A stretch of 64,000 bases of DNA from Flavobacteriales bacterium (lineage in GTDB: Bacteria; Bacteroidota; Bacteroidia; Flavobacteriales_D; Sanyastnellaceae): the NCBI GenBank assembly GCA_027491215.1, contig JAIXWP010000144.1, positions 1-64,000 on the forward strand. Direction: 5' to 3'. This document shows positions 1-64,000 of this stretch, one piece after another. The notes beneath the pieces were generated by a model. The model saw only the letters and a list, made by a program, of their open reading frames with translations, had not been told where the DNA came from and made no database searches. How positions within the stretch are numbered: position 1 is the stretch's first letter; each line of letters opens with the position of its first letter. The translations under genes and the position numbers were made by a program.

Positions 1-576
1 AGTGCATTACGATATCAGCCCCCATGTCTAGTGGGTTTTGTAAATATGGTGATGCGAAGGTGTTGTCTACCATTGTAATCAACGAATGCTTTTTGCCAAT
101 GGCAACGAGCTTCTCAATATCGATGATTTTCATCATCGGATTGGTTGGCGTTTCCAACCAAAGCATTCTTGTTTTGTTATTTACAGTCTTTTCTACGAGT
201 TCTAAATCATGCATGTCGATGAAGTGAAACACGATGCCATAGTGCGCGAAGACCTTGGTGAACATGCGGTAAGTACCGCCATAAAGGTCGTCTGTCGCAA
301 TTACTTCATCACCAGGGCGAAGGATTTTTACAATTGCGTCTGCAGCACCCATTCCGCTTGAGAAACAGAGTCCATGAGCAGCATTTTCAAGGGCGGCGAG
401 GCATTTTTCTAGTGCAACGCGAGTAGGGTTTTTTCCTCTAGCGTATGCGTAGCCTTTATGTTGACCTGGAGCTTCTTGAACGTATGTTGAAGTTTGATAG
501 ATAGGTGTCATGATGGCACCTGTGGTAGGGTCTGGCTCTTGGCCAGCGTGAATTGCTTTTGTACCGAATTTCATTG
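1..576 (-). CDS. Trans-sulfuration PLP-dependent enzyme (cystathionine gamma-synthase/beta-lyase family), 3' end truncated by window edge
   Basis: Reverse-strand translation MKFGTKAIHAGQEPDPTTGAIMTPIYQTSTYVQEAPGQHKGYAYARGKNPTRVALEKCLAALE...FSSGMGAADAI, a typical Cys/Met-metabolism PLP enzyme N-terminus; runs off the left edge. Confidence 0.9.
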
Positions 577-1221
577 TTGTAATGTCTTACTCTTCTCTTC
601 GTTTCGATGTTTGATATATGTCCTAACGACAATTATAGATGTGCTCATAATGAATGCGAGCACGATGTATTCTACATAATCTTTAATCCAAGGAAACTGA
701 TTTCCCAAGAAATATCCTATTAAGCTCAATGATGTCACCCATAATGCTCCCCCAATTAAATTGTAAAGCATAAAGTTTTTGAAATCCACTTTGATTACAC
801 CAGCAAGTATTGGTGCGAAAGTTCTGATAATTGGAAGGAAGCGTCCCAGGATAAGTGTTTTGCCGCCATGTTTTTCGTAGAATGATCTAGTGACATCCAC
901 ATATTTTTTCTTGAAAAAAATGGATTCATTTCGATCAAAAACTTTCGGTCCGGTTTTCATTCCAAACCAATATCCGAATAGGCTACCTGCCACTGCTGCA
1001 AGGAACATGGAGGAAGTTAGAGTAGTGATATCCACGTCTAGAAGCTCCGGCTGAGTGGAACAAATAAGTCCAGATAAAAAAATCAGCGAGTCTCCTGGCA
1101 AGAAGAAGCCGATAAGAATACCGTTTTCTGCGAAAACGATGATTAGAAGAAGCGCCAATCCGCCATAGTGAATGATGGTTTCAGGATTGGAAAGGCCTTT
1201 GATTATTTCCCATGCGTCCAT
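571..1221 (-). CDS. DedA/SNARE-associated family membrane protein (ORF extends to 1317; likely start is the internal Met at 1221)
   Basis: FAENGILIGFFLPGDSLIFLSGL, GRFLPIIRTFAPILAGV motifs of the DedA family; the N-terminal 32 aa of the ORF overlap the upstream gene. Confidence 0.85.
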   Translation of the reverse strand: MDAWEIIKGLSNPETIIHYGGLALLLIIVFAENGILIGFFLPGDSLIFLSGLICSTQPELLDVDITTLTSSMFLAAVAGSLFGYWFGMKTGPKVFDRNESIFFKKKYVDVTRSFYEKHGGKTLILGRFLPIIRTFAPILAGVIKVDFKNFMLYNLIGGALWVTSLSLIGYFLGNQFPWIKDYVEYIVLAFIMSTSIIVVRTYIKHRNEEKSKTLQQ

Positions 1222-1277
1222 TGACGCGCAAGGTAGAAAGAAATGTGTGACAGCGAAAAAGTTTTGAGTGACTTTAC

Positions 1278-2294
1278 TCAGGCCCAGACCTTTGTTCCTT
1301 CTGAACAGTTGGAGCAAATTTCAATAGACGAACGGTCTCTAAATACTTGTTTTCTAAATTGTTGGTATTCGTTGTTTTGCCAGATCTCTTTGAAAGATTG
1401 TTGTTGTAAATCTCCCATTTGATGTTTTGCATCTTTATCAAAACAGCACGGCACCACTTTTCCGTCCCAAGTAATAACCGCCCCAGACCACATGCGAAGA
1501 CACTCGTCCTTCATTTTGTTTTTCAGGACAAATAGGCCATCTGCTCTTTTCTTGTAACGACTATATTTTTCGTTGGTTGGAATGAGGGGGTGGTTTTCAC
1601 GAGGGTCATAAACTTGGGCCGTTTTGAATCGAAGTTCATCGACTCCAAGGTCAATGGCAATTTGTTTTATCGTGTCAATTTCATGTTCATTCGGCTTTAC
1701 CACTAAGAATTGGAAAATGATATGGGGGGTAGAAGAGTCTAGTTCTTTTTTCCAGTGAATTAAGTTTTTGGTGCCTTCAATTACTTTGTCAAGTGAGCCA
1801 TGCACGCGGTATTGCTCATAGGTTTCTTGAGTAGCGCCGTCAATCGAAATAATTATTCGATCTAGTCCAGACTCGACAGTTTTTTTTGCGAGTTCAGAAT
1901 TTAAAAAGTGAGCGTTTGTGCTCGTGCTTGTGTAAATTTTTTTCTCGTGCGCACTGCGAATGAATTGAATAATCTGTGGGTGAATAAAAGGTTCTCCTTG
2001 AAAGTAAAAGTTGATGTACACCAAATGCGACTTCATTTCAGCAAGCCATTTTTCAAAATGATTTTCTTTGAGATTTCCGGTAGCTCGGGTGAATTGTTTT
2101 AGACCGCTGGGGCATTCAGGACATCCGAGATTACAGGCTGTAGTCGGCTCGATGCTTAGGCTTACAGGACGGCCCCATGGAGCGATAATTCCAAACCATT
2201 TTGCGATGTAATAACTGATACCAATCAATGTGGCATTCCAAAATCGGAGTGGCGTCCACTTCGATAAAAGATTGATAGCATCCGTTCGCTTCAT
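1278..2294 (-). CDS. Radical SAM/SPASM domain protein
   Basis: CNLGCPECP (CxxxCxxC) motif, SPASM-like C-terminal cysteines (CLRMW...VPCC...CSNCSEG). Confidence 0.9.
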   Translation of the reverse strand: MKRTDAINLLSKWTPLRFWNATLIGISYYIAKWFGIIAPWGRPVSLSIEPTTACNLGCPECPSGLKQFTRATGNLKENHFEKWLAEMKSHLVYINFYFQGEPFIHPQIIQFIRSAHEKKIYTSTSTNAHFLNSELAKKTVESGLDRIIISIDGATQETYEQYRVHGSLDKVIEGTKNLIHWKKELDSSTPHIIFQFLVVKPNEHEIDTIKQIAIDLGVDELRFKTAQVYDPRENHPLIPTNEKYSRYKKRADGLFVLKNKMKDECLRMWSGAVITWDGKVVPCCFDKDAKHQMGDLQQQSFKEIWQNNEYQQFRKQVFRDRSSIEICSNCSEGTKVWA

Positions 2295-2377
2295 GAATGT
2301 AAAAAAGCAAATGTAATGTTGTGTAGTAGAATTTGCTTGATATTCGTATTACAAAGGAACGACAACCTTAGCCTACT

Positions 2378-4795
2378 ATGAAATACTTCTACTTGACACT
2401 CATTTCAATATTTGTATCACTATCGGGTCATTCTCAAATCAGAGGGAAGATGGTGGATGCCAACAATGGAGAATCATTGGCTTTCGTTGCAATTTATGAA
2501 GAAGGCACGTCAGCTGGGGTTTACAGCGACATCGATGGAAATTTCACGATCAATTCTTTAAAGTTAGGGTCTGTGGTTATATTCAAGTTTATTGGTTATA
2601 AGCCTATGCGTCTGTCTTATCAAGGCGAGAATCCTTGGTTGGTGAAAATGACACCAGAATATGGAACTATGAAAGAGATAGTGATCCGCCCTGGGGAAAA
2701 TCCTGCCGAGCGAATTATTAAACGTGCCATTGAAAATAAAGAGAATAATGACCCTGAGAAGAAGTATGCCTTTACTTACGATAGCTACAATAAATTATTC
2801 TTCGACTTATTGTCGGATACAGCCACACTTACTCCTGACCTCGCGAAGGACACCGCCTTTCAAAAGGATTTGAAGGATTTATCTACCTTCCATTTATTTT
2901 TAGTAGAAACAGTTAGTCAGCGCAAGTTTTTGCCACCAAACAATTCAGAAGAAACCATCATCGCAAATCGAGTGAGTGGTTTGAAAACTGCGGATTTTGC
3001 ATTGTTGGGAACACAATTACAGTCATTTAGTTTTTATGGTGAGTATGTGGAAATCCTTGCAGCTAAATATTTGAGTCCACTTTCAAAGGGTTCTACGAAT
3101 AAATATTTATTCATCATCGAGGATACAAATTATGTCAATCAGGACACTGTCTTCACGATTTCATTTCGACCTCGAAAGGGGAAGAATTTTACAGGAATGG
3201 AAGGGCAATTATTTATCAATACGGATGGGTATGCCTTACAGAATGTACTTGCGAAGCCGTCCGAACCAGGGCAGGGTTTGAACATTCGTATTCAACAACG
3301 GTATGAAAAAATTGACAACAAGGCTTGGTTTCCTGTTCAGTTGAATTCAGATCTAGAGTTGCCGATGCTTCAAATACCAGGTATGAAAGCTGGAGGAGAG
3401 GGAAGGTCATATATGCAGAACATTGTGCTAAATCCACCTTTAAGGGCGCGCGAGTTTACACCAGTGACCTTGCAGATGGATAAGGATGCTTACAACAAGC
3501 CTGATTCAATCTGGGCAAAGTTTAGAACTGTTGATTTGGATTCACTTGATTTGAAAACATATCATGTCATAGACAGTTTAGGCGATGCAGAAAAGTTGGA
3601 TGAGAAATTAAAAATTTACAAATCCCTTTTATTGGGGAAAATCCCATTGGGAATCATTGATATTGACCTTGATCGAATAATACGCTTCAACAGTTATGAG
3701 GGTTTTCGTGTAGGCGCAGGGATTCATACTAGCGAGCGCTTGTCTCCTTATTACTCTATTGGAGGCTATGGAGCTTATGGATTTAAAGACAAAGCCTGGA
3801 AATATGGAGCAGACGCTAAAGTTAATCTTTATAGAAAAAGAGAGGCTTGGATAAAAGCACTGTGGGAAGTAGATGTACGAGAGACTGCGGGAAATCAATT
3901 TGTCAAGCCAGGCGTTGGTAGTTTAATTACATCGGATTACTATCCACTCTTTATTTCAAGAATGGATCAGTATCAAAAAATTGAAGGGCAGATTAATGGT
4001 AGAGTTTGGAGAAATTTTTCTTTGAATGCTTTTGGAAATGTTCAGTTGGTCAAGCCATTTCAAGGCATTAGTTATAATTCTACTGTTGATGCAAATAGCA
4101 CGCAGGTTACGGTCAATACCACTGATTTTTCATTAACAGAATTGGGAGGGACATTGCGCTGGGCTCCTGGTGAAAAGCTCGCTCGCGTAGGGGAGAGAGA
4201 GATTAGATTATTTGGAAGACTTCCTGTTTTTTGGATCAAGTACACGAAAGGGTTGAGCGGTGTTATGGAGGGGGAGTATTCCTATGATCGTATTGACGCA
4301 ATGATTGAAAAGAAATTTTTGATTAAAAATTTAGGTGAGCTTTCTACCAAATTAATTGGAGGAAGAGTGAATGCCAATCTTCCTTTGAGTTTACTGTATA
4401 ATGCTCGTGGTAGCAATACGAATAAATTTAATATCGTAACACCAGAAGGATTTGAGACGATGTTTACAAATGAATTTCAGTATAGCGAGTTTGTAGCATT
4501 TCACTTGCGACACAACTTTGGTCATCTCTTATTTAAGCGTCCGAAATTTAGGCCACAGCTTATATTAGTGCATAGCATGTTGGTGTCTTCAAAAAACAAA
4601 AATGCACTGCAATACTCTGTTCCAATTAAGTCAGCTGAAAGAGGCTTTTATGAAAGTGGCTTGCAAATCGATCGACTCTTAGTGTCAGGATTTAGTGCAC
4701 TAGGTGTCGGAGCGTTCTATCGCTATGGTGATTATGCTTTTGAAAAAACTTCGGATAATATAGCAGTGAAAGTTTCTGCTTCCTTCGCTTTTTAG
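2378..4795 (+). CDS. DUF5686 family protein with N-terminal carboxypeptidase-regulatory-like domain
   Basis: Signal peptide; IRGKMVDANNGESLAFVAIYEEGTSAGVYSDIDGNFTI N-terminal domain; long C-terminal beta-barrel-like region typical of Bacteroidota DUF5686. Confidence 0.8.
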   Translation: MKYFYLTLISIFVSLSGHSQIRGKMVDANNGESLAFVAIYEEGTSAGVYSDIDGNFTINSLKLGSVVIFKFIGYKPMRLSYQGENPWLVKMTPEYGTMKEIVIRPGENPAERIIKRAIENKENNDPEKKYAFTYDSYNKLFFDLLSDTATLTPDLAKDTAFQKDLKDLSTFHLFLVETVSQRKFLPPNNSEETIIANRVSGLKTADFALLGTQLQSFSFYGEYVEILAAKYLSPLSKGSTNKYLFIIEDTNYVNQDTVFTISFRPRKGKNFTGMEGQLFINTDGYALQNVLAKPSEPGQGLNIRIQQRYEKIDNKAWFPVQLNSDLELPMLQIPGMKAGGEGRSYMQNIVLNPPLRAREFTPVTLQMDKDAYNKPDSIWAKFRTVDLDSLDLKTYHVIDSLGDAEKLDEKLKIYKSLLLGKIPLGIIDIDLDRIIRFNSYEGFRVGAGIHTSERLSPYYSIGGYGAYGFKDKAWKYGADAKVNLYRKREAWIKALWEVDVRETAGNQFVKPGVGSLITSDYYPLFISRMDQYQKIEGQINGRVWRNFSLNAFGNVQLVKPFQGISYNSTVDANSTQVTVNTTDFSLTELGGTLRWAPGEKLARVGEREIRLFGRLPVFWIKYTKGLSGVMEGEYSYDRIDAMIEKKFLIKNLGELSTKLIGGRVNANLPLSLLYNARGSNTNKFNIVTPEGFETMFTNEFQYSEFVAFHLRHNFGHLLFKRPKFRPQLILVHSMLVSSKNKNALQYSVPIKSAERGFYESGLQIDRLLVSGFSALGVGAFYRYGDYAFEKTSDNIAVKVSASFAF

Positions 4796-5262
4796 TGTTC
4801 TTCCTCTTCTTCTGCAGGAACTTCGATTCCTAGTTCTGGGTGACGAATTGCTCCGCCGCTTTCTCCTGCTTTTTTAGCTAGGACGCTGCAAACGATTCCT
4901 CCAACAAGGATTAAATATGTCAAGTAATTTCCAATTACAGATTTTCTGTAAAGTAAAAAAAGTGTTACTAGGCTTAGAATTCCGACTATGACCATTCCTT
5001 GAAAGAAAGGTTCTGACGCGTGTTCGTGAAATTCAAGAGCGTCATGAGAGAATCCTGTTGTGTCATCTGCTGCGTGCTCTGCACGCTCGCCAGTAATGTG
5101 TGCAATGAATGCTGCGATTCCGCTAAAAAACATGGTGAAGAGACCTACTACTTGCACAGTTTTATTTCGTAGAATTATACCAGCAAGTAAAATTAGTGTG
5201 GCAAGAATCACCCCTACTATTGGGAAGTGATTCACAAGCAAGTGGATGTGGAATTCGTTCAT
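4792..5262 (-). CDS. Small integral membrane protein (DUF2231-like)
   Basis: Multiple TM helices, MNEFHIHLLVNHFPIVGVI N-terminus. Confidence 0.6.
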   Translation of the reverse strand: MNEFHIHLLVNHFPIVGVILATLILLAGIILRNKTVQVVGLFTMFFSGIAAFIAHITGERAEHAADDTTGFSHDALEFHEHASEPFFQGMVIVGILSLVTLFLLYRKSVIGNYLTYLILVGGIVCSVLAKKAGESGGAIRHPELGIEVPAEEEEEH

Positions 5263-5295
5263 GATGAATTATGATTTATAAACGAATGTAGGTAA

Positions 5296-5445
5296 TTATA
5301 AGTACCCTTTTACTTGCGCTTGTTTCTCGCAGTTTTCTTTAGCTAAAAATCCGAAAGTGCTTTGGTCGATGATGGTTCCCTGCCCATCCACAAACTGCCA
5401 ATGCCAGAAGCCATTGTCATCACAAAAGAAACGTAAGTTCGACAT
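5296..5445 (-). CDS. 49-aa small protein, possible DUF1508/YegP-like fragment
   Basis: Not in supplied ORF track; reverse translation MSNLRFFCDDNGFWHWQFVDGQGTIIDQSTFGFLAKENCEKQAQVKGYL* with DUF1508-like pattern (W.W.....G..I..S..GF..K..C). Confidence 0.55.
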   Translation of the reverse strand: MSNLRFFCDDNGFWHWQFVDGQGTIIDQSTFGFLAKENCEKQAQVKGYL

Positions 5446-5490
5446 ACAATAAATCAATTAGTAACAGAAATAAGTAGGCCGAAGGTAAAT

Positions 5491-5520
5491 AAAAAACCCC
5501 TTCCAACGGAAGGGGTTTTT
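5491..5520 (-). terminator. Intrinsic terminator downstream of the adhesin gene (bidirectional sequence)
   Basis: AAAAAACCCCTTCCAACGGAAGGGGTTTTT hairpin with A/T tracts on both sides. Confidence 0.8.
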
Positions 5521-5554
5521 AGTATTCAAACTAATTGTTTATTTGAAACAATGC

Positions 5555-8500
5555 TTATTTGCTGATTACCAACTTTCCTTGTTCAATGTGGTTACCACTT
5601 GTTACACGGAAAGTATAAATACCAGTTGCAAATGTTCTTACATCAACTGAAATTTTGTACTCAGTATTTTCTTCAACAATACTGCTAAACACTGAAGCAA
5701 CTTTTGCACCTGTGATATCAAATATCTCAAGGGTTGTTCTGTTGCTTTCAGAAGACACCAATGTAAATGTTGCATTGTTTTCTGCTGGGTTTGGATATAC
5801 CGAAACAACAACAGTGTTATCTTCTTTTACAGTCTCAGCAGGTGTTTCAGGTGAAAGCACTTCTTCTTCATCCACTGATAAATCAGAGAATGAAATCATT
5901 TGCTCACATACTGTTTGGTTACCTGAGCAATCAGTAGCTGTCCAACGACGCATTGCGTAGTAATCTGGGCAGCAATCCAATTCGAATGCAAAGTCACCAG
6001 CACCAGAAACACTTCCTTGTTGGTTTCCGAATGGAGTTTCATTTACAAGGAACAATCCACTGTAAGTAAACCATCCACCAAATCCATTATCTGCTGCATT
6101 GTAGTTATTAGCACCGTCACCCAATTGGAATCCGAAGTACTTGTTAGATGGAGCATGACCTAGGTTCAATGTGCTACCTTCATAGTCACCGAATCCTGTA
6201 AGTTCCGCACCTTCTCCGTTTACAAGGATGAAGTACAACCACTCTTCGTGATTAACACCAGTAGCGCCACAATCAGCTTTGAAGCTAGTTGGGAAGCTCT
6301 GTGAACTCCATTCATTCCAATCCATTTGGTTATTGAACCATACATCAACATTCCAACCATTAGCGTTATTCATTGCGTTATTCATAACAGCAGTCACGTG
6401 AACTGTTCCATCAGGATATCTCACGAGATTTCCTTCAGTCACTGCATAGTAACGGTGTTGTGTTGGCATTCCGAATAGAGCCATCGCCCAGTCGTAAGCA
6501 TAGTTACATGGGTTGTTAGCTGGTCTTACTGGAGTCAATAATCTGCAGTCAGAGATTGAACCTTCTGCAGGAATGTTTCCGTAAAGTGTTTGAGAGTATG
6601 TAACAGTTACGTCATTGTCACAGTTGTCTGTAGCTACAAGAACTGCAGGCTCAGGTAATGAAGCTGTGCAATCAATTACTAAGTTTTCTGGACATGATTC
6701 AAATGTTGGGTTTGTTTCGTCAAGCACAGTGATATAGTAACCTGTTTCAGACATATTGCCACAGTTATCAGTAGCAGTGTAGTGTACATAAAGGATCTGA
6801 TTTCCGCAGTCATCGGAACCAGTTACTTCTTCAATTTCTGTTGAAACGAATACATCGCTGCAAACATCTGTTGCAGCAACTTCTACTGCTGCTGGTATTT
6901 CAGAAGCACATTCAACTAGAACATCTGTAAGTTCTGTTTCGAATGTTGGAGCAACGTTGTCATAAACGAAGATGGTAGCGCTAGCATTCGTTGTGTTTCC
7001 ACAAGCGTCTGTTGCAGTCCAAGTTCTAGTGTGAAGTTCACCACAAAGTGATTCAGAACCACAAGAGAAATTGCCATTGTCTTCATCACCTTCGTGATAG
7101 TTTAGATTGATTACTTCCATTGCAGAGGCAAGAGCAGTAAGGCTAAATGCACTGCTGCATCCACCAAGCGCAAGATTAGCTTGATTAACCACTTGTGAAA
7201 TAGTCATTCCTTCAAATGCACCACTGTTAAACACAAGTGATCCAAGTGATCCTTCTGAGTCTCCAAAGTCAGCATCGTAAGCATCAAAGCCAATAGAAAG
7301 ACTAGCCGCAACGAGTTGCGAAGCCAATTGGTTCTGAACACCAGTAGGATTAGTAGAAGCTTCAGAAATCACTGAAGATGGTCCACCAGCTGGCAAGAAG
7401 TTTTCAATTGCTTGAGCGTTTGTAAATGTATAAGTGTTATCTCCACATCCTACAGTTAAACCGTTCGGGAAAGCATCAGCAAAATTCTCATCGCGATAGT
7501 TTGCAGCAGTTCCGTTTGGAGCACCCCATCCACCTTGAGAGAATGTAGTGAATTGACCGCAATCATCATTTGTTCCTTCTTGTGTGAATGGAACTACTGT
7601 GTCCAAGAATGTAATTGTTGCACCGCTGCAAGCATCAGTTGCCGTAGCAGATTCGAATCCATTAAATTCTAAGCAGCTAACTGTTGCATTTTCTGGAACG
7701 AATGTGAAGTCTGGACCAGCATTATCAAATACTGTAATTGTCTGCACATAGTTTACAAAGTTGCCACAGTCATCAGTTGCAGTATATGTGCGCTCGATAA
7801 CGTAGTTACCTGGACAGTTACCTGGGATGATAACGTTATTAGCATCAACAGTTACTTCATTATCACAAACGTCACCTGCAGAAGCTTGATCGAAAATGAT
7901 CTCTTCAGCATCTTCACAAGACACTGAATAGCTCATTGGAGTTTCAGTGAAGTATGGGTTGGTAGTGTCAACGATAGTGATGATACGAGATACTGTTGTT
8001 GTGTTTCCACAGTTGTCAGTAGCTGACCATGATTGAGAAATAAGATCCGCACAAAGTTCATCATCGAAACCGATGTTAGAATTAGCGCTGAACGATAAGT
8101 CTTCATCACAATTGTCGCTGAATTCTGGAATGAATGCAGGATAGTCATCTCCACATTCTACAGTTATATTTTCAGGTTGCACAGCAATCGTTGGGAACGT
8201 TGAGTCAATCAAGTTGATTGTTTGTGTAAACATAGACTCGTTACCGCAGATGTCAGACACTACATAAGTTCTAATGATTGTGCCATTGCATGAACCAGTA
8301 ACTACTACATCGCTAAATGAAGATTCAGTTTCGTTGCAGTTGTCTGTGAAAGTGATATAGTAATCTTCTAGTTGATCACACTCCACTGTAATAACAGCAT
8401 CACCTTCGATAGATGGTGCAGTAGTATCTACAATTTGGATATACTGAGTGAAGTTAGAAGAGTTGCCGCAAGCATCAGTAGCTGTCCATACAACTGAGTA

Positions 8501-11500
8501 ACCAGTTGCGCAGCCATCTACCCATGAGTTACCTTGTTCAGATGAATAGGTAATTTCAGAGCAAAGATCAGTTGCTACAGGCTGTGGTAATTCATACGGA
8601 GTGTTACATTCAAATGTGAAGTAAGACTGATTCGAATCACCAAAAGTTGGAGCGTTAGTATCAATCACAGTGATGTATTGAACGTGTTGAACATCGTTGC
8701 CGCAGTTATCTACAGCTGTCCAAGTTCTTACAATAGTGTAGCTCGCATCACAGTTGCCTTCAATGATTTCATCATTGAAAGTTGCAATTACTTCTCCAGC
8801 ACAAATATCATAAGCTGAAACGTAAGCCGTAGGAATCAGAGTTCCACACTGAATTGTAGTGTTTTCAGGAAGCTCATTGAATGTTGGAGCAGTTGTGTCG
8901 TTGATAGTAATTACACGAACTATCTCTAGTGTATTGTTACAATGATCTGTTGCTGTCCAAGTTTGAGTGATTGTTTCAGTGCAACCGTTATTACTAAATT
9001 CACTTTCTTGGTAGAAAGTAGTTTCTAGCGTTTCATCGCAATTGTCAGAGAAAGCAGGATCAAACGATGGAATCATTTGACCGCACTCAAGTGTAAGGTT
9101 AGCAACTTCATTGTTCGCTACTGGAAGCGTATTGTCAATCAAGTTGAGGATCTGAGTAAACTGTGAAGTGTTTCCACAAATATCAGTAGCAGTATAAATA
9201 CGGATGATACGGCCAGCGCATGATCCAGAAACAAGATCATCATTGATTGAAACATCAAACATATTACAGTTGTCAGAAACTGTAGCGTAAGATTCTTCAA
9301 GGTTGTCGCATGGAATTGAAAGCTCTAATTCACCTACAATAGATGGAGCAGTAGTATCAACAACTTGGATATATTGACTGAAGTTAGCGTAATTTCCACA
9401 AGCATCTGTTGCAGTCCAAATACGCACGAAACCTGAAGTACAACCTTCTGACCATTGCTGAACATCTTCGTGTGTTAATGTAATGTCGCTACAAGCGTCA
9501 GCAGCAAATGGAGTAATCACTGGGATCACAACATCACACTCGTATAGGAATTGCACTTGATTGTTTTCAGAGAAAACTGGTGCAGTGACATCTTGAATAG
9601 TATAAGTGATTGAAGCTTCACTCACGTTTCCACACATGTCATTTGCAGTCCATGTATATACGATTTGGTAGTTATTCGCGCAGTTACCAGCAATTGTATC
9701 AATGTTCAATTCAAGTGATGGGAATTCTACACAGTTGTCAGAAACCAATGCGCTAGCAGGAGCAGTGAAAGGCTCGTCACAGTTATATGTAGCATCTTCA
9801 CCTTGAAGTGTGATAACTGGAGCAGTAGTATCTACTACAGTGATTGTAGTGGTTGCTTCACTTACGTTATCGCAATAGTCCATTGCTTCCCAATGCCAAA
9901 CTATTTGGTAAGTGCAAGCATCGATAGTGATGATTTCTTGAGAAGCCTCAATAATAGTTACATCATATCCACAAGCATCATAAATTTCAATGGATGGAAT
10001 TTGTGTTGGAGCAACATCACATTCTACAGTAGCGTCAGCTGGATTTGAAATCACTGGACCCACGTTGTCTTGTATGCTGATAAACTGTGTTACTGTTGCC
10101 GTGTTTCCACAAGCATCAGTTGCAGTATAAATTCTCTGAAGAACACCAAGACATCCACCTGAATTCAATGTTTCAGTGAAAGTTACTGTTACATCGCTAC
10201 AAGCGTCAGTAGCAGTTGGAAGTGGAAGATTAGCCACTTGATCACAAGCTACATGAATGTACGGTTGAACCGGAGCAAATGAAGGAGCAGTTGTGTCAAT
10301 TGCAGTTAATACTTGAACGAATTCAGAAGTATTTCCACAAAGGTCTGTAACTGTCCAAGTTCTATGAACTTCATATCCACATGCTAAATCTACGATTACA
10401 TCTTCTCTTGTAAAGTTTACTTCGTTGCAAACATCAGAGAAGATTGGGTCAACAGATGTAGGAACATCTGTACCGCACGCAAAAGTTACATTCGCTGGAA
10501 CGTTTTCAGCAGTTGGAGCGATGTTGTCCACGACATGAATTTCTTGCGCACAAGTGCCAATGTTACCACACTCATCTATCGAAGCATAAGTACGAGTAAT
10601 AGTGTATTCGCAAGAGTTTCCGTTGAATTCGTCACCATCCCATATAACAGACGAAGCTGAACATCCTTCACTCAAAAGCACGGCAGAAGCGTCATTCGGT
10701 GCAGGCACGATATCTAAGCAAGTCAATTCAAGATCTGCTGGACATTCTACTACTGGTGGTATTTCACATTCACGACCTTCAATTGGAAGTGCGTTACTCA
10801 ATTCAAAGCAACCTAGTTCCGCAACCGCAGAAATATCCGAGATGTTATTGCCTACAGCAATGCCTGTTACCTCACCCGAATAGGAAAGACCATATATGTT
10901 GAATGAAGCTACACCGTAGCTATTCAAATCGAATAGTCCGGTAGTGTTTTTCTGAAGAATGTTGCCAGAAAGATCTGTCAAAAGAAATTCGTAAAAATCA
11001 CTAGTTGAAACAGCGTTGGTTACAACTTGGAATACGTCAGAAAGCAAATCTTGAGTGCAGTAGTAATTTCCTACGTTAGGATTAGCGAAAGAAACTGTTC
11101 CAGCTTGACAAAGGAAAATAGAAAAGCTGCTTCCTTTGATGAATACGCCAGAGTCAAGGCTACTGTCTGAAATGTCTGCGATAGCAAATTCAAATGAGTA
11201 TGACTGTCCTGGTACAACAGCTATCTGTGCTGTTAGTGTTACAGTAAATCCGTCATAACCAATTGTGAGACCTGTACTATTGTTAATATAGTGCGCGCTA
11301 TTATTTAGAGCGATGCAATTGTCATTATCACCGAATTGTCCCGAGTTACCATTGTTAATTGAATTGACAGAAACCGGTAAAGTTGTATTCGGTACAAGCG
11401 CAAGATTCGTGTTATTATAATTTCCGCCTAGGGGGTTAGGGCCGCTTACAAAGAATGCGAAGATGTCATTGAATTGTGAACATACATATTCATTGTATTC

Positions 11501-11935
11501 TTCTGATGCGAAAACGTACTGAACAGTGATGAAATCACTTTCAGCTACGAAGTCGAAAGAAAGAGCACATGCATCTTGAATAGACCAAGGGGTGAGCGGG
11601 TCTAGTCCAGAATGTCCATTGTATGCGCTTGGATTGTTAACGGTAGTGCCACCATCAGTGTTAGGTCCAATAGCATCATTCGCACTACCTGTAGTAAGAA
11701 GAACACCATTAGTTAAACCAATATTAGTGGTATTTCCGTTAGTGAAGACTCCATACGCTCCAGGAGCGCAATCAAGATTCACATTAGAAATGGTAACCCC
11801 TGTTCCAACAATTTGGTTGGCCAGAGCGTTTGCTGTTACAGAACTGTTTACTTGTAACTGTGCATTTGTTTGTATTGCCCACAAACAAATGACGGTTGCA
11901 AATACAGCCTGTAGCTTATTGTAGAAGCTTTTCAT
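5555..11935 (-). CDS. Giant secreted repeat adhesin: choice-of-anchor-L-like N-terminal domain, about 15 HYR/Ig-like repeats, T9SS type A C-terminal sorting domain
   Basis: Signal peptide; N-terminal GTGVTISNVNLDCAPGAYGVFTNG...FVFASEEYNEYV...DIFAFFVSG; repeated (T/S)WTATDxCGNxSxxxQxIxVxDTTAPxF; C-terminal VYPNPAENNATFTL...GAKV...ATGIYTFRVTSGNHIEQGKLVISK. Confidence 0.9.
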   Translation of the reverse strand: MKSFYNKLQAVFATVICLWAIQTNAQLQVNSSVTANALANQIVGTGVTISNVNLDCAPGAYGVFTNGNTTNIGLTNGVLLTTGSANDAIGPNTDGGTTVNNPSAYNGHSGLDPLTPWSIQDACALSFDFVAESDFITVQYVFASEEYNEYVCSQFNDIFAFFVSGPNPLGGNYNNTNLALVPNTTLPVSVNSINNGNSGQFGDNDNCIALNNSAHYINNSTGLTIGYDGFTVTLTAQIAVVPGQSYSFEFAIADISDSSLDSGVFIKGSSFSIFLCQAGTVSFANPNVGNYYCTQDLLSDVFQVVTNAVSTSDFYEFLLTDLSGNILQKNTTGLFDLNSYGVASFNIYGLSYSGEVTGIAVGNNISDISAVAELGCFELSNALPIEGRECEIPPVVECPADLELTCLDIVPAPNDASAVLLSEGCSASSVIWDGDEFNGNSCEYTITRTYASIDECGNIGTCAQEIHVVDNIAPTAENVPANVTFACGTDVPTSVDPIFSDVCNEVNFTREDVIVDLACGYEVHRTWTVTDLCGNTSEFVQVLTAIDTTAPSFAPVQPYIHVACDQVANLPLPTATDACSDVTVTFTETLNSGGCLGVLQRIYTATDACGNTATVTQFISIQDNVGPVISNPADATVECDVAPTQIPSIEIYDACGYDVTIIEASQEIITIDACTYQIVWHWEAMDYCDNVSEATTTITVVDTTAPVITLQGEDATYNCDEPFTAPASALVSDNCVEFPSLELNIDTIAGNCANNYQIVYTWTANDMCGNVSEASITYTIQDVTAPVFSENNQVQFLYECDVVIPVITPFAADACSDITLTHEDVQQWSEGCTSGFVRIWTATDACGNYANFSQYIQVVDTTAPSIVGELELSIPCDNLEESYATVSDNCNMFDVSINDDLVSGSCAGRIIRIYTATDICGNTSQFTQILNLIDNTLPVANNEVANLTLECGQMIPSFDPAFSDNCDETLETTFYQESEFSNNGCTETITQTWTATDHCNNTLEIVRVITINDTTAPTFNELPENTTIQCGTLIPTAYVSAYDICAGEVIATFNDEIIEGNCDASYTIVRTWTAVDNCGNDVQHVQYITVIDTNAPTFGDSNQSYFTFECNTPYELPQPVATDLCSEITYSSEQGNSWVDGCATGYSVVWTATDACGNSSNFTQYIQIVDTTAPSIEGDAVITVECDQLEDYYITFTDNCNETESSFSDVVVTGSCNGTIIRTYVVSDICGNESMFTQTINLIDSTFPTIAVQPENITVECGDDYPAFIPEFSDNCDEDLSFSANSNIGFDDELCADLISQSWSATDNCGNTTTVSRIITIVDTTNPYFTETPMSYSVSCEDAEEIIFDQASAGDVCDNEVTVDANNVIIPGNCPGNYVIERTYTATDDCGNFVNYVQTITVFDNAGPDFTFVPENATVSCLEFNGFESATATDACSGATITFLDTVVPFTQEGTNDDCGQFTTFSQGGWGAPNGTAANYRDENFADAFPNGLTVGCGDNTYTFTNAQAIENFLPAGGPSSVISEASTNPTGVQNQLASQLVAASLSIGFDAYDADFGDSEGSLGSLVFNSGAFEGMTISQVVNQANLALGGCSSAFSLTALASAMEVINLNYHEGDEDNGNFSCGSESLCGELHTRTWTATDACGNTTNASATIFVYDNVAPTFETELTDVLVECASEIPAAVEVAATDVCSDVFVSTEIEEVTGSDDCGNQILYVHYTATDNCGNMSETGYYITVLDETNPTFESCPENLVIDCTASLPEPAVLVATDNCDNDVTVTYSQTLYGNIPAEGSISDCRLLTPVRPANNPCNYAYDWAMALFGMPTQHRYYAVTEGNLVRYPDGTVHVTAVMNNAMNNANGWNVDVWFNNQMDWNEWSSQSFPTSFKADCGATGVNHEEWLYFILVNGEGAELTGFGDYEGSTLNLGHAPSNKYFGFQLGDGANNYNAADNGFGGWFTYSGLFLVNETPFGNQQGSVSGAGDFAFELDCCPDYYAMRRWTATDCSGNQTVCEQMISFSDLSVDEEEVLSPETPAETVKEDNTVVVSVYPNPAENNATFTLVSSESNRTTLEIFDITGAKVASVFSSIVEENTEYKISVDVRTFATGIYTFRVTSGNHIEQGKLVISK

Positions 11936-11963
11936 CTGTGTAAAGGTTGTTTATCGTTTAGGT

Positions 11964-12377
11964 TTAGTTATTCAAGAGGGGTTGGTTGGCTAATGCGCTT
12001 TCTAAAGCTGCATTCCAATCAGCTACAGTCCAATTTGGATGTTTCTTTCGTTGAAGGCTTACAATTCCCTTATTCTCACTTGTGAATGCTCTAAAGACAA
12101 TGTCTTCTGTGCATCGAACACGTAAAAAATCTGTCATTGCCTCTTCGCTAGAAAAGGTCAGATAGGAAAGATCGAAAGTGTAAGTAGTCGCTAATGCCTC
12201 AGTTGTTGGTAACTGAAGAATACCGTTAGAACTTACTGCTGCTGTCGGGAAGCTTTGGGAGAAGCCACTCGCAGAGATGAAAAACAAAAGAATCGATACA
12301 CAAATCGCCTTTATTACGAGCAATTTGCTTTTTGATGGTGCTTTCTGCGCCATTTCTGATGTCAATGAAATCTTCAT
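11964..12377 (-). CDS. Secreted hypothetical protein, likely co-transcribed with the adhesin
   Basis: Signal-peptide-like N-terminus (LLVIKAICVSILLFFISASGFSQS), 28 bp upstream of and co-directional with the adhesin ORF. Confidence 0.6.
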   Translation of the reverse strand: MKISLTSEMAQKAPSKSKLLVIKAICVSILLFFISASGFSQSFPTAAVSSNGILQLPTTEALATTYTFDLSYLTFSSEEAMTDFLRVRCTEDIVFRAFTSENKGIVSLQRKKHPNWTVADWNAALESALANQPLLNN

Positions 12378-12721
12378 TGTTTGTCTGATTTGGTTATTAA
12401 TGCTGTTTAGGTTAGTACTCTTTTCTTTAAGATTTTGTCTTTTAAAAGAAAGAGATAACTATTCTGTGTTTGGGGCAAAGATAGATCATTTTTCGGATAA
12501 AGGTAGAATTATCGATAAAAAACCAAGTTTCGTCGAATAAATAATATGATTAGTCGATAAAAACACAAGGTGTCAAGACGTTTGTTTATGTTTTAACTGT
12601 ATGGTTATTAGCGGTTTATGATTTGGTGATTGTGTTGGGAAGAACTTGTTTGAAGAAATGAAAACCAATGATATTTTCATGGATTAGCTGCTAATAAATT
12701 TTTGTAAAGCATCTTTGTGCC

Positions 12722-13309
12722 ATGATAATTGTTGGCGAAACCCTCATCAGTGAGGAAATATTCGATGAGTATTTTTTGTGTGATCTTAATGCGTGCAAAG
12801 GAGCGTGCTGTGTTGAAGGAGAAAGCGGAGCCCCTCTCGAGCAAGATGAAATTTCTCAACTCGAAGAGGCTTATGAAGCCACCAAGCCATATATGACCCC
12901 GGAAGGTATTCACGCAATAGAGCGAGACGGACTTTACCAAATGGATTATGACGGCGACCTTGTAACTACCTTGGTATATGAGCACGCTGAATGTGCTTTC
13001 GTTTATTATGATGAAAATCGAATCGCAAAATGTGCACTCGAAAAGGCATATTTAGAAGGTAAAACCTCATGGAAAAAGCCTATGAGTTGTCATCTTTACC
13101 CCATTCGACTTTCCAAACTCAAAGACTATATAGGTGTAAATTATCACCGTTGGCCAATATGTAAGCCTGCTTGCGAATGCGGCAGTAAGCTTCAAGTTCC
13201 AGTCTACAAATTCCTCAAAGACCCCCTTACACGCCGTTTTGGAGCAGAATGGTATGAAATGCTCGAGGATGTTTATCGTTTATGGAAAGAAGAAAATAAG
13301 GAAGGTTAA
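12722..13309 (+). CDS. DUF3109 family protein (Cys-rich)
   Basis: DLNACKGACCVEGESGAPLE, CHLYPIRL, CKPACECG motifs of the DUF3109 family. Confidence 0.85.
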   Translation: MIIVGETLISEEIFDEYFLCDLNACKGACCVEGESGAPLEQDEISQLEEAYEATKPYMTPEGIHAIERDGLYQMDYDGDLVTTLVYEHAECAFVYYDENRIAKCALEKAYLEGKTSWKKPMSCHLYPIRLSKLKDYIGVNYHRWPICKPACECGSKLQVPVYKFLKDPLTRRFGAEWYEMLEDVYRLWKEENKEG

Positions 13310-13317
13310 TCCACCTT

Positions 13318-15303
13318 TTGTTCTTGATAAATACTGAGTTAGCGTGTTTGCAACTCGGGTTTAATGGTGAATTTCGTTTCGTGGTATTATCCAATAGAGC
13401 AATTCGATTTGTATGCTTATTTCTTGTGCTGATTGCATTCAATGCTAAGGCGCAATGGAATTATCATGTTCAGCCTGTTGAGGGAATTAACACCATCAAT
13501 AATGAGATAGCCTGTGGCTTCTTTGAAGATGAATTAATTATTTCATCCAATAATGCTGAAGGACCAGTCGCTAAATCATGGAATCAATCAAAGGGCTATC
13601 ATCTTATTCTTGGAAAAAAAGAAAATTCTTTTGCTGCTTTAAGCTCTATCCATCCGCTATTCAATTTCAAACCTTGCGCAGCGGTAACGACGGCATCGTT
13701 TGATGACAAAGAGCAAGTATTCTATTTCTCATCGAGTCAATCATTCAATTCAATATCAAAGGGCAAATCAAAAATTTATAAGGTGCAAAAAACAGAAACC
13801 GGTTGGACCAACCCGGAGATGCTGCCTTTTTGTAGTGATGAATATGATTATGCCAATCCTTTTTTTGACTCCATGCTAGGAGTGCTGACGTTCTCAAGCA
13901 ATCGACACGGTGGCCAGGGAGCGATGGATGTATGGTATGCTTACAAAACCAAAGAGGGTTGGACTCAACCAGCCAATTGCGGCGGACAAGTCAATACATC
14001 CGCGAATGAACTCTATCCAACCATCTTTAACGGGGATATTTATTTTTCTTCCAATGGATGGGTTCCTGAGAAGGGCTTTGAGATTTTCAAGTCGGAAGGA
14101 AAACAGCAATGGATGAACGCCATTCAACTAGAATCACCAATCAACTCAGAAGGTGATGAAGTGATGATTTTATTTATTGATGAAAATAGGGGCGTAGTAT
14201 CATCAGATAGAGCAAAAGGAGCAGGGGGAGTAGACCTCTATTTATTTGAAAGAACATTGACGAGAAATGAGGCCGTACAATATTCTGCACTTTTAGAGTG
14301 CAATGGGCTAGCAATGCCAGCCGCAATGTTGGAGTTTAGAAATACAAAGAATGAGCTCGTTCACTCAGGAAACACAAATAGTATTGGGGTGCTCACTCTT
14401 AAAAATCTTTTGCTCGAACAAAAGTATAAAGTGAACTTGAAAGGTATTAATCAAGCACTGCTCGGATCATGCTTTCTATATCTAGTAGATAGCAGTGGAA
14501 ACAGAATTAGAAAATTCAAATTTAACGAGAAGGGCGAGCTTGAATTAGAATTGCTTCGTTTTGTGTATAGCAATTTGCCGATTATAAAAAATGAGGATGA
14601 AAGCGTTCTTGATATTTCCATTGAAGGACGAATTATTCCTCAACAAACAAGGACCACGATTACTAAAAGTCCTATTGCCATTATCGATAAGAATGGAGAT
14701 GTTGTAGCTGTCGCTTACACCAATGAAACGGGATACTTCAAATTCGATAACATCGATCCATCTGCAGAGTATGTGTTCAAATTGAGTGAATCCGCAAAGG
14801 CCGACCGACTGGTTATTTTCGATAATGGCAAATCGCTCGTACTGCCCATTCTCGATAATGAAGGGTTTTATCGCAGAACGAAGTTTGACAAAGCGATAGA
14901 ATTAGTTAATGAATCAGGTAGAGCTCTCACGATATCAAGTGAGGATGTCTTTATTATCAATAGGGTCTACTACGAATTGAACAGTGCCACCCTTTCATCG
15001 GACTCTAAAGAACAACTTGATCAACTCTCGAGTATTCTAAATTTGAATCCTGCACTTACGGTTGAATTAAATGCACATACAGACAGCCGAGGTAAATCTG
15101 AATACAATTACAAATTGTCTGAAAGTCGCGCTCAATCTATCGTTCAGTATTTAGTTTCAAAAGGAATAAGCAAGGATCGTTTGTCTGTGAAAGCTTGGGG
15201 CGAAACATCGCTTGTGAATGAATGCACAGACCAAGTCGTGTGTGAAGAGGGCGAACATGCGGTAAATCGTCGAACAGAGATTAAATTTGCTCAAAAAAAA
15301 TAG
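13318..15303 (+). CDS. OmpA family protein with PD40/WD40-like repeats; start codon uncertain
   Basis: FSSNRHGGQGAMDVWYAYKTKEGW and IYFSSNGW repeats; C-terminal OmpA: VELNAHTDSRGKSEYNYKLSESRAQSIVQYLVSKGI. Confidence 0.9.
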   Translation: MFLINTELACLQLGFNGEFRFVVLSNRAIRFVCLFLVLIAFNAKAQWNYHVQPVEGINTINNEIACGFFEDELIISSNNAEGPVAKSWNQSKGYHLILGKKENSFAALSSIHPLFNFKPCAAVTTASFDDKEQVFYFSSSQSFNSISKGKSKIYKVQKTETGWTNPEMLPFCSDEYDYANPFFDSMLGVLTFSSNRHGGQGAMDVWYAYKTKEGWTQPANCGGQVNTSANELYPTIFNGDIYFSSNGWVPEKGFEIFKSEGKQQWMNAIQLESPINSEGDEVMILFIDENRGVVSSDRAKGAGGVDLYLFERTLTRNEAVQYSALLECNGLAMPAAMLEFRNTKNELVHSGNTNSIGVLTLKNLLLEQKYKVNLKGINQALLGSCFLYLVDSSGNRIRKFKFNEKGELELELLRFVYSNLPIIKNEDESVLDISIEGRIIPQQTRTTITKSPIAIIDKNGDVVAVAYTNETGYFKFDNIDPSAEYVFKLSESAKADRLVIFDNGKSLVLPILDNEGFYRRTKFDKAIELVNESGRALTISSEDVFIINRVYYELNSATLSSDSKEQLDQLSSILNLNPALTVELNAHTDSRGKSEYNYKLSESRAQSIVQYLVSKGISKDRLSVKAWGETSLVNECTDQVVCEEGEHAVNRRTEIKFAQKK

Positions 15304-15305
15304 AT

Positions 15306-15791
15306 ATGTCAAAACTTTTCCCCGATACAAATATTCAATTGGTGAGTGGTGTGATTCAGGAAAGTGGTACTTCTGTAGTAGAAGGACACAAAAATCAAAA
15401 CCCTCAACGTTGGATTAAAGTAGAGAATAAAGTTTTCGTTGGATTAGACGATGGCTTGTATCACGCTCAATATGGTCAAAAGGTGGACATCGCTTACGAT
15501 TCTAATCACAAGGTGGTTGGCTATTGGAATCATGCCCTCAATACGGGGAGCGAGACTTCAAAGTCTGGTGTAATAGGAGCCATAGCGCTTGCCTTGATTC
15601 TGACTGCGATTGGTTATTATGGTGGCGTTTGGAACTTTATTTGGAAAGGAATAAATGAATGGTGGCTTACCATTTCCATCATTTTTATCTTCAGTTTATA
15701 TGCAATTGTATGGACTCCAATATTCGCATATAAGGAATCAAAAAGAGAACGTTTAGCTCATGAGCTTTTGAAAGGTGTTAGAGGAAACTAA
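15306..15791 (+). CDS. Hypothetical membrane protein
   Basis: Two TM segments; starts 3 nt after the preceding ORF. Confidence 0.6.
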   Translation: MSKLFPDTNIQLVSGVIQESGTSVVEGHKNQNPQRWIKVENKVFVGLDDGLYHAQYGQKVDIAYDSNHKVVGYWNHALNTGSETSKSGVIGAIALALILTAIGYYGGVWNFIWKGINEWWLTISIIFIFSLYAIVWTPIFAYKESKRERLAHELLKGVRGN

Positions 15792-16186
15792 ATCTCCTCA
15801 TCATTGTCATTAGCGTCTTTTGGTCGAAGCATTATCAGTACAAGGCCTGCAAGCATAAATACAAAGGGAATGTAGAATAGCTTTGGTTCTATATACAGAT
15901 TCGAAAAGTAAAGCCCTGCTGCAACGAAGAGAGATATTCTTCCAAAGAAGTACATCCAAGCAAAGAGAGGATGTTTTTCTGGTATAAAAAGTAATATACT
16001 TCTGAGCGTCATGCCACCCATTCCGGCGAGTACCATTATTTTCCAGAATGGCCAATGAAACATTTGAAAAATGATGCCAGCAGCCAACACTCCTAAAGAG
16101 GTATAAGCCATGATGAGAAGTTGATCTTTCTTCTTTTCTTGATCGGGCTGGTCAAGTATGATTTTATTATCCGAGTCAGAAGTCAT
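15788..16186 (-). CDS. Hypothetical membrane protein with weak GldL-like N-terminal resemblance
   Basis: Several TM helices; MFHWPFWKIMVLAGMGG. Confidence 0.5.
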   Translation of the reverse strand: MTSDSDNKIILDQPDQEKKKDQLLIMAYTSLGVLAAGIIFQMFHWPFWKIMVLAGMGGMTLRSILLFIPEKHPLFAWMYFFGRISLFVAAGLYFSNLYIEPKLFYIPFVFMLAGLVLIMLRPKDANDNDEEI

Positions 16187-16226
16187 AATATTGAAACTTG
16201 CAATCTTCTAATTTGTTGCATTTGAT

Positions 16227-17123
16227 ATGAAGTTTGGAAAATTGGATAGCCTTGTCGGCGTTGACTTTACCTTGCCATTAGATCATCCTGATACCGCGAA
16301 GGTATTGAATGGAATTGATACTCAAACACAAGTGTATCAGGGTGGAACCATGTGGAATATTCCAGAGTGGCTTGGAAAAATTTATCAAGAGAAAACAAGA
16401 AAAGCCGATTTCATTTCGGCCTATGGCCAACAATTCAGTACCATCGAACTCAACGCAACACACTATAGAATCCCAACAAAGGAGACTGTAGTGAAGTGGT
16501 CAGATAGCATGCCAGATGATTTTGTTTTTTGTCCGAAATTTCCGCAAAGCATTTCTCATTACAGACGCTTCAATAATTGTGATGATGTGACAGATCAGTT
16601 CCTAGAGGTTATTCATTATTTAGGAAAAAAACTTTCTACTTCCTTCATTCAACTCCCGCCCAATTATTCTGCGAAAAAAGGGGAAGAACTTGTGCGATAC
16701 TTGGAAAAGCTTCCTCGTGATATGCGCTTTGCTATTGAGTTTCGAAATGAGGATTGGTTTGATGGCAATCATGAAGCAGAGGCGACATGGCAAGCTCTTC
16801 GATCTATGGGTATTGGGTCGGTTATAACTGATACTGGCGGTAGAAGAGATGCTGTGCACATGCGGCTAACTACACCTGACTGCATTGTGCGTTTTGGGGG
16901 CAATGAACTTGATCCTACGGATTACACTAGAATCGACGCCTGGATTTCCAGAATTAGTTCTTGGAAAAGAAATGGACTGGAATCGTTTCAATTGTGGATG
17001 CACCAGCCCAACAGTGTTTTGTCACCCGAAACATGTATTTATTTTTCGGAAAAATTGAAAGCTACTACTGGCTTAGAGTGTAAGCGCCCAAGATTACTGA
17101 ATAATACCTTGACACTTTTCTAG
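16227..17123 (+). CDS. DUF72 domain-containing protein
   Basis: WNIPEWLGKIYQEKTRKADFISAYGQQFSTIELNATHYRIP; FIQLPPNYS; FAIEFRNEDWF: DUF72 signatures. Confidence 0.85.
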   Translation: MKFGKLDSLVGVDFTLPLDHPDTAKVLNGIDTQTQVYQGGTMWNIPEWLGKIYQEKTRKADFISAYGQQFSTIELNATHYRIPTKETVVKWSDSMPDDFVFCPKFPQSISHYRRFNNCDDVTDQFLEVIHYLGKKLSTSFIQLPPNYSAKKGEELVRYLEKLPRDMRFAIEFRNEDWFDGNHEAEATWQALRSMGIGSVITDTGGRRDAVHMRLTTPDCIVRFGGNELDPTDYTRIDAWISRISSWKRNGLESFQLWMHQPNSVLSPETCIYFSEKLKATTGLECKRPRLLNNTLTLF

Positions 17124-17130
17124 AAAAAAG

Positions 17131-17157
17131 AAATCCCCTGGCTATGCCAAGGGATTC
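17131..17157. terminator. Hairpin between convergent DUF72 and ftsZ genes
   Basis: AAATCCCCTGGCTATGCCAAGGGATT inverted repeat, A-rich on one side. Confidence 0.55.
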
Positions 17158-17184
17158 TATCATCGAAAATTTGCAGGTTTCGAA

Positions 17185-18837
17185 TTAATCCACGTTATCG
17201 TGGAGGAAAGGATTGTTGTCACGCAACTCTGTTCTTTTTTCACCATTTTCATCAACGCTTTCATTGAGAGAGAAACGAGATACAGTGCTTTCAGTGCTAT
17301 GTTGAACATTTTCCAAAGAAACTTTACGGCGCATGTAAGCGGGTTCATTTTCTAGGTCGTTCAAACCACTTGGAGACTTCAGTTTCAAAGTGAATTCACG
17401 AATTTTCATTTCGCGGTCTTTGTTGCGAGCCATCAGCTCTGCACGCGCAGGACGGTCTGACACAGCGACGTTAGACGCTTTGTGCATGAAAGAATCACTG
17501 GCAATATTTTCAGAGCTATATACTTCGTTTTTTACTTCATCATTTAGAGAAATGAAGTTTGGTTTTTCGGAAGCTACAGGCTCTTCACTTTTTAATTTCA
17601 TTGAAGAAATAGAAGGGATTTCTTCACTTGCAAAAAGATCAGCTTGTGGAAGTGTTGATGCCTTTGGAGTTTCAACTACTTCATCATTCAGATGAAAGGT
17701 AGTTTTCATGAAAGGCTCAACTTCTGGATTATTTTCTACTACGTTTTCAGCCTTTACTTCTTCAGTTGGCTTAGTCACTTTTTGTATAACCTCATTTGTA
17801 GCTTGCGGAACATCCAAAACGTGCTTCACAGGTTGTGAAGCTTGAGTTGGAAGAACGCTTTCAACAGTTTTAGCATGGAAACCAGTTGCTATAACTGTTA
17901 CACAGATATCTTCTCCAAGGTTTGGATCTTGACCGTAACCCCAAATTACCTCGGCATTCATACCGGCTTGTTCTTGAATGTGATCAGTTATTTCACTGAT
18001 TTCATCCATTAGCAATTCCTCTTGGCCGAAAGTGATATTGAGGAGAATAAAGTTAGCACCGTTGATATCGTTATCATTCAATAGTGGAGATTCAAGGGCG
18101 GTTTGCACAGCGCGCTTCGCACGGCCTTCGCCGCTTGCCTTTCCGCTACCCATGATAGCAACACCGCTGTCTCTCATTACAGTCTTTACGTCATTCATAT
18201 CGACGTTTACAGTACCTGTAAGAGTGATTACTTCAGCAATTCCTTTTGCAGCAGTACAAAGAACTTCATCTGCGTGGCTGAATGCTTGCTTCAGCGTAAG
18301 GTTGCCATATAGTTCGCGCAATTTATCATTGCGAATAATCAATAGAGTGTCTACAGCTTCGCGCATGTCTTTCAATCCGAAATCGGCTTGAACAGAACGC
18401 TTACGGCCTTCGAATACAAATGGAATCGTAACGATACCTACAGTAAGGATGCCCATTTCTTTTGCGATTTTCGCAATGACTGGAGCAGCGCCTGTACCCG
18501 TACCACCGCCCATACCTGCAGTGATGAAGACCATATTCGTATTGGTAGAAAGTAATTCTCGTACTTCTTCCAAGCTTTCGATAGCGGAGTTTTTTCCAAC
18601 TTCAGGAATGGAGCCAGCACCGCGTCCTTCGGTAAGCGTAGAACCGAGCTGAACCTTAATCGGAACAGGGCTCTTATCCAGTGCTTGTGCATCTGTATTG
18701 CAGACGATGAAATCCACACCCGTGATTCCTTGTTCATACATGTAGTTAACGGCATTTGATCCGCCACCACCAACTCCTATCACTTTAATGATGGATGAAT
18801 TTTCGCGTGGTAATTCAAAACGCAAAGAGTTTTCCAT
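17185..18837 (-). CDS. ftsZ: Cell division protein FtsZ
   Basis: [42 protein letters not shown], long linker and Bacteroidota-type tail [25 protein letters not shown]. Confidence 0.98.
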
Positions 18838-19041
18838 GGGTCTTCTTATGATTTGTACTTGTAAATCAGTCAGGTAAGTTTTTCGCCTGGTCTGACTAAT
18901 GAATGGTCTAAGAAACTACCATTTTCAGTGCTTTCTAAGAGTGTTTTTTGAAAAGAGTCAACGTAGTAATGTTAGTAATTCGAGGTTTTTTACACCTTAA
19001 AATAACTTTTTAATTATTGGGTATAAAAGGATATCAATCAA

Positions 19042-19049
19042 TATCTTTG
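19042..19049 (+). promoter_or_regulatory. Bacteroidota -7 promoter element (TATCTTTG) for the prenylglyceryl-phosphate synthase gene
   Basis: Matches TAnnTTTG; TTG about 22 nt upstream as -33-like element; 23 nt before ATG 19073. Confidence 0.5.
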
Positions 19050-19072
19050 CTGACGATAATACTTAATATCTA

Positions 19073-19822
19073 ATGAATAGCATTCTTACACAACTCAACA
19101 ATCTACGCAAAGAAGGGAAGAAGTCGTTGGCAGTTCTTGTTGATCCAGATAAAATCACTGATGCCGCTCACGTTAATCATGTGATCAATCTCATTAAGCA
19201 TGCCGGTGCTGACATAGTATGCGTAGGTGGAAGCTTGCTCGTGGAGCAAGGATTTCATAACATCCTCAGAGAAATCAAAGAAAAGTGTTGCGTTCCAGTA
19301 GTACTATTTCCAGGAAGTCCGCAACAAATTAGTAAAGATGCAGACGCTATGCTTTTCTTAAGTCTTATTTCTGGGAGAAATGCTGAATTGCTCATTGGGC
19401 AGCACGTTCAGGCCGCGCCTGTTTTGAAAAAAATTGGACTTGAGGTTATCCCTACCGGGTACATGATTGTCGATTGCGGTAAGCAAACGACAGCTTCTTA
19501 CATAAGCCAAACTTTTCCGATTCCACATAATAAACCAGAAATTGCGGCTGCTACTGCTATGGCTGGTGAAATGCTTGGATTGAAATGTATTTACCTCGAT
19601 GGAGGCAGCGGCGCAGACAAGCCAGTTAGCCCTGCTATGATCGAAGCTGTTCGCGCTGCGGTGGATATTCCAATCATCGTGGGAGGTGGAATTCGCACAG
19701 AACGCCAAGTTCAAGAGGCATATGATGCAGGGGCTGATATGATTGTTCTTGGAACTGTTTTCGAGAATGAACCTGAAATGCTCTTCTCGCTCAGCGAAGT
19801 CAAAGAACGTTGGTCAAAATAA
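19073..19822 (+). CDS. Geranylgeranylglyceryl/heptaprenylglyceryl phosphate synthase family protein
   Basis: SLAVLVDPDKITD, GGSLLVEQGF, PVVLFPGSPQQIS, IYLDGGSGADKPV, PIIVGGGIRT: GGGPS/PcrB family motifs. Confidence 0.92.
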   Translation: MNSILTQLNNLRKEGKKSLAVLVDPDKITDAAHVNHVINLIKHAGADIVCVGGSLLVEQGFHNILREIKEKCCVPVVLFPGSPQQISKDADAMLFLSLISGRNAELLIGQHVQAAPVLKKIGLEVIPTGYMIVDCGKQTTASYISQTFPIPHNKPEIAAATAMAGEMLGLKCIYLDGGSGADKPVSPAMIEAVRAAVDIPIIVGGGIRTERQVQEAYDAGADMIVLGTVFENEPEMLFSLSEVKERWSK

Positions 19823-19859
19823 TCTACTAACTTTACGGTCTATTTAATAGCATAATCAA

Positions 19860-20390
19860 ATGGCCGTAACAAGACCTTTCAATTTGAATCAATGGATCTC
19901 TGAAAATAGAGATCTATTAAAGCCACCTGTAGGAAATAAAAATCTTTACAAAGAGGCAGGCGACTATATCGTAATGATAGTAGGTGGCCCAAATGCTCGA
20001 AAGGATTACCATTATAATGAAACAGAAGAGCTCTTCTTTCAAATAGAAGGAGATATCAATGTTCGTATACAAGAAGATGGTAAAGCGGTTGATATTCCTA
20101 TCAAACAAGGCGAAATGTTTCTCCTTCCAGCAGGCGTTCCGCACCAGCCGCAACGCGGAGAGAATACGGTGGGTTTAGTTATCGAAGTAAAACGTGCGGA
20201 TCGCCAAATGCAGGATGGTCTTCTTTGGTTTTGCGACAACTGTAATCACAAACTTCACGAGACATATTTCGTACTAGAGAATATCGAAAAAGACTTTATT
20301 CCAAGATTCAAAGAGTTTTATAATAGCCTCGAACTCAGAACTTGTGATTCATGCGGCACGGTAATGCCTACCGACCCAAGGTTTGTGTGA
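19860..20390 (+). CDS. nbaC: 3-hydroxyanthranilate 3,4-dioxygenase
   Basis: Cupin with GGPNARKDYHYNETEELFFQIEGD, PAGVPHQPQR; C-terminal CDNCNH...CDSCG rubredoxin-like metal site. Confidence 0.92.
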   Translation: MAVTRPFNLNQWISENRDLLKPPVGNKNLYKEAGDYIVMIVGGPNARKDYHYNETEELFFQIEGDINVRIQEDGKAVDIPIKQGEMFLLPAGVPHQPQRGENTVGLVIEVKRADRQMQDGLLWFCDNCNHKLHETYFVLENIEKDFIPRFKEFYNSLELRTCDSCGTVMPTDPRFV

Positions 20391-20447
20391 TGCAACCCTT
20401 GGTTTTTTTATTGGTCTTCACAACATCACTCTTAACCAAAACTCATC

Positions 20448-22517
20448 ATGAAATCACTGATCAACCTAATGATCGCTATGCTCCTAGGAGCATCAATCGC
20501 AAATGCTCAATGCATCGAAATCGGTATAAACATTTTTTCAAATACCGCTTCTCAAGGCCCAACTAACGTTGAATGGCAAGTAAAAAATCAGAACAATGTA
20601 ACGGTTACTTCGGGAGGAACTAATTTCAATTCCGAAACAAGTTCTTACTTCTCTACTGTTTGTCTAGAGCCAGGTTGTTACACTTTGCGTATCGTTGGCA
20701 ATGGAGTTTCAAATCCAGAGAATTTTTACGGTTACCCAACGCAAGGCGGGGAAATACTTGCTCCAACTTCTACTTTGAATTATGGAACGCAAGTTTTTGA
20801 ATATCCTTTTTGCACAGGTATTCAAGCTGCGGAATGCATAGCGGCTTTTGAATATACCACTTTCCCGAATGAAGAAGGGTTTGTAAGTTTCCAAAACTTT
20901 AGCGAGTCAACAGGAAACAATGTGCAGTACCTATGGACTTTTGGTGACGGCACTGCTTCTGAAATGATGAGTCCTGGTCATCAATACGCCATGAATGGCA
21001 CCTATGAGGTTTGCATGACTGCAACTACTCTATTTGAAGGTGTTGTTGTTTGCCAAGATCAATTTTGCACTGTTGTAGTAATCGATGATTTCGTCAATAA
21101 CAATTGTCCAACTTCGATGTATGCATCCGGAGAATGTGGAAATTGGGTTTTCGAAGTTGGCAATGCCCAACCGGGTGAAAACGTTATTTGGACATTTGGA
21201 AATGTTACAATAGACAATGCAGGTCACTACATTCAATATACTTTCCAGGAATCTGGGGTATACGAAGTGTGCGCTCAATTTGAAAGTGAGCTTTGCCCTG
21301 AAGGCGCGCAAGTTTGCCAAGTGATTGAAGTCGATGTTTGCGAAACTGCCCCTTGCACTATCGAAATTGAAGCGGTATATCAAGGTAATGATACATACAT
21401 TTTTACTGCTTACGGCAACCCAGAAGTTTATCCAATGCTTTGGTCCTTCGGTGATGGAGCTACTTTAGCTGCTACTTGGGTCGTTGAACATACATACACG
21501 GAGCCAGGTGTCTATGAAATCTGTGGAACCATTAATTCTGAATTGTGCCCTGAGCCTGTTACGGGTTGTGTGGAGATTCTAGTGGAAGAGGGGCCTGTAT
21601 GCACGAATGTTGTTTTCTCTATTGATAGCTATATGGCTGACGGCGGAGCATCATTCTTTGAATATGATTTTATAAATCTCGGAACGAGTGAGGTAGTTTC
21701 ATCTGGTGTTGCACAATACACGAACAACGATCCATTCTTCGACCAAATGAATTGTCTCGCAGATGGATGTTACTCATTGCGAATTTGCACAGGAAATCCA
21801 GCTATGAACTGGGATGCAGTCAATGTATTCTTCTCTCAGCAAGCTATTCTTCTTGGATGGTTACCATATTGTAATAATGGTAGAGAGTATTTCATTTCTC
21901 TTAACAGCGAGTGTGCTCCTGTTGAACCTATTTGCGTCCTTCAAGAGGTAAGTATTAATGTAAGCGGTGAGTATAGCTCAAATGAACTCTCCGATGTTAT
22001 CGCTGTCACATTGGCCAATGATGTACCTGCGTACTTAACTGAGTGGGTTATCAATAATGAAACGAATATGAGCGCTACGCTTTGTGTTCCAGCAGACTGT
22101 TACTCTATCTTACTCGATCCAGTAAGCGAAACATTGGTAGGAACGATCCATTTGGAGATTTCTGTAAATGGAGAAGTGGTAATCAATCAGAATATTAATG
22201 CTGAAAATATTGCATCTGGCCTTTATCAGTTACCTGTAGGCGCAGACTGTATTGAGTCAACTTCAGAGATTTTTAATGAGAATATGATTCAAGTTTATCC
22301 AAATCCATCAAATGGTTTGGTGATTTTGGAGAAAGCTTCGGGTTCATCTAAAGAGCAATATCAAATCTTTGACTTGGCTGGAAGATCAGTAATGCAAGGG
22401 GTTTTGACTCAGTCCAAAAGCCAAATCGATCTCTCTCATTTGGCTGAAGGGATGTATAATTTAACCGTTAGCGGGCCTTCATCAATTCAAACAATTAAAA
22501 TTCAGGTTTCTAAGTAA
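20448..22517 (+). CDS. Secreted multi-PKD-domain protein with T9SS C-terminal sorting domain
   Basis: YLWTFGDGTASEMMSPGHQYAMNGTYEVCMT PKD repeats; C-terminal IQVYPNPSNGLVILE...DLAGRSV...LAEGMYNLTVSGPSSIQTIKIQVSK. Confidence 0.88.
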   Translation: MKSLINLMIAMLLGASIANAQCIEIGINIFSNTASQGPTNVEWQVKNQNNVTVTSGGTNFNSETSSYFSTVCLEPGCYTLRIVGNGVSNPENFYGYPTQGGEILAPTSTLNYGTQVFEYPFCTGIQAAECIAAFEYTTFPNEEGFVSFQNFSESTGNNVQYLWTFGDGTASEMMSPGHQYAMNGTYEVCMTATTLFEGVVVCQDQFCTVVVIDDFVNNNCPTSMYASGECGNWVFEVGNAQPGENVIWTFGNVTIDNAGHYIQYTFQESGVYEVCAQFESELCPEGAQVCQVIEVDVCETAPCTIEIEAVYQGNDTYIFTAYGNPEVYPMLWSFGDGATLAATWVVEHTYTEPGVYEICGTINSELCPEPVTGCVEILVEEGPVCTNVVFSIDSYMADGGASFFEYDFINLGTSEVVSSGVAQYTNNDPFFDQMNCLADGCYSLRICTGNPAMNWDAVNVFFSQQAILLGWLPYCNNGREYFISLNSECAPVEPICVLQEVSINVSGEYSSNELSDVIAVTLANDVPAYLTEWVINNETNMSATLCVPADCYSILLDPVSETLVGTIHLEISVNGEVVINQNINAENIASGLYQLPVGADCIESTSEIFNENMIQVYPNPSNGLVILEKASGSSKEQYQIFDLAGRSVMQGVLTQSKSQIDLSHLAEGMYNLTVSGPSSIQTIKIQVSK

Positions 22518-22537
22518 ACCAATTGACTATTTAAGGT

Positions 22538-22570
22538 AAAATCACCCGGCAATGCTGGGTGATTTTTTTT
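22538..22570 (+). terminator. Intrinsic terminator
   Basis: AAAATCACCCGGCAATGCTGGGTGATTTTTTTT. Confidence 0.85.
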
Positions 22571-22660
22571 TGGTTAATTCGCGTTAATAAGATGGGGGTA
22601 AAATATAGGTAGCTAGCCTTTCAAGGGTTATCTTCGCCTCCGTTCTACTAAATACTTAGT

Positions 22661-25600
22661 ATGTCATACCAAAAGATTAATATTGTTACAGGATGGTTGA
22701 TGTTTCTTCTTTCATCCGTTGTCTATTTTTTAACGATGGAACCTACCATGCCTTTTTGGGACTGTGGAGAGTTCATCGCAAGTGCTTACAAGCTCGAAGT
22801 GGGTCACCCGCCAGGGGCGCCGCTTTTCATGCTTATCGCTAGAGTTTTCTCAGCATTTGTTTCTGTAGAAAAAGTTCCATTAATGATCAATGCGCTTTCA
22901 GCGATTTGCTCTGGGGCTACGATTATGTTCTTGCACTGGACAATTACACACCTTGCTAAAAAGTTGGCAGATCTTTCTGGCAATTGGACAAAGAGTAAAA
23001 TGATTGCTGTCATCGGATCAGGACTTATTGGATCACTCGTTTACACGTTCAGTGATTCATTCTGGTTCTCAGCTGTTGAGGGCGAGGTTTATGCGATGTC
23101 ATCATTGTTTACAGCGGTGGTTTTCTGGGCAATCCTAAAGTGGGAATCTGTGGTGAATGAATCAGGTTCACTTCGTTGGATTGTTTTAATTGCATATTTG
23201 ATGGGATTGTCTATCGGTGTTCACTTATTGAACCTTCTTGCAATTCCAGCAATTGCATTTGTTTACTATTTCAAAAGATATGAATTTACTTGGAAAGGTG
23301 CAATCATCACGGGTTTAGTTTCGTTGGGATTATTGGGCCTTATTCAAACGGGTATTATTATTTATGCCGTAAAGCTCGCTGGTGCATTTGAAAGAATGTT
23401 TGTCAACGACTTTGGAATGCCGTTTAATTCAGGGGCAATATTTTATGTGATTTTTGTCGCTGCGCTTATTGGTGGGGGGCTATGGTTTACAAAACGCAAA
23501 GGCTATATCGCCGCTAATACACTGCTTCTTGGTGTAATGGTAGCCATTATCGGTTACACGAGCTTCGGTACAATCATCGTTCGCTCACAAGCAAACACTC
23601 CAATGGATGAAAACAATCCTGAAAACTTGTTTGCTCTGTTGTCTTACTTGAATCGTGAGCAGTATGGCGATCGCCCTCTATTGACTGGTCAATATTTCAA
23701 TACCCCTGAAGATAAAATGGATCCATATTCCGATGGTTCTGAAGTATGGGTAAAATCTTACAGTGTAAGAGAAGATAAGTCTACCAATCGTTTAGTGATT
23801 AGCTGTCGTCAACGTTTTGAGGCAGAGAAATACATCGCTGACAACAAGGATATGAAGTTGAAACTGGTAGAAGAATACGTTCCATCAGGCGAAAAGAAAG
23901 AGAGCGTGGTAAATTATAGACCCGAGTTTTCTGGGGTATTCCCACGCATGTATTCTTCTCAAGCAAATCACATCGCTGAATACAAACAGTGGAGTAATTA
24001 TAAGAATTGGAATACACCATCAGGAAGAAAGAAAGTAGAAGACGATGAGATGTATGTAGCTCGTCTAGAATATCAATTGAATCAAGTAGATAATCGTGAA
24101 GACTTCAACAGTATCATGAGAGCACTTGATAAGAAATATGCTGATATGATTCCTTCTAAGGGCGAAGACTTAAGCTATTTCTTCTCCTACCAAATCAACT
24201 GGATGTATTGGAGATACTTCATGTGGAATTTCGCTGGAAAGCAAGATGATGCTCAAGGTATGGGAGACTTCACAGATGGTAACTGGATTTCAGGTTTTGA
24301 TGCTATTGATGAAGAGCGTCTTGGAAATCGTGAAAAACTTTCAGAACTAGAACTAAATAACAAAGGCTTCAATAAATTCTTCTTCTTGCCACTTATTTTA
24401 GGTGCAATAGGATTAGTGTTTCAACTAATCAGAAATCCAAAAGATTTTTCTGTGGTTGGATTATTATTCTTCCTAACAGGATTGGCAATTGTAATTTATC
24501 TAAACCAGACTCCACTTCAACCACGTGAGCGTGACTACGCTTACTCTGGTAGCTTCTATGCCTTTGCAATCTGGATTGGCCTTGGGGTGTATGCCTTGTA
24601 TTATGCAGCGCAGCACATGACTTGGAAAAATCTAGGAATTCTAGGCGCGATGACTATTGGAGGCTCGGTTGTTTTATATGGCTTGGAAGCTGCAACAGGT
24701 GGTGGAAATGGCTTTAGCCTTTCACTCTTATTCATGAGCATCATTACGATGGTAATGTTTGCTGTAGCCACGGCTATCGGGCAATTCATGAAAGGGGATG
24801 GTGTCATTAAACCAATTATAGCAATTGCTCTTTGTGCCCCAGCACCATTCGTCATGGCTTCAGAAGGATGGGATGACCACAACCGCGCTGAGCGCCGCAC
24901 TGGTATCGCTATGGCGGTGAATTATCTTGAATCTCTACAACCGAATGCAATCATATTCACCAATGGTGATAATGATACTTTCCCATTGTGGTACGCACAA
25001 GAAGTAGAAGGAATTAGAACTGACGTGCGCGTTGTAAACCTATCTCTTCTGAACACAGACTGGTACATCGACCAAATGAAACGCCGAGCTTATGAAAGCG
25101 CACCAGTTCCATTTGCCATCCCTGAACAGAAATACAGACAAGGAACACGTGATGTGTTATTCTTGGATCCTTACAATAAGACTTCAGATTTCATGTCTGT
25201 TAAAGATGCGATTGATTTCACTTTGAATGATGCGAACGTGATCAAGAATGGTGAAAGAAACGTACACTACTTACCAAGCTACATGTTTAGTTTGAAAGTT
25301 CCAGACGCGGCACTTGAACAATACAAGCCATTCCTTCAGGAAGGGGATTCACTCGTTTCTGAAATGAAATGGGGAATCGTGGATGGTCGTGGTAATCCAA
25401 GATCGTACGTAACAAAAGCTCAATTAATGGTGTTGGATTTATTGAACAACATGGATTGGAGCAGACCTGTTTACTTCGCTGTTACAACAGGTGGTGAAGC
25501 CTATATGGGTCTTGAGCGTTACTTCCAATTAGAAGGTCTTGCGTATCGCCTAACTCCAATCATTCACAAGCAAACGAATAACCCAAACCTTGAAGGTGGG

Positions 25601-26248
25601 GTGACGACTGGCTTGATGTATGAAAACATGATGAATAAGTTTCAGTGGGGAAATATGGATCAGAAAGATCTATACATGGATGAAAATAACAGACGTATGA
25701 CGAGCAATCTTCGTCTGCAGTTTACCCACCTCGCAGAACAATTGATTGAGGAAGGTAAGATGGACATGGCAGTGAAAGTGCTAGACAAGTGTATGACGGT
25801 GATGCCAGAAAAAAATGTTCCTTATGATCAACCTCAAATCATGTGGAATCTGAGTCAGCTTTACTATGATGCAGGTGCTCCAGAAAAAGGTTTGGAGTTG
25901 GCAAAGAGAATGTATCAATTGAACCAGCAAGAAATTGATTACTTCAATTCACTTGATTCAGAAAGACAAGGGGCCTTAGCTTCAACAGTTGAAATGAGGG
26001 CTCGTTTGAATTCGATAATGGTTGGTCAAGCAGAGGAGTACTTCCCGGATAATACGGATGTACAAATCATGCGCAAGAACAGTGATGAAGTCATGGCAGA
26101 TTTTGGCTTAGAAGTGGAAACAAGATTCCCGACAAGAGGCACCAATAAGCCTGCTGTACAAGATACTACAGCCCCTCAAGAAAAACCAAAAGGACCGCAA
26201 GTATTGGAGTTTAACGATGATATGATGCCGAAAAATCCTAAGAAATAA
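22661..26248 (+). CDS. DUF2723 family multi-TM protein (GT117-like putative glycosyltransferase)
   Basis: LTMEPTMPFWDCGEFIASAYKLEVGHPPGAPLFMLIARVFS signature of DUF2723; many TM helices; large C-terminal soluble domain. Confidence 0.88.
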   Translation: MSYQKINIVTGWLMFLLSSVVYFLTMEPTMPFWDCGEFIASAYKLEVGHPPGAPLFMLIARVFSAFVSVEKVPLMINALSAICSGATIMFLHWTITHLAKKLADLSGNWTKSKMIAVIGSGLIGSLVYTFSDSFWFSAVEGEVYAMSSLFTAVVFWAILKWESVVNESGSLRWIVLIAYLMGLSIGVHLLNLLAIPAIAFVYYFKRYEFTWKGAIITGLVSLGLLGLIQTGIIIYAVKLAGAFERMFVNDFGMPFNSGAIFYVIFVAALIGGGLWFTKRKGYIAANTLLLGVMVAIIGYTSFGTIIVRSQANTPMDENNPENLFALLSYLNREQYGDRPLLTGQYFNTPEDKMDPYSDGSEVWVKSYSVREDKSTNRLVISCRQRFEAEKYIADNKDMKLKLVEEYVPSGEKKESVVNYRPEFSGVFPRMYSSQANHIAEYKQWSNYKNWNTPSGRKKVEDDEMYVARLEYQLNQVDNREDFNSIMRALDKKYADMIPSKGEDLSYFFSYQINWMYWRYFMWNFAGKQDDAQGMGDFTDGNWISGFDAIDEERLGNREKLSELELNNKGFNKFFFLPLILGAIGLVFQLIRNPKDFSVVGLLFFLTGLAIVIYLNQTPLQPRERDYAYSGSFYAFAIWIGLGVYALYYAAQHMTWKNLGILGAMTIGGSVVLYGLEAATGGGNGFSLSLLFMSIITMVMFAVATAIGQFMKGDGVIKPIIAIALCAPAPFVMASEGWDDHNRAERRTGIAMAVNYLESLQPNAIIFTNGDNDTFPLWYAQEVEGIRTDVRVVNLSLLNTDWYIDQMKRRAYESAPVPFAIPEQKYRQGTRDVLFLDPYNKTSDFMSVKDAIDFTLNDANVIKNGERNVHYLPSYMFSLKVPDAALEQYKPFLQEGDSLVSEMKWGIVDGRGNPRSYVTKAQLMVLDLLNNMDWSRPVYFAVTTGGEAYMGLERYFQLEGLAYRLTPIIHKQTNNPNLEGGVTTGLMYENMMNKFQWGNMDQKDLYMDENNRRMTSNLRLQFTHLAEQLIEEGKMDMAVKVLDKCMTVMPEKNVPYDQPQIMWNLSQLYYDAGAPEKGLELAKRMYQLNQQEIDYFNSLDSERQGALASTVEMRARLNSIMVGQAEEYFPDNTDVQIMRKNSDEVMADFGLEVETRFPTRGTNKPAVQDTTAPQEKPKGPQVLEFNDDMMPKNPKK

Positions 26249-26268
26249 TAGATATTAATATTTGTAGA

Positions 26269-27036
26269 ATGCAAGATTTTCTCCTTCCATTTCAGTCCGT
26301 CTCGGGATTTTTAGATTTGTTCACGCTCATCATTATGGAAATAGTGTTGGGTATCGACAATATCATTTTCATTGCTATCATTTGTGGTTATATCCCAGGA
26401 AAAAAAGAGCAGGCTAGAGCTCGTTTCATTGGTTTGACACTTGCCCTGGTTGTTAGAGTTATTCTGCTGTCAATGATTTCATTCATTACACAGATGACTG
26501 AACCTTTCTTCCATTTAGGACATATACCAATCACAGGTAGAGGTTTAATTCTATTCGCTGGAGGTATGTTTTTGATCATAAAAACCACGTCTGAAATTTT
26601 GCATAAATTCAAGGTAGTAGATCAAGAAGAGTCTGCCAAGTCTCGGAAAATGACAATGGGACAAGCAATCCTTCAAATCACTTTTATTGATATTGTATTC
26701 TCTTTTGATTCAATAATCACCGCTGTTGGTTTGTCTAACCACATTCCAGTAATGGTTATGGCCGTTATAGCTGCTATGATTGTGATGTTGTTATTCGCAC
26801 CTTATGTTTCTACATTCATAGAAAAATACCCAACGATCAAAATGCTTGCATTGGCTTTCCTAGTGGTCATTGGTATTATTCTTACCGTTGAAGCGCTTGA
26901 GGATGCGCACATCCTTCATCTGCCAGAGGGAGTAGACATCAAGACCTACGCATACATCGCACTCGCATTCTCAATTATAGTTGAGCTTCTCAATATTCGT
27001 ATGAGAAATGTGAAAGAGCGCAAGCTAAAAGTATAA
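26269..27036 (+). CDS. TerC family integral membrane protein
   Basis: TLIIMEIVLGIDNIIFIAII and ITFIDIVFSFDSIITAVGL motifs. Confidence 0.92.
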   Translation: MQDFLLPFQSVSGFLDLFTLIIMEIVLGIDNIIFIAIICGYIPGKKEQARARFIGLTLALVVRVILLSMISFITQMTEPFFHLGHIPITGRGLILFAGGMFLIIKTTSEILHKFKVVDQEESAKSRKMTMGQAILQITFIDIVFSFDSIITAVGLSNHIPVMVMAVIAAMIVMLLFAPYVSTFIEKYPTIKMLALAFLVVIGIILTVEALEDAHILHLPEGVDIKTYAYIALAFSIIVELLNIRMRNVKERKLKV

Positions 27037-27705
27037 GTGATGAATAATTCTAAGCTTCCTATTATTACAATAGAAGGCAATGATTTAGTTCTTCATCCTT
27101 CCAAAGCACTTTATAATGAAACCACCAGCACGCTGGTGGTTTCTGATTTACATATAGGCAAGTCAGCTCATTTTAGAAAGAATGGCATTGCCATTCCTTC
27201 CCTTGCTAATAAAAATAATTTTTGGAAGCTTGTTGAAGTCATAGAGTTCTTCCGTCCAAAAAGAATCCTCTTTTTAGGTGATGTCGCGCACAGTCATCAT
27301 AATCATGAATGGGATGATTTCGTAGATTTTCTTCAGCAATATCAATCCATAGAAAAGCTGCTTGTGTTGGGTAATCATGACATCATGAAGGCCGAACACT
27401 ATATCCAAGCAGGATTAAATGTGCACAGTGAACTAAATGAACTTGGTATATGCTGGATGCATGAGGCTCCAGAGGATAATGAGCGCGCTGAGTTCGTGAT
27501 ATCTGGTCACATCCACCCAAGTGTATTACTAAAAGGCGCGGCCGGTCAAAAGCTCAACCTTCCGTGTTTTTATTTTGGAGAAAGAAAAGGGCTAGTGCCC
27601 GCTTTTGGAGAATTTACTGGTACTTATAAAATAAAGCCCAAAGCCGATGATCGGGTTTGGGTTATTGCTGAAAATAAAGTGATCGAGGTAAGTAAAAAAA
27701 CTTAA
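27037..27705 (+). CDS. pdeM: PdeM-like metallophosphoesterase (ligase-associated DNA damage response endonuclease family)
   Basis: LVVSDLHIGKSAHFRKNGIAIPS, LGDVAHS, LGNHD, SGHIHPSV metallophosphoesterase motifs in PdeM arrangement. Confidence 0.82.
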   Translation: MMNNSKLPIITIEGNDLVLHPSKALYNETTSTLVVSDLHIGKSAHFRKNGIAIPSLANKNNFWKLVEVIEFFRPKRILFLGDVAHSHHNHEWDDFVDFLQQYQSIEKLLVLGNHDIMKAEHYIQAGLNVHSELNELGICWMHEAPEDNERAEFVISGHIHPSVLLKGAAGQKLNLPCFYFGERKGLVPAFGEFTGTYKIKPKADDRVWVIAENKVIEVSKKT

Positions 27706-28076
27706 TAGCGAAGCTCCTTGACGAGCTTACCACGAGACCATGTTGCCTCTTTGACTTTTTTGCCAGTTACATCATAATCTACACAAACACCATCTTCTTT
27801 TCCATTGATGTAGTTCTGTTCTGACTTGATTTTACCATTTTCGTAATAGTACTTCCATGTACCATTCTCCATTTCGTTCTTGTAACTGCCAGCCCATTGA
27901 AGATTGCCATTGGAAAAAAACACTTCCTCTTTCACCATCTCTTTAGTGGAGTTGTTGAAATACAGAATCACATATGGCTTGCCATTTGAGTGTTTCCGCA
28001 TCACTTGCTTTGTTACATCAGCTTGAGTGAAAAGCAAAGCGAGGCTTAGGATAGAGGAGATAAGTACGCTGGTCAT
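27702..28076 (-). CDS. MORN-like/YwqK-type repeat secreted protein
   Basis: Repeats VFFSNGNLQWAGSYKNEMENGTWKYYYENGKIKSEQNYINGKEDG; signal-peptide-like N-terminus. Confidence 0.7.
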   Translation of the reverse strand: MTSVLISSILSLALLFTQADVTKQVMRKHSNGKPYVILYFNNSTKEMVKEEVFFSNGNLQWAGSYKNEMENGTWKYYYENGKIKSEQNYINGKEDGVCVDYDVTGKKVKEATWSRGKLVKELRY

Positions 28077-28134
28077 TATAATCGTAGGGTGAGTTTCACA
28101 TCACGTTTATACCATATGTTTTAAGAAAGGTTAC

Positions 28135-28713
28135 TTATTCCTCATAAGTAACATTCACTTGGAATTTTCCTGTGAAAGTAAATGGAGCGCCTACTAGTTC
28201 TTCATTAACAACTTCACGCATTGTAAGGCTGTATTCGACAGGTTCAATACCACCAAAGATTGCGGGTGTAACTCGAATACGACCTGTAATAGCCGCATAC
28301 TCTCTAACCGGCAAGAGCTCATCATTTTGATTTACTTCTTGAGCATATGCTGAGAATTCAAAATTTTCGTCATCCAAATCCAAAATAGAATAGATGACGT
28401 CTGGTGATTCAATAATCAAATTGACATTCCTAGCCTCAACTTCACCTTCTGCACGAATATCTGCTGTGATGTAGTAACGACGGCTCAAAGAGTTCAAAGA
28501 ATCTGGAATGATGTAATTCGCTGAAAGAAGATTATAGCTGCTACCCTGCCAAGTGTAGTCTCCGCAATCGCAAGCGTACGGCTCTGCTACATATTCAGGG
28601 CTTTTCTTACAAGAAGAAAATGTCAAAATGATTGACAAGATAGCTAGAGGTAAAAGGTAAAATCTTCTTTTGGTCATGGTCTTATTTTTCAAAGGGTGCT
28701 CGAAAATACGCAA
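28135..28713 (-). CDS. Hypothetical lipoprotein
   Basis: Lipobox-like LSIILTFSSCKKS. Confidence 0.6.
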   Translation of the reverse strand: MRIFEHPLKNKTMTKRRFYLLPLAILSIILTFSSCKKSPEYVAEPYACDCGDYTWQGSSYNLLSANYIIPDSLNSLSRRYYITADIRAEGEVEARNVNLIIESPDVIYSILDLDDENFEFSAYAQEVNQNDELLPVREYAAITGRIRVTPAIFGGIEPVEYSLTMREVVNEELVGAPFTFTGKFQVNVTYEE

Positions 28714-29907
28714 TTATTCGAAATCTTGGTAAAGGATGTATTTCTTGCGCATCTTTTTATACTCTTCAAGCTCTTGAGTCCAAGTTTTTCGAATCTCCTC
28801 TACCGTTGCACCTTTGATAATATTTTCACGCACGGAAGAATTCCCCATTAATTTATCGAAAAAGTCAGCAGAGCTAAAAAAATTGGATTTGTCGTCACAT
28901 GTATTGTAGGTGTCGACGAGCCAATTCAAGTAAATTTCTTTATGGGTAGGGAAATAGAACTCGCCGAATTCTTTGACTAAGTGGCCCTTGCAAAGCTGCC
29001 CTTTGTAAGGTGCATCTTTAACTACTCCTGGGATATCCTGTGGGGTAAATGCAAACTTACCTGTTTTGTTAGTGGGGCTACCGAAGCATTGGAAGGGGTA
29101 TTCTGTTCCTCGGCCTACGCTAATGTTTGTTCCTTCAAAAAAACATAAAGAGGGGTAGCTATAGATAGCGCTCATATTGGGCAAGTTCGGTGATGGAGCT
29201 ACTGGCAGCTCATAAAGTGTTTTATGATCATACCCTTTCATTGATACCACGGTCAGATTGCAGGTAATTCCTCCAGCGAGCCACTTTTCTCCATTGATCA
29301 TTTGAGCTAACTCACCCACAGTGCAACCGTGTACAACGGGAATGGGGTGCATGCCTACAAAGGATTTGAACTTTGGATCTAGCACAGGACCGTCAATATA
29401 AAAGCCATTGGGGTTGGGTCTGTCCAACACGATTACAGGTATTTTATTCTCAGCACAAGCCTCCATTACATAATGCATAGTGCTGATGTAAGTGTAAAAT
29501 CGCGCACCCACATCCTGAATATCAAAAACAACCACCTCCAGACCTTTTAACATTTCGACAGAAGGCTTTTTATTTTTCCCATAAAGAGAAATAAGAGGAA
29601 GCCCCGTCTTCGCGTCTTTTTCATCGCTTACATGGTCGCCCGCGCCATGATTTCCGCGGAATCCATGCTCGGGAGCAAAGACCTTTATAATTTGAACTTT
29701 CTGAGATAGCAATGTGTCAACCAAGTGTGTAGAACCTACCATAGTGGTGGCGTTGGCAACTATTCCCACTTTTTTGTCCTTCAATAATGGAAGATATCGC
29801 TCAAATTGAGAAGCTCCCATTTCAAGGCTGGAAGGTGCCTTCGCGCTTTGAGAAGCGCAACTCAAATGGATGGAAAAAAGAATGAAAAGAAGAATATTAA
29901 TTTTCAT
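28714..29907 (-). CDS. DUF1343/NamZ-like exo-beta-N-acetylmuramidase family lipoprotein (ORF opens at 29937; start likely 29907)
   Basis: VGIVANATTMVGSTHLVDTL, FAPEHGFRG, LYGKNKKPS, VFDIQDVGARFYTYISTMHYVMEAC, LDRPNPNG are DUF1343 signatures; SP II-like MKINILLFILFSIHLSCAS. Confidence 0.9.
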   Translation of the reverse strand: MKINILLFILFSIHLSCASQSAKAPSSLEMGASQFERYLPLLKDKKVGIVANATTMVGSTHLVDTLLSQKVQIIKVFAPEHGFRGNHGAGDHVSDEKDAKTGLPLISLYGKNKKPSVEMLKGLEVVVFDIQDVGARFYTYISTMHYVMEACAENKIPVIVLDRPNPNGFYIDGPVLDPKFKSFVGMHPIPVVHGCTVGELAQMINGEKWLAGGITCNLTVVSMKGYDHKTLYELPVAPSPNLPNMSAIYSYPSLCFFEGTNISVGRGTEYPFQCFGSPTNKTGKFAFTPQDIPGVVKDAPYKGQLCKGHLVKEFGEFYFPTHKEIYLNWLVDTYNTCDDKSNFFSSADFFDKLMGNSSVRENIIKGATVEEIRKTWTQELEEYKKMRKKYILYQDFE

Positions 29908-29977
29908 AAGGCAAATTTGCACTAATACTCGATTCAATAATCAAGCCTCAGTACTTTTACCGTCTAATTTTAGAACA

Positions 29978-31495
29978 CTGAATTTTGCATCCTACATATC
30001 AAAGAGGATTCTGAAGGGTGACCAACAGAATAAAATCTCGCGTCCTATTGTTCGAATAGCAACTGTGGGAATAGCAGTGGGCGTGGCTTTGATGATATTG
30101 TCTGTGGCTATCGTCAAAGGTTTTCAGAACGAGGTTAAGGGAATGGTGATTGGCTTTGGATCACACTTTCAAGTGGTCTCTAACAGGGACAACATCAGCA
30201 AGGACTCACAGCGAATAGAGTATAGTCAGGAAGTGTACGATAATCTCTCCAAAATTGAAGGAGTCAAAAAGGTACAAATATTTGCATCAAAGCCAGGTAT
30301 AATTGAGGCAAAGGAAGGTCTTCAAGGGGTTGCAATCAAAGGTGTGGGCAAAGATTATGACTGGACATTCCTCCAATCTGTTGTTGTGGAAGGGCGAATC
30401 ATTGACCAAAATCAAAAGACAGAAAACGAAATTTTTATTTCTGCTCTACTTGCCAAAAAGTTGAAGCTGAAATTGGGTGACAAGATCAGCCTCTATTTTG
30501 TGAATGATCAAAATGACGCGCGTCAGCGCAACTTTACTATAGTGGGGCTTTATACTACAGGGCTGGAAGACTATGACTCGCAATATGTTTTTGTAGATAT
30601 TTCTCATGTACAAAAACTGTCGGGATGGGGCTTGGAGGCTCAGATTTTAGTTGATACTGTATGTAATTTCGGACACATTGCTATCGGAGCGATGGGATTT
30701 GGTGGCGATGGCAACCATCGTTTTGATTGGAGCGATTCATCATGGAGAGGTGAGGGGCCACATTTCATTTTAGCTAAAAAAGACACCATCATTTCAGTGG
30801 CGCTATCCGATTTGTCGGGCACACAAAGCGATACAGCGTATGCAAAGATCGACTTCATTGATGATTCATCAACGGAACCATGCATACCTTACAAAGTGAG
30901 CACATGGACCTCTGGAGGAAGTCAAAGCAAGTACATCGGAGGCTATGAAATATTAATTGATAATTATGATCAATTGATGTTAGCTGATGATGCCATTTTT
31001 AACGCGCTACCGTACGATCTACAAACCTTTAAGATTACCGACAGAAGTCCAGAAATTTTCTCTTGGCTGGCGATGCTAGACATCAACGTAATCATCATCA
31101 TCATTTTAATGGTGGTTATTTCTATCGTCAATATGACCAGTGCTTTGCTTATCATTATTTTAGAACGTCAACAAATGATAGGCACGCTGAAAGCACTAGG
31201 GGCGCAGGACAAGCCGATTGTTAGAATTTTTTTGATGAACGCTGCATTTATAGTTGGAAGAGGATTGATCATCGGAAATGTTATCGGGCTGGGCTTGGCA
31301 TGGATTCAATATAAATTTGAAATAGTATCGCTCGATCCCGCAAATTATTATGTAGATAAAGTGCCGATTAGCATGGAGTGGGGCTTGTTCCTGGCTCTAG
31401 ATGCAGGTGCAATGATTATTTGTCTTATCGCACTAGTGCTTCCTGCAAAATATGTTTCAAGAATATCTCCCATCAGATCTATACGATTTAGTTAA
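29978..31495 (+). CDS. LolC/LolE-like FtsX-domain ABC transporter permease; probable CTG start at 29978 (ORF track starts at 29870)
   Basis: LNFASYISKRIL...ISRPIVRIATVGIAVGVALMILSVAIVKGFQNEV N-terminus, C-terminal FtsX domain IVNMTSALLIIILERQQMIGTLKALGAQ. Confidence 0.85.
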   Translation: MNFASYISKRILKGDQQNKISRPIVRIATVGIAVGVALMILSVAIVKGFQNEVKGMVIGFGSHFQVVSNRDNISKDSQRIEYSQEVYDNLSKIEGVKKVQIFASKPGIIEAKEGLQGVAIKGVGKDYDWTFLQSVVVEGRIIDQNQKTENEIFISALLAKKLKLKLGDKISLYFVNDQNDARQRNFTIVGLYTTGLEDYDSQYVFVDISHVQKLSGWGLEAQILVDTVCNFGHIAIGAMGFGGDGNHRFDWSDSSWRGEGPHFILAKKDTIISVALSDLSGTQSDTAYAKIDFIDDSSTEPCIPYKVSTWTSGGSQSKYIGGYEILIDNYDQLMLADDAIFNALPYDLQTFKITDRSPEIFSWLAMLDINVIIIIILMVVISIVNMTSALLIIILERQQMIGTLKALGAQDKPIVRIFLMNAAFIVGRGLIIGNVIGLGLAWIQYKFEIVSLDPANYYVDKVPISMEWGLFLALDAGAMIICLIALVLPAKYVSRISPIRSIRFS

Positions 31496-31531
31496 ATCGG
31501 TTGACCTATTTTTACCATCTCAATTTAAGAA

Positions 31532-32893
31532 ATGAAATACGCAAACAATATTTTAGAAACCATTGGAAATACTCCGATGGTGAAGATCAACAAACTCACT
31601 AAGGACATTCCAGCTTTGGTTTTGGCAAAAGTCGAAACCACTAATCCAGGAAACTCTATCAAAGATCGCATGGCTTTGAAAATGATCGAGGATGCGGAAA
31701 AGGACGGACGCCTCAAGCCAGGCGGAACGATAATCGAGGGTACTTCTGGAAATACTGGAATGGGCCTAGCGATTGCCTCAGTGATCAAGGGATACAAATG
31801 TATTTTTACTTCTACCGATAAGCAATCAAAAGAAAAGTTTGATGCTTTGAGAGCGTTCGGTGCCGAAGTAATCGTGTGTCCAACGAATGTCGATCCTGAA
31901 GATCCAAGATCATATTACAGCGTTTCTTCTCGCCTTGAAAAAGAAGTTCCAAATAGCTGGAAGCCTAATCAATATGATAATCCAAGCAATGCACAGGCGC
32001 ATTACGAATCAACAGGACCAGAAATTTGGGAACAAACAGATGGTAAAATTACCCATCTTGTGGTTGGTGTAGGAACCGGCGGTACTATCTCTGGGACAGC
32101 AAAATATTTGAAAGAAAAAAATCCAAATATTAAGGTCCTAGGAATTGACACTTATGGCTCTGTCTTCAAGAAATACAAAGAGACAGGAGACTTTGATAAA
32201 AATGAAATTTATCCATATATCACTGAAGGTATTGGGGAGGATTTTCTCCCACAGAATGTGGATTTTTCACTTATTGATCACTTCGAAAAAGTAACAGATA
32301 AAGACGCAGCTATTTACACTCGTGCCATCGCACGCGAAGAAGGTATCTTCGTTGGAAATAGCGCTGGATCAGCGATGGCGGGAGTCCTTCAAATGAAACA
32401 CATGTTTAAAGAAGGTGATGTGGTAGTAGTTATTTTCCACGATCATGGCACGAGATATCTTGGAAAAATGTTCAATGACGAGTGGATGCGCGATAGAGGA
32501 TTTCTTGAGGTGGAAAGAAAGACTGCCCGTGATCTCATTGCAGAACATATTGATAAGCCAATGGTGACCATCGGCTCTGGAGAGCTTATTGGACATGCTG
32601 TTGCGAAGATGAAGAAATTTGATATTTCCCAAATTCCAGTTATCAAAGATGACGTTATTGCGGGTTCAATTGATGAAAGTAAAATTTTTCAATTGCTGGT
32701 TGAGGATCCAAAATTATTGGATAAAAAAATCGATGAAATCATGGGAGACCCTTATCCTGTGGTTTCAGAAGAAACGGCAACAAGCGATGTTTCGAAATTG
32801 ATTACAAAGGATACTCCTGCAGTACTCGTAAAATTGCACAGCGGCAAATATCACATCGTGACCAAATATGATATCATTAGCAGTATTGCTTAA
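31532..32893 (+). CDS. Cystathionine beta-synthase (PLP domain + C-terminal CBS pair)
   Basis: NILETIGNTPMVKINKLTK, TNPGNSIKDRMALKMI, EGTSGNTGMGLA, GTGGTISGTAKYLKEKNP; CBS-like repeats at C-terminus. Confidence 0.92.
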   Translation: MKYANNILETIGNTPMVKINKLTKDIPALVLAKVETTNPGNSIKDRMALKMIEDAEKDGRLKPGGTIIEGTSGNTGMGLAIASVIKGYKCIFTSTDKQSKEKFDALRAFGAEVIVCPTNVDPEDPRSYYSVSSRLEKEVPNSWKPNQYDNPSNAQAHYESTGPEIWEQTDGKITHLVVGVGTGGTISGTAKYLKEKNPNIKVLGIDTYGSVFKKYKETGDFDKNEIYPYITEGIGEDFLPQNVDFSLIDHFEKVTDKDAAIYTRAIAREEGIFVGNSAGSAMAGVLQMKHMFKEGDVVVVIFHDHGTRYLGKMFNDEWMRDRGFLEVERKTARDLIAEHIDKPMVTIGSGELIGHAVAKMKKFDISQIPVIKDDVIAGSIDESKIFQLLVEDPKLLDKKIDEIMGDPYPVVSEETATSDVSKLITKDTPAVLVKLHSGKYHIVTKYDIISSIA

Positions 32894-32906
32894 TAAATGT
32901 AGAGCG

Positions 32907-32939
32907 AAAAAAAAACCGAGCGAACGCTCGGTTTTTTTA
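32907..32939. terminator. Bidirectional intrinsic terminator between convergent cbs and rocD
   Basis: AAAAAAAAACCGAGCGAACGCTCGGTTTTTTTAT. Confidence 0.88.
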
Positions 32940-32949
32940 TTTCTAGGAT

Positions 32950-34206
32950 TTAACTGAACTCTAAAATTGTACTCGAAATAATATCAATACACTCTCTCAA
33001 TTGTGTTTCATTGATGACAAGAGGTGGAGCGAATCGAATGATGTTTCCATGTGTTGGTTTTGCCAACAGTCCGTTTTCTGCAAGTCTTACACAAATGTTC
33101 CATGCCTTTTGGCTGTGCTCATCATCATTGATAACTACTGCATTCAGCAGGCCTTTACCGCGAACAAGTTTAACAAGTGAACTTCTTTTAGCTAGTTCAT
33201 TCATTTCATGTCTGAATATAACCCCAAGGTTTTCTGCGTTCTCAGAAAGCTTTTCATCTTGAAGAACTTGAAGTGCTTCTTGCGCTACAGCACATGCGAG
33301 AGGATTTCCGCCATAAGTAGAACCATGCTCACCTGGATGAATGGTCATCATCACCTCATCATTCGCAAGTACGGCTGAAACAGGTAACACGCCGCCAGAG
33401 AGGGCTTTACCAAGAATCAAAATATCGGGCTTCACATTTTCATGATCGCAAGCAAGCATTTTACCAGTGCGCGCGAGTCCCGTTTGAACTTCGTCAGCAA
33501 TCATAAGAACATTGTATTTTGTACAAAGTGCTCTGATGCCTTGTAAATAACCCTCATCAGGAACAACTACACCAGCCTCGCCTTGAATCGGCTCAAACAT
33601 GAATCCTGCAATGTTTGGTTCACTCTTAAAAATGTTTTCAATTGCTTCAAGGTTGTTGTAGGGTACGATTAAATACCCAGGAACAAATGGTCCAAAGCCG
33701 TTGGTGCTACTTGGATCTTGTGATGAAGAAATCGCCGCAATAGTTCTACCCCAAAAATTACCTTCGACAAATACCATCTTGGCTTCATTCGCAGGAACTT
33801 TCTTTACATCATATGCCCAACGACGAGCGAGTTTCAATGCTGTTTCACCACCCTCAACACCAGTATTCATAGGTAATACACGATCATAGCCAAAGAATGA
33901 AGTGATGAACTTTTCATAGCTTCCAAGTCTACTGTTATAAAATGCACGTGAAGTAAGCGTTAGCTTTTGAGCTTGCTCGGTTAAGGCAGCGATTATGCGC
34001 GGATGACAATGACCCTGATTCACTGCAGAGTAAGCTGAAAGAAAGTCAAAATATCTTTTGCCCTCAAGATCCCAAACATAAACGCCTTCACCGCGGTCGA
34101 GCACTACAGGGATTGGATGGTAGTTGTGAGCTCCATATTTATCTTCCAATTGCATTGCATGAGACGATGTAAGAGTAGATTCTTGAGTCATAATTTCTGC
34201 TGACAT
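32950..34206 (-). CDS. rocD: Ornithine--oxo-acid transaminase
   Basis: [84 protein letters not shown]. Confidence 0.96.
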
Positions 34207-34224
34207 ATTGTGGTTTATTTAATA

Positions 34225-34232
34225 CAAAGGTA
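34225..34232 (-). promoter_or_regulatory. -7 promoter element TACCTTTG for rocD
   Basis: Plus-strand CAAAGGTA = reverse TACCTTTG, matching TAnnTTTG, about 18 nt upstream of rocD ATG. Confidence 0.5.
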
Positions 34233-34524
34233 CGACTTGAATTTTGGATAAAATAGTTGTCCTATGTGCTAAAAAACAACTTGAAAAAATAGTGAATTGT
34301 AAAGCTCTAGAAATCAAAGAGTCACAAATGGGAAAAGTCCGATGTGAGCGGGTTATAGCACGATGAAATTAATTTTTTGGTTGACGAAATTGAAAGTTTA
34401 ACATGAAAAAAAATCACAAAAAAAAGGTTTCTTCACTTTTTTACTCGAAACTTGCGACCTGAAATGAAATGATCGGTCAAACTAAGGCTGTTTAAGGCAG
34501 ACTGAAAGAATAGACTTAAGGTAT

Positions 34525-34632
34525 AGACAGAAAGGTGCGGGGAGCTATATTTCGTGGCTCAGGAGTGATTCAAAGTCCTGCCGTTTTGGGAGAGAGGGCG
34601 GCAGGTGCCCCGCATCCATTCTGTCTTTTTTT
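34525..34632 (+). ncRNA. Structured small RNA ending in a U-tract; candidate 6S-type (6S-Flavo-like) RNA
   Basis: Nested pairings: AGACAGAA(34525-34532)/TTCTGTCT(34619-34626), GCGGGG(34537-34542)/CCCCGC(34608-34613), CCTGCCG(34577-34583)/CGGCAGG(34599-34605), followed by TTTTTTTAT; no ORF here. Confidence 0.7.
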
Positions 34633-34690
34633 ATAATTAAGGTCCATTATTGCTTATTTTCGCGCTCGATTTCAAAGAAACAATAAACAA

Positions 34691-35110
34691 ATGGCAGGAA
34701 ATATCACATTTACCATGATCAAACCAGATGCAACTACAGCTGGTAACACGGGTAAAATCTTAGACAAAATCATCGAAGCTGGTTTCACAATCAAGGCTAT
34801 GAAATGGACGAAGTTGAGCAAGGAAGAAGCAGGTCGCTTCTACGCTGTTCACTCTGAGCGCCCTTTCTTCGGTGAATTAGTAGAATACATGACAAGCGGT
34901 CCAATCGTTGCCGCTATTCTTGAAAAAGACAATGCAGTTGAAGATTTCAGAACACTTATCGGTGCTACTGATCCACAAAAAGCTGCTGAAGGTACTATCC
35001 GTAGAATGTTCGCGCAAAGCATTGCTGCAAACGCAGTACACGGTTCTGATAGCGATGAAAATGCGCTTATTGAAGGTGCATTCTATTTCTCTTCTAGAGA
35101 ACACGCTTGA
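34691..35110 (+). CDS. ndk: Nucleoside diphosphate kinase
   Basis: [57 protein letters not shown]. Confidence 0.97.
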
Positions 35111-35133
35111 TTACTCGAATCAATAAAATATAG

Positions 35134-35171
35134 AAAAGAGCAATCAGGTTTTCCTTGATTGCTCTTTTTTG
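35134..35171 (+). terminator. Intrinsic terminator after ndk
   Basis: AAAAGAGCAATCAGGTTTTCCTTGATTGCTCTTTTTT. Confidence 0.85.
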
Positions 35172-35209
35172 TTTCAACTACATTAACTACCACAATTTAT
35201 CTAGTAGAA

Positions 35210-36436
35210 ATGAATAAAATTAAAGTCGCAAATCCAATCGTGGAAATGGACGGTGATGAAATGACACGTATCATTTGGACCTTCATCAAAGACAAATTGA
35301 TTTTCCCGTATCTCGATTTGGATATTAAGTATTATGACCTCGGTATCGAAAATCGTGATGCGACCGAAGACCGTGTTACTGTTGAAGCTGCAGAAGCAAC
35401 ATTGAAATATAATGTGGCAGTAAAGTGCGCTACTATCACTCCGGACGAAGCTCGAGTGAAAGAGTTCAGCTTGAAGAAAATGTGGAAGAGTCCAAACGGT
35501 ACGATTCGTAACATTATTGGTGGTACAGTTTTCCGTGAGCCAATCATTTGCAACAACGTTCCTCGCTTGGTACCAGGTTGGACAATGCCAATCAACATCG
35601 GTCGTCACGCGTTCGGTGATCAATACCGCGCTACTGACACTACCATCAAAGGAAAAGGAAAGCTGACTATGTCTTTCACCCCAGAAGATGGCGGCGAAAC
35701 AAAGACTTGGGAAGTTTACAATTTCGAAGGAGATGGCGTAGCATTAAGCATGTACAACACGGACGAATCTATTTTTGGATTCGCTAGAAGCTGCATGAAC
35801 CAAGCGCTGATGAGAAAATGGAATCTTTACTTGTCTACAAAGAATACTATTTTGAAGGCTTATGATGGACGTTTCAAAGACATCTTCGAAGAGGTTTATC
35901 AAAGTGAATTCAAATCTAGATTTGAAGCAATCGGAATCAGTTATGAGCACCGTTTGATCGATGATATGGTGGCATACTGCTTAAAGAGCAACGGTGGATT
36001 TGTTTGGGCTTGTAAAAACTATGACGGCGATGTTCAAAGTGACATCGTAGCTCAAGGTTTTGGATCACTTGGTTTGATGACCTCTGCTTTGATTACTCCT
36101 GATGGAAAGACAATGGAGGCTGAAGCAGCTCACGGAACAGTGACTCGTCACTACCGCCAGCACCAACAAGGCAAAAAGACTTCTACGAATCCTATTGCAT
36201 CAATCTTCGCATGGACGCAAGGTCTTGCTTTCCGTGGTAAATTGGATGGTAATGAGGAGTTGATTCGCTTCGCACAAACACTTGAAAAGGTGTGCGTGGA
36301 TTTAGTTGAGAGTGGAAAAATGACCAAAGATTTGGCTGTTTGTATCCACGGAGATAAAATGAATGAATCTCATTGGTTGACTACCGAGGATTTCCTTGAT
36401 GCAATCGATGCAGAATTAAAGAATAGAATGAGCTAA
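35210..36436 (+). CDS. icd: NADP-dependent isocitrate dehydrogenase (ORF track start 35159 overlaps the ndk terminator; ATG 35210 preferred)
   Basis: [53 protein letters not shown]: eukaryotic-type IDH N-terminus. Confidence 0.95.
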
Positions 36437-36447
36437 GCTTATTCAAT

Positions 36448-36482
36448 AAAAAAAAGCCTCGTCATTGACGAGGCTTTTTTTT
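36448..36482. terminator. Bidirectional intrinsic terminator between icd and the LysM gene
   Basis: AAAAAAAAGCCTCGTCATTGACGAGGCTTTTTTTT. Confidence 0.88.
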
Positions 36483-36485
36483 GTC

Positions 36486-38279
36486 CTATCGTTCGAGTTT
36501 GTATTCAAATTCATCTGCGTATAGAATTACACAGTGTCTATTCTCAAAGCCAGATTCATTGCCAGTTTTGAAATAGTTAAATCCTGTAGATTGTAATCCA
36601 CTTGCTTTGATTTCATTAAAATGATTCGGAAAATCTCTTCCATAACTATTTAATGCTTGACCATAATACATCATCATATCATATCCCAATACTGCAAAGT
36701 CTGTAGGCTCTGTTTTGTATTTTTTTCTATACAATTCTATCCAATCTTGATTGCGAGCATCGGAGTAGTCAAGGTGAATTGTTTTGGGAAAATGGATATT
36801 GAATTTATTTTTTTGATCAGAGGAAATATTGGTCATTGTTTCCCATTCTGATTTTCCGTAAATAATCGCATTGGTGTTTTTTAATGCCTCGAAAACAGAA
36901 GCAATGGTCTTTTTGTCATTCGTTGGGACTACCACAATATTTTTCTTGGTTTTGCTTAAAGCCGCAGCCAGAGTAGGGACTGTGCTATTAGCTACCTTTA
37001 CTTGAATAACGGAGTCTTGCTTTGCTGCAAAATAAGATTGACTGAAAACTTGTACATCACGAGCGTCATCAATCTGAATAGATTGAATTAAAATGACATG
37101 ATCATTTTTATATTTTTCTGCAAGTGCTCTTCCTAAATACTCCCACTGCGTGGCTTCACTTGGACATGCTTTGCTCATGTTTTGAGAAGAAAGCAATATC
37201 TTATTGCTTAGTGGAAATGGGATAACCATATGGGCTCCTGATTTTTCCGTAGCCTTTGCTGTTTCGGTAATTGCATCTTTAAAGGCTGGTCCAATAATTA
37301 AGTCAGCATCTGCAATAGTTTTTTTTGCTAAGGCCCGTTGAATCGAAGATTTTGTATCAATGACATCTTCAATAGTCAGCTCTGCTGAAAGTCCTCGCGA
37401 CTTCAGTGAATCAACGGCCAGCAACATTCCTCTATAGAGATGCACGGAGGCATCACGGAATGTTTTTTCCCTATCGTTCAATGTTGAGTCTGCTTGATTC
37501 GAGTAGAATGGGAGTATAACCCCCACTTTATACTTTTCTTTTTTACTACCACCGATGATGGTCAATGGTTTGTTTTCAATGGGTTTCTCAATGGTTGGAG
37601 GTAAAACCGAAGGATCATTCGGTAGAGCCTTTACAGGGACATTTATAATTTGTCCTTCTTTTAAAGCCTCACTCATGCCAAGATTAGCTGCTTGTATAGC
37701 TTCTACTGTCACTTTGTATTGTCGAGCAATAGCATATAGAGTTTCACCAGATACAACAGTATGCTTTTTCATATTGGCTGTATTTTCTACAGCCGGTTCT
37801 GATGTGCTTTTTTTAATCGGAATAAGCACTTCCTGACCTTTCTTTAAACCTTGATCTGCTCCTGGATTGACAGCAATTATTTCATTGATGTCAATGTTGT
37901 AAAGTTTCGAAATGGAATAAAGTGTTTCTTTTTTTTCAACCTTGTGAACGAAGAAAGATTTGTCTCCTTTCGAAGTTACTTTTGAATCATTATACTTTGA
38001 TTTCTCGACAGGGATTCTCAAGGTTTGTCCAAGTTGCAAAGAGACGTCTGATCCCGGGTTTGATGCGACTATGTCATTGATGTCGATTTTGTATAGTTTG
38101 CAAATGGAGTAGAGTGTTTGTCCTTTCTCAACCGTGTGCATATAGTATGCCTTGCCTTGAACTTCTTCAACAGGGCCAATCACTTGCGCAGAGGATGAGC
38201 AAGAAGCAAATAATAGGACCACCAAAATGATCCATACACTATTTCTCCATTTCAAAATCGAGTTCATCATTATTCCCAT
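36486..38279 (-). CDS. Three-LysM protein fused to a periplasmic-binding-protein-like domain (start may be the ATG at about 38272 overlapping the guaA stop)
   Basis: Three LysM repeats ([79 protein letters not shown]) then [12 protein letters not shown]... type I PBP fold. Confidence 0.85.
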
Positions 38280-39802
38280 TCAATTGTTGCTGGTGGTTTT
38301 GAGCTAATGTCATACACCACGCGATTAACACCTTTCACTTTATTGATTATGTCATTGGAAACTTTCGCAAGAAATTCATGAGGAAGTCTGCTCCAGTCCG
38401 CTGTCATACCGTCTGTACTATTCACTGCGCGAAGTGCTACCGCTTGTTCATAGGTTCTTTCATCACCCATTACACCTACACTTTGAACTGGAAGCAGAAT
38501 TGCCCCTGCTTGCCAAACTTCATTGTATAAATTGTTTTCGCGAAGTCCATTAATCCAAATGGCGTCCACCTCTTGCAAGATGCGTACCTTTTCAGCAGTG
38601 ATGTCCCCAAGAATTCTGATTCCTAAACCAGGGCCAGGGAATGGATGTCTATCCAAGATAGATGATTTGATATTCATCGACCGACCAACTCTTCGCACTT
38701 CATCTTTGAATAACAGTCGCAATGGTTCTACCACACTGAGCTTCATGTAGTCAGGAAGTCCTCCAACATTGTGGTGGGATTTGATGGTCTGAGAAGGGCC
38801 GCCTCCAACGGATACGGACTCTATCACGTCAGGATAGATTGTTCCTTGACCAAGCCATTTCGCATCAGCGTATTGTTTAGATTCTTCATCAAACACATCG
38901 ATGAATACTTTACCGATAGCTTTGCGCTTAGCTTCTGGATCGGTTAGCCCTGCTAGTGCAGCATAAAATTTATCTTTTGCATCCACACCTTTAATGTTCA
39001 AGCCCATGTCTTGATAGCTGTGAAGTACCTCTTCATATTCATTTTTTCGAAGCAAACCATTATCTACAAAAATGCAAATGAGGTTCGGTCCAATGGCACG
39101 GTGAATGAGCATTGCGGCAACAGAAGAGTCAACGCCACCTGATAGCCCCATGATCACTTTGTCGTTTCCAATTTGTGATTTCAATTGAGCAACCGTTTCC
39201 TCCACGAATTGAGAAGGTGTCCAGTCTTGTGAGCAGCCACAAACATCTACCACAAAATTTTGAAGCAATTGCTTTCCATCGGTGCTGTGATAAACTTCAG
39301 GGTGGAATTGTACACCGTACACTTTTTGATCTCCGAGTTGATAACCTGCACAAGCGACATCTGAAGTTGAGCATACAATTTTCGCGCTAGGTCCTGCATT
39401 GAGAATAGTATCTCCATGCGACATCCAAACTTGCGAATCTGTAGGAATATCCTTCATGATGGCGCAAGAGCTATCAACTGACACCAAGTTTGCACGGCCA
39501 TATTCTCTGTGTGTAGATCTGATTACTTCGCCCCCATGTAATTCAGCTAGTAGCTGAGCACCATAGCAAATGCCTAACACAGGGAGTTTAGATGTATATT
39601 GAGAAACGTCTGGCTTAGGAGCACCGTCTTGTTTTACAGAAAAAGGACTACCAGAGAGAATAAGGCCTTTTACATTTGAAGTAATTTCAGGAGCTTTGTT
39701 CCAAGGATGAATTTCGCAATAGATGTTTAGTTCGCGAATACGACGCGCAATCAACTGAGTGACTTGCGAGCCAAAATCTAGTATGAGTATGGTCTCGTGC
39801 AT
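38270..39802 (-). CDS. guaA: GMP synthase (glutamine-hydrolyzing)
   Basis: [65 protein letters not shown]. Confidence 0.98.
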
Positions 39803-39829
39803 GGCTGCGAAATTAGTTATATCTGAGCA

Positions 39830-39837
39830 TACATTTG
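39830..39837 (+). promoter_or_regulatory. -7 promoter element TACATTTG upstream of maf
   Basis: TAnnTTTG match 17 nt before ATG 39855. Confidence 0.5.
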
Positions 39838-39854
39838 CTCAATAATTAGAAACA

Positions 39855-40439
39855 ATGCTATTAGCAGAAAAATATAAAAATCATAAGATAGTTTTAGCTT
39901 CGAAAAGCCCACGACGTCAGGAGTTGATGAAAGGATTGGATATTTCTTTCGAAGTGAGAACCATGGAAGTGGATGAGAGTTTTCCGCCAGCTTTACAGCG
40001 CGAAGAAATCCCTTTGTTTTTATCAAAGCTGAAAGCCCAAGCATTTTTACCTGAAATGAAAGCAAATGAAGTAGTAATTACTGCTGATACTGTTGTTTGG
40101 GTAAATGATCATGTGTTGAATAAGCCGGAGGATCGTGATGAAGCCATTGCGATGGTAAATGAGTTGAGCGGTAATCAACATGTGGTTTACACGGGTGTGA
40201 CGATCACTACAAAGGATAAGGCTTTATCCTTCTATGATGAGACCAAAGTGTATTTTGAGGCTTTGACGCAAGAGGAAATCGAGTACTATATCGACAAGTA
40301 TCAGCCCTATGATAAAGCTGGAAGTTATGGTGTTCAAGAGTTCATAGGTTATATGGGCATCAACAAGTTAGAAGGTTCGTATTTCAATGTGATGGGACTG
40401 CCAGTACATCAGGTCTACAAAAAATTAATGGAATTCTGA
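39855..40439 (+). CDS. Maf family nucleotide pyrophosphatase
   Basis: KIVLASKSPRRQELMKGL, VITADTVVWVND, YKPYDKAGSYGVQEF-like motif. Confidence 0.93.
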   Translation: MLLAEKYKNHKIVLASKSPRRQELMKGLDISFEVRTMEVDESFPPALQREEIPLFLSKLKAQAFLPEMKANEVVITADTVVWVNDHVLNKPEDRDEAIAMVNELSGNQHVVYTGVTITTKDKALSFYDETKVYFEALTQEEIEYYIDKYQPYDKAGSYGVQEFIGYMGINKLEGSYFNVMGLPVHQVYKKLMEF

Positions 40440-40506
40440 TAGAAAAGAGTTGGAAATTCAGTCATTATTTATACATTTGCCCCCTCAAAATTTATTGAGC
40501 CCAACC

Positions 40507-40595
40507 GGAAAGGTGGGTGAGTGGCTGAAACCAACAGTTTGCTAAACTGTCGTACTGGGTAACTGGTACCGGGGGTTCGAATCCCCCCCTTTCCG
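40507..40595 (+). tRNA. tRNA-Ser(GCU)
   Basis: GGAAAGG...CCTTTCC acceptor; CAGTTTGCTAAACTG anticodon arm (GCT); long variable arm; GGTTCGAATCC T-arm. Confidence 0.95.
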
Positions 40596-40674
40596 CAGAA
40601 ACCGAAGAGTCTGCCGACTCAAACGTTTCTCGCGAAAGCGAGGCAGGTTTGAAAAGGCAACTTTAGGTAAGTTT

Positions 40675-40748
40675 CGGGGTGTAGCGTAGCCCGGTATCGC
40701 GCCTGCTTTGGGAGCAGGAGGTCGTAGGTTCGAATCCTGCCACCCCGA
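40675..40748 (+). tRNA. tRNA-Pro(UGG)
   Basis: CGGGGTG...CACCCCG acceptor; CCTGCTTTGGGAGCAGG anticodon arm (TGG). Confidence 0.95.
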
Positions 40749-40750
40749 CA

Positions 40751-40786
40751 AAGAAAAGACAACTTCGGGGTTGTCTTTTCTGTTTT
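40751..40786 (+). terminator. Hairpin between tRNA-Pro and tRNA-Arg
   Basis: AAAGAAAAGACAACTTCGGGGTTGTCTTTTCTGTTTT. Confidence 0.75.
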
Positions 40787-40791
40787 ATAAT

Positions 40792-40865
40792 GATCTCGTA
40801 GCTCAGTTGGATAGAGCATCTGCCTTCTAAGCAGACGGTCAGGGGTTCGAATCCCTTCGGGATCA
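40792..40865 (+). tRNA. tRNA-Arg(UCU)
   Basis: GATCTCG...CGGGATC acceptor; TCTGCCTTCTAAGCAGA anticodon arm (TCT). Confidence 0.95.
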
Positions 40866-40866
40866 C

Positions 40867-40904
40867 TAAAAAAGCCACTCATTTAGGGTGGCTTTTTATG
40901 TTTT
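40867..40904 (+). terminator. Intrinsic terminator after tRNA-Arg
   Basis: AAAAAAGCCACTCATTTAGGGTGGCTTTTTATGTTTT. Confidence 0.75.
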
Positions 40905-40921
40905 ATATGGGTTCGTTTATT

Positions 40922-41977
40922 TTAATACTTCCATCGATTCGCCAAAGCAACAAGTGATAGCATCACGGGTACTTCGATCAAGACACCCACAACTGTTGCT
41001 AGTGAGGCTCCTGATTCTAACCCAAAAAGTGATATTGCCACTGCCACAGATAACTCGAAGAAGTTACTTGCGCCGATCATGGCTGCAGGTGCGCAAACAG
41101 CATGACTCAATTTTAGTTTTCTTCCAATAAACCACGAAAGAAAAAATATGAAATAAGTCTGAATGGTTAATGGAATTGCAATGAGCAAAATCGCTAATGG
41201 ATCTGATGTGATTTGTTCTCCTTGAAATGCAAAAAGTAGTATCAAAGTCAACAATAAAGCAACAGTAGAAATAGGTTTTAATTCTTTTAAGAAAACAAGC
41301 TTAAACCACTCTTCTCCTTTCTTTTTGCGCAAGTAGTTATTTATAAGCCATCCGGCTAAAAGAGGAATAACCACGAAGACCACCACAGATGTTATTAGCG
41401 CATCATAAGGAATACCGATAGCTTGTCCATCTTCAAATGCGGAAATCCCAAATGCATGAAATAGAAATGCAACGATGGGAACAAAGGCTATAAGTAGAAT
41501 TAAATCATTCACACTAACCTGAATCAGGGTATAAGTCGGATCACCATCACTCAGGTAAGACCACACAAACACCATTGCGGTGCAAGGAGCAGCTCCAAGA
41601 AGTATTGCGCCAGCTATATATTGATCAGCTAACTCAGGTGTTATCCAAGCTTGAAATATGTGATAGAAGAAAATATATCCGAACAATGCCATACTAAATG
41701 GCTTTACGATCCAATTGATAAAGACTGTTAGGCCAAGACCTTTCCAATCTCTTGCAACATGTTTTATCGAAGAAAAATCAATCTGCACCATCATTGGAAA
41801 TATCATGGCCCAAACTAAAATGGCCACAGGTATATTAACCGTTGAAATATTAATTTCACTTAGTGTGCTGATGGAGTCTCCGCCAATGATACCTACAGCA
41901 ATTCCAACTCCAATGCACAAGAGCACCCAAAGGGTAAGATATTTTTCAAAGAATCCTATTGATTTTTTAGCTTCCAT
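40922..41977 (-). CDS. ACR3-type arsenite efflux permease
   Basis: FFEKYLTLWVLLCIGVGIAVG, AILLGAAPCTAMVFVWSYLSDGD, APAAMIGASNFFELSVAVAISLFGLESGASLATVVGVLIEVPVMLSLV: ACR3 motifs. Confidence 0.95.
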   Translation of the reverse strand: MEAKKSIGFFEKYLTLWVLLCIGVGIAVGIIGGDSISTLSEINISTVNIPVAILVWAMIFPMMVQIDFSSIKHVARDWKGLGLTVFINWIVKPFSMALFGYIFFYHIFQAWITPELADQYIAGAILLGAAPCTAMVFVWSYLSDGDPTYTLIQVSVNDLILLIAFVPIVAFLFHAFGISAFEDGQAIGIPYDALITSVVVFVVIPLLAGWLINNYLRKKKGEEWFKLVFLKELKPISTVALLLTLILLFAFQGEQITSDPLAILLIAIPLTIQTYFIFFLSWFIGRKLKLSHAVCAPAAMIGASNFFELSVAVAISLFGLESGASLATVVGVLIEVPVMLSLVALANRWKY

Positions 41978-41979
41978 GA

Positions 41980-42594
41980 TTAGTTATTTATTTGAGACAT
42001 TACATACAACATTTCGGTGGCTACTTGATCGCAACGCTCGCGATAGGCTTGCATTTTTATTGGACTTTCATCAAAATTTTTTGGGTCTTCATATGGAAGT
42101 GAAATTCGCTGCGCTGCTTGCGGAATGTGCGGGCAGTTCGCATCGGCATGTCCACAAGTCATTACTGCGGCGAAACCACTTTTTGGATTAAACGCATCGT
42201 CGTAAACTTTAGAAAAACAAATGATAGGAGGTGCCTTTTCATCATATCTTAAAGTATAAACAGGGTTAACAGAATCGCTTAGTTTATTTACTTCAAAACC
42301 AATCTCTGATAGTGTTTGCCCCACGGCACTGTACATGGCAGTAGCCTCTGTTCCTCCGTAGTAAACGACAACATTTTTTAACCCGTAAAAGGTTGCTGCA
42401 ACTTGAGCCCACACTTGTGTCAAATGACTGCGTCGAGAATTATGAGTACAGATCATAGTGAGCCCAATCGTTTCGTCTTCTTTTCTTTTGGAAATGAAAT
42501 CTACTAAAACCATCAATTGATTTTTTCGATCTTCAGCTATCGAATGAAAGTGTGAAATTCGATCTTCGATATAGGATAGAATTGAGGGATTCAT
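41980..42594 (-). CDS. Arsenate reductase / low-molecular-weight phosphatase-like protein
   Basis: MICTHNSRRSHLTQVWAQ (CxxNSxRS-type P-loop), ADANCPHIPQAAQRISLPYEDPKNFD. Confidence 0.85.
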   Translation of the reverse strand: MNPSILSYIEDRISHFHSIAEDRKNQLMVLVDFISKRKEDETIGLTMICTHNSRRSHLTQVWAQVAATFYGLKNVVVYYGGTEATAMYSAVGQTLSEIGFEVNKLSDSVNPVYTLRYDEKAPPIICFSKVYDDAFNPKSGFAAVMTCGHADANCPHIPQAAQRISLPYEDPKNFDESPIKMQAYRERCDQVATEMLYVMSQINN

Positions 42595-42606
42595 GATGGT
42601 GATTTT

Positions 42607-43083
42607 TTAGCAGCAGCCACCACCTGGTTTGCAGGTCGTGTTTGCGGATGCGATTGTCAAATCTTGTAATTCGATTTTTTGTTTCTGTGATGGAATGCCA
42701 CATGCATCTGAAGCAAGGCAAGCGGTAATAGTATTCACCAAGTGAAATGAAATGCCGTCGAAATCCAATCCATATTTACCAATGGTTTGTCCTTGATATT
42801 CTACTTCAATTTCCCAATCACCTAGCCCTAGTTTCTCTTCTCCTAAAGCAACAATTTTAGTGAGTTTGGCAGCAGCCAAACGATGGTCATGATCGTCCGC
42901 TGTCCAAAGTTGAAAACGCACTACGCGCTCTTCACGATATTGACCCCCACAATCAATAAATTGCTTTGTTACTTTTCCAATTTCTGTGACATGAAAATGG
43001 GCTGGAACAATTTGCCCGGTAGGGGTTATAAATTGGAGAATCTCTATGGTCGAAAGTGCCTTCTTGAATTCGATGAGTTTCAT
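42607..43083 (-). CDS. DUF6428 family protein of the ars operon
   Basis: PAHFHVTEIGKVTKQFIDCGG, Cys-rich tail TCKPGGGCC; sits between arsR and arsC. Confidence 0.8.
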   Translation of the reverse strand: MKLIEFKKALSTIEILQFITPTGQIVPAHFHVTEIGKVTKQFIDCGGQYREERVVRFQLWTADDHDHRLAAAKLTKIVALGEEKLGLGDWEIEVEYQGQTIGKYGLDFDGISFHLVNTITACLASDACGIPSQKQKIELQDLTIASANTTCKPGGGCC

Positions 43084-43101
43084 TATTTTTATATTAATTT
43101 A

Positions 43102-43120
43102 ATATTGCAATATTGCGATG
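43102..43120. promoter_or_regulatory. ArsR operator-like site in front of the DUF6428-arsC-ACR3 genes
   Basis: ATATTGCAATATTGCGATG, sharing CAATATTGCGATG with the arsR upstream palindrome. Confidence 0.55.
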
Positions 43121-43140
43121 AATGGTTTCAAAAAAATAGT

Positions 43141-43476
43141 CTAGCAACAGTCGCTTCCGCACGAGGTGGAGAATTTCGAAAACAATGCAGACATCATTTC
43201 AGATACTTCTTCCCATTTCTTGGCATTGATACAATAACTTACTGAAGTGCCTTCGATAGTGCCTTGGATCAATCCTATGGTTTTTAATTCTTTCAAATGT
43301 TGGCTGATAGTCGCTTGAGCAAGACCAAGTTCCTCCACTAATTCTCCATTGATGCAGCGATTTGCTTTCACCAAATATTGAATTATTGCAATGCGCGCTG
43401 GGTGACCCAACACTTTTGCGATAAGAGCAATTTCATTTTGATCCTTCGTAAATAAATCTGTTTTAGTTACGCCCAT
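43141..43476 (-). CDS. ArsR family transcriptional regulator
   Basis: Winged-helix ALIAKVLGHPARIAIIQYLVKANRCINGELVEELGLAQATISQHLKELKTIGLIQG; C-terminal CGSDCC metal ligands. Confidence 0.93.
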   Translation of the reverse strand: MGVTKTDLFTKDQNEIALIAKVLGHPARIAIIQYLVKANRCINGELVEELGLAQATISQHLKELKTIGLIQGTIEGTSVSYCINAKKWEEVSEMMSALFSKFSTSCGSDCC

Positions 43477-43480
43477 AATT

Positions 43481-43498
43481 CATCGCAATATTACGATG
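43481..43498. promoter_or_regulatory. ArsR operator-like palindrome immediately upstream of arsR
   Basis: CATCGCAATATTACGATG, an 18-bp near-perfect inverted repeat (CATCG-nAATATTn-CGATG), 4 bp upstream of arsR ATG. Confidence 0.6.
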
Positions 43499-43512
43499 TA
43501 ATTTCTGCTTTA

Positions 43513-44958
43513 TCAAATAAATTGTGTTGCCACCCAAATAAGGGCGCTCAGAAGGATGAAGGAAAGAATATTCAATATAATCCCAGCTTTGAGCATATCT
43601 GCTGCCTTGATATGTCCACTGCTGTAGGCAATGGCGTTTGGAGGTGTGCTCATTGGGAACATGAAATCACAACTTGCAGCGATGGTAACGGGAATAGCGA
43701 AAAGAATCGGGTCGACTCCAGCACCTACTGCTAAGGCCGCAACAATGGGTACGAAAATATTGACCATCGCCAAATTGCTCATCAGTGCGGTGAGTACAAG
43801 TCCTACAAGACAGAGCAAACTCACGAAGACAAAGGTGTTCGATTGATCTACTCCCGACATTAGTTCTGTTACTTTCTCAATGAGTCCACTAAACTTAAAT
43901 GCTTCTGAAAGTGCGAGTCCTCCTCCAAAAATGAGCAATACTCCCCACGGAAGTTTTTCGGTGTCTTTCCACTCTAAAAGCCTTGATTCTGTTGGTTTAC
44001 TTGAAGGAATAATAAAAAGCATAATGGCTGCGACCATTCCTATACCAACATCCGTTACTTGGATATTTTCTGATGGAAACCATTTTGCAATCGGTTCTTG
44101 CAAAATCCATAGGATGGCTGTAAGAACGAATACTACAAATACTCGCTTCTCTTCCTTTTTCCAACTTCCTAATTTATCGAGTTCATCTCGAATGATATTA
44201 TTGCCAATACTGAATTCACCAAGTTTATTGGGGAAAATTACTTTTACCAAAAGAAAATATGATGAAATAAAAAGTATAAAGGAAAAAGGAAGTCCAAACT
44301 TGAGCCAGTCAAAAAAGCTAACGGTGGTGTTGAATGTGTCGCTGCTTAAAATCCCCGCCATTGCCGCATTTGGGGGGCTGCCCACTAAGGTGGCGATACC
44401 ACCAATACTAGCCCCATATGCGATAGAGAGCATTAAAGTAAGCGCGAAATTTTTCTCTTTTTTACCATGCAGTTTTTTGTCCTCATGCAACAATAGAGCA
44501 ATCACAGAACTAGCGATTGGGAACATCATCAATGCAGTCGCCGTATTGCTAATCCACATCGAAATGAGATAAGAAGAGGTGTAAAAGCCAAGGATGATGC
44601 GATCTGCGCCGAGTCCCGTTCGGTGAACAATGGATAGGGCCAATCTTCGATGCAGGTTCCATTTTTCCATCGCTAAAGCGATGATGAATCCTGACATGAA
44701 TAAGAAGACATATTTGTTTCCGTAGGCCAGGCACGTTTTTTCAATGGATAAAATACCAAAGAGTGGAAAAACTGCTACAGGCAAGAGGGAGGTAGTACCC
44801 ATCGGTACGGCCTCTGTAATCCACCAAATCAGCATCCAGGCAATGACTCCTATCGTTTTTGAAGCTATGGGCTCAAGACCAGAAATGGGTAAGAAGCAAA
44901 ATATCAAGAAGACCAAAGGGCCCGCGATTAGGGAGAGTGTTCTGTTTTTTTCCATCAA
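43513..44958 (-). CDS. SLC13/DASS family sodium/anion symporter
   Basis: WWITEAVPMGTTSLLPVAVFPLFGI, SIAYGASIGGIATLVGSPPNA, CDFMFPMSTPPNAIAYSSGHI. Confidence 0.92.
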   Translation of the reverse strand: MMEKNRTLSLIAGPLVFLIFCFLPISGLEPIASKTIGVIAWMLIWWITEAVPMGTTSLLPVAVFPLFGILSIEKTCLAYGNKYVFLFMSGFIIALAMEKWNLHRRLALSIVHRTGLGADRIILGFYTSSYLISMWISNTATALMMFPIASSVIALLLHEDKKLHGKKEKNFALTLMLSIAYGASIGGIATLVGSPPNAAMAGILSSDTFNTTVSFFDWLKFGLPFSFILFISSYFLLVKVIFPNKLGEFSIGNNIIRDELDKLGSWKKEEKRVFVVFVLTAILWILQEPIAKWFPSENIQVTDVGIGMVAAIMLFIIPSSKPTESRLLEWKDTEKLPWGVLLIFGGGLALSEAFKFSGLIEKVTELMSGVDQSNTFVFVSLLCLVGLVLTALMSNLAMVNIFVPIVAALAVGAGVDPILFAIPVTIAASCDFMFPMSTPPNAIAYSSGHIKAADMLKAGIILNILSFILLSALIWVATQFI

Positions 44959-45010
44959 GCCAAATGTATCTGATTAATCTCTTCTCTTCATCTGTTTACC
45001 TTTGCAAAAT

Positions 45011-46444
45011 ATGGCAGATCGTTTATTTAAAAAGAACCAATTATTAGAATTGGAGATTATCGACTTAGCATTCGGTGGTGTAGGCATTGCAAAGATCCCT
45101 ACTGAGCAGGGCGATTTTACTGTATTTGTACAAAACACTATTCCTGGTCAAATCGTTGAAGCACAGATACAAAAGGCTGCCAGAAGATATGCTGAATGCC
45201 GATTGGTAAAAGTCTTGAAGCCTTCTCCACAAGAAGTCTCCATGCCTTATCAACCTATTCCCGGAGCGCCATATGCTACATGGCCTTTGGACTTGCAGAT
45301 GGCTTCAAAAAAGAAGAACACCATCGAACTTTTTAAACGCATTGGGAAGGTAGAAAATGCGGAACAAATTCTAGATGAATTCATTCAGTCACCCGAACAA
45401 TGGCACTATCGAAATAAAATGGAATACTCTTTTTCTGTGATTCGATTTGACGAAGCAGAAGAAAAAGAAGTAGACGATTTCGCGCTTGGATTCAAACATA
45501 GAGGTACGTGGTGGTGTGTTGAAAATCTCGACAAAGATTCAGGAATGTTTGACGCGGCATTTGAAAATGCACTAAGAGAAATTCGCGAATGGTGCATCCA
45601 AAGTGGACTCCCTGCTTGGCTGCCTCCGAAGAGAAGAGGCTTCTTCCGATTTTTAGTAGTTAGAAAAAGCTTTAGCTCAAATGAAATTTTGATGAATCTC
45701 GTCACCACAGATGACAATATAGAATTGTTTGACAGAAAGGGATTTTGCGACAGATTGAAATCTCTTTTAGGTGACCGACTAGCTGGGATCATTCATACAA
45801 TAAATAATGATGAAGGAGATCGTGTCGATCCTCTAAATGGCTCGACAGAATTAGTTTATGGCAAATCGAAAATAGTGGAGGAGATCAATGGGTTGAAATT
45901 TGAAATCAGTATGCAAAGCTTTTTTCAAACTAATCCAAAAAGCGCGGAGCGTTTGTATAACAAGGTGTTGGATTATGCTGATGTCGACGGAAGTGATGAC
46001 GGTACTGTGATCCTTGATTTGTTCTGTGGCACCGGGACTATTGCGCAATTAATGGCCAAGCGGAGTAAGAGAAAAATAGTAGGTGTAGATATTGTTGCCT
46101 CTGCTATTGAAGATGCGAAAAAAAACGCAGAGCGAAATGGTATTCATGACATCGATTTTCATGCTGCAGATGTAGGAAAGTTTCTACTGGAATATCCCGA
46201 TTATCAAGGAAAAATACACACACTCGTTTTAGATCCACCAAGAGGAGGCATCGCTCCGAAAACACTGAGAAAGGTGATGGCTTTGGGTGCAAAAAGAATC
46301 GTTTATGTGAGCTGTAATCCTTCTACGCAAGCGCGTGATACGGAGATGTTACGAGAGCAAGGCTACGAGCTTAAAAAATGGAGCTTAGTAGATCAGTTTC
46401 CTAATACGTCACATATTGAATCGGTTGCGCTTTTTGAACGATAA
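45011..46444 (+). CDS. rlmD: 23S rRNA (uracil(1939)-C(5))-methyltransferase RlmD (ATG 45011 preferred over 45002)
   Basis: TRAM-like N-terminus; VILDLFCGTGTIAQLMAKRSKRKIVGVDIV; LDPPRGG; VYVSCNPSTQARD. Confidence 0.93.
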   Translation: MADRLFKKNQLLELEIIDLAFGGVGIAKIPTEQGDFTVFVQNTIPGQIVEAQIQKAARRYAECRLVKVLKPSPQEVSMPYQPIPGAPYATWPLDLQMASKKKNTIELFKRIGKVENAEQILDEFIQSPEQWHYRNKMEYSFSVIRFDEAEEKEVDDFALGFKHRGTWWCVENLDKDSGMFDAAFENALREIREWCIQSGLPAWLPPKRRGFFRFLVVRKSFSSNEILMNLVTTDDNIELFDRKGFCDRLKSLLGDRLAGIIHTINNDEGDRVDPLNGSTELVYGKSKIVEEINGLKFEISMQSFFQTNPKSAERLYNKVLDYADVDGSDDGTVILDLFCGTGTIAQLMAKRSKRKIVGVDIVASAIEDAKKNAERNGIHDIDFHAADVGKFLLEYPDYQGKIHTLVLDPPRGGIAPKTLRKVMALGAKRIVYVSCNPSTQARDTEMLREQGYELKKWSLVDQFPNTSHIESVALFER

Positions 46445-46476
46445 TGACTTAACTTTCGAACATATTTAAGACCAAC

Positions 46477-46986
46477 ATGCCAAAGGAAAGAACATTGATT
46501 TTAGAGTCGAGTAGAGTGAATCAAAAAATCACTCGAATGGCACATGAGATTTATGAGCATCATCACAAATCAAAAGATTTGATATTGATTGGAATTTCAG
46601 GCCGTGGATTTGAATTGGCAGGTCGCTTGGCTGAATTACTCAAAGAAATTTCTCCTTTGAAAATTCAAAAATTAGAAATTTCCATGAATAAAGAAAATCC
46701 ACTCAAAGGTGACATTTTGTTGAGTGGTGAGTTATCTGAATTGAAGGGAAAAGAAGTGGTACTAGTAGATGACGTTCTGAATAGTGGTAAGACGCTTATG
46801 TTTGCTGCGCGTCATATTCTACAAGTGGAAATCAAAAAGCTTTCTGTAGCAACGTTAGTAGAACGCTCGCATAGAAAGTTTCCTTTGAAATCAGATTTTG
46901 TAGGTCTTACATTGTCTACTAATTTGAAGGAGCATGTTTCAGTAGATCTTACAGCAAAAAAAGAAAGCATACATCTAGAGGCTTAG
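46477..46986 (+). CDS. Phosphoribosyltransferase family protein (PyrR-like)
   Basis: GISGRGFELAGRLAELL; VVLVDDVLNSGKTLMFAARHI PRPP-binding motif. Confidence 0.82.
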   Translation: MPKERTLILESSRVNQKITRMAHEIYEHHHKSKDLILIGISGRGFELAGRLAELLKEISPLKIQKLEISMNKENPLKGDILLSGELSELKGKEVVLVDDVLNSGKTLMFAARHILQVEIKKLSVATLVERSHRKFPLKSDFVGLTLSTNLKEHVSVDLTAKKESIHLEA

Positions 46987-47490
46987 AGCAGCTTCTATTT
47001 CATGAGTGATGGTTTCAATCGATTTTTTCTCTGTGTTGATTGTCATCGATGCTTTTTCGTAGAACCTTTTTCTTCTTAAAAAAAGGCTATCCAATGTTTC
47101 AAGTATTTCATCATTCGTTTGATGAGCAAGCAATGGTCTTGTCTGCACGTCGTCTTTTAATCTTGAAAGAAGCAATGTGTTGTTTGCTTTTAGATAGACA
47201 CTCCACCCGCTTGATTTCATAACTTCTATATTGTCGAAAAAACAAGGAGTCCCACCACCTGTTGCTACCACTACACTAGCTCTTTGGTTACATACCTCAA
47301 GAAGCGCTTTTCTTTCTACTTCTCTAAAATATTCTACTCCTTTTAGTTTGAAAATATCTTCAATAGAGCGAACTTCTTTTGCCTCGATGTATTCATCTAG
47401 ATCAATGAATGATTGACCTAACTGCTTTGCGAGGAGTTTCCCGATCGAGCTTTTTCCAGCCCCCATCATGCCAATCAAAAATACTTTCAT
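46975..47490 (-). CDS. aroK: Shikimate kinase
   Basis: VFLIGMMGAGKSSIGKLLAKQLGQSFIDLDEYIE; ATGGGTPCF. Confidence 0.95.
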   Translation of the reverse strand: MKVFLIGMMGAGKSSIGKLLAKQLGQSFIDLDEYIEAKEVRSIEDIFKLKGVEYFREVERKALLEVCNQRASVVVATGGGTPCFFDNIEVMKSSGWSVYLKANNTLLLSRLKDDVQTRPLLAHQTNDEILETLDSLFLRRKRFYEKASMTINTEKKSIETITHEIEAALSL

Positions 47491-47639
47491 GCTATAAAGG
47501 TACTTGGAATTCGGCCGAATTGACCTGAGTTGTACAACTAGTCTATACTAATTGGCATACTTCACGCGATGAATGCGACATTTTTTCATAAAAATCGAGT
47601 TGGATAGCTGTTTGATAGCCCTGAGCAAAACCAAGAACA

Positions 47640-50258
47640 ATGGATTTTTCAAAGTTTACAATTAAGTCACAAGAAGTGATTTCGAGAGCTCAGCAAATAG
47701 CTTTAGCTAAAGAGCAACAAATCATTGAGAATGCGCACCTCCTAAAGGCGGTGCTAGAAGTGGATGAAAACGTGACACCATTTTTATTAAAGAAAATGCA
47801 GGTCAATGTTGATTTGTTGGAGCAGGCTTTAGACCGCATGATTGACGGTAGGCCTAAGGTGCAAGGAGGTCAATTACAATTGTCACCAGATGCATCACAA
47901 ACATTATTGAACGCTCAAAATTATTTGCGAGAGTTTCAGGATGAGTTTGTGAGTATCGAGCATATTCTATTGGCCTTGGCAGATGGAAAAGATCAAGCCT
48001 CACAAATGCTTCGCGATAGCGGTGTTTCAAGAAAGGAGTTGAAAGCGGCAGTTTTAGAATTACGTAAAGGAAAGAAAGTAACCTCGTCCACCCAAGAGGA
48101 AACATACAATGCATTGTCAAAGTATGCGAAAAACCTCAACAAGATGGCCCAAGAAGGCAAGCTGGATCCTGTTATAGGAAGAGATGAAGAGATAAGAAGA
48201 GTGACACAAATTCTATCACGAAGATCTAAGAATAATCCTATTATCATTGGAGAACCAGGAGTCGGAAAAACCGCAATTGCAGAGGGCTTGGCTTATCGAA
48301 TTATCAAAGGAGATGTTCCGGAAAATTTGAAGTCAAAAACAATTTATGCGTTAGATATGGCTTCTCTGATTGCTGGGGCAAAATACAAGGGAGAGTTTGA
48401 GGAGCGTTTAAAATCAGTGGTGAATGAAGTGCAGGGAAGTGATGGAGAAATTATTCTGTTCATTGATGAAATTCATACCCTAGTGGGAGCGGGTGGAGGA
48501 GAAGGAGCGATGGACGCTGCCAATATCCTTAAGCCAGCATTGGCCAGAGGTGAATTAAGAGCAATAGGAGCTACAACGCTCAATGAATATCAGAAATATT
48601 TTGAGAAGGATAAAGCACTAGAGCGAAGATTTCAAAAGGTAATGATCGACGAGCCAGATCGTGATGCTGCAATTAGCATTTTACGAGGCTTGAAAGAGCG
48701 TTATGAAAATCACCATAAGGTGCAAATTAAAGATGACGCAATTATCGCTGCAGTAGAATTATCTCAGCGCTATATAACAGATCGTTTTCTTCCAGATAAA
48801 GCGATAGACTTGATTGATGAGGCGGCTGCAAAACTGCGTATTGAAATGAATTCAAAGCCCCAAGAATTGGATGAAATCGAGCGCAAGATCATGCAGCTTG
48901 AAATTGAAAGAGAAGCGATCAAAAGAGAAAATAATACTTCAAAGCTCACGGAATTAAATCGAGAAATTGCAGAGAAACAAGAGGAGAAGAATAGTTTGTC
49001 TGCAAAGTGGCAAGCGGAAAAAGGTGTTGTGGACATGATTCAAAATGCCAAAAAAGAAATTGAAAGTTTAAAGTTTCAGGCTGAGCAAGCAGAGCGTGAA
49101 GGAAACTACGGTTTAGTAGCAGAAATTAGATATGGTAAAGTGAAGGAGCAAGAGCAAATCATTGAAAAGGAACATTTGAAGTTGATAGAGCTTCAGGCTA
49201 ATTCTAAGATGCTCAAAGAGGAAGTGGATCCAGAGGAGATTGCGGATGTGGTAAGTCGTTGGACGGGTATTCCTGTTACGCGATTGGTGGAGAGTGAGAA
49301 AGCGAAGTTGCTGCGTTTAGAATTAGAGCTGGGCAAGAGAGTAGTGGGACAAGAAGAAGCAATAACTGCAATTAGCGACGCTGTTAGAAGAAGCAGAGCG
49401 GGATTGGCAGATGAGCGCAAGCCTATTGGTTCGTTCATTTTCCTCGGTACCACTGGTGTGGGAAAAACAGAACTGGCTAAGGCCTTGAGCGAATTCCTTT
49501 TCAATGACGAAAATGCAATGACTCGAATTGATATGTCTGAATATCAAGAAAGTCATAGTGTGAGTCGATTAGTAGGAGCGCCTCCCGGCTATGTGGGGTA
49601 TGATGAGGGCGGTCAATTGACAGAGGCTGTGAGAAGAAAGCCTTATAGTGTGATTCTCTTAGATGAAATTGAAAAAGCCCATCCTGACGTGTACAATATT
49701 CTATTGCAAGTTTTAGATGATGGACGTTTAACTGACTCGAAAGGTCGAATGGTCAATTTTAAAAACACCATTATTATCATGACAAGCAATTTGGGATCTC
49801 AAATAATTCAAGAGAACTACGATCGCGCAAAGGATCCAGATGATTTCGAATTGTTTGAAAAAACGAAGTCTGAAGTACTTTCATTGCTAAAATCAAGTCT
49901 GCGCCCAGAGTTTTTGAATCGCATTGACGAAACCATAATGTTTACCCCGCTTCGCAAAAGCCAAATAGAAAGTATTGTAAGGATCCAAATGAAAGCGCTT
50001 ACCGAACGTTTAAAGGCTTCGGAGATAAACTTAGTCATTACACCAGACGCGCTGTCGTACTTGGCTCAAAAAGGCTTTGATCCGCAATTTGGAGCTAGAC
50101 CAGTAAAAAGGGTAATTCAGCGAGAAGTCATGAATGAATTATCGAAATATATCCTTTCTGGAAAAATTGATAAAGCTGAGCCTGTTGTTCTGGATGTATT
50201 TGATAATCAGGTGGTTTTCAGAAAAAAGATCGAAGAAGAAGCTCTAATAGAGGTTTAA
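47640..50258 (+). CDS. clpB: ATP-dependent chaperone ClpB
   Basis: Two AAA+ domains: GEPGVGKTAIAEGLA and LGTTGVGKTELAKALSEFLF; ClpB middle coiled-coil domain present. Confidence 0.98.
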   Translation: MDFSKFTIKSQEVISRAQQIALAKEQQIIENAHLLKAVLEVDENVTPFLLKKMQVNVDLLEQALDRMIDGRPKVQGGQLQLSPDASQTLLNAQNYLREFQDEFVSIEHILLALADGKDQASQMLRDSGVSRKELKAAVLELRKGKKVTSSTQEETYNALSKYAKNLNKMAQEGKLDPVIGRDEEIRRVTQILSRRSKNNPIIIGEPGVGKTAIAEGLAYRIIKGDVPENLKSKTIYALDMASLIAGAKYKGEFEERLKSVVNEVQGSDGEIILFIDEIHTLVGAGGGEGAMDAANILKPALARGELRAIGATTLNEYQKYFEKDKALERRFQKVMIDEPDRDAAISILRGLKERYENHHKVQIKDDAIIAAVELSQRYITDRFLPDKAIDLIDEAAAKLRIEMNSKPQELDEIERKIMQLEIEREAIKRENNTSKLTELNREIAEKQEEKNSLSAKWQAEKGVVDMIQNAKKEIESLKFQAEQAEREGNYGLVAEIRYGKVKEQEQIIEKEHLKLIELQANSKMLKEEVDPEEIADVVSRWTGIPVTRLVESEKAKLLRLELELGKRVVGQEEAITAISDAVRRSRAGLADERKPIGSFIFLGTTGVGKTELAKALSEFLFNDENAMTRIDMSEYQESHSVSRLVGAPPGYVGYDEGGQLTEAVRRKPYSVILLDEIEKAHPDVYNILLQVLDDGRLTDSKGRMVNFKNTIIIMTSNLGSQIIQENYDRAKDPDDFELFEKTKSEVLSLLKSSLRPEFLNRIDETIMFTPLRKSQIESIVRIQMKALTERLKASEINLVITPDALSYLAQKGFDPQFGARPVKRVIQREVMNELSKYILSGKIDKAEPVVLDVFDNQVVFRKKIEEEALIEV

Positions 50259-50356
50259 TTGATTTTTTTTTGAAAAAAGTGAAACCTTTTGAAACCTACT
50301 GGCGTACAAAACAATGTAGAATGTTTTTTTTGGTTTATTAAGGTTACAAAATATTG

Positions 50357-50391
50357 AAAGTCCCGAGTTGCCCCTCGGGACTTTTCTTTTT
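50357..50391 (+). terminator. Intrinsic terminator
   Basis: GTCCCGAGTTGCCCCTCGGGACTTTTCTTTTT. Confidence 0.8.
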
Positions 50392-50536
50392 AAATTTTTT
50401 TTTTGAAAAAATGAAACCATCTTTTTGAAGGTCCCGTTAAAGACCAAAGAATGATGCTTGTGGTTAGGCATTATTCTTTCAGCGAGCAAAACAAGACTTC
50501 TCAATAGAGTAGTTAAGGTTAATTAAGGTTAAGCAA

Positions 50537-50573
50537 ATGAAAAACCCCGGAAAAGACCGGGGTTTTTCATTTT
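50537..50573. terminator. Bidirectional intrinsic terminator
   Basis: ATGAAAAACCCCGGAAAAGACCGGGGTTTTTCATTTT. Confidence 0.85.
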
Positions 50574-50586
50574 ATATAATCGGAAA

Positions 50587-51198
50587 TTATTTGCCTTCGC
50601 TGAATTTAGCCATTTCCTTCTCGAAAGTTTCTTTGAACTTTTCGTAGTTATAGTCAGCTTTGATTTTCTCGTTTTGAGAAAGGGTTTTGTTATAAGCATC
50701 TGCGATACTAGCACCTGAAAGTTCAATTGCGATATAACTTACATAAGTTACTTGATCGCCAACTGTTTTCATGGTCACTTCATCACAGATTTTCTTAGCT
50801 CCACGAAGCTCTTGGTCTACCAAAGTTCTAGACATTTCTTGGAAAGTCTCAGTCACTTCTTCTTTGTTGTTAAATTCAGTAGAATTTACATAGTTATCAC
50901 CTACAATCTTCATTGTAGCGCTGATAGTTTTTGCAAGTTCTGCGTTGGCATTAGAACGAGCTTTCTTTTTTGCTGTTTCACGGTCCAAACTTTCTCCAGT
51001 TGCGTTTGCACGAAAGGCATCCTTAGTGCTCATGTATTCTGGGCCACTGCAATATTCTACGATACGCACTTCGCCAGCTGGCTTAGGAGTTTCAACTGTT
51101 TTTTCTTTCTTTTTACAACCTACTGCACCAAAAGATACAGCGGTAACGAAGAGGGCAATGGTAAAAATTCTAGTATTCATAATGTTGGTTTTTTTCAT
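50587..51198 (-). CDS. Hypothetical lipoprotein of the LPP20/CsgG cluster
   Basis: Lipobox VTAVSFGAVGCKKK; ETAKKKARSNANAELAKTISATMK resembles LPP20-type domain. Confidence 0.7.
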   Translation of the reverse strand: MKKTNIMNTRIFTIALFVTAVSFGAVGCKKKEKTVETPKPAGEVRIVEYCSGPEYMSTKDAFRANATGESLDRETAKKKARSNANAELAKTISATMKIVGDNYVNSTEFNNKEEVTETFQEMSRTLVDQELRGAKKICDEVTMKTVGDQVTYVSYIAIELSGASIADAYNKTLSQNEKIKADYNYEKFKETFEKEMAKFSEGK

Positions 51199-51238
51199 TG
51201 TTAAACGTATTTGTCCTTTTTCTACAATCGTGCCAAAG

Positions 51239-52633
51239 CTAGAAAATTGATTCCAATATTGAAGAAATCATTTGCTCTTCGATACGTTGTTTTCCTTTTT
51301 TATATGCCTCAATACTTGCTGCATCTTTATTCAACTGTAGGCCCTTGATGTTGTTTATTGATTCTTGAAATACCTTGTCTCCTGCGCGATTGGTAATAGT
51401 TATAGACATTTCTAAAAATGCCACCACAAAGCCTTGGGAAGTACCTCCTTCAGTGCTATTTGCACTTATTTGTATCACATAATCCGCTCGATCAGCTGCC
51501 CCTAATTTTAATCCTTTTTTAATCAATTCAGCCTGTACTGAAGACGAAAGAGTGGCACTTGTACCTAAGTTTCCGTAAACCTTTTCGCTGGATTGGACTA
51601 CAAATGTAGGCGCGATAAATTCAATTGGGATTTTTTTAGTCTCGGTTTTTAGATTGCGAAGCAAGGCACCAGTGATTTTTTGATCTAGATCCAATGGCTG
51701 TAATGGCATGAGATCAATAGTCACTGTAACTGCTAGCTCCTTATCATTTGTATTTACCTCGCTGATCAGCATACCTACCTGTCCCTGATTGTCTGTAACT
51801 TGAACACGTGGCTTCATGTACTTGTTTTTTGGGTAGTTAAATGCTGTAGTTATTCCTGAAACGGGCTTATCATCATATTTAATGAAATAACTAGAGTTAC
51901 TGGAATAGTCATTTTCAGCTGCGAGGGTGATTTTTGGAGTGGTATTCACAATGGTCAAACCCGAAGAAACTCTTTGAAGACTTGAGTAAATCGAATTGTC
52001 TAAAAATATTTTCCCTTCTTCTGCTTGGTATTCATTGGTGTCATTCCAATAATCCTTTAAAGCAAATAGTCCTCTTAAATAAAGGTCAATGGCTGCACCA
52101 ATGTTAGCATTGTTTTCCGCTTCTTTTCCTTTAGAATAAAAGTCATATGCGCTTGCTTGCGCTTTACTTTTCTTTAGGGCCTTTTGTTGTTGATAGAGCC
52201 CTTTGTTAAGTCGGTAATAAACCCAATATTCATTGTCATTTTCCCAAGTCCCTGCAACTTCGTAGTCTTCGATGAGTTCGTCTGTAGAGGTGTTAATGTT
52301 AGAAATAAACTCTTCACTGAAATTCTTATTTACCTCAAGCGTATTTAGAAAAGTATTTCCCTGAACTCGCACACTAATTTCTGTTGCGAGATCATTCAAT
52401 GCGTTTTTCTTAGCGATGGATTGGTAATCGAGTGGCTGAGCTTTTTTACTTGAACTGCCTACGCCAATATAATATCCACTGCTGAAAGGACGCTGACCAA
52501 CCCACTCAGGACGAACGTTAGTTGCGTTATCGGGAACTGTAGTTTTTACAGTGTCCTTAGATCCACAACCACTCAAGATAGCAAGCGCTATCGTGAAGGC
52601 GGTGAGGAGAAGGCTGAAATATTTTGAGTTCAT
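51239..52633 (-). CDS. LPP20 family lipoprotein
   Basis: Lipobox FTIALAILSGCGSK; RPEWVGQRPFSSGYYIGVGSSSKKAQPLDYQSIAKKNALNDLATEISVRVQGN. Confidence 0.75.
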   Translation of the reverse strand: MNSKYFSLLLTAFTIALAILSGCGSKDTVKTTVPDNATNVRPEWVGQRPFSSGYYIGVGSSSKKAQPLDYQSIAKKNALNDLATEISVRVQGNTFLNTLEVNKNFSEEFISNINTSTDELIEDYEVAGTWENDNEYWVYYRLNKGLYQQQKALKKSKAQASAYDFYSKGKEAENNANIGAAIDLYLRGLFALKDYWNDTNEYQAEEGKIFLDNSIYSSLQRVSSGLTIVNTTPKITLAAENDYSSNSSYFIKYDDKPVSGITTAFNYPKNKYMKPRVQVTDNQGQVGMLISEVNTNDKELAVTVTIDLMPLQPLDLDQKITGALLRNLKTETKKIPIEFIAPTFVVQSSEKVYGNLGTSATLSSSVQAELIKKGLKLGAADRADYVIQISANSTEGGTSQGFVVAFLEMSITITNRAGDKVFQESINNIKGLQLNKDAASIEAYKKGKQRIEEQMISSILESIF

Positions 52634-54003
52634 TATTGCACAATCTTTTGTACTGCACCACCAATTTGATTCGAAAGCTGGTTGCTTACTACATTGAATA
52701 ACTCATTTGACATTTCACCGGTTGGTTTCAATTCTTGACGCGCATTCATCAAACTTACCAGCGAACGACGATCTTGTTGGTTGAAGTTAACAGTATTATT
52801 ATTTCCGGCAGGGTAAAGCTCATTGGCATTGCCCTCATACTTTCCAAAAGTTACCTGGTCAATCACTGATTTTTCAATGATTTCAGTTTTGATCAATTCT
52901 CCTGTTTGAAGATTAATCATTTTATATTGGAAGCTAAGTGAAACAGAGTTCGAGTTCGAATACTCAACATAATTTACAGGCTTATAGCGAGTTTCATAAT
53001 AGTATTTTCCATCTTGCTCGTTCAGTTTCTTTACTTTATATGCCTCATATGCCTCGCGAGTTGCAGAGCGCAACTGGCCATTTTTCATATTGTAATTCAA
53101 TACTGTTCCAGTTAAAATTGCTTGCGCTCCCACGAGTTGACCCACACTAACTGCGGTAGCTTCATCAACAACTCCGCTCAATTGAAGTTTTTGCTCTTGA
53201 AGAATCGCTTGAATGTGTTCACGATCTACGATTCGCAAGAAAGGATCGTTGATGGAAATCAAAGCCTCAAGTGTATATGCAGATACTTTTGCATCCAGAC
53301 CAGTTGAGCTGGTAGCGTTTTCAAAAGGTAATAAAGCAATAGTGTAGGTCCCCTTTTCAATGCACTCTTTGCTTTTTACTTTAGCGTCTTTGTAGTCAAC
53401 TTTGCGAGCCATCACTTTGTTAAAGCCATCATAAGCTTCGCGATAATGCTTTATGTCCATTGCTCTAACAGCGGCGCTATATAATGGCTCCATGAAGGCA
53501 ATATCTGCTAGATCTTTCGAGTCTTTGTAGTTAGGTTCGAGTGTTCTAATCTCGCTGAACTTTGTTTCAGCTTCCGCAAATTTTTCTTGTTCTAGAAGCG
53601 ATGTGCCGGCTTCATAAAGTTCGGTTAAGTATGCAGCTTTTACATTTTCATAATCTTGTACATAAAATTCAGCGATGTCGAGTGTAATGCCAACTCCTTG
53701 AATTTTGCTTTTGTAGTCACGCACTTTGTGGAAGGCGTAAACTGCTTTTTGGTTAGAACCAAAACTCTTTTCACGAGCGAACTCACCTAGCATTTGGTTG
53801 AGTAGTAATTGCCCGTTTTTCTTCATTCCAATTTGCGCGTCGATATTGGTTCTTTTTTTCAAAAGAGCATTGTAGTAGCTATTTGCAGCTTCGGTTGTTA
53901 AGCCGGCAGTCTCTTGTTTGACGGCCATTTTAGTGAAGTACTTGCTACCATGACAGGCCATCAAAAAGATACTGATTAAAGCGAAAACGTAAATATTTTT
54001 CAT
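52633..54003 (-). CDS. CsgG/HfaB-like lipoprotein with TPR-like N-terminus
   Basis: Lipobox IFLMACHG; TIALLPFENATSSTGLDAKVSAYTLEALISINDPFLRIVDREHIQAILQEQKLQLSGVVDEATAVSVGQLVGAQAILTGTV typical of CsgG. Confidence 0.85.
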   Translation of the reverse strand: MKNIYVFALISIFLMACHGSKYFTKMAVKQETAGLTTEAANSYYNALLKKRTNIDAQIGMKKNGQLLLNQMLGEFAREKSFGSNQKAVYAFHKVRDYKSKIQGVGITLDIAEFYVQDYENVKAAYLTELYEAGTSLLEQEKFAEAETKFSEIRTLEPNYKDSKDLADIAFMEPLYSAAVRAMDIKHYREAYDGFNKVMARKVDYKDAKVKSKECIEKGTYTIALLPFENATSSTGLDAKVSAYTLEALISINDPFLRIVDREHIQAILQEQKLQLSGVVDEATAVSVGQLVGAQAILTGTVLNYNMKNGQLRSATREAYEAYKVKKLNEQDGKYYYETRYKPVNYVEYSNSNSVSLSFQYKMINLQTGELIKTEIIEKSVIDQVTFGKYEGNANELYPAGNNNTVNFNQQDRRSLVSLMNARQELKPTGEMSNELFNVVSNQLSNQIGGAVQKIVQ

Positions 54004-54087
54004 AGTATCTTAATTTAATATTGAAATGAGGTATAATAAAATTGGCCACTGGAGTCGCCTACCAGTGGCCAACTGATAGTCCAAAAA

Positions 54088-55140
54088 TTATTTAGATTCT
54101 AAGTATGAATTCAGATCATCAATTGAAGATGAGAAGCTGAATGCATCATTGATCATGTAATAGTTATTCTTATCTGTGCAATAGTCATAAGCGTATTTTG
54201 CAAACTCCAATTTTGTTTCTTCAAAACCGAATACTTCCATTACTTGCTTGATTTGAGCGCTGCTCATGCAGTTAGATTTTACAACTTGCTTAGCAAGAGT
54301 CAAGCGAGTGTCGTCAAAACCTTTGTCTTCAATGCTTTTCTTAGCGCCAGCAAACGAAGCTTGATCCATAGCTCTTGAACATCCTCCTGTTGTTGTTACA
54401 ACCACTTCTTCTCTTGGTCTTGGAGCTGCTGGAGCTGGAGTTGTTGTGCTTGTTGTCTTCGTAGTGGTTGTCTTAGTAACAGTTGTAGATTCCTGAACAT
54501 CCATTTCGGTTTCCATTCCTTCAATGTTCATGTTAATGCCCATGCTCACACCGCCAACATTCATATTTACATTGACTTTTTCTCCTGTAGTTCCAGGTTT
54601 AACAGTAGTTGTTGTGGTTGTAGTAGTGGTAGTACCAGTGGTTGCTGGCTTAACGGTAACTGTACTTGTTGCTGGAGTAACGGTGGTAGTCATTGTAATT
54701 TCTTCAGCATCTACTTCCATGTCTTCTCCCATGTCATCGTCATGTTCTACAACGTAGTCAACTACTTGAGTGCTAGATTCTGGCGTTGAAGCTGTAGAGG
54801 AAGATCCAATTGCAGCTTCTGTTTGCCAACGGCATACCCATTCACCTTTTTTAGTGGTCTTAACAGCATATGTTGTTACCATGCCTTGTTTCACAGAAAA
54901 TGTTTTTTGAGTAAAATCTGGAAGACTTGGATCTTCGAAATCAATGCGTGCTTGGAAGAATTCACCTACAAGACCATTTACCTTGACGTTGGTTTGAGGT
55001 TTTTCATTTTGTTTTTCTCCATTGAGGATGAGGGTAAACTTCTCACCATTTTCAGAGAATACAACTGCATCAGCGTTTTGAGCTACTGCGAAGGTTGCGA
55101 ATCCTAGAGCAAAAGTTAGAAGGGTAAATACTTTTTTCAT
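54088..55140 (-). CDS. DUF4476 domain-containing secreted protein with Thr-rich low-complexity linker (ORF opens at 55380; likely start 55140)
   Basis: Signal peptide MKKVFTLLTFALGFATFAVAQ; Thr tract TGTTTTTTTTTTVKPGTTG; C-terminal CSRAMDQASFAGAKKSIEDKGFDDTRLTLAKQVVKSNCMSSAQIKQVMEVFGFEETKLEFAKYAYDYC (DUF4476). Confidence 0.85.
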   Translation of the reverse strand: MKKVFTLLTFALGFATFAVAQNADAVVFSENGEKFTLILNGEKQNEKPQTNVKVNGLVGEFFQARIDFEDPSLPDFTQKTFSVKQGMVTTYAVKTTKKGEWVCRWQTEAAIGSSSTASTPESSTQVVDYVVEHDDDMGEDMEVDAEEITMTTTVTPATSTVTVKPATTGTTTTTTTTTTVKPGTTGEKVNVNMNVGGVSMGINMNIEGMETEMDVQESTTVTKTTTTKTTSTTTPAPAAPRPREEVVVTTTGGCSRAMDQASFAGAKKSIEDKGFDDTRLTLAKQVVKSNCMSSAQIKQVMEVFGFEETKLEFAKYAYDYCTDKNNYYMINDAFSFSSSIDDLNSYLESK

Positions 55141-55273
55141 CGGTTTATATTTTGCGGTTAAAATTAATGTTTGATTGCCTATTGGCGAAGGTTGTGCCAA
55201 AAAAAATAAATCAAGGCGCTTATTCCTATTTTTGGCATCCAAAACGCGAAGAAAGTCCAATTTTTCTAACGAA

Positions 55274-56602
55274 ATGAAGAAGATACTTGTCATTGGAGCA
55301 GGCCGAAGCAGCTCTAATTTAATTAAATACCTCTTGGAACACGCCTCGTCCAACCAATGGATTGTGAGAGTGGGCGACATGGATTTGAATTTTGCAGAAG
55401 AAAAAATTGGGGGAAGCGCTCATGGGGAGGCTTTTGTTCTGGATGGTTCCAATAAAGAACAACGAAGATTGGAGATTGCAGCTGCTGATTTGGTTGTTTC
55501 AATGCTTCCAGCCTCTATGCACGTTGAAGTGGCCAAAGATTGTATCGCGGCAAAAAAGCATGTGATTACTCCGAGTTATGTTGCAGATGAAATGTGGGCC
55601 TTGGATCAAGAAGCCAAGAAGAATGGTGTTTTGATTTTAAACGAAATGGGTGTCGATCCTGGGATTGACCACATGTCGGCAATGCAGATTATCCATGAAA
55701 TCAAAGTGTCGGGCGGAAAATTAGAGTCTTTTGAATCCTTGACAGGGGGATTGATAGCTCCTGAATCGGACAATAATCCTTGGAATTATAAAATTACATG
55801 GAACCCTAGAAATGTAATTCTAGCGGGATATGGGGGAACAGCTCGTTTTCAAAAGAATCATACCCTGAAATTTATTCCTTATCACAGATTGTTTGAGGAT
55901 ATTCAGACCATTTCTGTTGATGGGGTTGGCGACTTCGATGGATATGCCAATAGAGATTCATTGAAGTATAAAGCAATCTACGGATTGGAGGACATCCCTA
56001 CTTTATACAGAGGCACTTTGCGCAAGCAAGGTTTTTGCGAGGCATGGAATGCGCTTATTCAAATTGGTCTAACTGATGATTCTTTCGAAATAGAGAATCC
56101 ATCAGCATTGACTTGGCGCGACCTCACAGCTTCTTTCATTGATGGTGGAAAAGAAAATCTAGAATCGCATGTCCAGTCGCGTTGGAAGTTGAGTGATGTG
56201 GTGATGTCAAAATTGGAGTGGTTGGGGGTTTTTGAAGAGGAAAAGCTCGCTGTTTCGAAAGGCACGCCAGCAGTGGCTTTGCAATCACTAATAGAGAGAA
56301 AGTGGAAATTGGATGCAGGCGATAAAGACATGATCGTGATGTACCACCGCTTTGTATATGAGTTGGAGGGACAAAAACATTTGCGCACCTCGTCAATGGT
56401 CTGTATAGGAGACGATCCCACATATACTGCCATGTCTAAAACAGTGGGATTACCTATCGCAATTGCAGCTCGAATGATTCTTGATGGAAGAATGAAAGAG
56501 ACTGGAGTACTTCTTCCGATTCAACCGGAGATATACGAGCCAGTTCTAGAAGAATTAGCTACATTGGGTGTGAAATTTATAGAGAAGGATATCTTGATTT
56601 AA
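55274..56602 (+). CDS. Saccharopine dehydrogenase family protein (ATG 55274 preferred)
   Basis: KKILVIGAGRSSSNLIKYLLEHA Rossmann motif; LNEMGVDPGIDHMSAMQIIHEIK; ESLTGGLIAPESDNNPWNYKITWNPRNVILAG. Confidence 0.92.
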   Translation: MKKILVIGAGRSSSNLIKYLLEHASSNQWIVRVGDMDLNFAEEKIGGSAHGEAFVLDGSNKEQRRLEIAAADLVVSMLPASMHVEVAKDCIAAKKHVITPSYVADEMWALDQEAKKNGVLILNEMGVDPGIDHMSAMQIIHEIKVSGGKLESFESLTGGLIAPESDNNPWNYKITWNPRNVILAGYGGTARFQKNHTLKFIPYHRLFEDIQTISVDGVGDFDGYANRDSLKYKAIYGLEDIPTLYRGTLRKQGFCEAWNALIQIGLTDDSFEIENPSALTWRDLTASFIDGGKENLESHVQSRWKLSDVVMSKLEWLGVFEEEKLAVSKGTPAVALQSLIERKWKLDAGDKDMIVMYHRFVYELEGQKHLRTSSMVCIGDDPTYTAMSKTVGLPIAIAARMILDGRMKETGVLLPIQPEIYEPVLEELATLGVKFIEKDILI

Positions 56603-57111
56603 TGAAAATAACGGCGCTGCTTATACTCATACTTGTGTCTCCAAATCTTTGGAGTCAGAGCAACCGTATGCCAGAAGTTCCTAAGGAGTACGCATGGAAC
56701 ACACCAGAAGAGTATGAAGCGGAGCAGGAGAATATTGAAAAATGTCTAAAATGGTTGTGCAATAATCCATTGGGAGATAGTATTGCATTGCGCAGCGAAG
56801 TGAACGCATATGTGATGCAATGGCTAGCTGGCGCACCATTTATGGAGTTGGTGGTTGATACCAAGTCCATTCCTTTTGTTCAAGATCATGAAGATTTGCT
56901 GTTCTCTTACATTCATGGCAAAGCTTATTATTTGCTGAAGCACTTGAATGATAAGGATCAAGATAAACTTCACATGAAAGGGCTTGAGGTAGTGTGCAGT
57001 CTGGCTCAACAGAGTGATGAATTATCACAATCAAAAGCACTTCGTCCAATGCTGAGAGCCTATCGCAGAGGGCAGTTGAAGAATTTTGTCAAAGAACAAA
57101 AAGGAGGGTAA
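56602..57111 (+). CDS. Hypothetical secreted protein
   Basis: Signal peptide MKITALLILILVSPNLWSQ; overlaps the preceding stop codon. Confidence 0.65.
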   Translation: MKITALLILILVSPNLWSQSNRMPEVPKEYAWNTPEEYEAEQENIEKCLKWLCNNPLGDSIALRSEVNAYVMQWLAGAPFMELVVDTKSIPFVQDHEDLLFSYIHGKAYYLLKHLNDKDQDKLHMKGLEVVCSLAQQSDELSQSKALRPMLRAYRRGQLKNFVKEQKGG

Positions 57112-57126
57112 AGTACTTTTACAACT

Positions 57127-58341
57127 ATGAAGAAGTTTGAAATTCCTGAGCAATATAAATCCACGATTATTGGTAGTTTGAAGGCGTGGAGAAAATCAAA
57201 AGATCCGCGCAAGCAGGATTTCGAACCGACTACGATTGATTTCGGACCTGTTAGTTTAATCCTTCCTCGTCATTTTGGTTTTTGCTATGGAGTAGAAAAC
57301 GCCATTGAGATCTCATACAAGGCTATTTCTGAAAATCCAGGAAAGAGAATTTTGTTGCTGAGTCAGATGATTCATAATCCCGCTGTAAATGAAGATTTAG
57401 AGAGAAGAGGTATACAGTTTATTATGGACACCGAAGGACATCAGTTCATTCCTTGGGACGCTATAACCAGTGATGACATAGTTGTAATTCCTGCGTTTGG
57501 AACAACTGTAGAAATCGAGCAGTTACTCGCTTCGAAAGGTATTGAGACAAAGAAGTATAATACCACTTGTCCATTTGTGGAGAAGGTTTGGAAGCGCAGT
57601 GCGGAGATTGGTGTCAAGGGTTTCACAAATATCATTCATGGCAAACACAAGCATGAAGAAACACGAGCGACATTCTCACATAGCGCACAAAATTCACCTA
57701 GTATCATTGTACGTGATATGAAGGAGGCTGAGCAATTAGCGAAGTACCTTCGAGGAGAAGGCAACGCGTCAGATTTTTATCAAGAATTTAAAGGAAAATA
57801 TAGCGAAGGCTTTGATCCAACAAGTGATTTAAAGCATGTCGGAGTGGTGAATCAAACAACAATGCTCGCTACCGAAACACAGGAAATTGCTGATTTTTTC
57901 AAGCAAGAAGTGCAAAAACTTCATGGTGAAAATAGCTTCGCAGACACACGAGACACATTGTGTTATGCGACCAATGATAATCAAGATTCTACATTGGCTG
58001 TGTTGGATAAAGAGGCGGATTTAGCATTGGTAATAGGCGGTTACAATAGTTCAAATACGAGTCAATTGGCTACCATTTTGTCTCAGAAAATGCCTGTCTA
58101 TTTTATAAAAGATGCTTCTGAGATTTTATCTGAAAAACATATAAATCATTTTGTTTATGCAGATCAAAAACTCTATACCCAAGAAAACTGGCTTCCATCC
58201 AAGGAGAAAGTGAGTATTGTTGTAACCAGCGGTGCATCTTGCCCAGACACAATTGTGGAAGAAGTGTTAAGAACTGTTTTGAATCTGTTTCCAGGGGTGC
58301 AGAATATTGAAAATGTGTTACAAGAGGTCACTTCTAAGTAA
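57127..58341 (+). CDS. ispH: 4-hydroxy-3-methylbut-2-enyl diphosphate reductase
   Basis: LPRHFGFCYGVENAIEISYKA, SQMIHNPAVNEDLERRGI, NTTCPFVEKVWKR, VTSGASCPDTIVEEVL. Confidence 0.95.
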   Translation: MKKFEIPEQYKSTIIGSLKAWRKSKDPRKQDFEPTTIDFGPVSLILPRHFGFCYGVENAIEISYKAISENPGKRILLLSQMIHNPAVNEDLERRGIQFIMDTEGHQFIPWDAITSDDIVVIPAFGTTVEIEQLLASKGIETKKYNTTCPFVEKVWKRSAEIGVKGFTNIIHGKHKHEETRATFSHSAQNSPSIIVRDMKEAEQLAKYLRGEGNASDFYQEFKGKYSEGFDPTSDLKHVGVVNQTTMLATETQEIADFFKQEVQKLHGENSFADTRDTLCYATNDNQDSTLAVLDKEADLALVIGGYNSSNTSQLATILSQKMPVYFIKDASEILSEKHINHFVYADQKLYTQENWLPSKEKVSIVVTSGASCPDTIVEEVLRTVLNLFPGVQNIENVLQEVTSK

Positions 58342-58406
58342 GTTGGCGCTTCATTCGTTCTTACCTTTGAGGTCTGAAGAATTGATCTAATGCTTCAGAT
58401 TATTTT

Positions 58407-60230
58407 ATGGCAGATATTATTCAATTATTACCGGATTCAGTAGCTAATCAAATTGCGGCAGGTGAGGTTGTTCAACGACCAGCATCGGCTGTCAAAGAAT
58501 TGGTTGAAAACGCTATTGATGCGGACTCTTCTGCTGTTCATGTAATCATCAAGGATGCAGGCAAAACACTTATCCAAGTCATCGATAATGGCAAGGGGAT
58601 GAGTGCTTCTGATGCGCGTATGTGTTTTGAACGACATGCAACGTCGAAGCTGAAGAAATCAGAAGATTTATTTTACATACTTACCAAAGGTTTTCGTGGC
58701 GAGGCATTAGCTAGTATTGCTGCAATCGCACAGGTCGAAATGCGAACGCGCCAGCGTGGTGAAGACTTGGGAACAAGAATAGAAGTAGAAGCGACGAAAT
58801 TTAAACTGAGTGAGCCAGATCAATGTGCGGAAGGAACGAATATCATGGTGAAGAATTTATTCTTCAATGTTCCAGCACGCAGATATTTTTTGAAGAGCGA
58901 TGCAATTGAATTCAAGCATATCATCGAGGAGATCCAGCGCATCGCGTTGACGCATCCTGATATCGAATTTAAGTTGACTCACAATGGCGCGGAAGTTTTC
59001 AATTATCCAAAAGCACCATTGCGTCAAAGAATAGTTCATGTGTTGGGATCGAAGTATAATGAGAAGCTTGTGCCAGTTGAAGAGGATACAGATATTGTTG
59101 GTGTGACAGGTTTTGTTGGAAAACCAGAAGCTTCTAAGAAAACAAGAGGGGAGCAATTTATTTTTGTAAATAATAGATTCATTAAGAGCACTTATTTGAA
59201 TCACTCTATTGTCGGTGCTTTTGATCAATTGTTGGGTGATGGACATTTTCCACTTTACCTCATTTACTTGGAAATAGATCCAGCTCAAATCGATATCAAT
59301 ATTCACCCAACAAAAACAGAAATTAAATTTCAAGATGAGCGTGCGATATATGCAATCTTGCATGCAGCGGTGAAGCGCGCTCTTGGCAGACATAATATTT
59401 CTCCTACACTAGATTTTAATCAAGAAGTATCCATTTCCATTGATCCAATGAGAAAGGATATTCCTATTCGCGAGCCACAGATAGCGGTCAATCCACATTA
59501 CAATCCATTTGAAACAAAGCCAAAGCGCGAGAGCTTGGTGCAAGGTTGGTTTGATAACAAACAACAAGTTCGCAAGGGGTGGGAGGAGTTGATGGAGATT
59601 TCGCGAATGGTCGAGAATACAGAAATTCCAGTTTCTGAATCCGTCGATAAACTTTTTGAAATCGATGAAGATGTGATTCCAATGCAGTGGAACAGACAAT
59701 ATCTTTTGGTTCCTATGGAAGATACCATGCTGTTAGTTGATCAACAGCGTGCGCATCGCAAAGTCTTGTTTGAACGCTATACTCATCTTATCGAAAAAGG
59801 TCAAGGCAATATTCAACAATTACTTTTTCCAGAGGTTTTGGAATTAAATGCTTCTGATTTTGCTTTAATGCAAAGTATGTTGGATGATATTAGAGCGTTG
59901 GGTTTTGATATCGAGGAGTTTGGAGGGCATTCCTTTCAATTACTCGGAATTCCAGCAGATGCAAACGTTTCTGATGCAGAGAAATTGATGGAAGAATTTT
60001 TAGAGCAGTTGAAGAATGAGCAATCTGCTCTTCATTATAAAGGAAGGGAAAAGCTGGCTTGGGCAATGGCAAGTAGCAGTTCTATACGCTATGGTCAAAT
60101 GCTTACGTTACCAGAAATGAAAGATTTATTGCAACGATTGATGGCTTGTAAACAGCCTCAGTTCGTGCAAGGCAATAAGCCTGTTTATGTAAGAATAACA
60201 CTTGACCAAATTGGTCAACAATTCAAGTAA
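58407..60230 (+). CDS. mutL: DNA mismatch repair protein MutL
   Basis: IIQLLPDSVANQIAAGEVVQRPASAVKELVENAIDADS, DNGKGM, ATSKL, GFRGEALASIAAI. Confidence 0.98.
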   Translation: MADIIQLLPDSVANQIAAGEVVQRPASAVKELVENAIDADSSAVHVIIKDAGKTLIQVIDNGKGMSASDARMCFERHATSKLKKSEDLFYILTKGFRGEALASIAAIAQVEMRTRQRGEDLGTRIEVEATKFKLSEPDQCAEGTNIMVKNLFFNVPARRYFLKSDAIEFKHIIEEIQRIALTHPDIEFKLTHNGAEVFNYPKAPLRQRIVHVLGSKYNEKLVPVEEDTDIVGVTGFVGKPEASKKTRGEQFIFVNNRFIKSTYLNHSIVGAFDQLLGDGHFPLYLIYLEIDPAQIDINIHPTKTEIKFQDERAIYAILHAAVKRALGRHNISPTLDFNQEVSISIDPMRKDIPIREPQIAVNPHYNPFETKPKRESLVQGWFDNKQQVRKGWEELMEISRMVENTEIPVSESVDKLFEIDEDVIPMQWNRQYLLVPMEDTMLLVDQQRAHRKVLFERYTHLIEKGQGNIQQLLFPEVLELNASDFALMQSMLDDIRALGFDIEEFGGHSFQLLGIPADANVSDAEKLMEEFLEQLKNEQSALHYKGREKLAWAMASSSSIRYGQMLTLPEMKDLLQRLMACKQPQFVQGNKPVYVRITLDQIGQQFK

Positions 60231-60233
60231 GAT

Positions 60234-60968
60234 ATGTTTAACAATTTAGGACCGGCAGTAAAGAATATCATCATCATCAATGTATTGGTGTACCTGGCTT
60301 GTTTTGCAGTGCCGCAGCTTCGGGACATGCTCTCTGGTTACTTTTATCAAAGTCCAAATTTTCGCCCGTGGCAATTGGTGACGCACATGTTTACACATGC
60401 ACCATCCATAAGTCACATCTTTTTCAACATGTATGGTCTGTTCATTTTTGGATCGGCATTAGAACGCTACTGGGGATCAAAGCGATTTTTGATATACTAC
60501 TTCGTTTGCGGCTTCGGTGCTTTTTTCTTGCACGAAGCAATCAACTACGTAGAAATACAAAACTTGATTTCGCAATTATCTCCTCTTGCTGTTCAAGAAG
60601 TTTTTGAAGAGGGAGCAGGTATCATAAGAGAAGGGAAGAACTACACTGATCCGGGATACGGAGCTCTCAATGCGGCTTTAAATGTTGGGGTTGTAGGAGC
60701 ATCAGGTTGCGTGTTTGGTGTCTTGTTAGCTTTTGGAATGATGTTCCCGAATACAGAATTAATGTTGCTTTTCCCGCCCATTCCTCTAAAGGCAAAGTGG
60801 TTTGTAATGATTTATGGTGCGATAGAATTAATGTTGGCGTTACAAAACTCTCCAGGTGATAATGTGGCTCACTATGCTCACTTAGGTGGTATGATCTTCG
60901 GATTTATTCTTTTGAAGATTTGGAAAAAAAGAGATGGTAGTCTTTATGGCAATAACAATTTTTATTGA
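60234..60968 (+). CDS. Rhomboid family intramembrane serine protease
   Basis: HMFTHAPSISHIFFNMYGLFIFGSALERYWG; GASG catalytic Ser; HLGGMIFGF. Confidence 0.93.
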   Translation: MFNNLGPAVKNIIIINVLVYLACFAVPQLRDMLSGYFYQSPNFRPWQLVTHMFTHAPSISHIFFNMYGLFIFGSALERYWGSKRFLIYYFVCGFGAFFLHEAINYVEIQNLISQLSPLAVQEVFEEGAGIIREGKNYTDPGYGALNAALNVGVVGASGCVFGVLLAFGMMFPNTELMLLFPPIPLKAKWFVMIYGAIELMLALQNSPGDNVAHYAHLGGMIFGFILLKIWKKRDGSLYGNNNFY

Positions 60969-60978
60969 GTAATTTTTT

Positions 60979-61854
60979 ATGTTGAAGAATGCCATATCAG
61001 CGATTAAAAAATCGGACGGGTTGGTGCGCTTAATAGCGATCAACGTTATCATTTTTCTCGTCATTCAGTTTGTACATATCTTTTCTCGCTTCTCAGAAAA
61101 TGATCGTTTTATTGAGGCGCACCCAGATTTGTATCTCGCTGCAACAAGCAGTCCTGAAAGGTTATTGGATCGTCCTTGGTCTGTGTTTACACATATGTTT
61201 ACTCATGAAGAAGTAGGGCATTTTATTTTCAATATTTTTTGTCTTTACACAGGTGGGCGATTGTTTCGATTTTTTCTGGATAGCAGAAAATTAGTGGTGA
61301 ATTATATTCTTGGAGGCCTAAGTGGTTTTGCTTTGTTCTTCCTTTTTTTCAATTTATTTCCTGCGTTACCGAATGATAGTTACATACTTGGTGCATCAGC
61401 TGCTGTAATGTCGATTATTATTACTGTAGGTGTTGTGCAGCCTAACTACCGCATTAAATTATTTGGTGTTTTTGAAATGAAGTTGATGTGGCTTTGTATA
61501 GTTTTAGTTTTTGTTGATTTAGTGAGTCTTCGAAAAGGATTTAATTCCGGAGGGCATATTGGCCATCTTGGAGGAGCGCTTTTCGGTTTGATCTATGGTT
61601 TAAACTTTCAAAAAAATAGGAACATGGGTTCTTGGTTGGAAAATTTATTTTCGAAAATTTCTGGAATGTTTGGAGGTAAGAAGAGCCATCTTCAAACAGT
61701 TCATAGACGCCCCATTACGGATGATGAGTTTAATGCTGAAAAGGTAAAGCGTCAGAAAAGAGTGGATGAAATTTTAGATAAGATCAATCGCTCTGGATAC
61801 GAAAGTTTGTCGAAAGAAGAAAAGGATTACCTGTTTAAGTACAGTCAAAAGTAG
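60979..61854 (+). CDS. Rhomboid family intramembrane serine protease (second copy)
   Basis: HMFTHEEVGHFIFNIFCLYTGG; LGASAAVMSI; GHIGHLGGALFGL. Confidence 0.9.
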   Translation: MLKNAISAIKKSDGLVRLIAINVIIFLVIQFVHIFSRFSENDRFIEAHPDLYLAATSSPERLLDRPWSVFTHMFTHEEVGHFIFNIFCLYTGGRLFRFFLDSRKLVVNYILGGLSGFALFFLFFNLFPALPNDSYILGASAAVMSIIITVGVVQPNYRIKLFGVFEMKLMWLCIVLVFVDLVSLRKGFNSGGHIGHLGGALFGLIYGLNFQKNRNMGSWLENLFSKISGMFGGKKSHLQTVHRRPITDDEFNAEKVKRQKRVDEILDKINRSGYESLSKEEKDYLFKYSQK

Positions 61855-62991
61855 ATGGAAGAAAAGGTAAATAAAAAGAAGAGGTTTACGCTTAATCGTG
61901 TAATGCTAGTGCTGAATGCACTGGCTATTCTCTTTTTATTACTTTCTTATTTACCAAGCAATTTCCCTCCATCATCGCTAGGCTATATTACCTTGCTCGG
62001 ATTGGGTTATCCGATTTTGTTGATGATCAATTTCGCGTTCATTCTTTTTTGGATGTTTCGAATCGCTCGCTTTATGCTTTTATCGGCCATTGCGATAGTT
62101 ATCGGCTTCTCTCAACTCACAGATTTTTTTCGATTCGCAATTGGTGAAGACGCGTCAGAGGTTACGGATGGTCGCATTGAAGTAATGACATACAATGTTC
62201 ATTTATTTGGGCTTTACGATGGAGAAGAAGCAGAAGCAAAAAGGGATAAAATATTTGATGTGTTGAATGGCGAGTCGCCCGATATACTCTGTTTCCAAGA
62301 GTTTTTTCATTCTGATAAAAAGGATTACTTCGTCACGAAAGATTCGATCGTAAAGTTCCTCCCAACGAAATATTATCACGCTCGATATACACATGCTACG
62401 GGCCGAAGAAGCTATTTCGGTGTGGCTTTATTTTCAAAGTATCCAATTGTAAATCGTGGCTACATTCCTTTTGAATCGGACGTTAATAATTTCTGCATTT
62501 ATGCTGATCTAAAAATCGGAGATGACACGGTTAGGGTGTTTAATGCACACTTGCAGTCTATACGATTCAAACCAGAGGACTATGCTTTTGTAGATGACAA
62601 TAAGAACGAGGAGCAGTTGAAGACAGGAGTGACGCGAATTGCAGAGAGATTGAAAATTGCCTTTGAAAAAAGGCAATCACAGGTTGAAAGTGTTGCGGCA
62701 GGTGTAGCATCTTCTCCATATCCTGTCATTTTGTGCGGTGATTTTAATGACCCACCTGTTTCATATACATATGGAGTTTTGAGCGATATTCTTATCGATT
62801 CATTTAAGGAGAAGGGAAGTGGAATCGGTAATACTTACAATGGAGCGTTCCCATCTTTCCGCATTGATTATGTGATGCATAGCAAAGAGCTAGAAGCACT
62901 TGATTATCGAACGGTAAAAGCAGATTTAAGCGACCACCTTCCCGTTGTAGTCGGGTTTAGATTTAAGCCTGACTCGTTGCAGTTAAACTAG
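61855..62991 (+). CDS. Membrane-anchored endonuclease/exonuclease/phosphatase family protein
   Basis: VMTYNVHLFGLYDG, DILCFQEFFHSD, CGDFNDPPVSYTY, SDHLPVVV. Confidence 0.9.
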   Translation: MEEKVNKKKRFTLNRVMLVLNALAILFLLLSYLPSNFPPSSLGYITLLGLGYPILLMINFAFILFWMFRIARFMLLSAIAIVIGFSQLTDFFRFAIGEDASEVTDGRIEVMTYNVHLFGLYDGEEAEAKRDKIFDVLNGESPDILCFQEFFHSDKKDYFVTKDSIVKFLPTKYYHARYTHATGRRSYFGVALFSKYPIVNRGYIPFESDVNNFCIYADLKIGDDTVRVFNAHLQSIRFKPEDYAFVDDNKNEEQLKTGVTRIAERLKIAFEKRQSQVESVAAGVASSPYPVILCGDFNDPPVSYTYGVLSDILIDSFKEKGSGIGNTYNGAFPSFRIDYVMHSKELEALDYRTVKADLSDHLPVVVGFRFKPDSLQLN

Positions 62992-63724
62992 GATCCGGGC
63001 GTTTCAAAACTCTTTCGTAGACTGTAATTGCTAGCAAGAGCATGCTCATTCCATAGAAAAAATCATCCATGGGTACACTCCAAATTCGAAATCCAAGATT
63101 GTGATCATTGTTATACCAAACGATTTGATCCGATATGATTTCTGGAGTAGAATTGAATAGAGGATACTGCCAAAAGTCAAGCCCCGTGAGCACTCCATTG
63201 GAAATATAGAATGGAATTAGCAGTACAATCCATGAAATATGGAAGTGATTCATGAATTTCGATTTCCAATAGAACGTGTGCAGCGCGAGTAAAATGAGCG
63301 CAACCAAACTGGTCGAGAAGGTGTACCAGTGATTGGTGAATTTTATTAGAAAGAAAACTGCAAGCAGCATATAAAATACACTTAGGTATTTTGTTAATGT
63401 TTGCATTTTTAGTTTTGGCAAAAAGAAATGAAAGCATTCATATGTGAAGATGCTGGCGTAAGGAATGCAGATAAAAAACAACCACTCTTCTAAAGGTAGA
63501 TTACCGAGAAATGTGCCGGATATGTACTTGGGATTAAATCCCCATACACCATTTGCGGTAAAGTACATGTCCCATGGAATGAACAAAGCCATCATTGCAA
63601 TGATTCCGGAAACCAATGCCTTCCAGTTTTTGTAAAATGGCATCCATTTTTGAAAGCTAAAAAGGAAGGGAAAGCCAATACAAAGAATATTCACAGCGAT
63701 ATAGTAGTAGTGCTGCTGAATCAT
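62963..63724 (-). CDS. Lycopene cyclase domain protein (fused CrtYc/CrtYd-type)
   Basis: ALFIPWDMYFTANGVWGFNPKYISGTFLGNLPLEEWLFFICIPY and second half GLDFWQYPLF...LGFRIWSVPMDDFFYGMSM. Confidence 0.85.
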   Translation of the reverse strand: MIQQHYYYIAVNILCIGFPFLFSFQKWMPFYKNWKALVSGIIAMMALFIPWDMYFTANGVWGFNPKYISGTFLGNLPLEEWLFFICIPYASIFTYECFHFFLPKLKMQTLTKYLSVFYMLLAVFFLIKFTNHWYTFSTSLVALILLALHTFYWKSKFMNHFHISWIVLLIPFYISNGVLTGLDFWQYPLFNSTPEIISDQIVWYNNDHNLGFRIWSVPMDDFFYGMSMLLLAITVYERVLKRPDPSLTATSQA

Positions 63725-64000
63725 GCAGTACGCGTTTTGTTCTCTCTGTATTTAGCCGCTTCTTTGAAATATTTTAATGGCACCCATAGCATACCGAAGC
63801 ACTCACCATGTTCTTTTCCCATGTGTTTGTGATGTACTTTATGAGCCTTGCGAATTGCACGGAAATACAGATTGTCTGTTCTTTTAAACCAATCGAAGCG
63901 CTGGTGAATAAGGACATCATGTACAAGGAAATACGCAATACCGTAAAACAAAATGCCGAGCCCGATGAAAAATCGGAAATCATAATTTGCCATGGCGCCG
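63721..64000 (-). CDS. CrtZ-like beta-carotene hydroxylase / fatty-acid-hydroxylase superfamily, 5' end beyond window
   Basis: FLVHDVLIHQRF, HKVHHKHMGKEHGECFGMLWVP histidine motifs; reading frame open to the window edge. Confidence 0.85.
   Translation of the reverse strand, partial: GAMANYDFRFFIGLGILFYGIAYFLVHDVLIHQRFDWFKRTDNLYFRAIRKAHKVHHKHMGKEHGECFGMLWVPLKYFKEAAKYRENKTRTA

Follow-up and report, generated by a model that had tools for sequence, protein, structure and literature searches.

A structured RNA near ndk in a family of Flavobacteriales, with predicted pairing to the mRNA of an ECF sigma factor

The intergenic region between rocD and ndk in a Flavobacteriales bacterium looks like a structured RNA gene, on the computed features of structure, covariation and distribution. 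The core hairpin with its U tract occupies positions 34525–34632 (plus strand) of the window, i.e. the whole 64,000 nt stretch of DNA that was analyzed, which comes from contig 135 of the 3.17 Mb genome G000. The locus probably, although far from certainly, encodes a trans-acting small RNA of a new family whose members, by base pairing, would damp their own ECF sigma factor. The original prediction had proposed a 6S-like RNA; the element looks like a stress feedback RNA, undescribed so far, rather than 6S.

The gene names rocD and ndk are from the original prediction and from the protein sequences. rocD (32950–34206) is on the opposite (minus) strand and is transcribed away from the hairpin, and ndk (34691–35110) is on the plus strand. 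The fold of the hairpin has a free energy of −50.3 kcal/mol, compared with −32.5 ± 3.3 kcal/mol for 200 dinucleotide shuffles (z = −5.3). The outer stem P1 is formed by AGACAGAA (34525–34532) and TTCTGTCT (34619–34626), and the inner closing stem P2 by GCGGGG (34537–34542) and CCCCGC (34608–34613). The apical hairpin P3 (34577–34605) has arms at positions 34577–34587 and 34595–34605 that include the perfect stem CCTGCCG/CGGCAGG (34577–34583/34599–34605). Pair probabilities in the three stems are 0.76–1.0, with the exception of the innermost G of GCGGGG, which has a value of 0.18. The apical loop, GGGAGAG (34588–34594), is unpaired with a probability of 0.99. A terminator-like tract of seven U residues is at positions 34626–34632. 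The sequence and the pair probabilities thus agree with the three nested perfect stems, the U tract and the position between rocD and ndk that had been described previously.

Other parts of that description do not hold. The internal loop was said to be large and asymmetric, however in the window genome most of it is filled by a small hairpin, GAGCTAT-ATTTC-GTGGCTC. The last arm of this hairpin, GTGGCTC (34554–34560), is the counterpart of GTGGCTA, which is a conserved internal-loop word in relatives (alignment A7), and here it is paired. The sequence TATATTTCG had been interpreted as a mimic of the −7 promoter element. It is partly paired. Only two of the three congeners carry it and the other genera do not, so any promoter mimicry is not a conserved feature. 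The proposed switch between two folds by way of a CAGGA/TCCTG hairpin is unsupported, as the competing hairpin is improbable (pair probabilities of 0.0002–0.016, at a cost of 4.8 kcal/mol) and is not conserved in congener L003.

The RNA family has 14 members in seven genera (g1, g2, g6, g7, g12, g16 and g18), and every one of them comes from the bacterial family of the window. Covariance-model searches of 399 Flavobacteriales genomes show none outside this family. Within it the distribution is patchy, i.e. seven of about 21 genera are carriers. BLASTN with the window RNA detects only two congeners, G001 (90% identity) and G002 (77% identity), both with the RNA at the same rocD–ndk location. 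The RNAs of other relatives were first recognized by folding the regions upstream of ndk, and the covariance models R1 and R2 were built from these. Of the 399 genomes, 11 are matched by the models, and each of these belongs to the window's family. The order-wide search, which has stricter filters, missed the window genus; its three genomes were added to give the total of 14. R2, which was built from other genera alone, matches the window at positions 34535–34616 (plus strand, 22.2 bits, E = 0.0019 in a 77-kb search) and recognizes the three window-genus genomes at E = 0.0002–0.01, none of these being in the training set. G042, also outside of the training set, is found at E = 6e-7. Two of the carriers are named deposits, L034 (Flavobacteriales MAG C15_102_105_12) and L035 (Cryomorphaceae bacterium ASP10-05a). 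A weak match of R1/R2 in a Crocinitomicaceae contig (L063, positions 706–764, minus strand, E about 0.005) was rejected, as it displays no such hairpin fold and does not have the apical loop word. Rfam has no match to the window RNA, either at gathering thresholds in a scan of the whole window or at E ≤ 10 in this region. Elsewhere in the window, Rfam places three consecutive tRNA genes at positions 40507–40865.

The members share a common plan of a long P1, a short P2 that ends in GG/CC, and the apical hairpin P3, with stem bases that differ. The 5′ strand of the internal loop is about 17–34 nt in length and carries GTGGCTA, and the 3′ strand is 1–4 nt in most members. L035, the member in g18, does not have the GTGGCTA word. 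The apical loop is GGGAGAG or UGGAGAG in all 14 members (alignment A7). In an alignment that was fitted to the covariance model and thus leans towards structure, 92% of the base-pair cells of the 13 distinct sequences are standard pairs, compared with 71% in shuffles, and 45 cells are double-changed, compared with 12.8; none of 500 shuffles reaches 45. Sliding the pairing partners brings pairing down to 35–57%. Covariation is seen in P2, where 95% of the cells are paired, and double changes are found at nine of the ten pairs of P3. The outer stems, which are not part of the model, are also kept in other genera with unrelated sequences. The original prediction had asked for covarying base pairs and for conservation in the intergenic regions of orthologs; both are present, which supports its reading as a structured noncoding RNA.

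A common sequence is found upstream of the RNA in most genera. All ten members from g2, g6, g7, g12 and g16 have TGTGAC[C/T]-N15-CGTC, differing from TGTGACC-N15-CGTC in no more than one position, at 115–133 nt before the apical loop. G042, not in the training set, also fits this pattern. The exact motif is rare, with 0–4 copies per genome. From its sequence it looks like a promoter of the ECF-sigma form. ECF promoters that have a CGT box at −10 were reported as a class on the basis of mapped transcription starts in Flavobacterium psychrophilum (PMC9723704), where this class, SM6, is tied to type IX secretion genes (PMC9723704). In several members (L025, L028, L034, L162, L163 and L224) about 45–60 nt lie between the promoter and the core hairpin, often with one or two small hairpins, e.g. 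GTGGA-gaaa-TCCAC and GGTAC-TTCG-GTACC in L034. These small hairpins would belong to the 5′ end of the RNA.

Other copies of the motif are located before an ECF sigma gene (G013 and G032), before mscL (G017) and before genes for outer-membrane or lipoprotein-like products, and some copies are probably due to chance. The ECF operon consists of the sigma gene (Pfam Sigma70_r2/r4_2), genes for mechanosensitive-channel proteins (MS_channel_1st_1) and, between them, a gene for a small protein of about 65 aa. Orthologs of the sigma factor with 65–100% identity are present in eight genomes (G007, G008, G013, G017, G027, G032, G034 and G042). GTGAC[C/T] is upstream of the ECF gene in all eight, with a spacer of 14 in two and 15 in six. 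Since the motif is found upstream of every ortholog, the sigma gene is probably autoregulated. The two genera whose RNAs have no clean motif, g1 (the window genus) and g18, have only ECF paralogs of about 30% identity or less. No ortholog was found in G003 and G026 (98% and 85% completeness, respectively) despite the presence of the RNA and its promoter, which may reflect gaps in the assemblies or a weakness of the link to the sigma factor. The small protein of the operon (NPFKIIEPREE...VMGSVK..., L186–L188) is conserved and has no Pfam match; it may be a counterpart of CfrX. The same type of ECF promoter precedes mscL in G017 (L165; Pfam MscL), which suggests that the signal is osmotic down-shock or membrane tension. 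The sigma factor looks like one of the membrane-stress type.

The conserved internal-loop word, GUGGCUA in RNA letters, is proposed as a candidate pairing seed in the relatives. The RNA word UGUGGCUA has its complement in UAGCCACA, which lies in the ECF mRNA leader only a few bases ahead of the UUG start codon. This complementarity, which was spotted by eye ahead of testing, is perfect over 9 nt in G013 and G032 and over 10 nt in G008, G027 and G034. Such lengths are reached by 0–2 of 500 shuffled leaders with dinucleotides kept, and none of the 26 upstream regions of paralogous ECF genes has a match of 9–10 nt. Complementarity is shorter in G017 (7 nt) and in G007 and G042 (6 nt) and there is not above the controls. 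Native pairs of RNA and leader are no better than pairs in which the leader is swapped with that of a relative, thus co-evolution is not evident. The mean unpaired probability of the seed is 0.58–0.78 in seven of the eight measured relatives with the ECF-type promoter, and 0.30 in L031. The apical loop is open throughout, with values of 0.61 in L224 and 0.89–1.0 elsewhere.

As judged by homology, the window copy is a diverged member of the family with a degenerate promoter, a hidden pairing word and an intact apical loop. A candidate remnant of the ECF promoter, TGCGACC-N15-GGTC (34453–34478, plus strand), differs by two mismatches from TGTGACC-N15-CGTC and is 135 nt upstream of the apical loop, which is the homologous distance; 0.2% of mononucleotide shuffles have a match as good. 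The remnant is absent from the congeners L002 and L003, i.e. it is present in one of the three genomes of the window genus. If it marks the old promoter, the 5′ end of the RNA would be near position 34485. Upstream of the RNA, the three congeners partly conserve a further sequence, AGGTTTCTTCACTTTTTTACTCGA (34426–34449), which may be part of their present promoter. The small hairpin covers the seed, whose unpaired probability is 0.03 in the window copy and 0.03–0.16 across the window genus. The hidden seed fits with the loss of the sigma factor from this genus. A search for targets of the window version by way of GAGCCACGAA gives three other sites in G000, none of which is conserved among the three congeners. 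The window copy is presumably under another promoter and would act through its apical loop.

These features suggest the following sequence of events. In most carriers a SigX-like ECF sigma factor would drive the RNA promoter and would also transcribe its own operon of sigma factor, small protein and mechanosensitive-channel proteins. Membrane stress would activate the sigma factor and the RNA would be made. The exposed word UGUGGCUA would then pair with UAGCC(ACA), which lies in the sigma mRNA leader a few bases ahead of the UUG start, and would most likely block translation, closing a negative feedback loop. The near-invariant purine loop GGGAGAG probably touches a second partner, either an mRNA or a protein. 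We infer transcription of the RNA, its dependence on the sigma factor, pairing in the cell and repression of sigma from these computed features. The wider reading is offered more tentatively, i.e. that a Bacteroidota membrane-stress system of ECF sigma factor and mechanosensitive channels has a noncoding arm, a single small RNA made from the sigma factor's own type of promoter and directed at the start region of the sigma mRNA, and that the window genus lost the sigma factor, rewired the RNA and folded the seed away.

The RNA might instead depend on the ECF sigma factor and yet act apart from the sigma mRNA, on other mRNAs or by sequestration of a protein through GGGAGAG. The invariance of the GGGAGAG/UGGAGAG loop, which is nearly always unpaired, would be explained in this way, as would the weak pairing of RNA and sigma leader in three of eight genomes and the retention of the RNA by a genus without the sigma factor. 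However, chance is an unlikely source of 9–10 nt matches that recur at the same place by the start codon in three genera, and no recurrent CTCTCCC site that could pair with the apical loop is seen in other leaders with the same promoter. Action apart from the sigma mRNA is accordingly rated as rather unlikely, although it merits consideration. It is highly improbable that the hairpin is nothing more than a strong terminator or that it serves ndk as a cis element. A U tract ends the hairpin in the window and ndk is adjacent in most genera, but in relatives a TAnnTTTG-like −7 box for ndk is downstream of the RNA, several members have no U tract, the two conserved unpaired words would be needless in a terminator, and rocD reads away on the other strand. 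In genus g6 (L162 and L163), the RNA gene and its promoter are located away from ndk and adjoin a gene for an FtsX/LolE-like permease. This displacement speaks against a cis element of ndk and, set beside the location next to ndk in most genera, points to an independent gene.

The 6S reading in its surviving form holds that the RNA is the 6S of the window's family, highly diverged and moved from zapA–rny to ndk, that mimics an open promoter for the housekeeping RNA polymerase. The right-sized long hairpin, the asymmetric bubble and the terminator-like end are in its favor, as are the lack of an Rfam-detectable 6S in the family and its empty zapA–rny gap. The 6S-Flavo model (RF01685) exceeds its cut-off in 10 of the 17 Bacteroidota genomes searched, with scores of 93–117 bits. 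It has no match at E ≤ 10 in the window region or in the loci of ten relatives, and it matches none of 60 relatives of the window in a larger search with stricter filters. The general 6S model (RF00013) has no match at E ≤ 1 in 36 genomes, with positive controls, and none in the window. True 6S-Flavo in Flavobacteriaceae is between zapA and rny and carries the closing region ACUCAAC...GGAGUUU, which is present in L114–L125 and absent from all 14 members of the new family. Membership in 6S-Flavo was rejected on Rfam score, closing-region signature and genomic position, and membership in general 6S on Rfam score. The zapA and rny genes of the window's family are immediate neighbors, with no such RNA between them. 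Several other Flavobacteriales families (L127–L156) also have adjacent zapA and rny and no 6S-Flavo, so in families with an empty gap 6S is either not recognized or has been lost. Against a diverged 6S are also the 3′ strand of the bubble, at 1–4 nt in most members, the −7-like word, which is not conserved, and the apical loop as the most conserved part. A distribution over about a third of the family's genera, together with an ECF-type promoter, does not resemble a housekeeping 6S RNA. A diverged 6S is thus considered very improbable. Like 6S-Flavo, the new RNA is a long Flavobacteriales hairpin, some 105 nt in length, that contains an internal loop; it differs in sequence signature, location, promoter type and pattern of conservation.

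The feedback RNA proposed here provides an RNA family, a promoter and a predicted partner, so that feedback on an ECF sigma factor by a single RNA becomes directly testable; in the window genus, the RNA would have survived the loss of its regulator. Small-RNA arms of ECF sigma responses have been described in Proteobacteria and Fusobacteriota (PMC11005410), and a partial search of the literature found no account of a Bacteroidota counterpart. Rfp18 of Flavobacterium psychrophilum is similarly a structured, conserved flavobacterial small RNA with predicted mRNA targets, however it acts on protease mRNAs (PMC9723704) and no relation to the new RNA was found. The Pseudomonas SigX-CfrX-CmpX system is comparable, as its ECF sigma factor is accompanied in regulon and neighborhood by a small protein and by an MscS-like channel (PMC7641640). 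The likeness seen so far is one of layout rather than of orthology of promoter or sigma factor, and no small RNA of this kind was found in the description of that system (PMC7641640). The closest parallels are FoxI and FoxJ of Fusobacterium and MicA, RybB and MicL of enterobacteria, which are small RNAs made under an ECF envelope-stress sigma factor from a promoter type shared with the sigma gene (PMC11005410). Overexpression of FoxI or FoxJ lowers rpoE (PMC11005410). The new RNA differs from these in having no Rfam match to them, in its single long covarying hairpin, in its occurrence in a different phylum and in its predicted direct pairing with the sigma mRNA.
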